A stretch of DNA of 51,575 nt from Sedimentisphaerales bacterium (GTDB lineage Bacteria; Planctomycetota; Phycisphaerae; Sedimentisphaerales; UBA12454): the NCBI GenBank assembly GCA_016930635.1, contig JAFGGI010000014.1, positions 1 through 51,575 on the forward strand. Reading direction: 5' to 3'. The notes beneath the pieces were generated by a model that saw only the letters and a program-made list of their open reading frames with translations, did not search any database and was not told the DNA's origin. The position numbers were made by a program, and so were the translations under genes. The first letter of the stretch is position 1. Each line of letters begins with the position of its first letter. This document shows, one piece after another, positions 1 to 51,575 of this stretch.

Positions 1-4
1 ATAA

Positions 5-95
5 CGGAGAGGGCGGGATTCGAACCCGCGGTACGGGCGTTCACCCATACGACGGTTTAGCAAACCGTTGCCTTAAGCCGCTCGGCCACCTCTCC
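5..95 (-). tRNA. tRNA-Ser (GCT)
   Basis: On the minus strand the acceptor GGAGAGG pairs with CCTCTCC, followed by discriminator G. The anticodon loop reads GCT, so it decodes AGC/AGU serine codons. A long variable arm between the anticodon and T arms is typical of class II tRNA-Ser. The T arm GGTTCGAATCC is intact. No CCA is encoded. Confidence 0.95.
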
Positions 96-465
96 AGCGA
101 TCGGTGGACACACTTTACATATAATAGGCCGATTTTGCAAGAATAATAGCCAATGATACTTAAAAGCTGATAATGACATCATTTACGGCAGGGTCCTATA
201 ATGATTATTAAAAACGGTTTTTACTTTTCTGCTAAATTCTTATTGTGCCCGATAAAATAACGATATTTCCCCTTTAACACTCAAAATATCCGATTCTGGA
301 TGCCATTATTGCTGTTTTGCGGCCGTTGATGTCTAAAGGCTGTTTGTGTTCAAGTCGATGAGACAGACAAGTTTAAAGATGGAAAGTAACTAAATAATTA
401 GATCCGTGTCTCTTGTGTAGGAGATCATGACTAATTTGCATTTTAAATTTTTTAAGGAGATAAAG
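96..465. other. Intergenic region before the pilin array, with partial repeat module
   Basis: There is no gene in this 370-base gap between tRNA-Ser and the first pilin. Bases about 181-262 contain a shortened copy of the module that recurs through the pilin array: GGTCCTATAATGATT near 192, then TTATTGTGCC near 240. The spacing between the two blocks is about 47 bases, against about 75 in the later copies. A promoter for the first pilin is expected here, but I could not fix one. Confidence 0.5.
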
Positions 466-903
466 ATGAAAGCGAAGAAATCAATGAGAACTGGCTTTAC
501 GCTGGTTGAGCTCGCGGTAGTCATTGTGATTATCGGCGTATTAGCAGCTTTTGCTGTACCGCGTTTCAGAGCTGCGGTAGAGCGCTCAAAAGCTGCAGAA
601 GCCTTTAATTATCTGGCTTCTTTCCAGGCAGCACAGGAAGTTTATCACGCAAGGATGGGTACATATGAGACTAATACAGCTAACCTTGATGTAACAATGA
701 GTGCACCTAAGTATTTCAGCGCAGGTACTGTTACAAGTCCATCCAGCGACATCGAAGTTGACTGGTCTTTGACCCTGACACGTTCTGGCGCTACAACTGG
801 TTATGGCGCTTATACAGTCGTATACACCAATGAAGGCTATGATTCAGCCAACAGTACTATTGAGTCTCATTCTGACATCAATCCGATGGCAACAACTTCA
901 TAA
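466..903 (+). CDS. Type IV pilin / major pseudopilin paralogue 1
   Basis: A 145-residue prepilin. The start at 466 is chosen over 427 because AAGGAGATAAAG precedes this ATG and it gives a short basic leader. The class III signal is visible: MKAKKSMRTG followed by FTLVEL, with Gly at -1, Phe at +1 and Glu at +5, then a hydrophobic helix (AVVIVIIGVLAAF). A predicted amphipathic helix runs on to about residue 65. The C-terminal head contains PKYF, WSLTLTRSG, GYGAYTVVYT and INPM, all shared with the other array members. Prepilin peptidase should cut after Gly10 and the product would assemble into a pilus or pseudopilus. It is probably co-transcribed with the next gene, since there is no terminator between them. 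Confidence 0.9.
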   Translation: MKAKKSMRTGFTLVELAVVIVIIGVLAAFAVPRFRAAVERSKAAEAFNYLASFQAAQEVYHARMGTYETNTANLDVTMSAPKYFSAGTVTSPSSDIEVDWSLTLTRSGATTGYGAYTVVYTNEGYDSANSTIESHSDINPMATTS

Positions 904-959
904 TGGAATTAGTTGTAAATTGACTTAAATAGGAAAAGATATTCTTAGGGATATAAGAA

Positions 960-1379
960 TTGAGAAGGATAATTAAAAGAAGTGGTTTTACACTGGTCGA
1001 ACTTGCGGTAGTCATTGTGATTATCGGCGTACTGGCTGCTTTTGTCGTACCTCGTTTCAGAGCTTCGATCGAGCAGTCAAAAGCTGCCGAGTCATTTAAC
1101 TACTTAGCTTGCGTACAGACAGCCCAGGAATGTTATTATGCAAAGTGGAGTACTTATGCTTCAGATGTAAACGATCTTGAGATTAAATTCAACATGCCTA
1201 AGTATTTTACGGTGGGTTCTATCGTTGCCGGCAGTACAGGCGACATTGAAAGTTCCTGGTCTTTGACTCTTACGCGCACCGGCGGTACGTCAGGTTACGG
1301 CAACTATGAAGTAATTTTCACGGAAGAAGGATTTGACTCGACAAGCAGTACTATCCCGAGTCAGGTTAGCCCGGTGTAG
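960..1379 (+). CDS. Type IV pilin / pseudopilin paralogue 2
   Basis: A 139-residue prepilin starting at TTG 960. A stop codon lies just upstream in frame and no ATG is available before the leader. The leader MRRIIKRSG is followed by FTLVEL and a helix nearly identical to paralogue 1. Head blocks are PKYFTVG, ESSWSLTLTRTG, GYGNYEVIFT and a shortened C-terminus ending SPV. With paralogue 3 it forms a subgroup (GNYEV, CxQxAQECYY) distinct from paralogues 1, 4 and 5 (GAYTV, INPM). A Rho-independent terminator follows at 1421. Role: structural pilin or pseudopilin subunit for the machine encoded downstream (inference from context). Confidence 0.88.
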   Translation: MRRIIKRSGFTLVELAVVIVIIGVLAAFVVPRFRASIEQSKAAESFNYLACVQTAQECYYAKWSTYASDVNDLEIKFNMPKYFTVGSIVAGSTGDIESSWSLTLTRTGGTSGYGNYEVIFTEEGFDSTSSTIPSQVSPV

Positions 1380-1420
1380 ATATAGTGTAATACCTTTTTA
1401 TAACGGATTTTTAAAAATAA

Positions 1421-1455
1421 AGGGCGACGGCTTACAAAGTCACCGCCCTTTTTTT
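1421..1455 (+). terminator. Rho-independent terminator after pilin paralogue 2
   Basis: The arm AGGGCG at 1421 pairs with CGCCCT ending at 1449, with some internal mismatches. A run of seven T follows. It closes the paralogue 1-2 transcript. Confidence 0.8.
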
Positions 1456-1469
1456 ACGGCAAGATTTTT

Positions 1470-1560
1470 CTTTTTTCGGACCTTTCTTTTTTAACTCCCT
1501 GCTTTTTATAAGGTTATACCTCAAATCTTAAGTTGTTCTATTGTGCCGGGCCACAGGCAG
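1470..1560 (+). repeat. Pilin-array intergenic module, copy B
   Basis: This copy holds TTCGGACCTTTCTTTT (about 1475-1490), a diverged middle block, and TTAAGTTGTTCTATTGTGCC (about 1529-1548). The same ordered blocks recur before paralogues 4 and 5 and before the remnant. The rest of the 1380-1808 gap holds the terminator and AT-rich sequence with no other gene. Confidence 0.6.
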
Positions 1561-1808
1561 ATAAATTTTTGAATTTTTTTAAATTTTCTGCGCACGGCCG
1601 GATTTTATTTGTTACGGTTTATAAACTACAACAGAAGTGAGAGCAATATAGGGGTTATCTTTTTTCTACTTAGGCTGCGATACATTTAACTGTGTCATTG
1701 TAACCTAATTTTTATATCAATCATCAAGTCAGTTGCACCATTTGGAAACAGGCTACAGCCCGGTATTGTTGGGGAATAGATTATTTGTTTGTGAAGGGGG
1801 TAATAAAG

Positions 1809-2228
1809 ATGAGAAAAACAGTTAAAAGATTTGGTTTTACATTAGTTGAACTTACAGTAGTAATTATAATTATTGGTGTTTTAGCCGGTTTTGTACTGCC
1901 TCGTATGAAAAATTCAATTGAACAGTCAAAAGCTGTAGAGGCCTTCAACTATCTGGCCTGCATACAGAGAGCGCAGGAATGTTATTACGGTGCCAAATCT
2001 ACCTATGCTTCGGATATTAATGATCTTGAGATAAAATTTGAATTGCCGAAATATTTTACCGTTAACACAGTTACAGCAGGTGTTACAGGTGATATCGAAA
2101 GTTCCTGGTCTTTGGTTCTTACACGTGCTGGCAATACCTCAGGTTTCGGGAACTACGAGGTAGTATTTACTGAAGATGGTTATGATTCGACAAGCAGCAG
2201 TATCCCAACAGAGGTTGCTCCCGTATAA
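1809..2228 (+). CDS. Type IV pilin / pseudopilin paralogue 3
   Basis: A 139-residue prepilin. ATG 1809 is preferred over the in-frame TTG at 1785 because GAAGGGGG lies at good distance before it and the leader then has the family length (MRKTVKRFG). FTLVEL with E5 and a hydrophobic helix follow. The head has LPKYFTV, ESSWSLVLTRAG, GFGNYEVVFT and a C-terminus ending APV. It is closest to paralogue 2. It stands alone between repeat module B and its own terminator at 2261, so it is probably a monocistronic unit. Function is inferred as a pilin or pseudopilin subunit. Confidence 0.88.
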   Translation: MRKTVKRFGFTLVELTVVIIIIGVLAGFVLPRMKNSIEQSKAVEAFNYLACIQRAQECYYGAKSTYASDINDLEIKFELPKYFTVNTVTAGVTGDIESSWSLVLTRAGNTSGFGNYEVVFTEDGYDSTSSSIPTEVAPV

Positions 2229-2260
2229 TATGTGAAATATTTTTATTCCCCTTGTGTGAA

Positions 2261-2294
2261 AGGACGGCAGTTGAAAATCTGCCGTCCTTTTTTT
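2261..2294 (+). terminator. Rho-independent terminator after pilin paralogue 3
   Basis: A perfect 10-bp stem AGGACGGCAG/CTGCCGTCCT with an 8-base loop, followed by seven T. Confidence 0.9.
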
Positions 2295-2302
2295 GTAAGT
2301 AA

Positions 2303-2440
2303 AAATTCATTTTTTAGGACCTCGATTGCTAATCAGCAAGGTCCTATAACAATTTGGAATACACAGAAAAGGTTACTTTTATTGTGGTTTAACAATGTCG
2401 TATTAAGTTGTTTTTTTATTGTGCCGGATTCAATTAGACA
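2303..2440 (+). repeat. Pilin-array intergenic module, copy C
   Basis: A full copy of the module: TTTTTAGGACC near 2312, GGTCCTATAACAATTT at 2340, and ATTAAGTTGTTTTTTTATT with GTGCCG ending near 2426. The spacing from the GTCC block to the TTATTGTGCC block is about 75 bases, as in copies D and E. A TTGACT sequence at 2456 with AT-rich sequence after it may hold the promoter of the next gene. Nothing else is seen in the 2229-2554 gap apart from the terminator. Confidence 0.65.
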
Positions 2441-2554
2441 GGATTTTAAGCTTAATTGACTTTTATTTTTTATAATTTATATGGAAAACTATGTGCAACA
2501 CGGGGATATACGGCCGGGAAAAAGGTGCGTATATTACGGGTGTTGTAACGAGAT

Positions 2555-3028
2555 ATGAAAAAATCGATTGTGAAAATCAGTTTTACGATGATTAAGATAC
2601 TTGTAGCTACTTTGGTTATCAGTTCTCTTGCTAATCACGCCATAGGTGATCCGACGGTAGGTCTGGATACCAGGATACCTCTGCCCAAATATTTCACCGT
2701 AGGTACGCTTATGGCGGGCAGTACGGGCAGTCTTGAAGATTCATGGACACTGACTCTTACGCGCACTGGCGCCACAACAGGTTACGGGGCATATACGGTA
2801 ACATATACAGAAGAGGGCTATGACCCGGATAACAGCACGATAGAGAATTTCCCAAATATTAATCCTATGCATGTCGATTCAGATGAAGGTGGCGGTCAAG
2901 GCGGTGGTACGCCTCCCGGTCAGGGCGGCACACCTCCCGGTCAGGGCGGCACACCTCCCGGTCAGGGCGGCACACCTCCTGGTCAGGGCGGCACACCTCC
3001 TGGTCAGGGCGGCGGCAGAGGTCATTAA
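2555..3028 (+). CDS. Pilin-head secreted protein with GGTPPGQ repeat tail (paralogue 4)
   Basis: A 157-residue derived pilin. The N-terminus KISFTMIKILVATLV aligns with the pilin leader and helix, but Gly-1 is Ser and Glu5 is Lys, so normal prepilin processing and assembly are doubtful. After 20 or so hydrophobic residues comes HAIG-DP, an AxG site that would suit signal peptidase I after Gly31 (inference). About 42 residues present in paralogues 1-3 (the rest of alpha-1 and the next loop) are missing. The head is kept: PKYFTVGTLMAGSTG, SWTLTLTRTG, GYGAYTVTYT, INPM. Residues about 113-154 are five TPPGQ units spaced by Gly pairs. It is likely exported, with the head displayed or bound to a partner. 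The function is unknown. Confidence 0.75.
   Translation: MKKSIVKISFTMIKILVATLVISSLANHAIGDPTVGLDTRIPLPKYFTVGTLMAGSTGSLEDSWTLTLTRTGATTGYGAYTVTYTEEGYDPDNSTIENFPNINPMHVDSDEGGGQGGGTPPGQGGTPPGQGGTPPGQGGTPPGQGGTPPGQGGGRGH
2902..3012 (+). repeat. 21-bp tandem repeat encoding GGTPPGQ
   Basis: About five near-identical 21-base units (core GGCACACCTCCCGGTCAGGG) at the 3' end of the gene. They differ mainly at one synonymous C/T position. The unit length is a multiple of three, so copy-number change would lengthen or shorten the tail without breaking the frame. Confidence 0.9.
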
Positions 3029-3109
3029 TTTATAGCAGTAACATTAAACATTTTTTCTGATTTTCCAATTCATTAGTAAAAACAGTCAGTTCTCTACACC
3101 TAATCAATC

Positions 3110-3245
3110 CATTTTTTTTCGGACCTTTCTTTTTGTAAATCCTCATCTTTTAACGTCTCATAATAAACAAAGGAGGAGTAAAAAACAGCTTTTATTAGAG
3201 CTATAAAATCTGGCATTAAGCGACATTTTTATTATGTCGAAAGTG
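3110..3245 (+). repeat. Pilin-array intergenic module, copy D
   Basis: The block TTTTTTTCGGACCTTTCTTT at about 3113 matches copy B almost exactly. CGTCTCATAATAAAC follows at 3154, and ATTAAGCGACATTTTTATTA with TGTCGA ends at 3240. The ACTTTTATTTTTATATTTTA block near 3284 also aligns with the corresponding position in copy C. The 3029-3398 gap holds no other gene. Confidence 0.65.
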
Positions 3246-3398
3246 ATTATAACCGTATTTTAAATAAAGATTTGGATTAAAAGACTTTTATTTTTATATT
3301 TTATAGTGAATAAAAAGATTAAAAGCAGCTTTTGATGACGCAGCACAGAGGAAGAGGTAATGAATGAGATTTTGGTTTAGTGCAGAAGAGATGAGAAA

Positions 3399-4367
3399 AT
3401 GAAAAAACTAATTGTAAAAAAGAGTCTTACGGTTATTAAAATATTGGTCGCAGCTTTGCTTGTCGGCGCTTTGACTAATCACGTCGAAGGTGATCCGACA
3501 GCAACTCTTGAGAGTTTTGATTTAACTCCGCCTCAGTATTTTTCACTCGGCACTCTTGTAGAAGAGCCAAGGGGCGATCGTACATGGACCTTGACTCTTA
3601 TGCGCCAAGGATCCACGGCAAGTTACGGGGCATATACGGTAACATATACCGAAGATGGTTATAGTCCGACCGAAAGTACGATAGAAGGTTTTCCGTCTAT
3701 CAACCCGATGTACGTACCCGGCTCGGACCCTGTAGCAACCCTGCGTGAAGAAAGATATACAACACAAGCGGTAAGAGCAGCAGACAGGGCAGCTACTTAT
3801 GCAACATCAGCGGCGACATCGGCAGACAGAACAGTTACGTACTTGGGCAGAGCGGCAGCACAGGCAGATACTGCAACAACGCGGATAGACAGGGCGCAGA
3901 CATACTCAGATAATGCCACTACTTATTTAGAACGAATAGAAACAGCAACAACACAGGCACGAGCAGATCTATTTGCAGATAGAGCGGATAGACAGGCAAC
4001 GGCTTCAGAAAATCAGGCAGCGGCAGCTCAAACAAATGCAGATAGAGCAGCAACATATGCAGCGGCAGCGGCAGTGCAGGTAGACAGATTGGAACTATTT
4101 ATAGAAAGAGCACAGGCTCAGGCAGACAGAGCTGTGGCAATGGCAGAACTGACGCCGGAATATGAGGCGACAGCGGCTATAGCACAGTCTGTAGCATCAG
4201 TACAAAGAGCACAGGCAGAATTGCCGGGGGCCCAGGCAGCGGCAGCAGCGGCGTTATTAGAGGTACAAAGAGCTATTGAAGCAGCGGCAGCAGCAGCGGT
4301 AGTAGCTGAAGAAGCCAGGGCAACAGCAACGGCAGCGGCAGAGGCGGCAGCGAATTGGGGAACATAA
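3399..4367 (+). CDS. Pilin-head secreted protein with long Ala-rich helical stalk (paralogue 5)
   Basis: A 322-residue derived pilin, sister to the preceding gene. The N-terminus KKSLTVIKILVAALLVG again lacks Gly-1 and has Lys at position 5. HVEG-DP gives a plausible signal peptidase I site after Gly31, the same position as in paralogue 4. The head (residues about 44-105) has PPQYFSLGTL, TWTLTLMRQG, SYGAYTVTYT and INPM. Residues about 117-320 are extremely rich in Ala with regular Asp-Arg and Gln spacing (QADRA, ADRAATYA), with no Cys and almost no Gly or Pro. That predicts a continuous helix or coiled-coil stalk. It ends NWGT. Probable exported or surface protein; partner and role unknown. 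A tiny ATG ORF at 3391 overlaps the start. Confidence 0.75.
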   Translation: MKKLIVKKSLTVIKILVAALLVGALTNHVEGDPTATLESFDLTPPQYFSLGTLVEEPRGDRTWTLTLMRQGSTASYGAYTVTYTEDGYSPTESTIEGFPSINPMYVPGSDPVATLREERYTTQAVRAADRAATYATSAATSADRTVTYLGRAAAQADTATTRIDRAQTYSDNATTYLERIETATTQARADLFADRADRQATASENQAAAAQTNADRAATYAAAAAVQVDRLELFIERAQAQADRAVAMAELTPEYEATAAIAQSVASVQRAQAELPGAQAAAAAALLEVQRAIEAAAAAAVVAEEARATATAAAEAAANWGT

Positions 4368-4449
4368 AAAAATAAAAAACTTTGCCGTTTGAGAAATATT
4401 TTTTCGGTTCTTAGTATCATCAGTTAAAATCGACACTTCTTTACGACCA

Positions 4450-4590
4450 GCCAATCCAAATTTTTTTCGGACCATACCTAAAAAATTTTGCGCCACCTGC
4501 GTCCCATAATAATTTAAAATATGGGGAAAAAGGGGTTTTTCCTGGGGTTATAGAGTATCGCGTTAAGTCATTTTTTTATTATGTCGAATT
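4450..4590 (+). repeat. Pilin-array intergenic module, copy E
   Basis: The blocks are ATTTTTTTCGGACC near 4460, GCGTCCCATAATAATTT at 4499 and GCGTTAAGTCATTTTTTTAT with TATGTCGAAT ending near 4588. Spacing between the second and third blocks is about 75 bases, as in copies C and D. Nothing else is seen in the 4368-4672 gap. Confidence 0.65.
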
Positions 4591-4672
4591 TAACGTAACG
4601 GTACTTACTGACAAGAGCTTATGTCAGTCTGTGTAAATTTGAAAAGCTTTGACTTGTTGTAAGGAGATGAAA

Positions 4673-4774
4673 GTGAAAGCGCGTAGTTCGATGGTAAGCG
4701 TATGCTTTGCGCTGATCGAGCATTTAGAAAAAGTAAAGAGCCTGTGTAACGGGTTTAACGAATTTACGGAATAA
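4673..4774 (+). pseudogene. Truncated pilin remnant (paralogue 6)
   Basis: A 33-codon frame starting at GTG 4673, preceded by AAGGAGATGAAA (an ATG at 4667 is also in frame). The start VKARSSM aligns with MKAKKSM of paralogue 1, and CFALIEH aligns with GFTLVEL with a one-residue shift. The hydrophobic helix and the head are gone, and the frame ends at TAA 4772. It sits after repeat module E, in the position where the array would have its next pilin. It is probably a decayed copy, or a short leader peptide coupled to the next gene, whose ATG lies 5 bases after its stop. Confidence 0.55.
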
Positions 4775-4779
4775 ACTTT

Positions 4780-6264
4780 ATGCCAGGTATTATGGACAAG
4801 CTGTGTTGGGGCAGGGCCATTGGTGTCTATTACAGTGAAGACCGTGTAAGTATCACTGATGTTAATAGCACACTTAAGGGTTCGACTATTCTGAATCAGC
4901 AGGAGTTTAAACTTGCTGAGGAGGAACCGGTACAGGCTTTGACGAATATACTGCAGGAATATATCAAAGAAAATGAAGTGAAAAAGGTTCCGGTATGTTT
5001 CGGGTCAAAACCTGAACGAACATTTTTCACTACTTCTATTATGGAATACGGCGAAGAAGAGCAGCTTCGTGACAAGCTTCTCGAACGTGTTGGTTTCCGT
5101 AAGCCGGAAGAGCGAAACGGTATTGTTGCCGAATATTTCGGAATAGACAAAACCAAGACACCGACAAGTCAATTATGGAGTATTGGTATATGCAAGAAGA
5201 AATTCGCCAGTGAGCTTTACTCTGCAATAAGGCAGGCTGGTTTCAGGGATATTTTATTTAAAGCTACTCCGTGGGCATTGTCCAGTTATGCAATGACACT
5301 TCCGAAGGAAAGCAAAGACTGGAAAGTATTCATACAGGTCTTTCTCGGTGAGACAGAGGGCCTGGCTGTACTCGTAGTAGAGAAGGAACCTGTTTGCTGG
5401 AAGAAATTCAGTATCACGCCTACCACAGCTATAGCGAACATCGAACACGCTATAAAGAACCTCTCAATGCAAAGTGCCGTTACATTATCCCGGCCGAGGG
5501 TCGATGGAATCATTCTGCAGGGCTCCGACGCCGGGAAATTAAGTGCCAAGCTTTATGAAGAAATGAATATTGAAACTCTGGTTGCAGATGGTCCCGGATA
5601 TACCGATTCGCAGTGCAGTCACAGTCTGGCGATGTCAGCCAAGTCAAAAAACAGCGAGCAGTTTAACCTGTTCCGTGAGTTAAAACCTGATCCGACTATT
5701 CTGGAAATGTTCCCCTGGCAACTGGCCGTGATGGTTTTACTTATGGTTGGCTGCATGGGTGTTATGATGTGGCAAAAGGCTTCGAGACTTGCCAGGAGTT
5801 ACGCTGTTCTGGAACAGCAGGATGCGCTGCATACATGGGCCAGCAAGAAACAAACTTCAGATCTTTCCAAAGAGCGAACCTCGCTTTTAGCTGAGACCAG
5901 ATCAGTAGAAAAGTTCCTTGCAACCCGGATAGTGTGGAGTGACTACCTTAGAGAATTGCCGACTCGGCTTCCGCCTAATGTGAGCTTGTCGACTTTGTCA
6001 GGAGAATGTGGTTATAAAGGAGGCGACGAGAAGGGCGGAAAGACGAAGAAATCTCTGACTCTTGCAGGGACGGTTCTGGTTGAGGAAGGCGGGGGATCGC
6101 CTGAGGATATAGGTACTTTTGTAAGTGCCTTGAAAGAACTTGAATTACTGAAGAAGGATTTCCCTGAGGTTGAACTGGCAGAGATAAAATGGCGTCGTAA
6201 AGGGGAGAGCGAAGTAGCGTCATTTACCGTTATGGCTTTGCCAAAGAAGGCTAAAAAGAAATAA
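4780..6264 (+). CDS. PilM-PilN fusion (GspL-like) assembly protein
   Basis: 494 residues. The N-terminal ~300 residues have the layout of the PilM/GspL actin-like domain (start CWGRAIGVYYSEDRVSITDV). FNLFRELKPDP then resembles the PilN N-terminal motif, followed by one membrane segment (about 311-331), a short coiled coil (335-385) and a periplasmic PilN-like domain (SDYLRELPTRLPPNVSLSTL, then VSALKELELL). In type IV pili PilM is cytoplasmic and PilN membrane-bound; here they form one chain, as GspL does in type II secretion. It heads the machine operon. A second ATG at 4792 is a possible start, and neither has a strong ribosome site. Confidence 0.8.
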   Translation: MPGIMDKLCWGRAIGVYYSEDRVSITDVNSTLKGSTILNQQEFKLAEEEPVQALTNILQEYIKENEVKKVPVCFGSKPERTFFTTSIMEYGEEEQLRDKLLERVGFRKPEERNGIVAEYFGIDKTKTPTSQLWSIGICKKKFASELYSAIRQAGFRDILFKATPWALSSYAMTLPKESKDWKVFIQVFLGETEGLAVLVVEKEPVCWKKFSITPTTAIANIEHAIKNLSMQSAVTLSRPRVDGIILQGSDAGKLSAKLYEEMNIETLVADGPGYTDSQCSHSLAMSAKSKNSEQFNLFRELKPDPTILEMFPWQLAVMVLLMVGCMGVMMWQKASRLARSYAVLEQQDALHTWASKKQTSDLSKERTSLLAETRSVEKFLATRIVWSDYLRELPTRLPPNVSLSTLSGECGYKGGDEKGGKTKKSLTLAGTVLVEEGGGSPEDIGTFVSALKELELLKKDFPEVELAEIKWRRKGESEVASFTVMALPKKAKKK

Positions 6265-6282
6265 AGTTAAAGGACAGGATAT

Positions 6283-6825
6283 ATGGAACTCGGTATAGAC
6301 AAAGCAAAAATCATGCAATACAAAGCGATTGCTGAGCAGTATCTGAGCGACCCTATTAAGCTGCGTTTGTTTACAGTAGGCGCTGTGCTTTTGCTGGGTG
6401 CTGCTGCCGTCTATTTGCCCATTTCCACGAAGATAGACGAGTATAATCATTTTCTTTCAGCGGCCAAGGAACGGAATCAATTTATCGCTGATTGTGAAAA
6501 ACTTCAGAGACAGGCTTTGAGTTTTCGTCCTCTTATTGAGAGTAAACCTGATACGAATGAATGGATCAGTTATCTGCTTGATGGTCTGAGACAATTTCCT
6601 ATTAAGCTGTTGGGAATGAGTGCGAAGAAACAGCAAAGTGTAGGTCCCTATAAAGCTGCTGTTTTGGAGATAGATGTTGGAGGACCTTATCAGGAACTTA
6701 AAAATTATATTGAATGGCTGGAAGGTTCCGGAAAGCTGCTTCGAATTGACAAACTTCATATGTCGCAGGGTTCGAAGGGGCTGACAATGAGAATTATTGT
6801 TCTTGGGATTATACCGAAAAAATAA
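6283..6825 (+). CDS. PilO/GspM-like inner-membrane assembly protein
   Basis: 180 residues: a cytoplasmic N-terminus, one membrane helix (about 27-48, FTVGAVLLLGAAAVYLPI), a short coiled stretch and a periplasmic ferredoxin-like domain (ISYLLDGLRQFPIKLLGMS, YQELKNYIEWLEGSGKLL). This is the PilO/GspM plan, and the protein would partner the PilN-like half of the previous product. The identification rests on topology, order and the YxxLxxYIxxLE pattern, not on close identity. An AAAGGACAGG ribosome site precedes the start. Its stop overlaps the next start by one base. Confidence 0.75.
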   Translation: MELGIDKAKIMQYKAIAEQYLSDPIKLRLFTVGAVLLLGAAAVYLPISTKIDEYNHFLSAAKERNQFIADCEKLQRQALSFRPLIESKPDTNEWISYLLDGLRQFPIKLLGMSAKKQQSVGPYKAAVLEIDVGGPYQELKNYIEWLEGSGKLLRIDKLHMSQGSKGLTMRIIVLGIIPKK

Positions 6826-7418
6826 TGTTAGAGATAGTTAACAGATTTGTTTTGTTTATTGCTATGGGTGTTATCGGTTACCTTACGTATACCGCATTGA
6901 GTGAAACTGCAATAAAACTGGAAAAAGGGGCTGAAGAGATGCCAAAGGACCTCAAAAAAATACTTGTTCCGGCGTTTGTTGAGTCTCATTTGCATAACAG
7001 TCCGGTTAACAGGAATCCATTTATTATCGGCAAGGATGACTACTTTAATCCTGCCACTTCGACTCTTGCAAAACAGTCCGGCAAAAAAGCTGCCAGCAAA
7101 AATTCTGTCGGAAAATTAATGGGAATAGTTATTGGTGCAGATGGCCATAGATTAGCCTTAATTGACAGCGAGATCCGCAGAGTTGGTTCATTAGTCGAAC
7201 TGCCTGATTCTGATGCGTTATGGGAAATTCAGTCAATTAGTGATAAAGAAGTTGTTTTGACCAATGAAGGAAAGCAGGTTGTCCTTAGAATCCCTGGTCT
7301 TTATATGGACCATGGTACTGTCGGAACGGATACGACGAAAGTTAAAGAAATGGACGCTCAAGAGACTGAAGAAATGGATGTAACAGAAACCGAAGAAGAA
7401 AGGGAATCTGAACAGTGA
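6825..7418 (+). CDS. PilP/GspC-like periplasmic linker protein
   Basis: 197 residues with an N-terminal membrane helix (about 5-25), then a linker containing NPFIIGKDDYF, and a beta-rich domain (about 98-160: KLMGIVIGADGHRLALIDSE, VGSLVELPDSDALWEIQSI, VVLTNEGKQVVLRI). This resembles the homology region of GspC/PilP, which docks the inner-membrane complex onto the secretin. The C-terminus is very acidic (ETEEMDVTETEEERESEQ). The start overlaps the preceding stop by one base (TAATG) and the stop overlaps the next GTG start by four, so translation is probably coupled. Confidence 0.7.
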   Translation: MLEIVNRFVLFIAMGVIGYLTYTALSETAIKLEKGAEEMPKDLKKILVPAFVESHLHNSPVNRNPFIIGKDDYFNPATSTLAKQSGKKAASKNSVGKLMGIVIGADGHRLALIDSEIRRVGSLVELPDSDALWEIQSISDKEVVLTNEGKQVVLRIPGLYMDHGTVGTDTTKVKEMDAQETEEMDVTETEEERESEQ

Positions 7419-9247
7419 GCGAAGCCTTTACAACAGATCAGCCGCTTTTGATTCAGTTGCTTCTGAAACGAGGCCTGATCAAGCAGGAAGACCTCAAGAA
7501 CATTCGTGAGGCTAAGAACCGAATGAATTGCTCGATGGAAGAAGTCTTGGCTGCTTTGAGTCTTGCTACTGAGCTTGATATTGCCGAGGCCTATAGTGAG
7601 GAACTGGAAATACCACTGGTAGAACAGGACCAGCCTCTTATAGGCAATAAGAAGTTAGCCGAGATGATTGGTGAAGCAATTTGTAGTGAGCATCATTTTG
7701 TGCCTCTGAGTAAAGAGGATAATATTATTCAGGTTGCCCTGGCAGACCCGACAGATTTGATGCTGCTTGAGCGGATTGAGCTGGCTACAGGTCTTGTTGC
7801 TAAGCCGGTCATAGCCACTTCTTCTATGGTTAATAATGCTCTTGGTAAGATATTTGAGACGTGTGATTTTGTAAATGAGGGGCCGCCGGAAGATGAAAGA
7901 CCGCCTATGGACATGGAAATGGATGATGACGGACCAATCCTGGATGGTGATGAAGAGGAAGAAGATGAAGAAATATTGGATCTTAATTATACTCCTTCTA
8001 TCGATGCTGATACAACAAGAGGCAATGATGGTCAGGTAATCAGGCTGGTTAACCACATCCTGACCTCGGCAATAGAAAATGATGCGAGTGATATTCATAT
8101 AGAGCCTTTTGAGAAGAATGTTAAGGTTCGCTTTAGAATAGACGGCGAGTTGCATGAGATTGCTCCGCCGGGCAAGGCTATGTATGTGCCGATGGTAAGT
8201 AGATTGAAAATTCTGGCTAAGATGGATATCGCTGAAAAGCGTATCCCGCAGGATGGAGCTATAACGTTAAAGGCGGGAGATGCCAAAATAGATTTGCGTG
8301 TAAATACTGTGCCGACGGTTTTCGGTGAGAAGATGGCTATACGTATCTTGTCCAAGGGTGTGATACCTAAAGACCTGACTAAGCTTGGGTTTTCGAAAAA
8401 GCAGGCGGATAATTTCAAAGAAGCTGCTGAAAGTCCTCATGGCCTGATGCTTGTTACCGGACCAACTGGTAGTGGAAAAACAACGACGTTGTATAGTGTG
8501 CTGAACTTGGTTAACAAGCCGAATGTTAACATAATGACCGTCGAGGATCCGGTAGAGTACAAGTTTGAAGGTATGAACCAGGTACATGTTCGAAGCCAGG
8601 TTGGTCTGACCTTTGCCGCGGCGTTAAGAGCATTTTTAAGACAGGACCCGGACATAATAATGGTTGGTGAGATTCGTGACCAGGAAACTGCACAGATATG
8701 CTTAAGGGCGGCACTGACAGGACATATGGTGTTTTCGACCCTGCACACAAATGATGCTCTGGCATCGATAAATCGTTTGGCAGATATGGGAGTCGAAAAG
8801 TTTTTGCTTGCTTCGGCACTTCGGCTGGTTGAGGCCCAAAGGCTTGTCAGAAGGCTGTGTGCAAAATGCAAAGAGAAATATCAGATAGATAAAGATACGG
8901 CTAAAAGGTGGGGCCTTAATCCTGACAAGCCGTACTACCGCACCAAGGGATGTGAAGATTGCAGAGGTTGCGGATATAGCGGGCGAGTAGGACTTTTTGA
9001 AGTTGTTTCTATAAGCCCGAAACTTAGAGATATGATAAGCGAAGGAGCGCCGCTTAGCGAATTACGTGCAATAGCTCGAAAGGAAAAGTTTATGCTGTTG
9101 TTCGATGCGGGTATGCAGAAGGTAGAAGAGGGACTGACCAGTCTTGAAGAAGTAATGCATACCTGTATGGAAGAGGTAGCAGAAGAAGAAAGTAATGTAA
9201 CCGAGGATGTGGTCCTCGAAGAAGCAATGTATTCGGATATAACTTGA
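7415..9247 (+). CDS. GspE/PilB-family assembly ATPase
   Basis: 610 residues, GTG start. The N-terminal GspE-N (MshEN-type) domain covers about 9-150, followed by a strongly acidic linker (about 155-190). The ATPase core contains NDASDIHIEPFE, the Walker A GPTGSGKTT (349-357), the Asp box (TVEDPVEY), Walker B DPDIIMVGEIRD (411-422) and the His box (STLHTNDA). CxxC pairs at Cys482/485 and Cys513/516 form the usual GspE/PilB zinc element. It powers pilus or pseudopilus extension at the inner membrane. No PilT-type retraction ATPase is present in the window, which leans toward a type II secretion-like role (inference). Confidence 0.95.
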   Translation: MSEAFTTDQPLLIQLLLKRGLIKQEDLKNIREAKNRMNCSMEEVLAALSLATELDIAEAYSEELEIPLVEQDQPLIGNKKLAEMIGEAICSEHHFVPLSKEDNIIQVALADPTDLMLLERIELATGLVAKPVIATSSMVNNALGKIFETCDFVNEGPPEDERPPMDMEMDDDGPILDGDEEEEDEEILDLNYTPSIDADTTRGNDGQVIRLVNHILTSAIENDASDIHIEPFEKNVKVRFRIDGELHEIAPPGKAMYVPMVSRLKILAKMDIAEKRIPQDGAITLKAGDAKIDLRVNTVPTVFGEKMAIRILSKGVIPKDLTKLGFSKKQADNFKEAAESPHGLMLVTGPTGSGKTTTLYSVLNLVNKPNVNIMTVEDPVEYKFEGMNQVHVRSQVGLTFAAALRAFLRQDPDIIMVGEIRDQETAQICLRAALTGHMVFSTLHTNDALASINRLADMGVEKFLLASALRLVEAQRLVRRLCAKCKEKYQIDKDTAKRWGLNPDKPYYRTKGCEDCRGCGYSGRVGLFEVVSISPKLRDMISEGAPLSELRAIARKEKFMLLFDAGMQKVEEGLTSLEEVMHTCMEEVAEEESNVTEDVVLEEAMYSDIT

Positions 9248-9268
9248 AATATATAAGGTAGTGTATAA

Positions 9269-10381
9269 ATGGCTCAAAAAGTGATAAGTCGTTCCGGACG
9301 CTCCTGGATACAGAAGCATATAAGGGTGTCCTCTAAGATGCATAGATGGATTAAAAATGAAGATAAGATGCAGTTTTTCCATCATCTTACGACGCTGTTT
9401 TCTGCCGGGACACCGCTATTGGAAGCTTTGCAGATAGCTTCCCATCAGACACAGAGCAGGAGGATGAAGGACGTGATTTTACAGGTAACAAACAAGGTCT
9501 CTGCGGGCAACTCGCTTAATCAGGCACTGTCGGATTTTCCAAAGATTTTTGAGACGCAGTGGGTGGAAATTATTAAGACCGGTGAATTAAGCGGACAGCT
9601 TACACAGGTTCTGACTGCTTTGGGTGAGCACATAAAGGAAAGCAAAGAGCTTCATACTAAAGTTGTCTCGGCGATGATTTATCCTATTATAATGTGTGTT
9701 GTTGCTGTTGCTGCGGTTGTGATAATGCTCTGGAAAGTAGTTCCTGTGTTCACGGCATTCTTTGAGGATTTCGGCTCAAAACTGCCGCCTATTACGCAGG
9801 TGGTTGTAGATACTTCAGCATTTCTTCAGCAGAGAGGTTTAATGATGCTTGGATGTATTGCTGTTGGGGTGTTTTTAGCACGTATGTATTTCAAAACTAA
9901 GAAGGGCAAAAGTCTGTTAGACAGAGCGTTGCTGAGCGTACCTATGATTGGCGAGCTTATTGTTTATGCGAATATGGAAAAGTTTGCCACTAATATGGTT
10001 CTTCTTCTTGAAAATGGTTTGCCGATGATGGAAACACTGGGCTCTCTAAAGGGAGTTTTTACCAATTCTGTTTATCAGGAAGTGATAGATGAGATTCAGC
10101 ATAAAGTCTCCGGCGGCAGCGGTTTAACTGTTCCTATGGAAGAATCAGGGCTGTTTACATCTATGCTTGTTTCTATGGTCAAGATCGGCGAAGAATCTGG
10201 TGAATTAGTAAAAGTGCTTCGCGAGGTAGCAGTATACTATCGAGACAGATTAAAAGAAATTGTTGAACGTGTAGTTGTTTGTATTGAGCCAGTTGTGATT
10301 GTTGGTATGGGAGTCAGTGTTGCTGTGATATTGACATCGATTTATTTGCCAATGTTCCAGATGGCTTCCGGAGTTAAGTGA
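9269..10381 (+). CDS. GspF/PilC inner-membrane platform protein
   Basis: 370 residues with two T2SSF domains. The first begins FFHHLTTLFSAGTPLLEALQ and contains VEIIKTGELSGQL. The second begins FATNMVLLLENGLPMMETL and contains MVKIGEESGELVKVLREVA. Three membrane segments lie near 125-150, 185-205 and 335-360, the normal GspF layout. It forms the platform on which the ATPase acts. The gene follows the ATPase by 21 bases in the same operon. Confidence 0.95.
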   Translation: MAQKVISRSGRSWIQKHIRVSSKMHRWIKNEDKMQFFHHLTTLFSAGTPLLEALQIASHQTQSRRMKDVILQVTNKVSAGNSLNQALSDFPKIFETQWVEIIKTGELSGQLTQVLTALGEHIKESKELHTKVVSAMIYPIIMCVVAVAAVVIMLWKVVPVFTAFFEDFGSKLPPITQVVVDTSAFLQQRGLMMLGCIAVGVFLARMYFKTKKGKSLLDRALLSVPMIGELIVYANMEKFATNMVLLLENGLPMMETLGSLKGVFTNSVYQEVIDEIQHKVSGGSGLTVPMEESGLFTSMLVSMVKIGEESGELVKVLREVAVYYRDRLKEIVERVVVCIEPVVIVGMGVSVAVILTSIYLPMFQMASGVK

Positions 10382-10395
10382 AAGGATAGTAAACG

Positions 10396-10764
10396 ATGAG
10401 TCCTATGGGATCTAATCCGACGTTGTCTCACGTGGAAAAGCGTGCTTATGCACGTGTGCCGTTTACAAGAAAACTGGTGGCACGTGACTTAAAGACAGGA
10501 AAGAAATATTGGGCCAACGGAATAGATATAAGTGTTATGGGTATAGGTTTTTTCTCGAAGAAGTTTTTCCCGAAGAACGACCGTGTATCTGTTCAGGTTT
10601 GGCTGGATAGCCAAGGCAAGGTAGACCCGGTTTGGATGAATGGGACTGTTAAGTGGGCAAAGCTCGAACAGGGCGGGGCAATCATCGGTATCCAGTTTGA
10701 CTCTCTGATAAAGTCTGCGGAGCATCCGGAATTGTACAAACAAATTTATGAAACGACAGCTTAA
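10396..10764 (+). CDS. PilZ-domain c-di-GMP-binding protein
   Basis: A 122-residue single-domain protein. It has both PilZ ligand motifs: RAYAR (R16-R20, the RxxxR motif) and DISVMG (44-49, the D/NxSxxG motif), then a beta barrel ending GAIIGIQFDS. PilZ proteins with these residues usually bind cyclic di-GMP. Its place between the platform and secretin genes suggests it couples c-di-GMP level to activity of this machine (inference). A GGATAG sequence precedes the ATG. The next gene starts 19 bases downstream. Confidence 0.85.
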   Translation: MSPMGSNPTLSHVEKRAYARVPFTRKLVARDLKTGKKYWANGIDISVMGIGFFSKKFFPKNDRVSVQVWLDSQGKVDPVWMNGTVKWAKLEQGGAIIGIQFDSLIKSAEHPELYKQIYETTA

Positions 10765-10783
10765 TTAAAAATTAAGATAGAAC

Positions 10784-12994
10784 GTGGATATAAGTAAGTT
10801 AAAAAATGTTTTGGTAACATATGCTAAGCGGTTGAAACCCTCAACTAAGCGGCAGGACTCTTCAGTTGAAGGATCCCCGTCTTCAGCAGGACGGTTAAAT
10901 TCTTTAGCTGGGCGTTTAAAGCCGCTGATGGAGAAGTTACAGCCGTATATCGGGCGCTTTATACCGTCTGATAAGCGCAAACGTATGATGGCCGCAATAG
11001 GTATTGTACTGGCTATAGGTCTTTTGGTCGGCCTGAATTCGTTTTTAGGCAAAAAACCAAAACTAATAATGGCACAGAATATCCCGGTCAAAAAGAATAC
11101 TAATACGCAAAAACCGGCCGGCAAAAAAGCTGCAGATGGTAAACCTGCTTCAGAGATTGAGAAAATAGTTGATGACGCTAAAAAGGCAACTTTAGCAAAA
11201 CTCAATGTCGAAGGCCAGGAAACTGCTGAAGACGAGAAACCGGTACAAAATGTTATATATGGCGGTGAAATTATGAGTGCAGAGGAAGTTGCTAAAATTA
11301 ACGCAGCTGCCTCTGGAGGTTCTGCTGCTGACGATAGCCAAAGACCGTCTGCGGTTGAGTTCTCACCAGTAGAGCCTGAACAGGTTGATCTGTCTGCAAA
11401 TGTTGGAGATGTTAAGTCCGGCATACAATCGTTAGTCTTTATGAGATATATGCCGATAGTAGATGCTCTCCAGCTTTTAGCTGCCCGGTATGGGCAGAAT
11501 ATTGTTCCGATGACGCAAATTAGCGGAAACATCGGATTTACCAAATTGAACAACGTAAGTTTTGACGAGGCAATGAATGCAATTTTAGGAGGAGACTTCA
11601 AATATGAGCAGGAAGGAAACATAGTAAAGGTATATTCCGCCGGTGCGTCAAAGAAAGCAGAACCGATAGAGGAGGAAATGGAATGTAAAGTATTTACCTT
11701 ATATTATATTACTGCGGCAGAGGCAAAGAAGATGATTCTGCCTGTAATAAGTAATGCCGGCAAGCTTGAAACTACAACTGCTGCAGATACTGGTGTACCG
11801 GTTGATGAAACAGTTTCTGCGCCGAGCGGCGGAGGAGATACACTTGCTCTGAATGATATGATAGTTGTATATGATTATCCTGTTAATATAGCACAGGTTG
11901 AAAAGATACTGACTGCTATAGATGTCAGACCAAAACAGGTTCTGGTAGAAGCAACAATACTTACAGCCACACTTACTGATGGTATGCAGTTTGGTATAGA
12001 CTGGAGAAATCTAAGAGGTGCTGTTATTAGCGGTATAACTGGTTTGGGACACACCATACCGGATTATTATGGTTTTGGCGGCACTTCAACGCAGGTAGGT
12101 TCCGGTATTTCGGCCGGCAGCGGTCTTACGATTGGTATAGTGGAGGATGATATTGCAGCATTTATCAGAGCGGTAGAGGAAATTACGGATGTAACAATAT
12201 TAGCCAATCCAAAGATTTTGGCCACTAATAAACAGCTTGGGCAGGTTTATATCGGAACAAAGGTTGCTTATCAGTCGTCAACGACACAGACCGAAAGTTC
12301 GACTACCCAGCAAGTGGACTTTATCGATACAGGTACAAAACTGTCCTTCAGACCATATATTGGTAACGACGGCTATATAAGGATGGATATCCATCCTAAG
12401 GATAGTTCAGCTACGATTAGGACAATTGGCGATCCTGAAACCAGTACAGTCGCGATGCCTGATGAAACATCAGCCGAGCTGGTTACAAATATTATAGTTA
12501 AAGATGGCGAAACAATAGCCATTGGCGGTCTTTTCAGGAATAAGACCCACACAGCAAAGAAGCAGGTGCCGGTACTTGGTGATATACCTATTCTTGGTAC
12601 AGCTTTTAAGAGTAATGCTGATGAGACTAAACGGGAAGAGGTAATTATCCTGCTGACGCCGCATATTATTAGTGAACCATCGCAGACCAGAGGTGAGGAA
12701 AGGTCTGCCGATGTTGCTCGCAAGAGTATGGGAGCTAAAGAAGAACTTCATTCCGCGGACAGAATGAAACTTGCTGAGGATAATTATGAACAGGCAGCAT
12801 TGTATTATGCCCAGGGCAGAAATGACGAGGCATTAAAGAAACTCGAAACAGCTCTCTGGTTATATCCATCTTATCTTGAAGCGATTAGGCTTGAGGAGAG
12901 GATTTATAAGGAAACAGATAAATCGAAGAAACCTATGACGGAAATTGTAGAAGAGATTGAACAGCCGAAATTGGAGAAATGGCGAAGAAGGTAG
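10784..12994 (+). CDS. Secretin (GspD/PilQ family)
   Basis: 736 residues, GTG start. Residues 1-67 are basic with repeated RLKP/RLN segments. A membrane helix spans about 69-88 (AAIGIVLAIGLLVGLNSF), and a long Lys/Ala-rich linker follows. An STN/N0-like domain starts near 210 (FMRYMPIVDALQLLAARYG), then a secretin N domain (CKVFTLYYITAAEAKKMI), then the secretin channel domain (LVEATILTATLTDGMQFGID through VPVLGDIPILGTAFKS and REEVIILLTPHII). The tail has a TPR-like helix pair (YEQAALYYAQGRNDEALKKL). The 60-residue extension before the membrane helix is unusual for a secretin. A later start is possible but no better ribosome site is visible. Confidence 0.92.
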   Translation: MDISKLKNVLVTYAKRLKPSTKRQDSSVEGSPSSAGRLNSLAGRLKPLMEKLQPYIGRFIPSDKRKRMMAAIGIVLAIGLLVGLNSFLGKKPKLIMAQNIPVKKNTNTQKPAGKKAADGKPASEIEKIVDDAKKATLAKLNVEGQETAEDEKPVQNVIYGGEIMSAEEVAKINAAASGGSAADDSQRPSAVEFSPVEPEQVDLSANVGDVKSGIQSLVFMRYMPIVDALQLLAARYGQNIVPMTQISGNIGFTKLNNVSFDEAMNAILGGDFKYEQEGNIVKVYSAGASKKAEPIEEEMECKVFTLYYITAAEAKKMILPVISNAGKLETTTAADTGVPVDETVSAPSGGGDTLALNDMIVVYDYPVNIAQVEKILTAIDVRPKQVLVEATILTATLTDGMQFGIDWRNLRGAVISGITGLGHTIPDYYGFGGTSTQVGSGISAGSGLTIGIVEDDIAAFIRAVEEITDVTILANPKILATNKQLGQVYIGTKVAYQSSTTQTESSTTQQVDFIDTGTKLSFRPYIGNDGYIRMDIHPKDSSATIRTIGDPETSTVAMPDETSAELVTNIIVKDGETIAIGGLFRNKTHTAKKQVPVLGDIPILGTAFKSNADETKREEVIILLTPHIISEPSQTRGEERSADVARKSMGAKEELHSADRMKLAEDNYEQAALYYAQGRNDEALKKLETALWLYPSYLEAIRLEERIYKETDKSKKPMTEIVEEIEQPKLEKWRRR

Positions 12995-13004
12995 GAGATT
13001 TTTG

Positions 13005-13463
13005 ATGTATAAAGCCGGCAAAAACAGGTTTGGAAAAAAAGGTTATACGCTTTTGGAAGCGCTTGTTGCGGTGATCATTATCGGAATTCTGGTCAGCGTC
13101 GCAGCGCCGATATACAAAACAGCGGTTGAACAGGCTCGGCTGGATTCTGCAGCCGGGAATTTAAAGACAATATGGTCGGCACAAAGAGCGTATTGGCTTA
13201 AACATCGTACTTTTGCCGATAATCTGGCAGCATTGGAAACCGAAGATTTAGTAAGTGTCTCACTGGAAGAAACGCAGATTTCGACGGATGCCAAATATGT
13301 GTATGATATAGATATGGCCACGGCTGATACTTTTACAGCTTCTGCTGTCAGAAGCAACAGCAGTGCCTGGGACGGCGATGTACAGATTAATGAGCTTGGT
13401 CAGATCACAGGAAGTATAACCCATACGGACGGTCTTGTGCTTTCGCCTCAAACGTTAGAGTAA
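13005..13463 (+). CDS. Minor pseudopilin, GspG/GspH-like
   Basis: 152 residues from ATG 13005, which has GTAGGAGATTTTTG before it. An earlier in-frame start at 12957 would overlap the secretin and lacks a ribosome site. The leader MYKAGKNRFGKKG is followed by YTLLEALVAVIIIG, with Gly at -1 and Glu at +5. The body LDSAAGNLKTIWSAQRAYWL resembles GspG-type major pseudopilins, and the tail WDGDVQINELGQITGSI is GspG/GspH-like. It is the first of four pilin-like genes closing the operon and is probably a pseudopilus subunit. Confidence 0.82.
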   Translation: MYKAGKNRFGKKGYTLLEALVAVIIIGILVSVAAPIYKTAVEQARLDSAAGNLKTIWSAQRAYWLKHRTFADNLAALETEDLVSVSLEETQISTDAKYVYDIDMATADTFTASAVRSNSSAWDGDVQINELGQITGSITHTDGLVLSPQTLE

Positions 13464-13478
13464 TAGAGGAGTGGACTG

Positions 13479-15140
13479 TTGTCAAAATATCGAGACAGAA
13501 AATTCTTTGCAGGTGCTTTCAGCTTAATAGAGCTGCAGGTAACACTGATAATACTCGCTACTGCTGTGTGGGGTTTTGCCGCACTGTTTAGAGTTTATTC
13601 ACTTCAAACTGAATTTATAGAACAGGAAACCCTTCCTGTATCAACATATTATGTGGTTAGCCAGACCAGCAGATGGATGCGGCAGCTTGGAGTCCCGGCG
13701 GATATGGCACAGGAAGCTGGCCAAACTGCCTGGGAGCCGCCGGTAGAGGTTTCTCAGGGCGGCAGCAGTATCCCAACTACAGTTGAAGTTTTAGGTTCCT
13801 GGCTGGTAGGTACGACTCATTTAAAAGAGGCCGGCACCGGCCGGGCGTTGATACTTATTACACATGCTGAGCACAACAGAGGTACGTCTTTAGATATTGT
13901 CACTTATGGCGGTCAGCCAATGACAAAAATTATCGATAGAGTCGGAACTAACGGTACTACAAGAACTTATGTTGCGGCATTTATCCTTGATGAAGCCGGC
14001 ATCACTTCTTCGGAAGTCTCTGGAACCTTTAATTTTAGCTGGAGCCGGACGCCAGACAGTGTCATATACAGCAGTGTATTTCTTGGAAATGTTGATCAGA
14101 CAACCCTTGTTGGAGATACCGCCAGTAGTAGAACCTCGAGTGGCGATGCGATAACTACATCTGCGCTTACTACCAGTTCGGGAGATATGGTCATTGATGC
14201 AGCTGTCTGCAGTAATACAGGAAGCTATACGGTAAACAATGTTTTCGATGAAGTTATGGAACCATCAATTACTGATGCTACTGCTGTAATTGGATCTAAA
14301 GTTACTACAGGAATTGATGAAACACCGAGTGTAACGCATTCGACTATAGATGGTCGACAGTCACTTATTGGCCTTGTGATTCGGATTGATCCTGCTTTAG
14401 CAGGTTCGGGCGGCACAGGTGGTACTTCTGATCCAATTAGTATCGCAGGTACATGGACAGCAGGAACAGCTCATACTGCCGAATCCGGTACGAATCGTGC
14501 TTTATTGTTTATTGCACATGCTGAGGAGAACGGCTCTACGCAGTTAGCTTCTGTAACTTATGGTGGCCGGGCGATGACGAGGATTGTTAGTGAATCAATC
14601 GGTTTTACGTATCAGGCATATGTTGTAGCATTTGTTCTTGATGAGGCAGGTATCTCTTCTGCGACTGACGATACATTTGTACCCATCTGGACCTCTACGC
14701 CCGATAATGTTTCGTATAATAGTGTATTCCTTGTGAATGTTGACCAGATAGATCTTATTGGAGAAACTGCTGTTAGTTCTATAGAAGGCAGTAATATACT
14801 GGCTACCGGTGCACTTGCTACGAATGACAGAGATATGGTTATTGCGGCTGCTACCTGCGGCAATATAGGTGATTATACACTGCTTAACAGTTTTAATGAG
14901 GCTCTCGAACAGGATATGGTTTCATCTACAGGCGCAGTTGGATATAAAGCTGCAACCGGTGCTGATGAAACACCGTCTGTGCAGCACACCAATGCCAACC
15001 GTCAGGTACTTATTGGTTTTGTAATGCAGGCTGTTGATGCGGCACCACCACTGGCTGAGTATCAGGTTCAGTTAAATTCTCTTACGAAGGATTTTGATAC
15101 TGAACAGGCCGTTGCAACGGTTAGATTATTTGAAAATTAG
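13479..15140 (+). CDS. GspI/PilV-like pseudopilin with two large beta-rich repeats
   Basis: 553 residues, TTG start with GAGGAGTG upstream. The prepilin signal is AGA followed by FSLIELQVTLIIL (Ala at -1, Glu at +5). A pilin helix and neck run to about residue 100. Two homologous ~200-residue domains follow (about 103-308 and 320-521), each with GRALxxIxHAE or NRALLFIAHAE, VTYGG, FxLDEAGI, SVFLxNVDQ, DETPSV and xxLIGxV. A short pilin-like tail (EYQVQLNSLTKDFDTEQAVA) returns at 525-553. The repeats look like an insertion into the pilin head, making a large tip or side domain. The repeated domain is not one I can name. Confidence 0.78.
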   Translation: MSKYRDRKFFAGAFSLIELQVTLIILATAVWGFAALFRVYSLQTEFIEQETLPVSTYYVVSQTSRWMRQLGVPADMAQEAGQTAWEPPVEVSQGGSSIPTTVEVLGSWLVGTTHLKEAGTGRALILITHAEHNRGTSLDIVTYGGQPMTKIIDRVGTNGTTRTYVAAFILDEAGITSSEVSGTFNFSWSRTPDSVIYSSVFLGNVDQTTLVGDTASSRTSSGDAITTSALTTSSGDMVIDAAVCSNTGSYTVNNVFDEVMEPSITDATAVIGSKVTTGIDETPSVTHSTIDGRQSLIGLVIRIDPALAGSGGTGGTSDPISIAGTWTAGTAHTAESGTNRALLFIAHAEENGSTQLASVTYGGRAMTRIVSESIGFTYQAYVVAFVLDEAGISSATDDTFVPIWTSTPDNVSYNSVFLVNVDQIDLIGETAVSSIEGSNILATGALATNDRDMVIAAATCGNIGDYTLLNSFNEALEQDMVSSTGAVGYKAATGADETPSVQHTNANRQVLIGFVMQAVDAAPPLAEYQVQLNSLTKDFDTEQAVATVRLFEN

Positions 15141-15149
15141 CAGGACGAA

Positions 15150-15656
15150 ATGAACAGGACAATATCGACATTATGTAAAAAAGCCAAAAGGGGATTCACG
15201 CTCCTCGAATTGATGGTTGTATCTCTGCTTATGTTCATAGTAGTGATGCTTACTAATCAGTTCTGGACATGGTTTACACCCAGTGTTACGGATATTATTG
15301 CCAGGGCTCATACCTTACGTGAAGCTCGTATGGCAATGAGAAGCCTTGCTGATGATTTTGGTGCTGCTGTCGGAGCAGCTCCTCTCGGCGGTAACAGACT
15401 CATACTCTGCAAAGATGGTGGTGATTTTCCAAATGGTTTGGCCGATTGGTCCGCACCTGATGTTTTAGTGGATTATTATATTGTGGACAGCTCTCTGTAT
15501 CGTAATAATGTTTCAGCAGGAACAGGGTTCGCTGTTGCGGATGGAGTAACGGGTTTTACAGTAGAACAGATTTCGCCGACACTGATTAGAATTACTCTGG
15601 ATTTAGCTGTCCGTGATTTTAGCCGTCAGTTGACCTTTATGTGGAGCCAGCCATGA
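15150..15656 (+). CDS. Minor pseudopilin, GspJ/PilW-like
   Basis: 168 residues. The leader MNRTISTLCKKAKRG is followed by FTLLELMVVSLLMFIVVML, with Gly at -1 and Glu at +5. The body has REARMAMRSLADDF, as in GspJ/PilW minor pilins, and a beta-rich head (LVDYYIVDSSLYRNN, RITLDLAVRDFSRQLTFMW). It would join the GspI- and GspK-like products in the pseudopilus tip (family knowledge). The last bases overlap the next gene's ATG (ATGA). Confidence 0.82.
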   Translation: MNRTISTLCKKAKRGFTLLELMVVSLLMFIVVMLTNQFWTWFTPSVTDIIARAHTLREARMAMRSLADDFGAAVGAAPLGGNRLILCKDGGDFPNGLADWSAPDVLVDYYIVDSSLYRNNVSAGTGFAVADGVTGFTVEQISPTLIRITLDLAVRDFSRQLTFMWSQP

Positions 15657-16855
15657 GAAGCCGCCGCAGAAATACCGGTTATGCCCTGGTTGGCACTATG
15701 ATATTTCTTCTTATCGCGATGATGATGTGGCTGAGTGTCACCAGGCAGATAGGCACACATCTTCGTATTGAGAAGAACAGTCAATCATTGCAATCATATA
15801 ATGATACTATACTTCGTGCACTTTCGTGGGGATTGGCACTTTTAGAGACCGGTGAACCGCCAAGTAATCCCTATTCCTGCAGGATGATGGTAGGCAGGAC
15901 TGGTTTAGATATATGTGTGGTAGAATTTCGAAGAACTGCCAACCTTCGCTACAGGCTAACTGCAAGACCGGCAGTTGGCGGAGATGAATCTTTACCCATC
16001 GCACCGTACAGCTTTATGGAACTTCCCGAACAGGCTACGGATCCCGACCCGCCTCACAGAGCTTCCGGTGTAAGTATAATGCCTATGCTTAGCTGGACCG
16101 CCGGCGACGGTGCTACATCACATGATATCTATTTTGGAGATGCGAATCCTCCGACGTTCCAGGGCAATCAGATAGGCACAACTTTTGACCCTGGTGCTCT
16201 TTCGCAGCTTACAAGATACTATTGGCGTATTGATGAGAGAAATGCTGCCGGCGTGACTACGGGTACCGTCTGGAGATTCAGGACTGGAACAGGTGTTCCG
16301 CCTCCGGGCCAGGCATCAAATCCGGATCCGCCTGATACTTCAACAGGTATAAGCCAGACGCCTCTGCTCAGCTGGACGGCCGGCTCTGATGCTACGTCGC
16401 ACGATGTATATTTTGGAGATACGAATCCGCCTGCGTTTCAGAACAATCAGTCAGTTGTAACTTTTAATCCGGGTACACTTGCGTCAAGTACCACTTATTA
16501 CTGGCGTATTGATGAAATAAATGCTACCGCCACGACTACAGGCGTAGTTTGGAGTTTCACAACCGGTGCATCAGCTCCAACACCTCCAGGTCAGGCAACG
16601 AGTCCGAATCCGGGTGATGGCGATAGGGGAGTAAGCCGAAGCACTCAGCTTAGCTGGACTGCCGGGTCGGGTGCCACATCGCATGATGTCTATTTTGGAA
16701 CCTCAAGTCCGGGAATATTTCGTGGTAATCAGGCAGGTACGACTTTTGACCCTGGATACCTTGCGAGACGTACGTGGTATTACTGGCGTATCGATGAGGT
16801 AAATGGCAGCGGTACGACTACAGGAACTGTCTGGAGATTCAGGACCGGCAATTAA
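15653..16855 (+). CDS. GspK/PilX-like pseudopilin carrying three FN3-type domains
   Basis: 400 residues from ATG 15653, chosen because of the ATGA overlap; an ATG at 15641 is also in frame. The N-terminus RRRNTG precedes YALVGTMIFLLIAMMMW, with Gly at -1 but no Glu at +5, as in GspK/PilX tip proteins. The globular GspK-like part is short (to about residue 120). Three tandem ~90-100-residue repeats follow, each with LSWTAG, GATSHDxYFG or DATSHDVYFG, TTFDPG, YYWRIDE and TGTVWRFRTG. These are FN3-like domains common in Planctomycetes surface and carbohydrate-active proteins (family knowledge). They may expose a binding module at the pseudopilus tip. Confidence 0.8.
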   Translation: MRSRRRNTGYALVGTMIFLLIAMMMWLSVTRQIGTHLRIEKNSQSLQSYNDTILRALSWGLALLETGEPPSNPYSCRMMVGRTGLDICVVEFRRTANLRYRLTARPAVGGDESLPIAPYSFMELPEQATDPDPPHRASGVSIMPMLSWTAGDGATSHDIYFGDANPPTFQGNQIGTTFDPGALSQLTRYYWRIDERNAAGVTTGTVWRFRTGTGVPPPGQASNPDPPDTSTGISQTPLLSWTAGSDATSHDVYFGDTNPPAFQNNQSVVTFNPGTLASSTTYYWRIDEINATATTTGVVWSFTTGASAPTPPGQATSPNPGDGDRGVSRSTQLSWTAGSGATSHDVYFGTSSPGIFRGNQAGTTFDPGYLARRTWYYWRIDEVNGSGTTTGTVWRFRTGN

Positions 16856-16875
16856 TTAAGCCGTAAGCTTAATTA
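16853..16875. terminator. Bidirectional hairpin between convergent genes
   Basis: A perfect 9-bp stem TAATTAAGC/GCTTAATTA with a 5-base loop. It overlaps both stop codons of the convergent pseudopilin and hydrolase genes. There is no long T run on either side, so its strength as a terminator is uncertain. Confidence 0.4.
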
Positions 16876-18225
16876 CCGGCATCTTGCGTCATATTGACCC
16901 TGGCTTATACGCCAATGGCCGGCCTGCTGCTTCATTTTTCCGAAGTCGAACAGGTCCAGAATGTTCTGGAAATAGTCATGCTCGAGACCGGGACCCATAT
17001 ATTCTTTCGGCTCTGGCGGTGTCAGCCACAGCATTTTGGGTTCCTCTGCTCTTGCGAAAAGCTCTATAGCCTGGAGGCGATTTGTCTTATTGTTTCGTAA
17101 ACTCCCGGTAATCAGAACAGGGCAGGGACTTATCTGAGAAACCTTTTTATAGAGACTCTCTGTGTCCCATGTAGCCTGGCCGATATCAGCAGAGACTATG
17201 AATTGAGTTGTCTTTAATAAAGGTTCTTTGATCCAGCCCGGCAAATGATTAGCAATCCACACAGGCAGAGCAACTTTGTATCCTGACGGATTATCGATTA
17301 CGACGCCTGTGAAACGCTCTTCTACAGCCGATGCGGCAATAAGAGCAGATGCTCCTTCGTTGACGCCGAGAGCGAAAATATATTTGCTCGATTCTGCCTG
17401 ATTGTTTTTAAGATAATCAACTGCTCCGAGAATATCATCAGTTTCCCTGATTCCGAAGCTGTATTTGTGTCCGCTGCTGCCTCCGTTGCCTCGCAAATCA
17501 AGCAGAAGCACGTTATAATTGCTGCTGTTGAGAATTCTTACGTGCGGTATAAACAGGGTCTTCGTTGGGCACCGGCCGGGAACGATTATGACCGTCGAAT
17601 CCGACACATGAGTCGTAGAGGGAATAAACCATCCGTTGAGCTTAGCTCCGTCTTTGGCATTGAAGCTGACCTGCCGGTACTCAATATCAGGCAGTATATC
17701 TTTATCAAGAGTATCTGAGAATTTTACCCAGTGAGTTGTAAAGATAGCCATCAGGTAAGGAGTTACCACAAAGACAACAAAAGCATAACGAAAACCTGTT
17801 CTTGTGACCTTTTTCGCAGTTATACCGGTTCTCTGATTCTTTATTCTCAAAGCAGCTGTAGTTATCGTAGTTATGAACCTGTCTGTCATCCACAAGATAG
17901 CATAAACAGACAGCAGAAAATATACTGCGATAGGCAGTTCACGCCAACTGACCTGCATTTGAGGTATGGCTTTTGAAAACGCAATTAAATAACCTGCCAC
18001 CATAAAAGTGATTATTGCCAGGACGATGCAGTAATAGAAAGCTATCTTACGGGCAAACGGCGGCTGGAATATCAGCAGATACGATATAAATAACGGAAGC
18101 GACGAAAAGTGAACCAGATCAATGATTGAATTCAGACCTATCAGATATGTGCCTATCAAAGGCCAGAGTATCATAGACAAAATGAAATAAACATAACGAA
18201 GTGCTCTGACTTTAGATAGCTGCAT
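16873..18225 (-). CDS. Membrane-anchored alpha/beta-hydrolase homologue lacking the Ser nucleophile
   Basis: 450 residues. Four hydrophobic segments lie in the first 120 residues and a fifth at about 146-164, then an alpha/beta-hydrolase fold: VIIVPGRCPTK, NVLLLDLRGNGGSSG, DDILGAVDYL. The nucleophile elbow reads GVNEG (287-291), with Asn where Ser is expected. The usual acid strand reads VLITGSLRNNKT, without a clear Asp. A late His is present (LEHDYF). The protein is therefore probably a non-catalytic or altered hydrolase. It is convergent with the secretion operon and is not obviously part of it. Confidence 0.7.
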   Translation of the reverse strand: MQLSKVRALRYVYFILSMILWPLIGTYLIGLNSIIDLVHFSSLPLFISYLLIFQPPFARKIAFYYCIVLAIITFMVAGYLIAFSKAIPQMQVSWRELPIAVYFLLSVYAILWMTDRFITTITTAALRIKNQRTGITAKKVTRTGFRYAFVVFVVTPYLMAIFTTHWVKFSDTLDKDILPDIEYRQVSFNAKDGAKLNGWFIPSTTHVSDSTVIIVPGRCPTKTLFIPHVRILNSSNYNVLLLDLRGNGGSSGHKYSFGIRETDDILGAVDYLKNNQAESSKYIFALGVNEGASALIAASAVEERFTGVVIDNPSGYKVALPVWIANHLPGWIKEPLLKTTQFIVSADIGQATWDTESLYKKVSQISPCPVLITGSLRNNKTNRLQAIELFARAEEPKMLWLTPPEPKEYMGPGLEHDYFQNILDLFDFGKMKQQAGHWRISQGQYDARCR

Positions 18226-18626
18226 TTAGACCCCCAAATAATCTGAACCAAAATAGTTTCAATGAAAACCTGCTCCAGGTACCCCCAACGGCAGATGAGA
18301 TTTCCAACTGTTAACGCATTATACAAAAAATTCGGCTTTTTTTAAAGAATAAAGGGTAAATCAGAGCATAGAAAAGCCAAAAGAGTGCTAATTGAGTCTT
18401 AATGAGCTTAATTATAGGGCGTAAGCCGAAAATTTTTACCCCTTAATATTGCCGTTTATTCGGTTTTATTGGCTTAAGGAGCCATTATTTTGTGACGATA
18501 AAACAGTAAGGGCATAGACGCCCTAAGTCTATTATATGGCGATAGATAGGTGATGAAATTCAAGGTTTTATTTATGGAAATAAGTCATAAACAAAATGAA
18601 AATTGGTTTATTGAGGGGTGACCAGA
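18226..18626. other. Intergenic region between divergent genes
   Basis: About 400 bases separate the hydrolase gene from the signalling operon. A small hairpin AGGGCATAGACGCCCT lies near 18509. The 5' region of the signalling operon, and presumably its promoter, is here. I found no convincing promoter pair or riboswitch core. Confidence 0.4.
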
Positions 18627-19043
18627 ATGCTGGACTCAATATTCAGAAAAAAGAAAGAGCAAACGAAAGTTCTTGTTGTTGATGATGGGCCGAACATGCT
18701 TCATGTTTTAACCAAGTTTCTTCAACGGCAGGGACATGATGTTATTGTTGCTGCCAACGGGAAAGAAGGGCTGGAAAAAGCTATTGCCGAAGAACCTGAT
18801 ATTATACTTCTGGATTTAACAATGCCGATCATGGACGGCAAACAGGTGCTCAGGCATATCAGGAATCACTCGGTCATAAAGGATACACCTGTAATAATGC
18901 TTACAGCGCATTCTGAGCCGGAGCATGTAAACGCTATCGCTGAACACGAAATCACGGATTATATTACCAAGCCGTTTGACTATGAGTATCTGTTGCAAAA
19001 GATCAATGAGGCTTTAGAAGATAGACGCAAACAAAGAGTGTAG
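18627..19043 (+). CDS. Single-domain response regulator (CheY-like)
   Basis: 138 residues. ATG 18627 is preferred because GAGGGG precedes it; GTG 18618 is in frame. The receiver domain has the acidic pair in VLVVDDGPNM, phospho-acceptor Asp in IILLDLTMPIMDG, Thr in VIMLTAHSE and Lys in DYITKPFDYEYL, so it looks functional. There is no output domain. It is followed after one base by a receiver-histidine kinase, so it is probably a phosphorylation target or shuttle in that relay. The signal sensed cannot be read from the sequence. Confidence 0.92.
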   Translation: MLDSIFRKKKEQTKVLVVDDGPNMLHVLTKFLQRQGHDVIVAANGKEGLEKAIAEEPDIILLDLTMPIMDGKQVLRHIRNHSVIKDTPVIMLTAHSEPEHVNAIAEHEITDYITKPFDYEYLLQKINEALEDRRKQRV

Positions 19044-19044
19044 A

Positions 19045-20211
19045 ATGGATAAAAATGAGATAAAAATTCTGCTGGTAGAAGATGACAAAGGCGACTTGCT
19101 GTTGACCAAAAAGGCCTTGAATAACTGCCCTCAGCTTGTCAACTTTATCATGGATTCAGCAGGGTCTTTGTCGGAAACAATTAAATGCCTCAATAGCGAT
19201 AAAGAGTATGATGTTATATTGCTTGATATGGGACTTCCTGATAGTAATGGACTTGAAACAGTCCGGAGGGTTTGCGAAGCGACGGATATTCCTATTGTGG
19301 TATTAACCGGTTTGGGCGACGAGGAAATAGGTCTCTCGGCCATCAAAACCGGTGCCGAAGACTATCTAACTAAAGATATGCCGCTGAACAAGTTTCTGGT
19401 TCGAACAATTCGTTACGTACTGGAACGTAAGCGAGTTGAAGAGGAACTCAAAGCTGCTCATATCCGCCTGGTTCGCAGTGAGAAGCTTGCAACTGTAGGA
19501 CAATTAGCTTCGACAGTTGCTCATGAGCTCAGAAATCCGCTGGCGGTAATAAAGAATGCTACTTATCTTCTGAACATGGAAGAAAAGATCAAAACCGAAC
19601 CGGACATCAGGGAAAATATAGATATCATTTCCGAAGAAACGAACAATGCAGATAAAATTATCAGTGACCTTTTACAGTTCAGCAGAGTAAAAGAGCCTAC
19701 TCTCAGGGTGACCGGTATTAATAAGATTGTCGAGAGAGTATTGAAAAAAGTAAAGGTTCCATCGAAAGTTAAAATAACCACAAAACTGCATAATGATCTT
19801 CCGGACATAGAGATGGATTCGCTGCAAATCGAGCAGGTCCTTTGTAACATCGTTTCAAATGGTATCCAGGCTATGGACTATGGCGGAGAGATGATAATAG
19901 AAACTGCTATAGAAGATAATTATGTAATAGTTTCTGTTGCTGATACAGGATGCGGTATTTCTAAAGAGAATCTCAAAAAGGTATTTGAGCCGCTTTTCTC
20001 TACAAAGGCCAAGGGTACAGGCCTGGGACTTCCTGTCTGTGCGATGCTGATTGACAAACATTATGGCCAAATTAATATTCAGAGCCAGTTGGATAAAGGA
20101 ACAACGTTTATTGTTAAGTTGCCTATTGATAAAAATACTGAAAATCTTGAAAAAACCTCAGATAACCCTGCGGCAGAATCTGCAGCGGCCGCGATTACGA
20201 AAGGAGAATAA
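19045..20211 (+). CDS. Receiver-histidine kinase hybrid (REC-HisKA-HATPase)
   Basis: 388 residues. An N-terminal receiver (about 5-125) has KILLVEDDKGD, VILLDMGLPDSNG and YLTKDMP. A short coiled linker leads to the HisKA domain with VGQLASTVAHELRNPLAVIK (the phosphorylated His in AHELRNP). The ATPase domain follows with the N box (NIVSNGIQAM), G1 (VADTGCGIS), F box (FEPLFSTKAKG) and G2 (GTGLGLPVC). There is no membrane or sensor domain, so input probably arrives through the receiver. The Ala-rich tail is non-catalytic. It is cytoplasmic and is the central kinase of the three-gene operon. Confidence 0.93.
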   Translation: MDKNEIKILLVEDDKGDLLLTKKALNNCPQLVNFIMDSAGSLSETIKCLNSDKEYDVILLDMGLPDSNGLETVRRVCEATDIPIVVLTGLGDEEIGLSAIKTGAEDYLTKDMPLNKFLVRTIRYVLERKRVEEELKAAHIRLVRSEKLATVGQLASTVAHELRNPLAVIKNATYLLNMEEKIKTEPDIRENIDIISEETNNADKIISDLLQFSRVKEPTLRVTGINKIVERVLKKVKVPSKVKITTKLHNDLPDIEMDSLQIEQVLCNIVSNGIQAMDYGGEMIIETAIEDNYVIVSVADTGCGISKENLKKVFEPLFSTKAKGTGLGLPVCAMLIDKHYGQINIQSQLDKGTTFIVKLPIDKNTENLEKTSDNPAAESAAAAITKGE

Positions 20212-20216
20212 TAGAA

Positions 20217-20978
20217 ATGGAAGAAAAAACAAGCATATTGATTGTGGATGATGAGGCAGGCCTTTGCAAAACCCTGGCAAAAATCTTGGACAAAAAAGGT
20301 TATGAAACGGCTACAGCAGAAAGTGGTTTTGAGGCTTTAGACATGATCAAGGAACGAGCGTTTGACATTGCGCTCATAGATATCAAGATGCCCGTTATGA
20401 ACGGTGTGGAGACCAGCAAAAAGATAAAGGAAATAAGGCCTGGTACTATCACGATCCTGATAACTGCATTTACAGTAGATGATCTTATCCAGGAAGGAAT
20501 AGATGAAGGAGCTTATGCTGTGCTGCACAAGCCTCTTGATATAGATGTGCTTGTCGGCTCTATTGAAAATGCGAAGGAAAACGAGCCTTTATTGACTATA
20601 GTCGATGACGACCCCGGCATCTGCAGGATTATGAAGGATATTCTCAACAGGAAGGGATTTAACGTAACTACCTGTAAGACAGGAGCCGAGGCTATTAACG
20701 CAACAAGGGAAAGACCCGGCGACATACTCTTCATTGATATGAAGATGCCTGCTCTCAACGGTCTGGAAACATATATGGAGATTAAACGCATCAATCCAAA
20801 CGCAAAAGCCGTTCTAATGACGGCCTACAGGCAGGAAATGGAAGACCTGGTGGAAAATGCATTGGAAGAGGGTGTATATACCTGCCTCTACAAACCTTTT
20901 GATATGGATGAGGTTATTAAGCTGATCGGAGAGGTCTCTAAAAAGGTACGCAATAAGCCTGTCGAAAACGCAAAATAA
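20217..20978 (+). CDS. Tandem double receiver protein (REC-REC)
   Basis: 253 residues with two receiver domains. The first has ILIVDDEAGL, IALIDIKMPVMNG and LHKPLDID. The second has LTIVDDDPGI, ILFIDMKMPALNG and LYKPFDMDE. Phospho-acceptor Asp and conserved Lys are present in both. No DNA-binding or enzymatic output is attached. An AAGGAGAATAATAGAA ribosome site precedes the ATG, overlapping the kinase 3' end. It probably integrates or stores phosphoryl groups from the kinase. The operon ends here. Confidence 0.92.
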   Translation: MEEKTSILIVDDEAGLCKTLAKILDKKGYETATAESGFEALDMIKERAFDIALIDIKMPVMNGVETSKKIKEIRPGTITILITAFTVDDLIQEGIDEGAYAVLHKPLDIDVLVGSIENAKENEPLLTIVDDDPGICRIMKDILNRKGFNVTTCKTGAEAINATRERPGDILFIDMKMPALNGLETYMEIKRINPNAKAVLMTAYRQEMEDLVENALEEGVYTCLYKPFDMDEVIKLIGEVSKKVRNKPVENAK

Positions 20979-21247
20979 TAAATATACAATAAGAGCGAGA
21001 CCCTGAGGAAAGTATTTACAGAGGAGATGCCCTGCGGTATCGGCAGAATCTAATCTTCCAGGATAAAAGCTGCAAACTATTTCTATTTCAACAGCCGGCT
21101 ATATAGGCACATCTCAAACCACTCATAACTGAAAGCCTCTAAATCAATTTATAGCAAGTTATTGCCTTTTAGATGGAGAATATCAGAAGGTATCAAACAA
21201 ATATGAATAGGAAAACACCGTTAGTGATAAAAAACCCCCGATTACAA

Positions 21248-21320
<73 letters not shown>

Positions 21321-21433
21321 GTAAGGTAAAAGTTCGGATAATTTATCGTCAAAAGCCCGCTATTGCAAGGAAATTAAAGGTAGAGATTTATTAACGGCTG
21401 AAGTTGTGATTTTATCTATTTTACAACGTGTTT

Positions 21434-22627
21434 TTACTGAATTTCGAGGGCTATCAGACTGATATCGTCTTTTTCTTCCATCTCTGCGGATTGTTTAACG
21501 AGTGTTTCAAATTTAGAAACAAGCTGTTTGACCGGCAGGGTGGTAAATGATTTAAATTCCGTCTCGAAATGAAGAGCCTCTTTGTTCAGTTTTGTGCCCA
21601 TAAACGGCTCGGCACCGTCGGAATATACGATAAGTTTGTCGCCGCTTTGAAGCTGGACAGAACCCTGTTCGAATTGGGCGTCTTCAAATATGCCGAGCAA
21701 TGAACCGGTTGTCTGAAGAGGAGTCGGTGCATTGGTGCCGTTTATCAATATCGGATATGGATGACCAGCCCGGCAGTACTCAAGCATCAGTGTCTCAGTA
21801 TTGAGCAAAAAGTAACAGCAGGTGGCGAACTGACATCCCTTAAGATGCTGAGAAAACATCTTCTGATTTAGATTCTGTATAACTTCAAGCGGTGAGAATA
21901 TCTTATACGCATTGCCTGTAGTTTGACGCATCTGAATAGACTGTTTGAGGAACATGGTCAGTAGAGCAGCAGGCATTGAGTGTCCTACAGCATCGGCAAG
22001 GTAGAATCCTATATGTTTCTCATCAATACGGGTTATATCGTAAATATCCCCGGAAACCCAGTCGGCAGGCATAAAGGTAACTGCCCACTTAAATTTATCA
22101 CTGTTAGGCAGATCCTGTGGTAGAAAATCTTTCTGAACGGCTCCTGCCATTTTTAGCTGGTTTTCGAGCTGCTGAGCGTGATTATTTTGAGCAGCGATAC
22201 TTTTCTGGTTTTCAAGTTCGACAATACGCTTGCGATAAATATTGCTTATCTTTATTACAGATATGATCTGATTAACGGATTGTTTCTCAATAATGTTGAG
22301 CATCTTGAAATAACCCGTATTAATATTGCCTGTGTTGCCGTAGAGTACTGTGGGAATATTTTTATTATCGAGCATTTCAATTATCTCAAGCATCTGTTCG
22401 GCGTCCAGAAAGCCGTTTGTAGATTCGGTATCTATTATAGCTGTACCGACATTTTCAAGATCAAGCTCTTTTGAAAGAAATGTATTAAAGTGCATGCTCT
22501 GCCAGGTGAACTTGTTATTCTCAAGGGCATTTTGAATTTCTGAGGGAGTCATTTCACCGGCACAGATAATCAGGGCATCAGTGAAGCCCGTTTTGGTTTC
22601 TTCTGGTTGTGTAATAATTTTAGACAT
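21434..22627 (-). CDS. SpoIIE/RsbU-type serine phosphatase with degenerate N-terminal domain
   Basis: 397 residues. Residues about 15-125 resemble a receiver-like fold but lack the canonical acidic triad. A coiled coil follows (about 130-160, ENQKSIAAQNNHAQQLENQL). The PP2C-type SpoIIE domain starts KMAGAVQKDFLPQDLP, then FMPADWVSGDIYDI, FYLADAVGHSMPAALLTMFL, CRAGHPYPILING, LIVYSDGAEP and KDDISLIALEI. Metal-binding Asp residues (SGDIYD, LADAVGH, KDDISL) are present. Such proteins dephosphorylate anti-sigma antagonists in partner-switch pathways (family knowledge). No antagonist or anti-sigma gene lies beside it, so its partner is elsewhere. Confidence 0.9.
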   Translation of the reverse strand: MSKIITQPEETKTGFTDALIICAGEMTPSEIQNALENNKFTWQSMHFNTFLSKELDLENVGTAIIDTESTNGFLDAEQMLEIIEMLDNKNIPTVLYGNTGNINTGYFKMLNIIEKQSVNQIISVIKISNIYRKRIVELENQKSIAAQNNHAQQLENQLKMAGAVQKDFLPQDLPNSDKFKWAVTFMPADWVSGDIYDITRIDEKHIGFYLADAVGHSMPAALLTMFLKQSIQMRQTTGNAYKIFSPLEVIQNLNQKMFSQHLKGCQFATCCYFLLNTETLMLEYCRAGHPYPILINGTNAPTPLQTTGSLLGIFEDAQFEQGSVQLQSGDKLIVYSDGAEPFMGTKLNKEALHFETEFKSFTTLPVKQLVSKFETLVKQSAEMEEKDDISLIALEIQ

Positions 22628-22767
22628 TTTTACAGCTAATTTACCTAATTCAACATACCTTTATTTCGGCTATTTTGGGCCCTGACTTAGGCTGCTATCT
22701 TTTTATTGACAATTTTGACAAAAAATTTTAGCCTATTATCGGTCTTGGAAATTTTTAAGGAGGTTAT

Positions 22768-23022
22768 ATGATGGCTTGTGGAGTTGAACCGGCTTGCCTG
22801 ATGGCAGCACCGATAATAATTGTAGTTCTCGCATTTGTCGGCCTGTTTTTCAGTGTGATGCTTTTCGTACATATCTTTCTATGGTGGCGGGTTTTTTCAA
22901 AGGCTGGTTACAGCGGTGCTTTCGCTCTGCTTATTCTTGCGCCTTTCGGCCCGATGATAATGCTTTGTATACTGGCATTTTCACAATGGCCGATAAGTAA
23001 ATTACCCCCGCAGCAGGCATAG
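22768..23022 (+). CDS. Small two-helix membrane protein, unknown function
   Basis: 84 residues with a strong AAGGAGG ribosome site at good distance. Two hydrophobic segments span about 13-40 and 50-68, with a short basic loop (WWRVFSKAGYSG) between them. The tail PISKLPPQQA is soluble. The WRVFxKAGYSGxxALL pattern recalls small uncharacterised inner-membrane proteins in which a similar loop links two helices. It is divergent from the phosphatase and convergent with yggS. Function is not recognised. Confidence 0.65.
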   Translation: MMACGVEPACLMAAPIIIVVLAFVGLFFSVMLFVHIFLWWRVFSKAGYSGAFALLILAPFGPMIMLCILAFSQWPISKLPPQQA

Positions 23023-23024
23023 GA

Positions 23025-23756
23025 TCAGGCAAATATTGCTGAGCCGATTCGCAGTATCGTAGCTCCGTATTCGATTGCGATTTCGTAATCCTGGCTCATA
23101 CCCATACTAAGATGCCTGAAATCCGCACCTGCGATTTTTTCTCCTCTGATCTCATCGAACAGTTCCTTTGCCCGACTGAAAGAGGCCTTTATAACATCTT
23201 CCTTCAGCGTCAATGGTGCCATAGTCATAAGGCCTGCAAGCCTGATATTCGGCATTGTTGCTACCTGTTCTGCGAGATGAAGGGCGGCACCCACCGGCAC
23301 GCCGTATTTTTGGGGCTCTTTGGAACAGTTGACCTGTATAAGAATCTGAGGTTCTATATCAAGTTTGACAGCATTTTTGCTGATCTCCTCTGCCAGTCTT
23401 AATGTATCAACGGAGTGTATAAATTCTGAGATTTGCAGAGTCTGACGAACCTTGTTTCTCTGCAGATGTCCTATCATATGCCAGTTGATTGTCGAATTTC
23501 CCTCGTCGTCCGTATATCTTTCCTTTATAAGATCAGCTAAATCGTCGGTTACAACTTTAAGGTGCTGGACCCTGTTTTCTCCGAGCTGCCTGCAGCCGAG
23601 TTGGATAACTTGTTTTATAGCATCAATATTTGCTGATTTTGTAACAACAACGAGAGTTATTTCTGAAGTATCCCGCCTGGCCTTGTCGCAGGCTTTTTGT
23701 ATATTGGCTTTAACCTTTTCGAGATTTTCAGCGATTTTATCCACTATAGCTTTCAT
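23025..23756 (-). CDS. yggS: YggS-family PLP homeostasis protein
   Basis: 243 residues, the normal length. Signature features are LVVVTKSA with the PLP lysine at residue 40, LGENRVQH, NWHMIGHLQRNKV, LIQVNCSKEPQKYG, RLAGLMTMAP and FRHLSMGMSQDYEIAIEYGA. It binds pyridoxal phosphate and helps balance vitamin B6 pools; no enzymatic reaction is established for the family. The ATG follows the top6A stop after one base (TAAGATG), so the two are probably co-translated. This link is not expected from known function. Confidence 0.95.
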   Translation of the reverse strand: MKAIVDKIAENLEKVKANIQKACDKARRDTSEITLVVVTKSANIDAIKQVIQLGCRQLGENRVQHLKVVTDDLADLIKERYTDDEGNSTINWHMIGHLQRNKVRQTLQISEFIHSVDTLRLAEEISKNAVKLDIEPQILIQVNCSKEPQKYGVPVGAALHLAEQVATMPNIRLAGLMTMAPLTLKEDVIKASFSRAKELFDEIRGEKIAGADFRHLSMGMSQDYEIAIEYGATILRIGSAIFA

Positions 23757-23757
23757 C

Positions 23758-24852
23758 TTATGGCAAAAACTGTGCTGTTTTCTTCAGTTTTCTCGGCAGA
23801 TAATTGTTAACGACGAAATCAAGACCATGTTTTGCAAAGGCCTGCTGTTCGACACGCACACCCATTTTTAGCATCTGGTTTATCGCAGCCTGCCAGGGCT
23901 TATGGTGCTTGACAAATGGGTCATTTTTCAGCGCATCTTTTGCACGTTTGATATCAACATCTTTTAAAGGATGTGTAGGCAGCTTATAATCAATGATATC
24001 CTGCGGTGTTACGCCCAGAAATCTTACCTTGGGTACACAGAAATACTCATTAAGATGTGCCGCATTTCCTGAGCCGACCTTTAAAGTTCGATATATATTG
24101 AAATAGCCATAAGGGTCACCATCGACGAAAGCATAAACGGGGATTTTCAGTTTATCCGATAACCTCCTGATAAACCTCCTGCATGCTCTCGTAGGCACAC
24201 CGCCCATGCTGATAAGAATACAATTGTTTTTATCCCAGTAGTCATACTTGACCAGCCTCTGGAACATACCTGCGGTTTCGATAGCAAGGATAAACTTGGC
24301 TTTGCTTGAAAATTGCAGATTCTCAACATCGATTGGTATTGAATACGCGCCGGAGCCGAATTTGGTACAGTCAATTTTTAATCTTTTCCCTTTTGAGTCG
24401 GTATCGATAACGATCAGCCTGCCTGCTATGTCTCCGCCTTTTTCTTCCGGTATGAATTTAAGCTGTTCTCTGTTTACCCCGAACATTGCCTCGACATCGT
24501 CCATGATAGTGTCCGATTCAGGCTGTTCAGCGAATCCTGCCTTGCCCCAGTTCTTGGAAATGTAATAAGCCTCTCTTTTGGTGGCCATGTCGTCTGTATC
24601 AATGAGTTCCTTCGACAGCGACATCATTTTCAGTGTCTGGGCAAACGTTTTTACGGTGCCGACAGTGAGCGTTCTTACCTTATTTTTGCCGGTCATCTGG
24701 AAATATCCGCTCTTGGGAGAGTATTTAACATTGCTAAGCGAACGGACAGGGGTTGACATAGTCGGCTTGTGCTTCTTTAAGATCTTTTGTTGTATAGTTT
24801 TAGCGGTATCTTTAATTTTATCGGATACCGCTGGACTGCTCCGTTTGGCCAT
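23758..24852 (-). CDS. DNA topoisomerase VI subunit A (Spo11-like)
   Basis: 364 residues, close to archaeal subunit A. The winged-helix part carries TKREAYYISKNW with the catalytic Tyr at 96 or 97. The Toprim domain has FILAIETAGMF (Glu192) and VYAFVDGDPYGYFNIYRTLK (Asp244, Asp246), then GSGNAAHLNEY. In archaea A cuts DNA and pairs with ATPase subunit B, usually encoded next to it. Here no B gene is present on either side; the upstream 470 bases are non-coding and then come yjbQ and argS. Subunit B may be elsewhere, or A may act alone. All catalytic residues look intact. Confidence 0.9.
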   Translation of the reverse strand: MAKRSSPAVSDKIKDTAKTIQQKILKKHKPTMSTPVRSLSNVKYSPKSGYFQMTGKNKVRTLTVGTVKTFAQTLKMMSLSKELIDTDDMATKREAYYISKNWGKAGFAEQPESDTIMDDVEAMFGVNREQLKFIPEEKGGDIAGRLIVIDTDSKGKRLKIDCTKFGSGAYSIPIDVENLQFSSKAKFILAIETAGMFQRLVKYDYWDKNNCILISMGGVPTRACRRFIRRLSDKLKIPVYAFVDGDPYGYFNIYRTLKVGSGNAAHLNEYFCVPKVRFLGVTPQDIIDYKLPTHPLKDVDIKRAKDALKNDPFVKHHKPWQAAINQMLKMGVRVEQQAFAKHGLDFVVNNYLPRKLKKTAQFLP

Positions 24853-25002
24853 CGATTACAGCTCCATTGTAAGTCGTATTCAGGGAAAATTTTTATCAGT
24901 TAATACACATAATTTACGGTGAAAAACGGAGGAATTCAAGCTTAAACTTTCCGCATTTTTAGCCCCAAAAAGCCTTGACAGTGTCGATTTTTTTTGGTTT
25001 TA

Positions 25003-25015
25003 TGACCCTAGGTCA
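25003..25015. promoter_or_regulatory. Palindromic operator-like site
   Basis: TGACCCTAGGTCA is a perfect inverted repeat (TGACC, 3-base spacer, GGTCA). It ends 12 bases before the -35 box of the promoter at 25028, a common place for a regulator site. No protein can be assigned. Confidence 0.4.
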
Positions 25016-25027
25016 GGGGTAATTGGG

Positions 25028-25056
25028 TTGACTTAGTTCTTTGAAATTGGTATAAT
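25028..25056 (+). promoter_or_regulatory. Strong sigma-70 type promoter
   Basis: TTGACT (25028-25033) and TATAAT (25051-25056) are separated by exactly 17 bases. Transcription would start near 25063 on the plus strand, where no protein gene follows. It points into the candidate small RNA. Confidence 0.65.
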
Positions 25057-25062
25057 ACTGAC

Positions 25063-25169
25063 CTATCAATCTACTAAATAACTGCGCAAGAGCAGTTTAA
25101 TGAACCTCGGCGAGGCAGTGTCAAGACAGTGGTCTCCCCCCAGCCACTTTGACCGTCTCGCCATTTTTT
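25063..25169 (+). ncRNA. Candidate small RNA with terminator hairpin
   Basis: About 107 bases between a near-consensus promoter and a terminator. The first hairpin is AACTGC/GCAGTT near 25080-25097. The second is a long, bulged stem starting GGCGAG at 25109 and ending CTCGCC at 25162, followed by six T. No ribosome site or convincing ORF is present. It does not match the cores I know for 6S, SRP or tmRNA. The remaining part of the 24853-25323 gap holds an operator-like palindrome and a palindromic repeat. Confidence 0.5.
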
Positions 25170-25198
25170 ATGCGCAAATTCGTAAAATCCTAAGCACT

Positions 25199-25325
25199 AA
25201 ATCCGAAATCCCAAACAAGTTCAAAATACGAAATACAAATGTCCAAAACAGGTCCGTTTCGGTCATTTTTAGGTTTTGGTAATTTGGATTTGTTTCGAAT
25301 TTAGATATTCGTATTTCGGATTTTT
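25199..25325. repeat. Palindromic dispersed repeat, copy 1
   Basis: An imperfect inverted repeat: the left end AAATCCGAAAT is mirrored by ATTTCGGATTT at the right end, with AT-rich partly complementary arms between. The right arm (TTTGTTTCGAATTTAG then ATTTCGGATTTT) nearly repeats in the tRNA-Ile/tRNA-Ala spacer at 51139-51242. It abuts the stop codon of yjbQ. Confidence 0.7.
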
Positions 25326-25734
25326 ATTCACCCATTACTTGAACTTTGACAGTTCGCCTTCTCGGCCCGTCAAATTCGCAGAAATAGATTCCCTGCCAGG
25401 TGCCGAACTGCATTTGACCTGATGAAATTAGAACCGTTTCGCTGCAGCCCACAAGTGAGCTTTTGACGTGTGAATCTGAATTGCCTTCAGAGTGCCTGTA
25501 TCCGCTTCGCTTGTGGGGAATGAGCTCATCGAGCGTAAGCAGGATATCGTGTACAACAGAAGGGTCTGCATTTTCGTTTATGGTAATACCTGCTGTGGTA
25601 TGCGGGCAGTAAATTGTAACAGTGCCCTGTGATATTCCCGAATCAGAAATTATTTTTTCGACTTTGCCGGTGATATCGACCATTTCATTCCGATTGTGTG
25701 TGCTGACGCCGAATGAGTCATTAAAAATCTTCAT
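25324..25734 (-). CDS. YjbQ/UPF0047 family protein
   Basis: 136 residues, full length for the family. Conserved pieces are VTIYCPHTTAGITINENADP, HVKSSLVGCSE, and GTWQGIYFCEFDGPRRR. Members have weak thiamine-phosphate synthase activity; the physiological role is unclear (family knowledge). The ATG has GAGGAAAAA before it. It lies 7 bases after argS on the same strand and is probably co-transcribed. Confidence 0.93.
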   Translation of the reverse strand: MKIFNDSFGVSTHNRNEMVDITGKVEKIISDSGISQGTVTIYCPHTTAGITINENADPSVVHDILLTLDELIPHKRSGYRHSEGNSDSHVKSSLVGCSETVLISSGQMQFGTWQGIYFCEFDGPRRRTVKVQVMGE

Positions 25735-25741
25735 TTTTTCC

Positions 25742-27532
25742 TCACATTCTCTTTATAGTTTCAATACCGAGTAAATCCTCCATTCCATGCTGGATAGTCG
25801 CCGCCGTCAGTTCGCAAAGCAACAGCCTTGTAGGCCTGATATCCTCAGATGCATCGAGTACCGGACAGGCGTTATAAAAAGCGCTGAATTTCTGTGCCAG
25901 CTCGAACAGATAAGCCGTCAGGAAATTGGGTTTGAAATCAGCAATGGCACAGTTAAATGCTTCGCCATATCTGATAAGCTGCTTTGCAAGGGCAAGCTCG
26001 GCATCTTCGCCAAGATAAGGTTTTTTTACGATCTTCAACTCCTTTTCTATATTAATTCCTTTTTCCTCTCCCTTTCTGCCGATGGATTTAATCCTTGCAT
26101 AAGCGTACTGCATATAGGGAGCGGTATTGCCGTCCATCGCCAGCATCTTATCGAAACTGAAAATATAATCACTCGTTCGATTATTGCAATAATCAGCGTA
26201 TTTAACCGCCCCGATACCGACAGCTCTTGCGATTTTTTCTTTTTCATCCTCTGACAAATCCGGGTTCTTCTCTTCTACCACACCGCGAGCTCTTTTTACC
26301 GCCTCATCGAGCAGTTCTTTCAGTTTTACATTTTCGCCGGAGCGTGTTTTTAATGGCTTGCTGTCCTCTCCTAAAACGCTTCCAAAGGTAATATGAACCA
26401 GTTCCGTATCTTTTGCCCACCCGGCCTGTTTAGCTACCGTAAATAACATCTCAAAATGCAGCTTCTGTCTTGCATCCGTAACGTAAATTATTTTATCCGC
26501 CTTTAGCTCGTTTATCCTGTATCTAATTGCCGCCAGGTCAGTCGTTGCATAAAGAAATGCCCCGTCAGACTTTTGAATAATAAAAGGCAAAGGCTCGCCT
26601 TCCTTATTCTTGAACCCTTCGGGAAACACACATATAGCACCATCAGATTTTTCAGCTAAACCGAGTTTTTTCAAGTCTTCGACAATGCCGGCCAGTTTCT
26701 CGCTATAAAAACTTTCGCCACGCTCATTTTCTTTGTGAAGATTAATGCCAAGAATATCGTATATAAACTGATAGTTTTTCCTTGATTCATCAACTATATG
26801 TTCCCAAAGTTTTAGAGTTAAAGGTTCGCTGTGAGTGTGTAATTCTACAACTCTTTTTCTGGCTTGCTTTTTGAAAGTATCATCTAAGTTATATTGTTCT
26901 GTTGCCTCTCTGTAGAATACTTCTAAATCTTCAATAGAAAGTGTATCTATAGCTTCTTCAAGTGATTGTAAATTTTCGTCTTCTTTCTTGAAAACTGATA
27001 ATTCATATAAATGTTGAACTAATACTCCAAATTGTGTTCCCCAATCGCCGATATGATTTTGGCGAATCACCTTATTACCTGCCAGCTCCAGCATCCTGCA
27101 GATACAATCGCCTATGATAGTGCTTCGCAAATGGCCTACATGCATCTGCTTTGCGATATTAGGGCCGGAGAAATCAACGACGACGGTTCGTGGTTTTTTG
27201 ACCTTTTCTATGCCGAGTTTTTTATCAGCTTTTATCTTTAAAAGACTCTCTGCAACAAAGTCAGATTTTAATCTTAAATTGATAAATCCTGCACCTGCGA
27301 TCTCCGGTTCTTGGCAGATATCATCTATTTCCAGCTCAGCAATTATTTTCTCAGCGAGCTGACGTGGATTTGTCTTTAATTGTTTAGCCAGTCCCATGGC
27401 AGCGTTGCTTTGATAATCTCCGAATTTCGCATCGGTTGCAGGCGTTACCATAGCAGAGGCGTCCTTTTGCCCCGTCGCCTTTTCAATGGCAGCACTTATA
27501 CTTTGGGAGATAGTATCAATTACCGGTCTCAT
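25742..27532 (-). CDS. argS: Arginyl-tRNA synthetase
   Basis: 596 residues from ATG 27532. An upstream in-frame start at 27562 would read through a palindrome (ATCCGCC/GGCGGAT) and adds a non-family N-terminus. The N-terminal Arg-specific domain is followed by the HIGH-type motif HVGHLRSTIIGD. The KMSKS loop is replaced by KTRSGENVKL, as usual in ArgRS, and the anticodon-binding DALR domain ends LGIETIKRM. It charges tRNA-Arg. It follows rsfS at short distance on the minus strand. Confidence 0.96.
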   Translation of the reverse strand: MRPVIDTISQSISAAIEKATGQKDASAMVTPATDAKFGDYQSNAAMGLAKQLKTNPRQLAEKIIAELEIDDICQEPEIAGAGFINLRLKSDFVAESLLKIKADKKLGIEKVKKPRTVVVDFSGPNIAKQMHVGHLRSTIIGDCICRMLELAGNKVIRQNHIGDWGTQFGVLVQHLYELSVFKKEDENLQSLEEAIDTLSIEDLEVFYREATEQYNLDDTFKKQARKRVVELHTHSEPLTLKLWEHIVDESRKNYQFIYDILGINLHKENERGESFYSEKLAGIVEDLKKLGLAEKSDGAICVFPEGFKNKEGEPLPFIIQKSDGAFLYATTDLAAIRYRINELKADKIIYVTDARQKLHFEMLFTVAKQAGWAKDTELVHITFGSVLGEDSKPLKTRSGENVKLKELLDEAVKRARGVVEEKNPDLSEDEKEKIARAVGIGAVKYADYCNNRTSDYIFSFDKMLAMDGNTAPYMQYAYARIKSIGRKGEEKGINIEKELKIVKKPYLGEDAELALAKQLIRYGEAFNCAIADFKPNFLTAYLFELAQKFSAFYNACPVLDASEDIRPTRLLLCELTAATIQHGMEDLLGIETIKRM

Positions 27533-27580
27533 AAAAATCCATCCGCCAAAGGCGGATTCCACAATGTTAAGTTTTTAACT

Positions 27581-27937
27581 TTAAATTTTAAGTTTCTTAG
27601 CGTCTCCCCACAAGAGTTCCAGGTCATAATGCTCTCTGTATTCTTCATCGAAGACATGAACGACGACATCGACGAAATCCAGCAGCAGCCATTTAGCCTG
27701 TTCATAGCCTGCCCGACCGAAAACGCGGAAATTATTTTCGCGTCCCAACTCGGTAATCTCATCTGCAACGGTACGGATCTGCCTGTCACTTGTTCCGGTA
27801 GCTATTATGAAGTAATCGGTAGCAGGGCTCTTGCCTTTCAAGTCCAGTGCGACTACATCAGTGCAATGCCTTTCAAGGGCGATTTTAGCCGCCTCAATAG
27901 CGAATTTTCTTGTGGTTAGGGGTCGTTTTTTTGCCAA
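27581..27937 (-). CDS. rsfS: Ribosomal silencing factor RsfS
   Basis: 118 residues, the normal RsfS/Iojap length. Motifs: [66 protein letters not shown]. It binds ribosomal protein L14 and blocks subunit joining when nutrients are scarce (family knowledge). It lies between the hppA terminator and argS and probably starts a transcript with argS and yjbQ. Confidence 0.95.
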
Positions 27938-27952
27938 TTTTCCTTATTCCAT

Positions 27953-27984
27953 AAAAAAACGGGGCCGAACAATGCCGACCCCGA
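27953..27984 (-). terminator. Rho-independent terminator of hppA
   Basis: On the minus strand the stem CGGGGTCG/CGGCCCCG with an 8-base loop is followed by seven T. It separates hppA from rsfS. Confidence 0.85.
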
Positions 27985-28015
27985 TAGATTACATTTTATC
28001 GCTTATTAAGTCAAA

Positions 28016-30415
28016 TTATTTGCCCAGATGCAGCAGTTCGGCAATTTGCGGTGCGAATTTGACGATAACGCCTGCAAATACCACGCTGACCATCGTCATA
28101 AGCTTGATAAGAATATTCAGGCTCGGGCCGGAAGTATCCTTGAACGGGTCGCCGACTGTATCGCCTACGACAGCAGCCTTGTGAGCCTGCGAGCCCTTGC
28201 CGCCATGAGCGCCTTTTTCGATATACTTCTTGGCATTGTCCCATGCGCCGCCTGAATTGTTCAGCGTAATCGCCAGCACAAATCCGCAGGTAAGTCCGCC
28301 TGCCAGCAGGCCCATAATACCCGGCACACCGAGAACCAGACCGGTGAGCACAGGTACGGTAATTGCCAGCAGTGAAGGCAGGATCATCTCTTTCTGAGCG
28401 CCTGCTGTTGATATCGATACACATCGTGCGTAATCAGGCTGACCGGTTCCTTCCATAATACCCGCGATTTCCTTGAACTGTCTGCGAACCTCATTAACCA
28501 TAGCACCAGCGGCTCTGCCGACTGCTTTCATAGTCATCGCACAGAAAACAAATGTCATCATAGCGCCGATGAACAATCCACAGATAAGTTTGGGATTCAT
28601 AATCGTCAGGTCATAAGCCTTAACAAACTCAGCAACCGGAGCGATCTTTGCGCTTGCAACGGTAAAGACGTGGTCGCCTACTGCATATTCTCCGCCGGCC
28701 TCTTGTGCCAGCCTTACTATCCATATCCGAACTTCTTCAATAAACGTTGCCAAAAGAGCCATAGCGGTCAAAGCAGCAGAACCGATAGCAAAACCCTTAC
28801 CGGTGGCTGCTGTAGTATTTCCGAGTGAATCGAGTGCATCTGTTCTTTTTCTTACCTCAGGCCCCAGTCCGCACATCTCAGCGTTTCCGCCTGCGTTATC
28901 TGCGATAGGCCCGTAAGCATCTGTCGCCAGTGTAATACCCAGCGTTGAAAGCATTCCAACCGCTGCGAATCCGATGCCGTATAATCCCATTGCAGGATTA
29001 GTAAATCCGCCTGCAAATCCGAACGCAGCAAGGATGCCGATTACAATTACGACTACCGGCAGACCAGCCGAGTACATACCAGTCGCGAAGCCGTCAATTA
29101 TCGTAGTTGCAGGCCCCATATTTGCCTGCTCTGCGATGCCCCTTGTAGGTTTGTATTCGTCTGAAGTATAATATTCAGTCAACTGTCCAATAGCAACGCC
29201 GGCGATCAAACCGGAAATAACCGAGCCGAAGATGCCCCAGCTTATCCAGCCGGCCATTACCATTCCAACCAGAGCCACTAATATTAAAGCACTGCTCCCC
29301 AGTGTTCCGACCAGCAGTGAATTGAGCAGGTTCTTCTGTGTAGCGTTTTCTTTACAGCGAACCATAAAGATACCAACGATTGACAATACAATTCCCAGGC
29401 CCGCAACGACCATAGGAGCCAGAACGGCTTTAAGTACTTCACCGCCGCTGCTGAGTGTAAGAGCCGCCCCTAAAGCCATCGTTGCCAGGATAGAGCCGCA
29501 ATAGCTTTCATAAAGATCTGCACCCATACCTGCTACATCGCCTACGTTATCGCCTACGTTGTCAGCAATCGTTGCCGGGTTTCTCGGATCGTCTTCCGGA
29601 ATGCCTGCCTCAACCTTACCAACCAGATCGGCACCGACATCCGCTGCCTTTGTATAGATTCCGCCGCCGACACGTGCGAAAAGTGCCTGTGTTGAAGCAC
29701 CCATTCCGAACGTGATCATTGTCGTTGTTATTTCTACCAGCTTGTCCTCGCCGCTCATACCCGCATGAACCAACGGCAGCCCGAATAGATGCAGACCATT
29801 TGCCATGTTATTTGCGGTATAAACCAGCTTATCGAGGATCAAGTACCAAAGTGAAATATCCAATAGGCCAAATCCTACAACGACCAGCCCCATAACAGCG
29901 CCGCTGCGGAACGCAACCTGCAGTCCGCGGTTCAGACTTTCGCTTGCCCCTTGGGCGGTTCTGTTTGAAGCGTTAGTTGCGGTTTTCATCCCCAAAAATC
30001 CGCACAGACCGCTGAAAAATCCGCCGGTTAAAAACGCGACCGGAACAAATGGATTCTGCACGCCCATATAGGCCAGTGCCGCGAAGATTATCAGCAGGAT
30101 AATAAAGACGACTGATACCACACCATACTGCCTGAACAGATATGCATAAGCGCCATCCTTCACGTGGCCTGCGATTTCAATCATCTTTTCATTGCCTGGA
30201 TCAGCAGCCATTACTTTCTTGTAGAAGTACATTGCAAAAAACAATGCCAGCGCCGCTGATATCGGAGCGATCCACCATATGAGAGGTGTAGAACTATCCG
30301 CACCAGCCAAAGAACAGATTTTGGCTCCTGCCTGACAACCTTCGGAAGCCAGGGCCTGAACAGCCAGCAAAAACGTCGGCAACAACAAGTACTTTAAGTT
30401 AATTACTTTCTTCAC
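28016..30415 (-). CDS. hppA: Membrane-bound proton/sodium-pumping pyrophosphatase (K+-dependent type)
   Basis: 799 residues with about 16 hydrophobic segments. The pyrophosphate site is visible: [48 protein letters not shown], and late [13 protein letters not shown] and [20 protein letters not shown]. The segment [12 protein letters not shown] has Ala where K+-independent enzymes have Lys, which marks the K+-dependent class. Whether it pumps H+ or Na+ is not decided here. The N-terminus has a leader-like hydrophobic stretch and an extra Cys pair. It has its own terminator. Confidence 0.95.
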
Positions 30416-30560
30416 TTTTAACTCCTTTGGATATAGACATAGAAATACTTTATTTGATACTAAGATGAAATTAGCGACAGTTTATAAAAGAGCGGTCGTT
30501 TTGCAAGTAAATTAACGATAAAAACCGAAGATTTAGTCTAATTTTCAGACCACCGCCGTT

Positions 30561-31763
30561 TTAAGTGTGATAATCTGCGTTAATACTTACATATTCGGCA
30601 CTTAAATCGCATCCATAGCAGTAGTCGCTATGTGTTCCAGCCCCTAAACTAACCGTAATTGTATGCTCTTTTTGCGACATAATTTTACTTGTTTTTTTTG
30701 GGTTAAATTTCACAGGTTGACCGTTCTTAAATACAGATACATCTCCAATAGAACAGGCCAGTTTGGCGGGATTCAATTTCACGCCGCAGCTGCCGACCGC
30801 ACAGATAATTCGTCCCCAGTTCGGGTCGTTTCCGTGTATGGCGCATTTAACAAGGTCATAATCTGCAACTGCCCGCGCAGCTTTGGCAGCGTCAGCTTTT
30901 GAAGCTGCGTTTTTGACAACAACGGTAAACATCTTTGTCGCACCTTCGGCATCGAGAGCCATCTGCTTTACCAGATCAGTGGCAAGAGCCAAAAGGGCCT
31001 TTGCAAACTTTTTATATCGCGGACACTGCTTGCTTATTATTCTATTGCCCGCAAGCCCTGAAGCTAAGATTATAGATGTATCATTTGTACTCTGGAAGCC
31101 ATCGACAGTAAGTTTGTTTAACGAATTGTCGATTGCATCTTTCAGTGCCTTTTGCAGCAGGGGTTTTGTTATCGCGACATCGGTCGTAATAAAGCTGAGC
31201 GTCGTAGCCATATTGGGCCCGATCATACCCGCGCCTTTTACCGTTCCTGCGATTTTGATTTTAACGCCTGATATATTGACGGTCTTACAGGCCTGTTTGG
31301 CACGAGTATCGGTCGTCATTATCGCCTGTGCAAAATCAGTTCCGCTCTTTTCGGTATTCGATAGTTTAGCGACCGCTTTTTTTATTCCTGTCGTGATTTT
31401 GGGCATAGGAAGCTGCTGGCCGATTATCCCTGTCGATGCAACGAGCACCTCGCTTGTCTTTGCATCTATAAGCTCAGCGGTTTTCTTGCACATAGCCTGG
31501 GCATTTTTTTCGCCCGTTTTGCCGGTACAGGCATTTGCATTTCCGCTGTTTACGATGACGGATTCGCAATTGACTGTTTTGATATGCTTTTTGCATACCG
31601 TCACCGATGCCGCGACTACTTTATTAGTTGTAAAGACCGCTGCCGCCTTTGCTCCTGTCGGACAGGCTATAATCGCAAGGTCTTTTTTTTCGCTTTGTTT
31701 TATGCCGCAGTGTACTCCCGCTGCCAAAAATCCCTTAGGCGAGGTAATCGTATTATTTTTCAT
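30561..31763 (-). CDS. argJ: Bifunctional ornithine acetyltransferase / N-acetylglutamate synthase
   Basis: 400 residues. Motifs: GFLAAGVHCGIK, VIVNSGNANACTG, VLVASTGIIGQQLPM, and the autocleavage site GPNMATTLSFITTD, where the nucleophilic Thr follows MAT. It ends in DYCYGCDLSAEYVSINADYHT. It transfers acetyl between acetylornithine and glutamate in the arginine cycle; whether it also uses acetyl-CoA is not decided here. It is last in a run argC-nitrilase-argJ on the minus strand. Confidence 0.96.
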   Translation of the reverse strand: MKNNTITSPKGFLAAGVHCGIKQSEKKDLAIIACPTGAKAAAVFTTNKVVAASVTVCKKHIKTVNCESVIVNSGNANACTGKTGEKNAQAMCKKTAELIDAKTSEVLVASTGIIGQQLPMPKITTGIKKAVAKLSNTEKSGTDFAQAIMTTDTRAKQACKTVNISGVKIKIAGTVKGAGMIGPNMATTLSFITTDVAITKPLLQKALKDAIDNSLNKLTVDGFQSTNDTSIILASGLAGNRIISKQCPRYKKFAKALLALATDLVKQMALDAEGATKMFTVVVKNAASKADAAKAARAVADYDLVKCAIHGNDPNWGRIICAVGSCGVKLNPAKLACSIGDVSVFKNGQPVKFNPKKTSKIMSQKEHTITVSLGAGTHSDYCYGCDLSAEYVSINADYHT

Positions 31764-31781
31764 TTTTTTCTCTCCGTTGCA

Positions 31782-32636
31782 TTACAAGCTTTTCGTATCT
31801 TTGTTCCTAACATCGTCCAGTTTGACAGGGCCGTTAGTCAAAATAGCATCCATCGCAAGCTTCCTGAATTTAGCTGTCGGGTCATAAAAACTTTTCGATA
31901 TATCGACCGTATTTACCATAATACCGGGTTTATTTAACTTTAATTCATTTACAATTTCTCCATCCGGCCGGATAAAGCACGATGAATATGGAGCAATCGG
32001 GGCCGACGAATTTGATAAACTTACCCAGAAATAATTCGATGCCGCATTTGCCTGCATTGTTTGTCTTATTATATGCCTGTGTACGCTTTGTTCTTTCTGC
32101 CGGGCGTTATAGAACGATTGGATTATACAATGAACACCTGATTTGCACAGTTCTCTATAAATTTCAGGAAACCGCAGATCAAAACATATAAGCAAAGCGC
32201 ATTTGACACTGTTAATTTCGAACGTTACGAACCTGTTGCCGGGCGTGTAATAGTTCAGGTCTCTTTCTGTGCAGAACCGCTTGTCGTATCTGTCTTCAAT
32301 TTGGCCGGCCGGATTAATAAGGTAAAGACTGTTGTGCGGCTTGTTTGGCTCGGTCAGTCTGTGCATGCTTCCGAGTACTACCCAAAGCTGTAATTCGCCG
32401 GCAAGAGCCATAATTTTCTTTGTTTGCTCAATTAATTGGTCCCAGTCAAATTCATCCAGCGAATCAAAATCACTGCCTGCATACCCGCTAAGCGCACATT
32501 CAGAAAAATGGACAATATCAGCATCGAGCTTTTTTGCCTCTTTGAGAAATTCCTGGATATGCCCTGAATTTTCCTCAACAGAATCGCCCACGGCAAATTG
32601 ACACGTCGCGATTTTAATTGTTCCAGCCTTTGCCAT
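31782..32636 (-). CDS. Nitrilase-superfamily carbon-nitrogen hydrolase
   Basis: 284 residues. The catalytic Glu-Lys-Cys triad is visible: VHFSECALSGYAG, RYDKRFCTERD and ALLICFDLRFPEIYRELC. The class fold runs the whole length with no extra domain. It hydrolyses an amide or nitrile; the substrate is unknown. Its ATG lies 2 bases after the argC stop and it is followed by argJ, so a link to arginine or amide metabolism is plausible but unproven. Confidence 0.92.
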   Translation of the reverse strand: MAKAGTIKIATCQFAVGDSVEENSGHIQEFLKEAKKLDADIVHFSECALSGYAGSDFDSLDEFDWDQLIEQTKKIMALAGELQLWVVLGSMHRLTEPNKPHNSLYLINPAGQIEDRYDKRFCTERDLNYYTPGNRFVTFEINSVKCALLICFDLRFPEIYRELCKSGVHCIIQSFYNARQKEQSVHRHIIRQTMQANAASNYFWVSLSNSSAPIAPYSSCFIRPDGEIVNELKLNKPGIMVNTVDISKSFYDPTAKFRKLAMDAILTNGPVKLDDVRNKDTKSL

Positions 32637-32638
32637 TG

Positions 32639-33643
32639 CTATAGGAGCCCGGCGGTTTCATCGAAACCGTACATTATATTCATATTTTGAATTGCCTGGC
32701 CTGATGCGCCTTTTATAAGGTTATCAATCGCGCTGAATACCACTATCTTGTTCTTGCACACGGCCGGATAGATTTGGCAGTAATTTGTCTTAGCGATATC
32801 CTTGAGCTTAGGGGCCGAGCCGAGAACCTGTACGAACTGCTCATTCTTATAAAAGTCCTTATATAATTGGCCGAGTTTCTCTGCCGTTATTTTTTCCTTA
32901 GGCTCGCAGTAGATTGTCGATAGTATTCCTATATCAAACGCTCCGACGTGGGGCTGGAACAATATATCAATGTTCTCGTCCGCTATTTCACCGGCGATTT
33001 GTTCCATCTCAGGCTGATGACGGTGATTACCTATGCCGTAAGCGAAGAAGTTTTCATTCATATTCGGAAAATGGAAATTGACCGACGGATTTTTTCCCGC
33101 TCCGCTGCTGCCCGTTACCGCATTTACGATAATCGAAGGGGCAATCAGGCCATTCTTCAAAAGTGGTGCAACCCCCAATACACATCCTGTCGGGAAGCAG
33201 CCGGGATTTGCTATCAATTTCGCACCTTTTATCTTGTCCCGATACAGCTCACACAGACCATAGACAGCGTGTTTGAGATTTTCGGTATCAGTATGCTTTT
33301 GATAATATTTTTCATAAACGCTGACATCCTTGAGACGGTAATCAGCGCTGAAATCGATTACCTTCAGACCCGCATCAAGCAGCTTCGGCACAAATCCCAT
33401 CGAGACCTTGTGCGGCAGACAGCACAGCACAACCTGTGCCTTACTGGTGAGCTTGTCCATATCGAGAGGCTCAATATCAAGACTGCATCGTCCCTTAAAT
33501 CGGCTGAAAACCTCAGCAACATTTCCGCATTCTTCGGGCAGGGCGGTAAGATAGGCAAGCTCTGCCTCCGGATGACGCAGCAGTATCTCAATCGCCTCAG
33601 CACCGGTATATCCGCTTGCTCCTATTATCGCGACTTGTATCAT
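32639..33643 (-). CDS. argC: N-acetyl-gamma-glutamyl-phosphate reductase
   Basis: 334 residues from ATG 33643, which has GGGAG at good distance. An upstream in-frame start would run through the rpsI terminator. Motifs: VAIIGASGYTGAEAIEILLR (NADP fold), VLCCLPHKVSM, IDFSADYRL, and NPGCFPTGCVLGVAPLL with the catalytic Cys. It makes the third intermediate of arginine synthesis. It is probably in one operon with the nitrilase-like gene and argJ. Confidence 0.96.
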   Translation of the reverse strand: MIQVAIIGASGYTGAEAIEILLRHPEAELAYLTALPEECGNVAEVFSRFKGRCSLDIEPLDMDKLTSKAQVVLCCLPHKVSMGFVPKLLDAGLKVIDFSADYRLKDVSVYEKYYQKHTDTENLKHAVYGLCELYRDKIKGAKLIANPGCFPTGCVLGVAPLLKNGLIAPSIIVNAVTGSSGAGKNPSVNFHFPNMNENFFAYGIGNHRHQPEMEQIAGEIADENIDILFQPHVGAFDIGILSTIYCEPKEKITAEKLGQLYKDFYKNEQFVQVLGSAPKLKDIAKTNYCQIYPAVCKNKIVVFSAIDNLIKGASGQAIQNMNIMYGFDETAGLL

Positions 33644-33656
33644 TTTAAATCTCCCA

Positions 33657-33686
33657 ATAAAAAAGGCCGCGTTCTCATTCGCGGCC
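33657..33686 (-). terminator. Rho-independent terminator after rpsI
   Basis: On the minus strand GGCCGCG/CGCGGCC with an 8-base loop, followed by six T. It separates the ribosomal pair from argC, though the argC ribosome site is immediately downstream, so some read-through is possible. Confidence 0.85.
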
Positions 33687-33715
33687 ATTGTAATAATCCA
33701 ACGTATATTTTGCAA

Positions 33716-34201
33716 TCAGCGTTTTGAGAACTGGAACCTCCGTCTTGCACCTGGCTGGCCCGGCTTTTTCCTTTCCACCATCCTGCCGTCTCTGGTCAAA
33801 AGCCCGGCATCTCTAAGCGGTCCTATCAGGCTCGGGTCATAATTTTTTAATGCCCTTGCTATTCCGAGCATAACAGCGCCGCTCTGGCCGGTAATACCGC
33901 CGCCTTTGACATTAACCAGAACATCTATACTCTTTTCTGTCTTGGTTGTTTTCAAAGGTGCAACAACAGCATTTACATCCTGCGGCCGGGTGAAATACTC
34001 ATCCAGTTTCTTCTTATTAATCTTAAGCTCACCGCTGCCCGGTTTGATTCTGACTCTTGCGATAGACGTTTTGCGTCTGCCGGTGCCCCAGAAAAAGCCG
34101 TCTTTTGACTCAGCTTTTTTAGATGCCGCCGAAGCAGATGTACCAATATTTAAACCTTCAACCGGACTGTTTTCAGAAGCTTGGGCCATACTATTTTCCA
34201 T
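33716..34201 (-). CDS. rpsI: Ribosomal protein S9 (uS9)
   Basis: 161 residues. The S9 core begins WGTGRRKTSIARVRIKPGSG and ends GARRRFQFSKR, with VNVKGGGITGQSGAVMLGIA and LRDAGLLTRDGRMVERKK between. About 35 extra residues rich in Ser, Ala and Glu precede the core; a second ATG at 34189 would shorten this by four. Small-subunit protein whose C-terminal tail reaches the P-site. It sits 3 bases after rplM. Confidence 0.96.
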   Translation of the reverse strand: MENSMAQASENSPVEGLNIGTSASAASKKAESKDGFFWGTGRRKTSIARVRIKPGSGELKINKKKLDEYFTRPQDVNAVVAPLKTTKTEKSIDVLVNVKGGGITGQSGAVMLGIARALKNYDPSLIGPLRDAGLLTRDGRMVERKKPGQPGARRRFQFSKR

Positions 34202-34204
34202 ATA

Positions 34205-34633
34205 TTATATTTCTATTTTTTCCGGTTTCTGGGCAATGTGTTTATGCTCACTGCCGCGATAAACCTTGAGTTTCTTCAGCATATCACCGCCGAGATTACT
34301 CTTCGGCAGCATACGTCTTACAGCAAGTTCTACAACCTTTTCAGGTTTCTTCTTCATCATATCAGCAAAAGGTATAATTTTTTGTCCGCCGGGATAATGA
34401 CTGTAAGTCTGATATTCCTTGGTCTGGCTTTTGGTACCGGTCAGACGAATTTTTTCAGCATTTATCACAACGACAAAATCACCAGTATCGACGTTTGGTG
34501 TATAGGTAGGTTTTGTCTTGCCCATCAATATAGGTGCTATCTTTGCAGCTAATCTGCCCAGAATAGCCCCATCAGCATCGATTAGGTGCCATTTTTGCTT
34601 GATTTCGTTCTTTTTAGCTAAAAAACTTTTCAT
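34205..34633 (-). CDS. rplM: Ribosomal protein L13 (uL13)
   Basis: 142 residues, full length. Motifs: KWHLIDADGAILGRLAAKIA, YTPNVDTGDFVVVINAEKI, KEYQTYSHYPGGQK, AVRRMLPKSNLGGDMLKKLK and the tail VYRGSEHKHIAQKPEKIEI. Large-subunit assembly protein. It is first in the classical rplM-rpsI pair. Confidence 0.96.
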   Translation of the reverse strand: MKSFLAKKNEIKQKWHLIDADGAILGRLAAKIAPILMGKTKPTYTPNVDTGDFVVVINAEKIRLTGTKSQTKEYQTYSHYPGGQKIIPFADMMKKKPEKVVELAVRRMLPKSNLGGDMLKKLKVYRGSEHKHIAQKPEKIEI

Positions 34634-34708
34634 AAAATTCCTTTACTGCTTATGTTGCAGAACGGGGTATTATACCTGCCAAAGAAGAGCTGTCAACGCA
34701 TTTTTTAG

Positions 34709-34738
34709 AGGAATTTATTGATAAAATCAATAAATTTT
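34709..34738. terminator. AT-rich hairpin downstream of nrdJ
   Basis: The stem AATTTATTGAT/ATCAATAAATT lies between the nrdJ stop and rplM. A T run follows it only on the plus strand, so its role for nrdJ is uncertain. Confidence 0.35.
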
Positions 34739-34775
34739 TGACCTGTCTTGTCCAATATTGCCCCAAACACCTCTT

Positions 34776-37700
34776 TTAGCTGCAGCCCATCGAATTTCCG
34801 CAGTTGAAACACTTATAGCAGGAACCATTCCTGACGGTGATAGAACCGCAGATATCGCAGGCTGGTGCATCATCCTGGAAATGCTCGAACTGGGCGTTAA
34901 ACTGCTGCTGGCGAGCCGCTTGTGCCTGGGTATCATCCTCTCCCTTTACGACACTGGTTACCATTGCAACGGCTCTGTCAGCCAAATCAGCCAGTCTGTT
35001 CCTTTCGGCTTTTGCCGGCTCAATAGCCTTTATCTGTGGTTTTACCTGGACGGCTTTTGCTTCAGCTATTTTCTTGGCCAGATCCTTTGTCTTTTCGACA
35101 AGGGCCTTTGCGGTCGTGGTAGTCTTGTTGTCTGTCGGTCCTTCGCCGGAGCGGTTAGGTGTGTTCTTTTCTGCGTATCCCGGGATAAATTCGCATCCCA
35201 TCCAGCAGAAGATGTAATCAATAAGACTCTTGGCAAAAGGTATATTTTTATTCGATGTCATTCCTGCCGGCTCGAACCTTGCGTGCCTGAACTTATCGAC
35301 AAGTGTGATTAAAGGCACACCATATTGCAGGGCCATTGAAACGCATGTCCCGACAACATCCATCAGTCCGCCGACGGTGCTTCCTTCCTTTGCCATAGTA
35401 ATGAACAACTCGCCGGGCTGGCCGTCATCATATAGTCCAACAGTCAGGTAACCTTCATGGCCCGCAACAGAGAATTTATGAGTAATACTCTTCCGAGTCT
35501 CAGGCAGTCTTCGCCTGTACGGTTTTGCCGGCATAGTTGTTACTTCAGACTTTACCTTGGAACCGTCTTTATGTTCGTCAGTCTTGACAGGCTGGAGCAT
35601 CTTGGAACCATCCCTGTAAATAGCAACAGCCTTTAGCCCCATCTTCCAGCCGCCGGTATAAGCGGATTTTATCTCATCGACGGTCGTTTCTCTCGGCATA
35701 TTTATTGTCTTGCTGATAGCACCGCTGATAAAAGGCTGAACCGCAGCCATCATTTTCAGATGTGCCGTATAATGGATGCTTCGCGAGCCTTTTTGAGGCT
35801 TAAAGGCACAGTCGAATATAGGCAAATGCTCTGCGTTGAGCTTCTTGCTTGTCTCGATAGTGTCTTCTTCGTCTACCTCGTCGCAGATATGCTTGATATC
35901 TTCAGCGTTATAGCCGAGCCTTTCCAGCGCCATAGGTACGGTTTTATTGACTATTTTGAAAATTCCTCCTCCTGCGAGCAATTTATATTTTACCAGAGCA
36001 ATGTCAGGCTCAACACCTGTCGTATCACAGTCCATCATAAATCCAATGGTCCCTGTCGGCGCAAGTACCGTAGCCTGGGCATTTCTGAATCCATACCTCG
36101 TTCCTGCATCAAGGGCATGGTCCCACGCGTCTTTAGCGGCGCTTAACAGATATTCAGGGCAGTGCACCTCTGAGATATTCTTGCAGTTTTCACGGTGCAT
36201 ATTAATAACATTCAGCATGGGTTCGCTGTTGAGATGATATTTTTCAAATGGACCCTTAACAGCAGCCAGTTCGGCGCTTATGGTATATGCAGTTCCTGTT
36301 AGAATAGCGCTTATAGCTGATGCCCACGTCCTTGCCTGCTCACTGTCATAAGGCATCGCAAGGCTCATCACAAGGCTGCCTAAATTTGCATATCCCAGTC
36401 CCAAAGGTCTGAAATAATGACTGTTCTCTGTAATTGCTGTGTTCGGATAGCTGCCGTTATCGACCAGTATCTCCTGTGCGATGATGAATATTCGTATCGC
36501 AGATTTGAACCTGTCCACATTGAACGAACCGTCTTCATTTCTGAACTTCATCAGATTAAGCGATGCCAGATTGCATGCAGAATCATTGACGAACATATAT
36601 TCGCTGCACGGATTTGACGCATTTATCGGTGCCGAATTGGGACAGGTATGCCATTTATTTATAGTCGAATGATACTGCAGTCCCGGGTCGCCGCAAACCC
36701 TTGTACCCTCCGCTATCAAATCAAGCAATTTGTTAGCCTTATATTTAACAGACGGCTTGCCCGTGGTAACTTCTCGCGTTACCCATTCTTCATCCTTTTC
36801 AGCCGCATCCATGAACTCATCTGTAACCCTTACCGACAAATTCGAGTTCTGGAACAGCACGCTGCTGTAAGCTTCGCTGTTAAAGGGACCTCCATAGCCT
36901 GCCTTTATCAGGGCACGGGCTTTTTTCTCTTCTTCCATCTTGCAGCAGATAAATTCCTTTATGTCCGGATGGCTTATCATCAGCGACTGCATCTTGGCGG
37001 CCCTTCTTGTCTTGCCTCCTGATTTTACAACCGCTGCTATCTGGTCATAAACTCTCATAAAGCTCAAAGGCCCTGAAGGTTTTCCTCCGCCGGCAAGTTT
37101 TTCTTTACTGCTTCGCAGAGTTGACATATCTGTACCGGTGCCGGAACCATGTTTGAAAAGCATTGCTTCACTGGCAGCTAAGTCCATGATGCCTTCCATC
37201 GTATCATCTACTGACTGGATAAAGCAGGCAGAAGCCTGCGGATATTCATAACTATTGTCGCAGGGCACAGCCTTGTTTTGCTCCGGGTCCCAGTGCCAGT
37301 TATGCCTGCTGCCTTTGATGTCATAGATATCCTGCAGTCCTACATTGAACCACACCGGAGAATTAAACGCACCGTACTGATTGACGCAAAGCCAGGTCAG
37401 TTCATTATAAAAATTTTCCGCATCGGCTGAACTGGCAAAGTAACCATCGCGATACCCTCTATCGGCGATAGCTTTAGATACCCTGTGTACCAACTGCTTG
37501 ACGGAACTTTCTCTGCTGCCGCCAACATCTCCATAAAAATATTTGCTTACGACTACCTTTGTGGCAAGCTGACTCCAGGATGCGGGCACTTCGACATCAT
37601 TTTGCTCGAATACAACTTCGCCATTGTCGCCGGAGATTTTAGCATCTCTTTTTTCCCATTCTATCTCGTCAAATGGATGAACCGTAGGCGTTGAAAAAAC

Positions 37701-37811
37701 CTGCTCTATTTTGAGACCGCTTGGATTGTATTTCTTGGGGCTCTGCCAGTTTTTCAAACTGCTTTTGTCGTTTCTGTCCATAGAACTGTTCGGGTTGCTA
37801 TCCGTGGCCAT
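34776..37811 (-). CDS. nrdJ: Adenosylcobalamin-dependent ribonucleotide reductase (class II)
   Basis: 1011 residues, GGGAGG ribosome site. Large class II architecture: the catalytic barrel has QASACFIQSVDDTMEGIMDL, GSGTGTDMSTLRSSKE, NPCSEYMFVNDSACNLASLN and VLAPTGTIGFMMDCDTTG. A TSCPD-type C-terminal domain follows (YLTVGLYDDGQPGELFITMA, GLMDVVGTCVSMALQYG). The end is a zinc-ribbon-like Cys cluster (CDICGSITVRNGSCYKC then CGNSMGCS). It reduces ribonucleotides using coenzyme B12 with no oxygen requirement. I see no cobalamin riboswitch upstream. Confidence 0.96.
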   Translation of the reverse strand: MATDSNPNSSMDRNDKSSLKNWQSPKKYNPSGLKIEQVFSTPTVHPFDEIEWEKRDAKISGDNGEVVFEQNDVEVPASWSQLATKVVVSKYFYGDVGGSRESSVKQLVHRVSKAIADRGYRDGYFASSADAENFYNELTWLCVNQYGAFNSPVWFNVGLQDIYDIKGSRHNWHWDPEQNKAVPCDNSYEYPQASACFIQSVDDTMEGIMDLAASEAMLFKHGSGTGTDMSTLRSSKEKLAGGGKPSGPLSFMRVYDQIAAVVKSGGKTRRAAKMQSLMISHPDIKEFICCKMEEEKKARALIKAGYGGPFNSEAYSSVLFQNSNLSVRVTDEFMDAAEKDEEWVTREVTTGKPSVKYKANKLLDLIAEGTRVCGDPGLQYHSTINKWHTCPNSAPINASNPCSEYMFVNDSACNLASLNLMKFRNEDGSFNVDRFKSAIRIFIIAQEILVDNGSYPNTAITENSHYFRPLGLGYANLGSLVMSLAMPYDSEQARTWASAISAILTGTAYTISAELAAVKGPFEKYHLNSEPMLNVINMHRENCKNISEVHCPEYLLSAAKDAWDHALDAGTRYGFRNAQATVLAPTGTIGFMMDCDTTGVEPDIALVKYKLLAGGGIFKIVNKTVPMALERLGYNAEDIKHICDEVDEEDTIETSKKLNAEHLPIFDCAFKPQKGSRSIHYTAHLKMMAAVQPFISGAISKTINMPRETTVDEIKSAYTGGWKMGLKAVAIYRDGSKMLQPVKTDEHKDGSKVKSEVTTMPAKPYRRRLPETRKSITHKFSVAGHEGYLTVGLYDDGQPGELFITMAKEGSTVGGLMDVVGTCVSMALQYGVPLITLVDKFRHARFEPAGMTSNKNIPFAKSLIDYIFCWMGCEFIPGYAEKNTPNRSGEGPTDNKTTTTAKALVEKTKDLAKKIAEAKAVQVKPQIKAIEPAKAERNRLADLADRAVAMVTSVVKGEDDTQAQAARQQQFNAQFEHFQDDAPACDICGSITVRNGSCYKCFNCGNSMGCS

Positions 37812-38135
37812 TTACGCCTCCCTGTAAAAAAGTGCTTCCTTGCAGCTATATACACAAGATATTGCAAATAATGAGGTTAAAAACCAATATGTTGGGTTTA
37901 TTGCCTTGAAATATATTACTTTTTGCCGGCTTTTTAATCAACCCAAAAAAACAAAAAATTTGCTAAAATTTATTAAAATTCTGTTAGTCCTTATGGATTA
38001 TGAACCTGTGAAAGAAAAATTTTTTTGGCCGACAAAATTAAGTTCTAACAGGACTGTTGCTGACTAAATATATATGTGTTAAGCGGTATGAAAAAAATTG
38101 TTTTAGATTACCTTTTCAGTTTAAAATAAAGACCT
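37812..38135. other. Divergent intergenic region between nrdJ and uvrC
   Basis: About 324 AT-rich bases between divergent genes. The nrdJ ribosome site is at the left edge. I see no ncRNA, riboswitch core, tRNA or repeat here. Confidence 0.5.
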
Positions 38136-39473
38136 ATGGCAAAGAAACCTTTATCGGACGTCTATGACGAGTTGCGAAAGGCAATAAAGGCCTTCCCAGT
38201 ATCACCAGGCCTGTATTTCATGAAGGACTCCAAAGGTACAGTCCTTTATATAGGCAAGGCCAAAAATCTTCGGTCGCGGGTTTTGAGCTATTTTCAGCCC
38301 TCAGCCGACATAGTCTCCAGCCGGGGCCCTCATATCGCCGAGATGCTGACAAAGGTAAAAACAGTTGACTTCCTCCAGACCGAAAGTGAAGTTGACGCGG
38401 TATTACAGGAAGCCAGGCTGATAAAGGACATTCGCCCGCCATACAATAGTGATTTAACCGATGACAAGACGTTTCCCTATCTTGAGATCACAACCCGCGA
38501 TCAGTTCCCAGGTGTTTATACAACTCGAAAGCCGAAAACTAACAGCCGCCTGTTCGGCCCGTTCGCCAATGCAGGAGATTTGCGTTCTGCAATTGTTATT
38601 TTACAGAAGATTTTTAAGTTCCGCACCTGCCGGCTTGAGATCTCAGCGACCGATACGAAGCGGAAATTCTTTCGCCCCTGCATTCTTTACAGCATAAAAC
38701 AGTGTGCCGCTCCTTGTGCCGACAAGATAAACAGGGCAGATTACCGTAAGATAATCAACGACCTGGCAAATTTTCTAAATTCCAAACGCTCAACAGTCAT
38801 TAAAAACCTCAAAAAGCAGATGGCCCAGGCATCAACAAACCAGGATTACGAAAAAGCCGCGATGTACCGTGACAGGCTCCGTTTAATTGAGAATCTGGAC
38901 AAAAGGGGCAGTGTTGGCAAAGATGTCCAGCCCGAAGTATTCGCCTCCGACCCTACGCAGGCCCTGGAAAAGCTGCAGAAGATATTGGATAGCTCTACTC
39001 CGATACGTGTCATAGAAGGTTTCGATATAGCCCACATCGCAGGTGCAGAGACTGTCGGCTCGTTAGTACGGTTTATCGATGGCAGACCCTTCAAAGCAGG
39101 TTACCGCCGCTACAAGATAAAGACCGTAAAAGGCATCGATGATTATGCCTGTCTGAAAGAGGTTTTATTACGCCGTTATCGCCACGCCGCAGCGGGGGAG
39201 GAACTTTGGCCTGATTTGGTTTTAATCGATGGCGGGATAGGCCAACTCCACGCGGCCGCCGAGGCATTTAAGGAATTAAACGTCAAACCGCCTCAGCTTG
39301 CCTCAATTGCCAAAAAAGAAGAGATAATCTACCTCGCCGATAGAGATGAGCCTTTAAAGCTGCCTGCCAACAATCCCGTAAGAAAATTATTCCAGTATAT
39401 TCGTGATGAAGCCCACCGGTTTGCCCAGCATTATCACCACATCCTACGCAAAAAAAAGACCCTTGGAAGTTAA
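38136..39473 (+). CDS. uvrC: UvrC-like excinuclease subunit, lacking the C-terminal HhH domain
   Basis: 445 residues against about 600 in typical UvrC. The N-terminal GIY-YIG nuclease is present (GLYFMKDSKGTVLYIGKAKN, ending near 100). The UVR interaction segment is present (NQDYEKAAMYRDRLRLIENL). The RNase H-like 5'-nuclease core has FDIAHIAGAETVGSLVRF and LVLIDGGIGQLHAA. The protein stops just after RDEAHRFAQHYHHILRKKK, where the tandem helix-hairpin-helix domain would begin. The stop overlaps the end of the convergent ribD, so no separated fragment can be hidden downstream. A lineage-specific short form is likely. Confidence 0.9.
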   Translation: MAKKPLSDVYDELRKAIKAFPVSPGLYFMKDSKGTVLYIGKAKNLRSRVLSYFQPSADIVSSRGPHIAEMLTKVKTVDFLQTESEVDAVLQEARLIKDIRPPYNSDLTDDKTFPYLEITTRDQFPGVYTTRKPKTNSRLFGPFANAGDLRSAIVILQKIFKFRTCRLEISATDTKRKFFRPCILYSIKQCAAPCADKINRADYRKIINDLANFLNSKRSTVIKNLKKQMAQASTNQDYEKAAMYRDRLRLIENLDKRGSVGKDVQPEVFASDPTQALEKLQKILDSSTPIRVIEGFDIAHIAGAETVGSLVRFIDGRPFKAGYRRYKIKTVKGIDDYACLKEVLLRRYRHAAAGEELWPDLVLIDGGIGQLHAAAEAFKELNVKPPQLASIAKKEEIIYLADRDEPLKLPANNPVRKLFQYIRDEAHRFAQHYHHILRKKKTLGS

Positions 39474-40519
39474 CCTACAATTCCTCTTAGCCGAACATCT
39501 TTGTCGAATTTCTTCTTATCTATATGCTTCTTTCGAAGCTGATTATACGCTTTTTTCATTATCGCCGATGTTTTTACAATGCCATTCTTGCCGAGCTTCT
39601 CAGCAGATGTATAAACAACGATTTCGTCAGCCAGTTTCTGCTTCAAAAATGATGTGATAACTTTTTCGCCGCCTTCAACGAGTACCTGCTGAACATTTTT
39701 CCTGCCGAGTTCTAAGAGCACTGCTTTTAGGTTTAATTTCCCCTTGGATTTTCCAACTTTTACGGTTTTTACACCTTTTAATTTTTTATTGGTTGCTGTG
39801 AAGATACAGACAGGCACTTTTTTCGCCGTCTTGACCAGTTTACTGTCCGCCGGCGTTTGTAATTGACTGTCTAACACGACTCTCAAAGGCTGATGGCCTC
39901 TATCAGGCCTGACCGTAAGCAGGGGGTTATCCTGGCGGACGGTATTTATCCCGACAAGTACCGCTTGGCTGCTTTTTCGCAGTTTGTGTGAATCTTTCCT
40001 GCTTTTTGACCCTGATATCCACTTTTTTTTGTCCATTCGGCCTAAAAATCCGTCCCTGCTCTGTGCCCATTTGACCACTACCCAGGGCCTTTTAGTCCTG
40101 GCGAATTTGAAAAACGCTGGATTTAAGCTTTGAGCCTCTTGCCCGCAAACACCCGTTACGACTTTTATCCCCGCCTTTCTGAGTTTAGCAAATCCTTTGC
40201 CGCCGACCTTTTTTGTTGGGTCTTTTGTTGCCGCGACTAATTTTTTTATATCTGCCTTGATAATAGCATCTGTACAAGGGCCGGTCTTGCCCTTATGACA
40301 GCAGGGCTCCAGCGTAACATACATAGTCGCACCAGCAGGGGATTTGGTACAGTTTTTCAAGGCATTTATTTCTGCGTGTGCCTTGCCGAATTGCTTGTGA
40401 TACCCTTTGCCGATGATTTTATTGTTTTTGACAATGACACAGCCGACAGCAGGATTAGGCTCGACATCGCCCAGGCCTTTCTTGGCAAGTTCAAGAGACA
40501 GTTTCATATATTTTTGCAT
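39470..40519 (-). CDS. ribD: Bifunctional riboflavin deaminase-reductase RibD
   Basis: 349 residues from ATG 40519; a GTG at 40546 is in frame, but its first nine codons lie in the inverted repeat next door and have no ribosome site. The deaminase domain has KAHAEINAL and LEPCCHKGKTGPCTDAII (zinc ligands). The reductase domain has RPWVVVKWAQSRDG, KWISGSKSRKDSHKLR, LVGINTVRQDNPLLTVR and VQQVLVEGGEKVITSFL. It carries out two early steps of riboflavin synthesis. The upstream region was replaced by a repeat-flanked gene, so its native promoter may be lost. Confidence 0.93.
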   Translation of the reverse strand: MQKYMKLSLELAKKGLGDVEPNPAVGCVIVKNNKIIGKGYHKQFGKAHAEINALKNCTKSPAGATMYVTLEPCCHKGKTGPCTDAIIKADIKKLVAATKDPTKKVGGKGFAKLRKAGIKVVTGVCGQEAQSLNPAFFKFARTKRPWVVVKWAQSRDGFLGRMDKKKWISGSKSRKDSHKLRKSSQAVLVGINTVRQDNPLLTVRPDRGHQPLRVVLDSQLQTPADSKLVKTAKKVPVCIFTATNKKLKGVKTVKVGKSKGKLNLKAVLLELGRKNVQQVLVEGGEKVITSFLKQKLADEIVVYTSAEKLGKNGIVKTSAIMKKAYNQLRKKHIDKKKFDKDVRLRGIVG

Positions 40520-40562
40520 AACACGGACTGACACTGACTTTAACACTGACTAACACCGACTT
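40519..40562. repeat. Left inverted repeat of the GxxExxY cassette
   Basis: About 42 bases of ACAC-GACT units. They match the reverse complement of 40991-41031 with a few differences. The repeat covers the stop codon of the GxxExxY gene and reaches into the potential upstream start of ribD. Confidence 0.75.
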
Positions 40563-40984
40563 TCTGCTTTTGGCTGAAATTGCTTTTTCATATCATTCGT
40601 ATAAATAACCCGTTTTATATCAGCTCCCTCAGAATTAAAATTAATAAGAAAACCTAATTCATATTTACTGTTTCTTAGATAGCTGTAAAGTTGGTCTATG
40701 AACCTTCGCGGCATTTGCTCTAAAGCTTTTAATTCAATAATTATCTTGTTTTCAACTATTAAATCAGGTCGATATGAACCCATTACTTTTCTTGTCTTCG
40801 GTGAATACACTTTAATGGATTTCTCCTGCTCATATTTTATTTTTCGTAGACTTAGCTCTTCAGCAAAAGCCCTTTGATATAATACTTCCTTATGGCCACA
40901 GCCGAATTGCTTCCTGATTTCTATTGCTGCCCCACGAATCTGATAGCTCAATTCTTCATATAGTAAATTTACTTTTTTCACCAT
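40550..40984 (-). CDS. GxxExxY family protein (PD-(D/E)xK nuclease fold)
   Basis: 144 residues. The family signature is GCGHKEVLYQRAFAEELSLR. The nuclease-fold motif is RPDLIVENKIIIELKALEQM, with PD and ExK both kept. The C-terminal part has RRFIDQLYSYLRNSKYELGF and LINFNSEGADIKRVIY. Function of the family is unknown; the intact PD-(D/E)xK residues allow a nuclease. The gene is bracketed by ~40-base inverted repeats and lies between ligA and ribD, so it looks like an inserted cassette. Confidence 0.9.
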   Translation of the reverse strand: MVKKVNLLYEELSYQIRGAAIEIRKQFGCGHKEVLYQRAFAEELSLRKIKYEQEKSIKVYSPKTRKVMGSYRPDLIVENKIIIELKALEQMPRRFIDQLYSYLRNSKYELGFLINFNSEGADIKRVIYTNDMKKQFQPKAESRC

Positions 40985-40990
40985 ATAATT

Positions 40991-43029
<2,039 letters not shown>

Positions 43030-43148
43030 TTATCTGAGAGGTGTTTTTGCAAGATTTGAGTTTGGCCTCCCCAGGCGAAATCTAAGCCGTAAATCCGGTT
43101 TGTGCCGTAATCTTGCCGAATAATCTTCCCCGGACCCGGCTGATTTTA

Positions 43149-43931
43149 TTAAGCTCCCGCAGGTACTAGATATATTTCAACCCGCCTGTTTTTCGGGTTA
43201 CCTTTCTGGTTCGGCTTATTAGGTTCAAGAGGTTTATATGCCCCGTAACCTTTTACGCTTATACGGTTCGGATCTACGCCGTTTGTTTCCATAACTTTTT
43301 CTACAGATATAGCCCTGTGCGATGACAGGTGCCAGTTACTCTGATGTTTTCTTGCGGTTGCCGGGCCTATCGGCAAATCGTCCGTATGTCCTGCTATGAC
43401 AACATCGAAACTTTCACCTGATTTAGAATTAATTATCTCGCAAAGTTTTTTGATAGGCTCCATCGCATCGGCAGCAACCACATCACTGCCTTTTTCGAAT
43501 AGCAGGTCGCTGTTGAATTTTACCATACCGCTTGCCTGCTCGAAGCTTATCATCTCGTTTGAAACGGCAAATTCCTCAAGTTCTACTATCAATTCAGGAG
43601 GCAGGGCACCTTTACTGCTTAACAATTGAGCCTGCATCTTTTCAATAAGCTCGGTCTTCTTGTCGACATCTTCCTCAAGCGCCTCGACTTTATTCTTTAA
43701 GCCTTCTGTATCTGAGTTGCAAACCGCCTGTGCCTGGGAAAGCTGTCTCTCGGCCTGTGCCAGTTTTAATTTGGTCACGTTCATCTGGCTTTCAAGATGG
43801 TCTATCCGTTCCTGCTGATTGCGATTACGAAGTTTCAGATCGTCGTATTTCTCCTGTCCTTCACACCCGCTGAGAATAAAAATTGCTGTGAACAGAACGC
43901 AAAATGTGAAAATGAATCTGAAGGCCTTCAT
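43149..43931 (-). CDS. OmpA/Pal-type peptidoglycan-binding lipoprotein with coiled coil
   Basis: 260 residues from ATG 43931, preceded by AGGAAAGGAC; the in-frame TTG at 43952 is not preferred. Signal peptide with lipobox FILSGC. A coiled coil covers about 25-95 of the mature part (RNRNQQERIDHLESQMNVTK). The OmpA domain has FEKGSDVV, DVVIAGHTDDLPIG, NWHLSSHRAISVEKVME, ISVKGYGAYKPLEPN and KNRRVEIYLV. It should be membrane-anchored through lipid and bind peptidoglycan. Whether it belongs to a Pal-like or MotB-like group is not decided. Confidence 0.92.
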   Translation of the reverse strand: MKAFRFIFTFCVLFTAIFILSGCEGQEKYDDLKLRNRNQQERIDHLESQMNVTKLKLAQAERQLSQAQAVCNSDTEGLKNKVEALEEDVDKKTELIEKMQAQLLSSKGALPPELIVELEEFAVSNEMISFEQASGMVKFNSDLLFEKGSDVVAADAMEPIKKLCEIINSKSGESFDVVIAGHTDDLPIGPATARKHQSNWHLSSHRAISVEKVMETNGVDPNRISVKGYGAYKPLEPNKPNQKGNPKNRRVEIYLVPAGA

Positions 43932-44144
43932 CTTTATGTCCTTTCCTGACAAAGAAAAAATCCGTTATTTTGGTAAAACAGCCATATAGGAATGTAACGT
44001 CGTTGCAAACGAAAAGCCAGAGAAAAATACCTTAGACAGGCTGATTTTGGACTATCACCTCTTTTAAACAACTATGGATAACTTCCCGCCCCGAAAGCAG
44101 GGAAAAATAATCGACAAAAACCTATCTGTAAATGCCCAAAGGAG

Positions 44145-45434
44145 TTACTCTTCAGTATACTCTTCTTCGCCTTTTTTACCCTTTTTCTTCTTGGCTTTTT
44201 TCTCTTTTTTGGGCTTTTTTTCCTTCTTTACTTTCGGTTTCTTCTCTTTTTTGACTTTGACCTTTTTCTCTTTTTTCGGTTTACCGGCCCCTGCGGACAT
44301 AACAGAACCGAATAAGATGATCAAAATAACCGCAACTCCCGCTCCTGCTGCTAAAAACCAGACCTTAGATTCCAGGCCTGAGAGCATTTTCAGGGATTGA
44401 ATATTTTTGCCGGCAGAACCAACAACTGCCCATGTATAGACAAGTAATGCCAGCGGAATAAATAAACTGAAACCGAATGCGTTGCTGGCTGCATCTGCCT
44501 CTGCCTCTGCAGCGACAAGAACAGGTCCTGCTGCAGCCGTAGGAATACTTATTGTTTCCGGAGAATCGATCAGTTCTTTAACTGCGGTTTCCTCCGGGGT
44601 TCCGGGTTCTTCCGATTCTGCGAGCACCGGCTCGGCTTCAGGTTCCACCATAGCTGCCAGGCCGCCGTCCGCAGGACTCTCTGCTGCTGCCGGACTGTCG
44701 GTATAAATATCGTCAAGAACTGCTCCAAGAGATGTGTCATCTGCCTGCAGGGACAAATCGAGCAGGCCAGAACCGCTTCCGCCACTTTCGAGATTAACAT
44801 CTGCGTCAAGCCTGTCTACACTTAAATCATCGCCGGCTATATCATCAAGTGACTTTACCCCGGCCGAACCGACAAGTTTAGTATCGCCTGCGGTGTCATC
44901 ACTGATCCTGAATTCAGTATCTGAATCTCCAAGCACACTGATTGAATCTGCACCCATAGCTACTTTGGTATCATCATCAGCCGCGGCTGGTTCTGGTTCT
45001 TCAGGTTGCAAAAATATATCAGTTCCGCTTTCAGCGCCAGAACCGCCTGACTTTTCATCGGTTTTGGTTTCGTCAGATGAAAGCAGGAGGTCTTCACCCG
45101 ACTTGCCCAGCGGCTCTTCAGCCATAAGCTCGCCGGTCTCGTCCAGTTTGAATTCAAGTGGAGACTCTTCTTCGCTTGTCAGTGCGTCGAGTTCTTCCGG
45201 CGCCAGGGATATTTCACCTGTTTCGTCGATTGCTAATTGAAGTGAATCGTCGGATACTGAATCACCTTCTTGTGGTGCCGCCAGTATCGCATCTACATCT
45301 TCTGTTTTGTAAAGTTGTTTTGCTCCGTCACGGAATTCTCTCAGCTTTCCTTCTATAACGAGCTTCTTAATTTCAGCCTCGGTCTTGCCGAGTTTTTCGA
45401 TAACTTCTTCTAAAGAATAAAACATTCCAGCCAT
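44145..45434 (-). CDS. HTH-acidic linker-two-TM-polylysine protein, unknown function
   Basis: 429 residues. Residues 4-50 are a MerR/excisionase-type helix-turn-helix (YSLEEVIEKLGKTEAEIKKL, GKLREFRDGAKQLYKTEDVD). Then about 240 residues are very acidic, low complexity and Ser/Asp/Glu/Ala rich. Two membrane segments follow near 326-345 and 360-380. The C-terminus is a cytoplasmic polybasic tail of KKEKK/KVKK repeats (about 385-420), ending EEYTEE. A tethered DNA-binding or adaptor role can be guessed from the parts; the family is not one I can name. AGGAAACAG precedes the ATG. Confidence 0.75.
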   Translation of the reverse strand: MAGMFYSLEEVIEKLGKTEAEIKKLVIEGKLREFRDGAKQLYKTEDVDAILAAPQEGDSVSDDSLQLAIDETGEISLAPEELDALTSEEESPLEFKLDETGELMAEEPLGKSGEDLLLSSDETKTDEKSGGSGAESGTDIFLQPEEPEPAAADDDTKVAMGADSISVLGDSDTEFRISDDTAGDTKLVGSAGVKSLDDIAGDDLSVDRLDADVNLESGGSGSGLLDLSLQADDTSLGAVLDDIYTDSPAAAESPADGGLAAMVEPEAEPVLAESEEPGTPEETAVKELIDSPETISIPTAAAGPVLVAAEAEADAASNAFGFSLFIPLALLVYTWAVVGSAGKNIQSLKMLSGLESKVWFLAAGAGVAVILIILFGSVMSAGAGKPKKEKKVKVKKEKKPKVKKEKKPKKEKKAKKKKGKKGEEEYTEE

Positions 45435-45629
45435 AACTGTTTCCTGTAACTGATATTACATTATTGCATAAGACTACCACCCGCAAAGTGCAGGATGTGA
45501 CTACATTCGGTCTTAATTACCTGTATTAACATAATTATAACGATTATACATTTTTTTTCAAGTTATTTATATTCAGAGAATATCTTCTGCAACTATTTTT
45601 TAACTAAATAGTTGCTTTAAATGGCGATT

Positions 45630-46211
45630 TCAGACCAAATTTAACCTTTTTATCATTTTTTCAAACAGTTCCATACTCAGGCCTATTACGTTAGTTTCGC
45701 TGCCTTCGAGATGGTCCACAAACTCATCCCCGCCTTCCTGAAGAGCATACGCCCCGGCCTTATCTTTCCACTTCCCTGACTTAATATGCTCTGCGATTTG
45801 CTCTTCGGACATCTTTTTAGGATAAACCGTTGTCGTATCGAACTCTACGGCCTCAATACCGGCCTCTTTTTTAACAATCGCAATAGCAGTAATTATCTTA
45901 TGAGGCCTGCTGAATAGTTTTCTCGTTATTTCTTCCGCGTGGTCGGCATCTTCTGCCTTTCCGATAATTTCTCCATCAAAATCAGCAACCGTATCGGCTC
46001 CGACAACGATTTTTTGCGGGAAATTTTCAGCTACAGCCTTTGCCTTTGCCAAAGCTGCCCTGCACGCAAATTGGGCAGGTGTTAAATCTTCTGCTGAGAT
46101 TTCGAACTCATCAACATTTGATACCACTATCGTAAATTCGTAACCGGCGCCGGTCAAAAGTTCTTTTCTGCGGGTAGAAGCGGATGCAAGGATAAAGGAT
46201 TGTTTTTCCAT
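45630..46211 (-). CDS. maf: Maf-family nucleotide pyrophosphatase
   Basis: 193 residues. Motifs: FILASASTRRKELLTGAG, KIVVGADTVADFDGEIIGKA, KLFSRPHKIITAIAIV, SGKWKDKAGAYALQEGG and GSETNVIGLSMELFEKM. Maf proteins hydrolyse non-canonical or pyrimidine nucleoside triphosphates, limiting misincorporation (family knowledge). The first motif has Thr where Pro is common (STRR for SPRR). A 195-base AT-rich gap separates it from the HTH-membrane gene downstream. Confidence 0.94.
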   Translation of the reverse strand: MEKQSFILASASTRRKELLTGAGYEFTIVVSNVDEFEISAEDLTPAQFACRAALAKAKAVAENFPQKIVVGADTVADFDGEIIGKAEDADHAEEITRKLFSRPHKIITAIAIVKKEAGIEAVEFDTTTVYPKKMSEEQIAEHIKSGKWKDKAGAYALQEGGDEFVDHLEGSETNVIGLSMELFEKMIKRLNLV

Positions 46212-46252
46212 TTTGTTTTGTTTAACAGTCGCCGTCTGCGGCGGCGTATTAT

Positions 46253-47266
46253 CTATTTAAATCTTACATTATATACGATTTTCTGACAGAACCTGTGGTA
46301 TTCAGGCTCGACTTGTTCTATATCTTCGCCTATGTAAATATCGAACAATTTTTGAGCTATATATCTGTTCCACGCAGTTGTCGGCTGCATATTTCTGTCT
46401 GACGCGATCTTCGCCTCATTTTCATCCAGCGGCCAGGTCCCCTCCAGGGCTCCCAGCAGCATATTATGATACTTTTTTAATCTTTTGCCGTAATCGGCCT
46501 CCCGAAAAAATCTTACCAGTGCGTATGCCTGTGCGTAATAAGCCATAACAGCCTTGTCCGATTCTATCCACATTACTACTTCGCCGGGATTGAGAGATAT
46601 CACTTCACGAAGCGGAATAACCTTCTTGCCCTGGATAATAAGTTTAAGTGCTGCCAGTCTCTGAATATTCCTGGCCGGTTCGAATATGAATTGTCCCTTA
46701 TCGAATCTGCTGCTTTCGAACTGTTGTGCTATTCCCTCATCGAGCCAGCTCGGCAGCCGGTATTTGAAATGTTTATCACAGAACTGATGCCATCCTTCAT
46801 GCCCGATCACCTTAAACGTTTGCTTTCTGCCGATATTATACGCGACGCACGCACCTTTGAGATAATACGCTCCTTTTTTGATTTTTTGATACAAAGGCCA
46901 TTGGTCGCCGGTATATTGTTGAGTAAATTCTTCCCATTGTGCGCGGTCTTTAAAGAGATATAGAATGAACTTATCGTCGCTCTCTACCGGCTCGGGAAGC
47001 TGTTTTTGATATTCTCTCCATACAGTTTCTACGAAGGCGGGTACCTGCTTCAGCATCAACGGCTCAAGCAGGGTAGTGTAGACTTTATAGTGTTTTGTCT
47101 CTATCAGCAAACCGTCGCTGTATATGTTATCCCATTTTTCAACCTTTAGTACCGCCGGCATCTTTGCTACATATTCTATCCGTCCCTCAAGTGTTGCTAA
47201 AGGTGCCCCCTGACATATAAACGCAAAGATGGTTATTAGTATGATTGATAATAAAATTCTTTTCAT
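46253..47266 (-). CDS. Secreted HExxH metallopeptidase-like protein (DUF1570/peptidase MA type)
   Basis: 337 residues from ATG 47266 (a TTG at 47275 is also in frame). A signal peptide is present (ILLSIILITIFAFICQGAP). The zinc motif GHEGWHQF is HExxH (about 156-160), with the downstream glutamate in SWLDEGIAQQFE about 17 residues later, as in gluzincins. The C-terminal helical part has MAYYAQAYALVRFFREADYG. It is probably exported and acts on proteins or peptides; the substrate is unknown. It lies 24 bases after an AMMECR1 gene on the same strand. Confidence 0.8.
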   Translation of the reverse strand: MKRILLSIILITIFAFICQGAPLATLEGRIEYVAKMPAVLKVEKWDNIYSDGLLIETKHYKVYTTLLEPLMLKQVPAFVETVWREYQKQLPEPVESDDKFILYLFKDRAQWEEFTQQYTGDQWPLYQKIKKGAYYLKGACVAYNIGRKQTFKVIGHEGWHQFCDKHFKYRLPSWLDEGIAQQFESSRFDKGQFIFEPARNIQRLAALKLIIQGKKVIPLREVISLNPGEVVMWIESDKAVMAYYAQAYALVRFFREADYGKRLKKYHNMLLGALEGTWPLDENEAKIASDRNMQPTTAWNRYIAQKLFDIYIGEDIEQVEPEYHRFCQKIVYNVRFK

Positions 47267-47289
47267 CGTTCTCAAATTATCACAACAAC

Positions 47290-47832
47290 CTATTCAATTA
47301 TCTCCGCGGTAAATAAATACACCTCGGTATCCTTATCTTTCCATGCCTGTGGCTTCAATCCTGCCTTATGGCTGCAGCAATAGGACAGAAATTCTTCGAC
47401 ATTCCATCCTGTCTCTGTGGCAACCTGCGGCAGGAAACAGCCGCTTGCGTATCCCTTCTTAATATATATACCGTCAATACCGAGCCTTAGGTTCAGCGGA
47501 TTATCACATTTTTTCAAAGGTGACAGGACCGATATCTCAATGTCGAGTTCATCTACCTCTTTTGGTGTGATCGGATTTGTACGAAATCTCGGATCTCCTG
47601 TCGCAGAAGCCTGGGCCATTTCGCCTACCAGCTCTATCAATGGTATGTTCGAGACAAATTGGCCGATACAGCCCCGCAGCTCGCCTTTATTTTTTAATGT
47701 GACAAAACATCCGCAATGTTCGTTAAGAGTCGCCTTATCGGACGACTTTTTTTCTGGTTTTTTTCCTGCCACCGCTGCTCTGACAGCTTCTCTCGCCGCG
47801 GCCAGCAGAGTCTTTTTTTCGTTCTCATCCAT
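47290..47832 (-). CDS. AMMECR1-domain protein
   Basis: 180 residues, the whole AMMECR1 domain. Motifs: HCGCFVTLKNKGELRGCIGQ, ATGDPRFRTNPITPKEVDEL, DIEISVLSPLKKC, LRLGIDGIYIKKGYASGCFL, LPQVATETGWNVEEFLSYCC. LRGCIG is diagnostic. Often found with MEMO and radical SAM partners in one gene cluster; neither is here. Biochemical function is unknown. GAGGAATGAAAA precedes the ATG. Confidence 0.94.
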   Translation of the reverse strand: MDENEKKTLLAAAREAVRAAVAGKKPEKKSSDKATLNEHCGCFVTLKNKGELRGCIGQFVSNIPLIELVGEMAQASATGDPRFRTNPITPKEVDELDIEISVLSPLKKCDNPLNLRLGIDGIYIKKGYASGCFLPQVATETGWNVEEFLSYCCSHKAGLKPQAWKDKDTEVYLFTAEIIE

Positions 47833-47845
47833 TTTTCATTCCTCT

Positions 47846-48490
47846 TTAGGCGGTAAATATGTGTCCGAGTTTCTTTATCACAAAAGCGACAAGACCAAGC
47901 AGTATCATAACGATTACCGTTGCGGTATTGAAATGCTTGTCTATATATTTCTTTGCCTTGGCCCCGAACAGATAGAATATAAGTCCTTCACTGCCGAATC
48001 GCATCGTCCTGAATACCACACTTATCAGTACGAACTTGGTTACAGATACATTTGCCAAACCGCCGAGCCAGCTAAAAAGCATATAAGGTACAGGTGTAAG
48101 GGCGGATATCGCTATCGCCCAGAAATCATATTTCTGATACAGCTCAAGTGCCAGTTGAACCTTTTCGCCCAGATGGACCTTATCGAATATCGCGATTACA
48201 TTATCGCCGCCGATAGTCATTCCGCACAGCAGGGCGATAGTACCTCCCGTCACCGAGAAAATCGAGCATATCAGGCCGTACTTGATTCCGTTTTTCGGCT
48301 TGCCTAGGCACATCCCCAATACCAGCACATCTGCCGGTATAGGAACACAGATAGGCTCGGTAATCGCTAATACTATCAGCGCGATAAGTCCGAACTTGGT
48401 ATCCGCCCAGTGCAGGACCCAGTTATATGCTCGCTTATGTATTTGCCAGGCAGGCAGCTTCGCCTCGGCTGAAATGATTTCTTCATCCAT
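47846..48490 (-). CDS. YqaA/DedA-family membrane protein
   Basis: 214 residues with about four to five hydrophobic segments. The start is soluble; LIVLAITEPICVPIPADVLV resembles the entry helix motif of the SNARE-associated/DedA family, and ISALTPVPYMLFSWLGGLAN the second hairpin (proline-rich reentrant element). These are membrane proteins linked to lipid transport and membrane homeostasis in other bacteria (family knowledge). It precedes the AMMECR1 and peptidase genes with short gaps, so the three may be one operon. Confidence 0.85.
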   Translation of the reverse strand: MDEEIISAEAKLPAWQIHKRAYNWVLHWADTKFGLIALIVLAITEPICVPIPADVLVLGMCLGKPKNGIKYGLICSIFSVTGGTIALLCGMTIGGDNVIAIFDKVHLGEKVQLALELYQKYDFWAIAISALTPVPYMLFSWLGGLANVSVTKFVLISVVFRTMRFGSEGLIFYLFGAKAKKYIDKHFNTATVIVMILLGLVAFVIKKLGHIFTA

Positions 48491-48527
48491 ATGAATTCTT
48501 CGAAATAAAATACTAAAGGCTAAAAAA

Positions 48528-48600
48528 TGAGGGCGCAGGGGCTCGAACCCTGGACCTACGGCTTAAAAGGCCGTTGCTCTACCAACTGAGCTACACCCCC
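48528..48600 (-). tRNA. tRNA-Lys (TTT)
   Basis: On the minus strand the acceptor GGGGGTG pairs with CGCCCTC (two G-T pairs), with discriminator A. The anticodon loop is CTTTTAA, anticodon TTT. D arm AGCTCAGTTGGTAGAGC and T arm GGTTCGAGCC are regular. Confidence 0.95.
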
Positions 48601-48761
48601 GATTAGCCTGCAAATACTCGATTCACTTGTAAATATCCGGATATTTATAATATAAACCTAATTTCAAAGCAATACTAATTATATCAAATAAAAGATAAGT
48701 ATGCCAACAGAGCCCAGGCGTTTACCCGCCGTAGATTTATCGAAGGCTGGGACAGCGCAGG

Positions 48762-48799
48762 GAGATGTCATTGCGAGGCCGAAGGCCGCGGCAATCTCG
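48762..48799. repeat. REP-like palindrome (ATTGCGAG...GGCAATCTC)
   Basis: A 38-base imperfect palindrome bounded by GAGAT and ATCTC, with ATTGCGAGGCCGAAGGCCGC at its core. Sequences of this type recur in many environmental bacterial genomes as extragenic palindromes (general knowledge). It lies in the tRNA-Lys to GLUG-gene spacer and no gene is present in 48601-48885. Confidence 0.6.
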
Positions 48800-48800
48800 G

Positions 48801-48829
48801 TTAGCCCTGCCATCCCCGTATGGCAGGGT
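48801..48829. repeat. TTAGCCCT hairpin repeat, copy 1
   Basis: TTAG followed by the hairpin CCCTGCCAT/ATGGCAGGG with loop CCCCGT. An identical 29-base copy is at 50443-50471, on the other side of the GLUG gene. Confidence 0.85.
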
Positions 48830-48885
48830 CAATAAATTCCCCGCCGAAAGGCGGTGCCTCAACTTTTCACTTTTAGTTTTTAGTT

Positions 48886-50364
48886 TTAATCTAAGTTTTC
48901 CATCCAGTCATCAGCAAACAATGCAAGATCAAGCCCATTGACACTGCCGTCATAATTGAGATCACCTGTATGATATTTCCGCAGGAACGGATAAGTCTGA
49001 TTTTCGCCAATGTTCCACGCATCAATAAAATCCCATCCTGCCGATGTAAATGTCGAAAGCATTTTCATCTGGGCTGTGGTTTTACCTTCACCCCCATCAC
49101 TTGTTGTCTGGCTACAAGTTTCAATATCCCAGAAAGATACATTAACCTCATTTGGGCCATCACTATTTCCAATCAAACCGCCAACATTACTATCTCCAAT
49201 AACCCTTCCTGCGGAATAACATTCTGTGATAATAGCTGTTCTCCATGTCTCTCCATCATGGATTCCTACCAGCCCTCCTACATTATCTCTTCCTGTAACT
49301 GACGATGTGCTGTAACAGTTACTTACAGTGCCAGGCCCACCCCAACTATTGTTGTTTCCAACCAGCCCGCCGACATCTTCATTGCCATTGACTGAACCGG
49401 TACTATAACAGTTTGTTACAACGGATTCATTTTCCCCGACCAGCCCACCTGTATAATCATTACCATCTACTGCTGACATACTGTAACAGTTAATTAAAAT
49501 GGCAGGGCCGCTGTAGGCAATATGATTTGTTCCTACTAGTCCGCCGGCAAACTTCCTGCCGCCATTTACCGCTCCTGTACTGTAACAGTTTGTTATAATA
49601 GCGTCATTGTCCCCAATCAGCCCTCCTACGTTAAAATTTCCGCTAACAGTACCTGTAGCATAGCAATCCGTTATATAGCTGTTATCGCTACCTTCTCCCA
49701 CCAGCCCACCGACAATAGTATTTCCATCAACTATACCTGTAGCGTGACAATCAGTAATATTGCCACCTGTTCCCATAAGACCACCAACAGAATTATTTCC
49801 GCCGACAGCACATGTTGAATAGCAATTTTGTATAACGCTGCCGTTATAGTACATGTTAAATCCTATCAATCCGCCAATCCTATAATTTCCATTTACTGTA
49901 CCTGTGCTGTAAGAGTTTGTTATATTACCCTGAACACGTGCGGCTAATCCACCAACACTATCATTCCCAGTTATATGGACATTCTCCAAACCAAGATTAA
50001 GAACCTCTCCCCATACTGATCCAAACAAACCGACATAGTCTTCACTATTCGCATCAATCGTAAGATTTGATATTACATGGTCATTACCATCAAAAACACC
50101 CCTGAATAGTTGACCGTATATCGGCGTAATAACAGCTTTATCAAAAGTATAACCGGCCAGGTTGATATCGTTTGTGAGTATAAAACAATCGTTGTAATCA
50201 TTCGTATCAGCCGCAAGCTGGAGCAAATCATTGACATCTGCGATTTGGTATGGACTGTTAGGCTCACCTGTCCCGCCGGAATACGCAAAACAACCAGGTG
50301 CCAATAGAAATATTGATAGACTTACAATACTAATGATTTGAAAAAAACCTCGTTTCTTCTCCAT
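48886..50364 (-). CDS. Secreted GLUG-repeat protein with dockerin-like C-terminus
   Basis: 492 residues, GGAGGG ribosome site. Signal peptide to about residue 27 (LSIFLLAPGCFAYSGG). The first part resembles a beta-helix entry (PYQIADVNDLLQLA, GVFDGNDHVISNLTI). About ten GLUG-type repeats follow, with VGGLVG or VGGLIG and NCYSTGxVxG units. The end GDLNYDGSVNGLDLALFADD is a single dockerin-like segment typical of Planctomycetes (family knowledge). It is probably a surface or extracellular beta-rich protein. Identical hairpin repeats flank it. Confidence 0.88.
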   Translation of the reverse strand: MEKKRGFFQIISIVSLSIFLLAPGCFAYSGGTGEPNSPYQIADVNDLLQLAADTNDYNDCFILTNDINLAGYTFDKAVITPIYGQLFRGVFDGNDHVISNLTIDANSEDYVGLFGSVWGEVLNLGLENVHITGNDSVGGLAARVQGNITNSYSTGTVNGNYRIGGLIGFNMYYNGSVIQNCYSTCAVGGNNSVGGLMGTGGNITDCHATGIVDGNTIVGGLVGEGSDNSYITDCYATGTVSGNFNVGGLIGDNDAIITNCYSTGAVNGGRKFAGGLVGTNHIAYSGPAILINCYSMSAVDGNDYTGGLVGENESVVTNCYSTGSVNGNEDVGGLVGNNNSWGGPGTVSNCYSTSSVTGRDNVGGLVGIHDGETWRTAIITECYSAGRVIGDSNVGGLIGNSDGPNEVNVSFWDIETCSQTTSDGGEGKTTAQMKMLSTFTSAGWDFIDAWNIGENQTYPFLRKYHTGDLNYDGSVNGLDLALFADDWMENLD

Positions 50365-50713
50365 ATACCCTCCTGCAATCCTATAAAACCACCTGAAACC
50401 TTATTATAACATAACTTTTGGCCCAAATCTATCAAAATTCGTTTAGCCCTGCCATCCCCGTATGGCAGGGTTTCACAGAGCCGCGACCGTAAGGGAGCGG
50501 TAATCATTATCAAAACAAATAATCAGTAAAATCAGCGTTCCGTCGTCGCCAAAGCTATGACGGATAAAAATCAGTGTTTAAAAAAACTTTGTCCCTTTGA
50601 TCCTTTGTTCCTTGCGTGGCTATACTGATAATCCCTTTTTTGTTCAAGACATCATATCTCTTGAATTTTTAACATTTTTTTACATTTTTGGCATTTTTTA
50701 TATAAATTCCTGC
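50365..50713. other. Intergenic region upstream of the GLUG gene and the sRNA candidate
   Basis: This 349-base stretch holds the GLUG gene's 5' region, the second TTAGCCCT hairpin (50443-50471) and otherwise AT-rich sequence. No protein gene or rRNA is seen, and in particular no 16S rRNA 3' end. Confidence 0.5.
50443..50471. repeat. TTAGCCCT hairpin repeat, copy 2
   Basis: Identical over 29 bases to 48801-48829. A third, related hairpin beginning TTTAGCCCTCACCCC lies at 51332. Confidence 0.85.
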
Positions 50714-50742
50714 TTGACTATATTTGCTAACGTAGATATATT
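50714..50742 (+). promoter_or_regulatory. Sigma-70 type promoter before sRNA candidate
   Basis: TTGACT (50714-50719) and TATATT (50737-50742) with a 17-base spacer. Transcription would start near 50749. Confidence 0.5.
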
Positions 50743-50748
50743 TGAAAC

Positions 50749-50920
50749 GCTCTGGTGTGGTTGGCAATCACGCCATGAATGGTGGTGGAAGAGAATTTGG
50801 AGTGAATTTGCAAAAAACTTTGAATATCGTTGACTTTTGTCCTTGATTAAATTTGCTGATTACTTAATATCATGCGTCTAAAAAATGTCGCTGACCTTAA
50901 GTTCAGCGGCATTTTTGTTT
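50749..50920 (+). ncRNA. Candidate small RNA or micro-gene transcript
   Basis: About 170 bases between the promoter at 50714 and a terminator at 50881. A 23-codon ATG frame (50774) has no ribosome site. No known RNA family signature is seen by eye. A second GACAGG hairpin follows at 50922-50952. Location is just upstream of tRNA-Ile. Confidence 0.4.
50881..50920 (+). terminator. Rho-independent terminator of the small transcript
   Basis: A 14-bp stem, AAAAATGTCGCTGA/TCAGCGGCATTTTT with one G-T pair, and a T-rich end. Confidence 0.7.
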
Positions 50921-51056
50921 GCCTGTCGCGTCGAAGTCTTGACGAAGACAGGAGCTCTTTTTGAAAAGATTATAACAGACCAGAAGAATAAGCCTTAAAA
51001 GCCGACCTAATGCTTTAAGAGGCGCCAAGGCTGCTGATCAAATCCCGTTTACTAAT

Positions 51057-51131
<75 letters not shown>

Positions 51132-51138
51132 TTAAGTT

Positions 51139-51242
51139 GGAAAATCGAAATTCGAATGTCGAAACTCGAAACGATTTGCGGAATTTGAAAATTCGAATTT
51201 GTTATTTGTTTCGAATTTAGGATTTCGTGCTTCGGATTTTCC
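51139..51242. repeat. Palindromic dispersed repeat, copy 2
   Basis: A long imperfect palindrome from GGAAAATCGAA to TTCGGATTTTCC. Its right arm nearly matches copy 1 at 25199-25325. It fills the spacer between tRNA-Ile and tRNA-Ala. Confidence 0.7.
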
Positions 51243-51256
51243 GCAATAGCGGTCCC

Positions 51257-51329
51257 GGGGACGTAGCTCAACTGGGAGAGCGCCGGCTTTGCAAGCCGGA
51301 GGTTGTGGGTTCGATCCCCATCGTCTCCA
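51257..51329 (+). tRNA. tRNA-Ala (TGC)
   Basis: Acceptor GGGGACG pairs with CGTCTCC, discriminator A. Anticodon loop TTTGCAA, anticodon TGC. It is the second spacer tRNA before 23S rRNA. Confidence 0.96.
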
Positions 51330-51331
51330 TT

Positions 51332-51362
51332 GTTTAGCCCTCACCCCTGTGGTGGGGGTTAG
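51332..51362. repeat. TTAGCCCT-type hairpin repeat, variant
   Basis: GTTTAGCCCT followed by the hairpin CCCTCACC/GGTGGGGG. It shares the TTAGCCCT start with the repeats at 48801 and 50443 but has a different stem. Confidence 0.5.
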
Positions 51363-51364
51363 TT

Positions 51365-51376
51365 TGTTCTTTGAAA
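51365..51376 (+). promoter_or_regulatory. BoxA-like antitermination element
   Basis: TGTTCTTTGAAA resembles boxA of rRNA operons (TGCTCTTTAACA) and lies in the 23S leader. Confidence 0.4.
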
Positions 51377-51497
51377 AGTTAATAGTGTAGATGTCATAAG
51401 GGTATGTTTGTGTATTTATACATACAACATATTTTTTGTAGCGTCAGATAATAACCTTATCTAAAAAAACCGGAACGTATCAATCTTTGATTGATAT

Positions 51498-51575
51498 GGT
51501 CAAGTTACTAAGGGTGTATGGGGGATGTCTAGGCGTCGAGAGGCGATGAAGGACGTGGCAGGCTGCGATAAGCCC
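51498..51575 (+). rRNA. 23S rRNA, 5' end (partial)
   Basis: The sequence from GGTCAAGTTACTAAGGGTGT to the window edge matches the start of bacterial 23S rRNA, including AGAGGCGATGAAGGACGTGG and CTGCGATAAG. It continues outside the window. Confidence 0.96.

Follow-up and report, generated by a model that had tools for sequence, protein, structure and literature searches.

The major pilin of Geobacter is the closest precedent for the two genes described here: it is split between GSU1496, a helix-only stick, and GSU1497 (PilA-C), an antiparallel β-head with a signal peptide, a division thought to be due to pilin gene duplication and deletion (PMC5174107). A review accepts the stick and the head as two separate proteins (PMC10191384). 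Modular pilins, such as Streptococcus sanguinis PilB, retain the class III signal and polymerise (PMC8179133). TcpF is a soluble, pilus-encoded protein, secreted via the pilus, that binds a minor pilin by its flexible N-terminus (PMC9565799). A secreted, soluble pilin has also been described in Neisseria, in which the N-terminal segment of the normal pilin is removed by cleavage and the remainder is released, according to the part of PMC3447861 that cites this work. In general, prepilin leaders always end in Gly or Ala, and cleavage occurs after that residue (PMC10191384).

The window, i.e., the whole analysed stretch of 51,575 nucleotides from a Sedimentisphaerales bacterium (contig JAFGGI010000014.1), contains a gene row in the order P1, P2, P3, D4, D5 and R6, with a pilus/type II-like assembly operon downstream (Table 1). 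PilB, GspF/PilC, the secretin and two pilin-like genes have NCBIfam matches, all under the equivalog cut-offs; the PilM-like gene was compared with that of Planctomycetes bacterium K23_9 (L016), and the remaining assembly genes (PilP-like and others) were named by position and order. The source genome (2.45 Mb, 64 contigs, 96% complete) encodes both a prepilin peptidase and a signal peptidase I, the latter a Peptidase_S26 match on contig C23 (115.4 bits, with neighbours in frame), as well as four PilT-family ATPases over the curated cut-off. It holds 36 prepilin N-terminus matches, 31 of them over the cut-off. A search of the window for known RNA families near D4 and D5 gave only tRNAs and one rRNA end.

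Table 1. Features of the pilin gene row and the adjoining assembly operon (positions in the window)
Feature	Position	Strand	Description
P1 (pilin 1)	466..903	+	Intact type IV pilin, G-1/E5; comparator; N_methyl E 1.6e-6
P2 (pilin 2)	960..1379	+	Intact type IV pilin; N_methyl E 1.1e-6
P3 (pilin 3)	1809..2228	+	Intact type IV pilin; N_methyl E 1.2e-5
D4 upstream region	2304..2487	+	Homologous to the D5 and R6 upstream regions; z 9.9 vs D5, 11.1 vs R6
D4 gene	2555-3028	+	Leader, pilin head and tail
D4 leader, 31 aa	2555..2647	+	S-1/K5, end AIG|DP; assigned by DNA homology to the P1 leader, hydropathy and the (-3,-1) rule
D4 pilin head	2648..2881	+	15/16 family-conserved residues; dN/dS 0.23 to D5
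D4 Gly/Pro-rich tail	2882..3025	+	GGTPPGQ repeat, 21-nt unit, 4.9 copies; frame by codon usage
D5 upstream region	3046..3311	+	z 21.5 vs R6 upstream region, 9.9 vs D4 upstream region
D5 gene	3399-4367	+	Leader, pilin head and tail
D5 leader, 31 aa	3399..3491	+	S-1/K5, end VEG|DP; 60% identity to D4 leader
D5 pilin head	3492..3719	+	12/16 family-conserved residues; AF2 strands 48-55, 63-69, 78-84
D5 Ala-rich tail, 215 aa	3720..4364	+	Predicted helices 111-251, 256-320; frame by codon usage
R6 upstream region	4394..4607	+	Copy of the D5 upstream region
R6, 33 codons	4673..4774	+	Remnant of a pilin leader that has neither hydrophobic core nor head; lies immediately 5' of the PilM-like gene
Pilus/type II-like assembly genes	4780..16855	+	PilM/N-like, PilO-like, PilP-like, PilB ATPase, PilC/GspF, secretin, pilin-like minor subunits

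The heads of D4 and D5 are homologous to bona fide pilins. The D4 head matches P1, P2 and P3 with E values of 1e-22, 2e-21 and 2e-17, respectively, and is 63% identical to that of D5. Family-conserved positions are largely kept within the two heads (Table 1); in the preceding helix, D4 keeps 3 and D5 keeps 2 of the 14 conserved α1N positions, and neither keeps any of the eight in α1C. Between the two heads, pN is 0.23 and pS is 0.60, and the resulting dN/dS (0.23; Fisher p 2e-5) places the head under selection. The heads are sisters (support 94/93) in what is a weak tree of 62 columns, with D5 as a long branch; combined with the common S-1, K5, GDPT and deletion, the grouping suggests a single origin and a later duplication. 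Codon usage indicates that leader, head and tail are all coding in the stated frame in both genes. That D4 and D5 might be decaying duplicates of pilin genes without function is suggested by the headless remnant R6 beside them, by their repetitive tails and by the occurrence of their features in one genome alone. We judge decay highly improbable because of the head dN/dS, the conserved residues, the codon usage and the single shared origin; the reading frames are intact, and the derived features common to both genes have been retained since their split. We therefore regard D4 and D5 as the outcome of a single event, maintained by selection, and not as wreckage.

Homologues were collected from 13 genomes of the family, 161 of the order, a phylum sample of 392, a class sample of 397 (partly overlapping sets) and a contig collection; the phylum and class samples were drawn from larger groups, and statements of absence cover the samples. 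In this survey, the leader could be read in 52 distinct pilins, of which two lie on a further contig of the source genome. Position -1 is Gly or Ala in all 52, position +5 is Glu in 51, and the pilin anchor is present in all 52 complete relatives. Head-only relatives were found in none of the family, order, phylum-sample or class-sample genomes or the contig collection, and viral contigs contained no relatives. Three short frames (L024, L041 and L097) were rejected as head-only candidates, as their starts coincide with contig edges; in two fragments of heads (L038 and L048), no leader is in frame.

Several members of this family, whose P1–P3-type pilins occur in Planctomycetota, are noted in their own right. 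The sole relative without E5, L030 (genome G293), is a full-length homologue with Gly-1 and a Gly at +5 (GFSLLGVAL), and L036 (genome G526) has two homologous pilins with Ala at -1. A planctomycete-family pilin lies at 5710-6237 of L015, a contig labelled Oligoflexia (Bdellovibrionota), reflecting either transfer or a binning error. In the source genome, a second pilin pair (L018, 8356-9310, contig C53 of G000) consists of copies of P1 (95% identity) and P2, and a gene for a PEP-CTERM-like protein follows it; no head-only copies were seen there.

The signals that define a prepilin are lost from both D4 and D5. As the first-pass annotation had stated, Gly-1 is gone and Lys stands at +5: the leaders read MKKSIVKI-S-FTMIK in D4 and MKKLIVKK-S-LTVIK in D5, compared with ...G-FTLVE in pilins 1–3. 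Neither D4 nor D5 matches any Pfam or NCBIfam model at E<=1, the N_methyl and IV_pilin_GFxxxE profiles included, whereas all three neighbouring pilins match the prepilin models. Both have Ser where a class III leader would end in Gly or Ala ahead of the hydrophobic helix, and since prepilin leaders invariably end in one of these two residues (PMC10191384), the D4/D5 leader is a poor class III signal. The two proteins could still be pictured as atypical minor pilins, assembled into the filament after an odd cleavage behind Ser and with Lys at +5; tip subunits without Glu5 are known (PMC10191384), and D4 and D5 sit within the pilin array of the locus. We consider this very improbable, given Ser-1 in both proteins, the absent profile match and the lost α1N positions, and a deletion of α1C that bars the usual packing in a filament.

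The D4 leader descends from a pilin leader. Its codons AGT TTT ACG ATG ATT AAG correspond to GGC TTT ACG CTG GTT GAG in P1, and neither 500 dinucleotide shuffles nor 500 codon shuffles produced a D4–P1 leader alignment as good (0/500 in each case). The DNA homology of the D5 leader to pilins, and that of the D4 leader to P2, is not significant by itself, the D5 leader having diverged too far; in the source genome, the D4 leader matches only D5 and, weakly, one pilin. A leader swap from another gene was rejected, as the D4 leader DNA aligns with that of P1. It follows from this homology that the prepilin leader was altered in place and not replaced.

What is left of the leader fits the three-part layout of a Sec/signal peptidase I (SPase I) signal. 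In both proteins, a basic n-region of ~14 residues reaching to Lys14 is followed by a core of 12 residues and a polar end of five, NH(A/V)xG, and then by Asp-Pro; a rule-based assessment thus finds n-, h- and c-regions with small residues at (-3,-1). The AxG or VxG site ahead of Asp-Pro reported at first pass is present as A-I-G in D4 and V-E-G in D5, and in both proteins its Gly is residue 31. The best 12-residue core has a KD value of 2.5-2.7 in D4/D5, 3.2-3.4 in P1–P3 and 2.7-3.1 in presumed signal peptides of the source genome. Judged from these motifs, SPase I is predicted to cleave after Gly31, so that the head would be set free in the periplasm. An alternative SPase I site exists in D4 at SLA|NH, and in D5 Gly at -1 with Glu at -2 is a suboptimal context. 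The initial proposal of pilin heads moved onto a Sec-type signal peptide is thus upheld as far as the destroyed prepilin signal, the selected head and the Sec/SPase I layout are concerned, but the heads were not moved, since the old leader mutated where it stood. That proposal did not include the new tails, the upstream region common to D4, D5 and R6, or the headless R6 itself.

A leader of this kind might also be exported by Sec and remain uncleaved. D4 and D5 would then stay anchored in the inner membrane, their heads and tails facing the periplasm, and would serve the pilus machine as accessory or regulatory subunits. The D5 model keeps a helix at residues 12-29, the 19-residue hydropathy of D4/D5 (2.0-2.1) is compatible with an anchor, and planctomycete cleavage rules may differ from the (-3,-1) rule applied. 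However, Lys at +5 breaks the hydrophobic stretch, and the 12-residue core is signal-peptide-like and short for an anchor; local pilin anchors score higher over 19 residues (2.8-3.1), and a (-3,-1)-compatible xxG|DP occurs at the identical residue in both genes. Retention as an anchored protein is therefore rather unlikely in our estimate, and we favour a cleavable signal.

The second change is an internal deletion. The AF2 model of P1 (pLDDT 88; best PDB match by Foldseek, PAK pilin 1oqw, E 2e-3) consists of a helix at residues 13-64 and strands at 84-86, 101-106 and 117-121. The segment missing from D4 and D5 is the second half of this helix; the P1 layout therefore indicates that the deletion removed α1C and the start of the αβ-loop and left the sheet. 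The net loss between residue -1 and the 'PxYF' of the head, put earlier at about 42 residues, amounts, when counted against P1, to 36 for D4 and 35 for D5. In the D5 model, the leader helix spans residues 12-29 only and is followed by three strands and long helices, so an α1 of ~50 residues with α1C packed on the head is not present. Confidence in this model is moderate for the head (pLDDT 73-85), high for residues 121-240 of the tail (88-95) and lower past 240, with a whole-model pTM of 0.35. Without its packing helix, the D4/D5 head may need a partner for folding. As it nonetheless keeps conserved core residues, it probably packs on another surface, which may be that of a partner head, of a pilin or, for D5, of its own long helix.

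The possible need for a partner helix brings these proteins close to the split pilin of Geobacter, in which D4 and D5 would be heads completing a filament subunit with a stick-only pilin. D4 and D5 are indeed separate pilin heads without a stick, each on its own gene and with a predicted signal-type leader as in GSU1497, and the GSU1496/GSU1497 pair (PMC5174107) and the accepted division into two proteins (PMC10191384) are precedents for such a subunit. The source genome, however, contains no stick-only pilin (no prepilin N-terminus occurs on a frame shorter than 119 residues; as the assembly is 96% complete, a missed gene is possible), three intact full-length pilins adjoin D4 and D5, and the R6 remnant has no hydrophobic helix. 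A two-part filament subunit is accordingly quite improbable, and the likeness to Geobacter extends to separate heads only. The locus further differs from that of Geobacter in that full-length pilins are retained, α1C was lost by internal deletion, the leader is a mutated pilin leader and long new C-terminal tails are present. Compared with the planctomycete type IV pilins themselves, D4 and D5 share the head sequence and all strands but lack Gly-1, Glu5, α1C and the prepilin profile.

The two tails differ: that of D4 repeats GGTPPGQ (Table 1), and that of D5 comprises ~210 predicted helical residues. The D5 tail has no relatives among Pfam, NCBIfam, PHROG or PDB sequences and no second copy in the source genome; structural matches were to long helices only (Z <=7.3), and no identity was drawn from them. 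Like modular pilins, D4 and D5 combine a pilin module with an addition at the C-terminus; unlike them, they have the extra tail but not the class III signal, and what is added is a simple repeat in D4 and a helical stalk in D5. Elsewhere in the window, a 553-residue pilin-like minor subunit at 13479-15140 carries two similar modules (TxAESGTNRALLFIAHAE...) after a pilin N-terminus and looks like a modular pilin, and the gene in the GspK position at 15641-16855 has three tandem modules of the SWTAGxGATSHDVYFG type. By analogy, D4 and D5 would resemble proteins of the TcpF/CofJ kind, which are soluble, have their genes alongside those of the pilus and are proposed to bind to it; D4 and D5 would bind by a pilin head, and the likeness is one of description. 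The Neisseria soluble pilin, as far as the account in PMC3447861 goes, loses its N-terminal segment from a finished protein, whereas D4 and D5 would be encoded without it.

Upstream of D4, D5 and R6 lie regions that share homology over ~200 nt (z 9.9 to 21.5), and the unit was therefore duplicated together with its control region. An upstream motif, TTNTTRTGYCSGRNW, was set aside, as it occurs 9 times in the genome, hardly commoner than its reversed control (6). R6 (VKARSSMVSVCFALIEHLEKV...) has a D5-type upstream region and stops 5 bases short of the PilM-like gene (4780). Its leader DNA aligns with that of P1 better than most shuffles (5/500 dinucleotide and 3/500 codon shuffles were as good), and codon usage favours the frame 4673-4774. 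In Planctomycetes bacterium K23_9, a single pilin gene lies directly 5' of the PilM-like gene, and R6, in the same place, may be a relic of an ancestral pilin; alternatively, it may encode an operon-coupled leader peptide.

Taken together, we consider D4 and D5 to be, more likely than not, exported, non-polymerising pilin heads. Following tandem duplication of a pilin gene within the pilus locus, an in-frame deletion took α1C and the start of the αβ-loop, and point changes abolished Gly-1, at which prepilin peptidase cuts, and exchanged Glu5, which assembly requires, for Lys. The sequences demonstrate that the pilin signals are lost, that the deletion occurred, that the leader arose in place, that the head is selected and that the tails are in frame. 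From the cleavage site onward, through export to docking or release, we infer the steps: the shortened leader would act as an ordinary Sec signal, probably cut by signal peptidase I after Gly31, and the released product would be a pilin head with a three-stranded sheet and a new tail of Gly/Pro repeats (D4) or a helical stalk (D5). We favour the view that this product docks on the pilus or exits via the pilus secretin, using the existing pilin contacts of the head; docking in particular is a tentative proposal. Equally speculative is the idea that the pilin head serves as a stand-alone docking or export tag, exported by Sec, attached to the pilus or carried through the secretin, and bearing the fused tail.

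This one row, with its intact pilins, two derivatives reduced to the head and one remnant that has no head, shows a prepilin signal being converted into what appears to be a normal signal for secretion. If the reading as a tag is true, pili would be decorated without polymerisation of the decorating protein. If D4 and D5 are exported, pilin heads would be usable as free modules, which would bear on the origin of split pilins and on how pili acquire accessory proteins.
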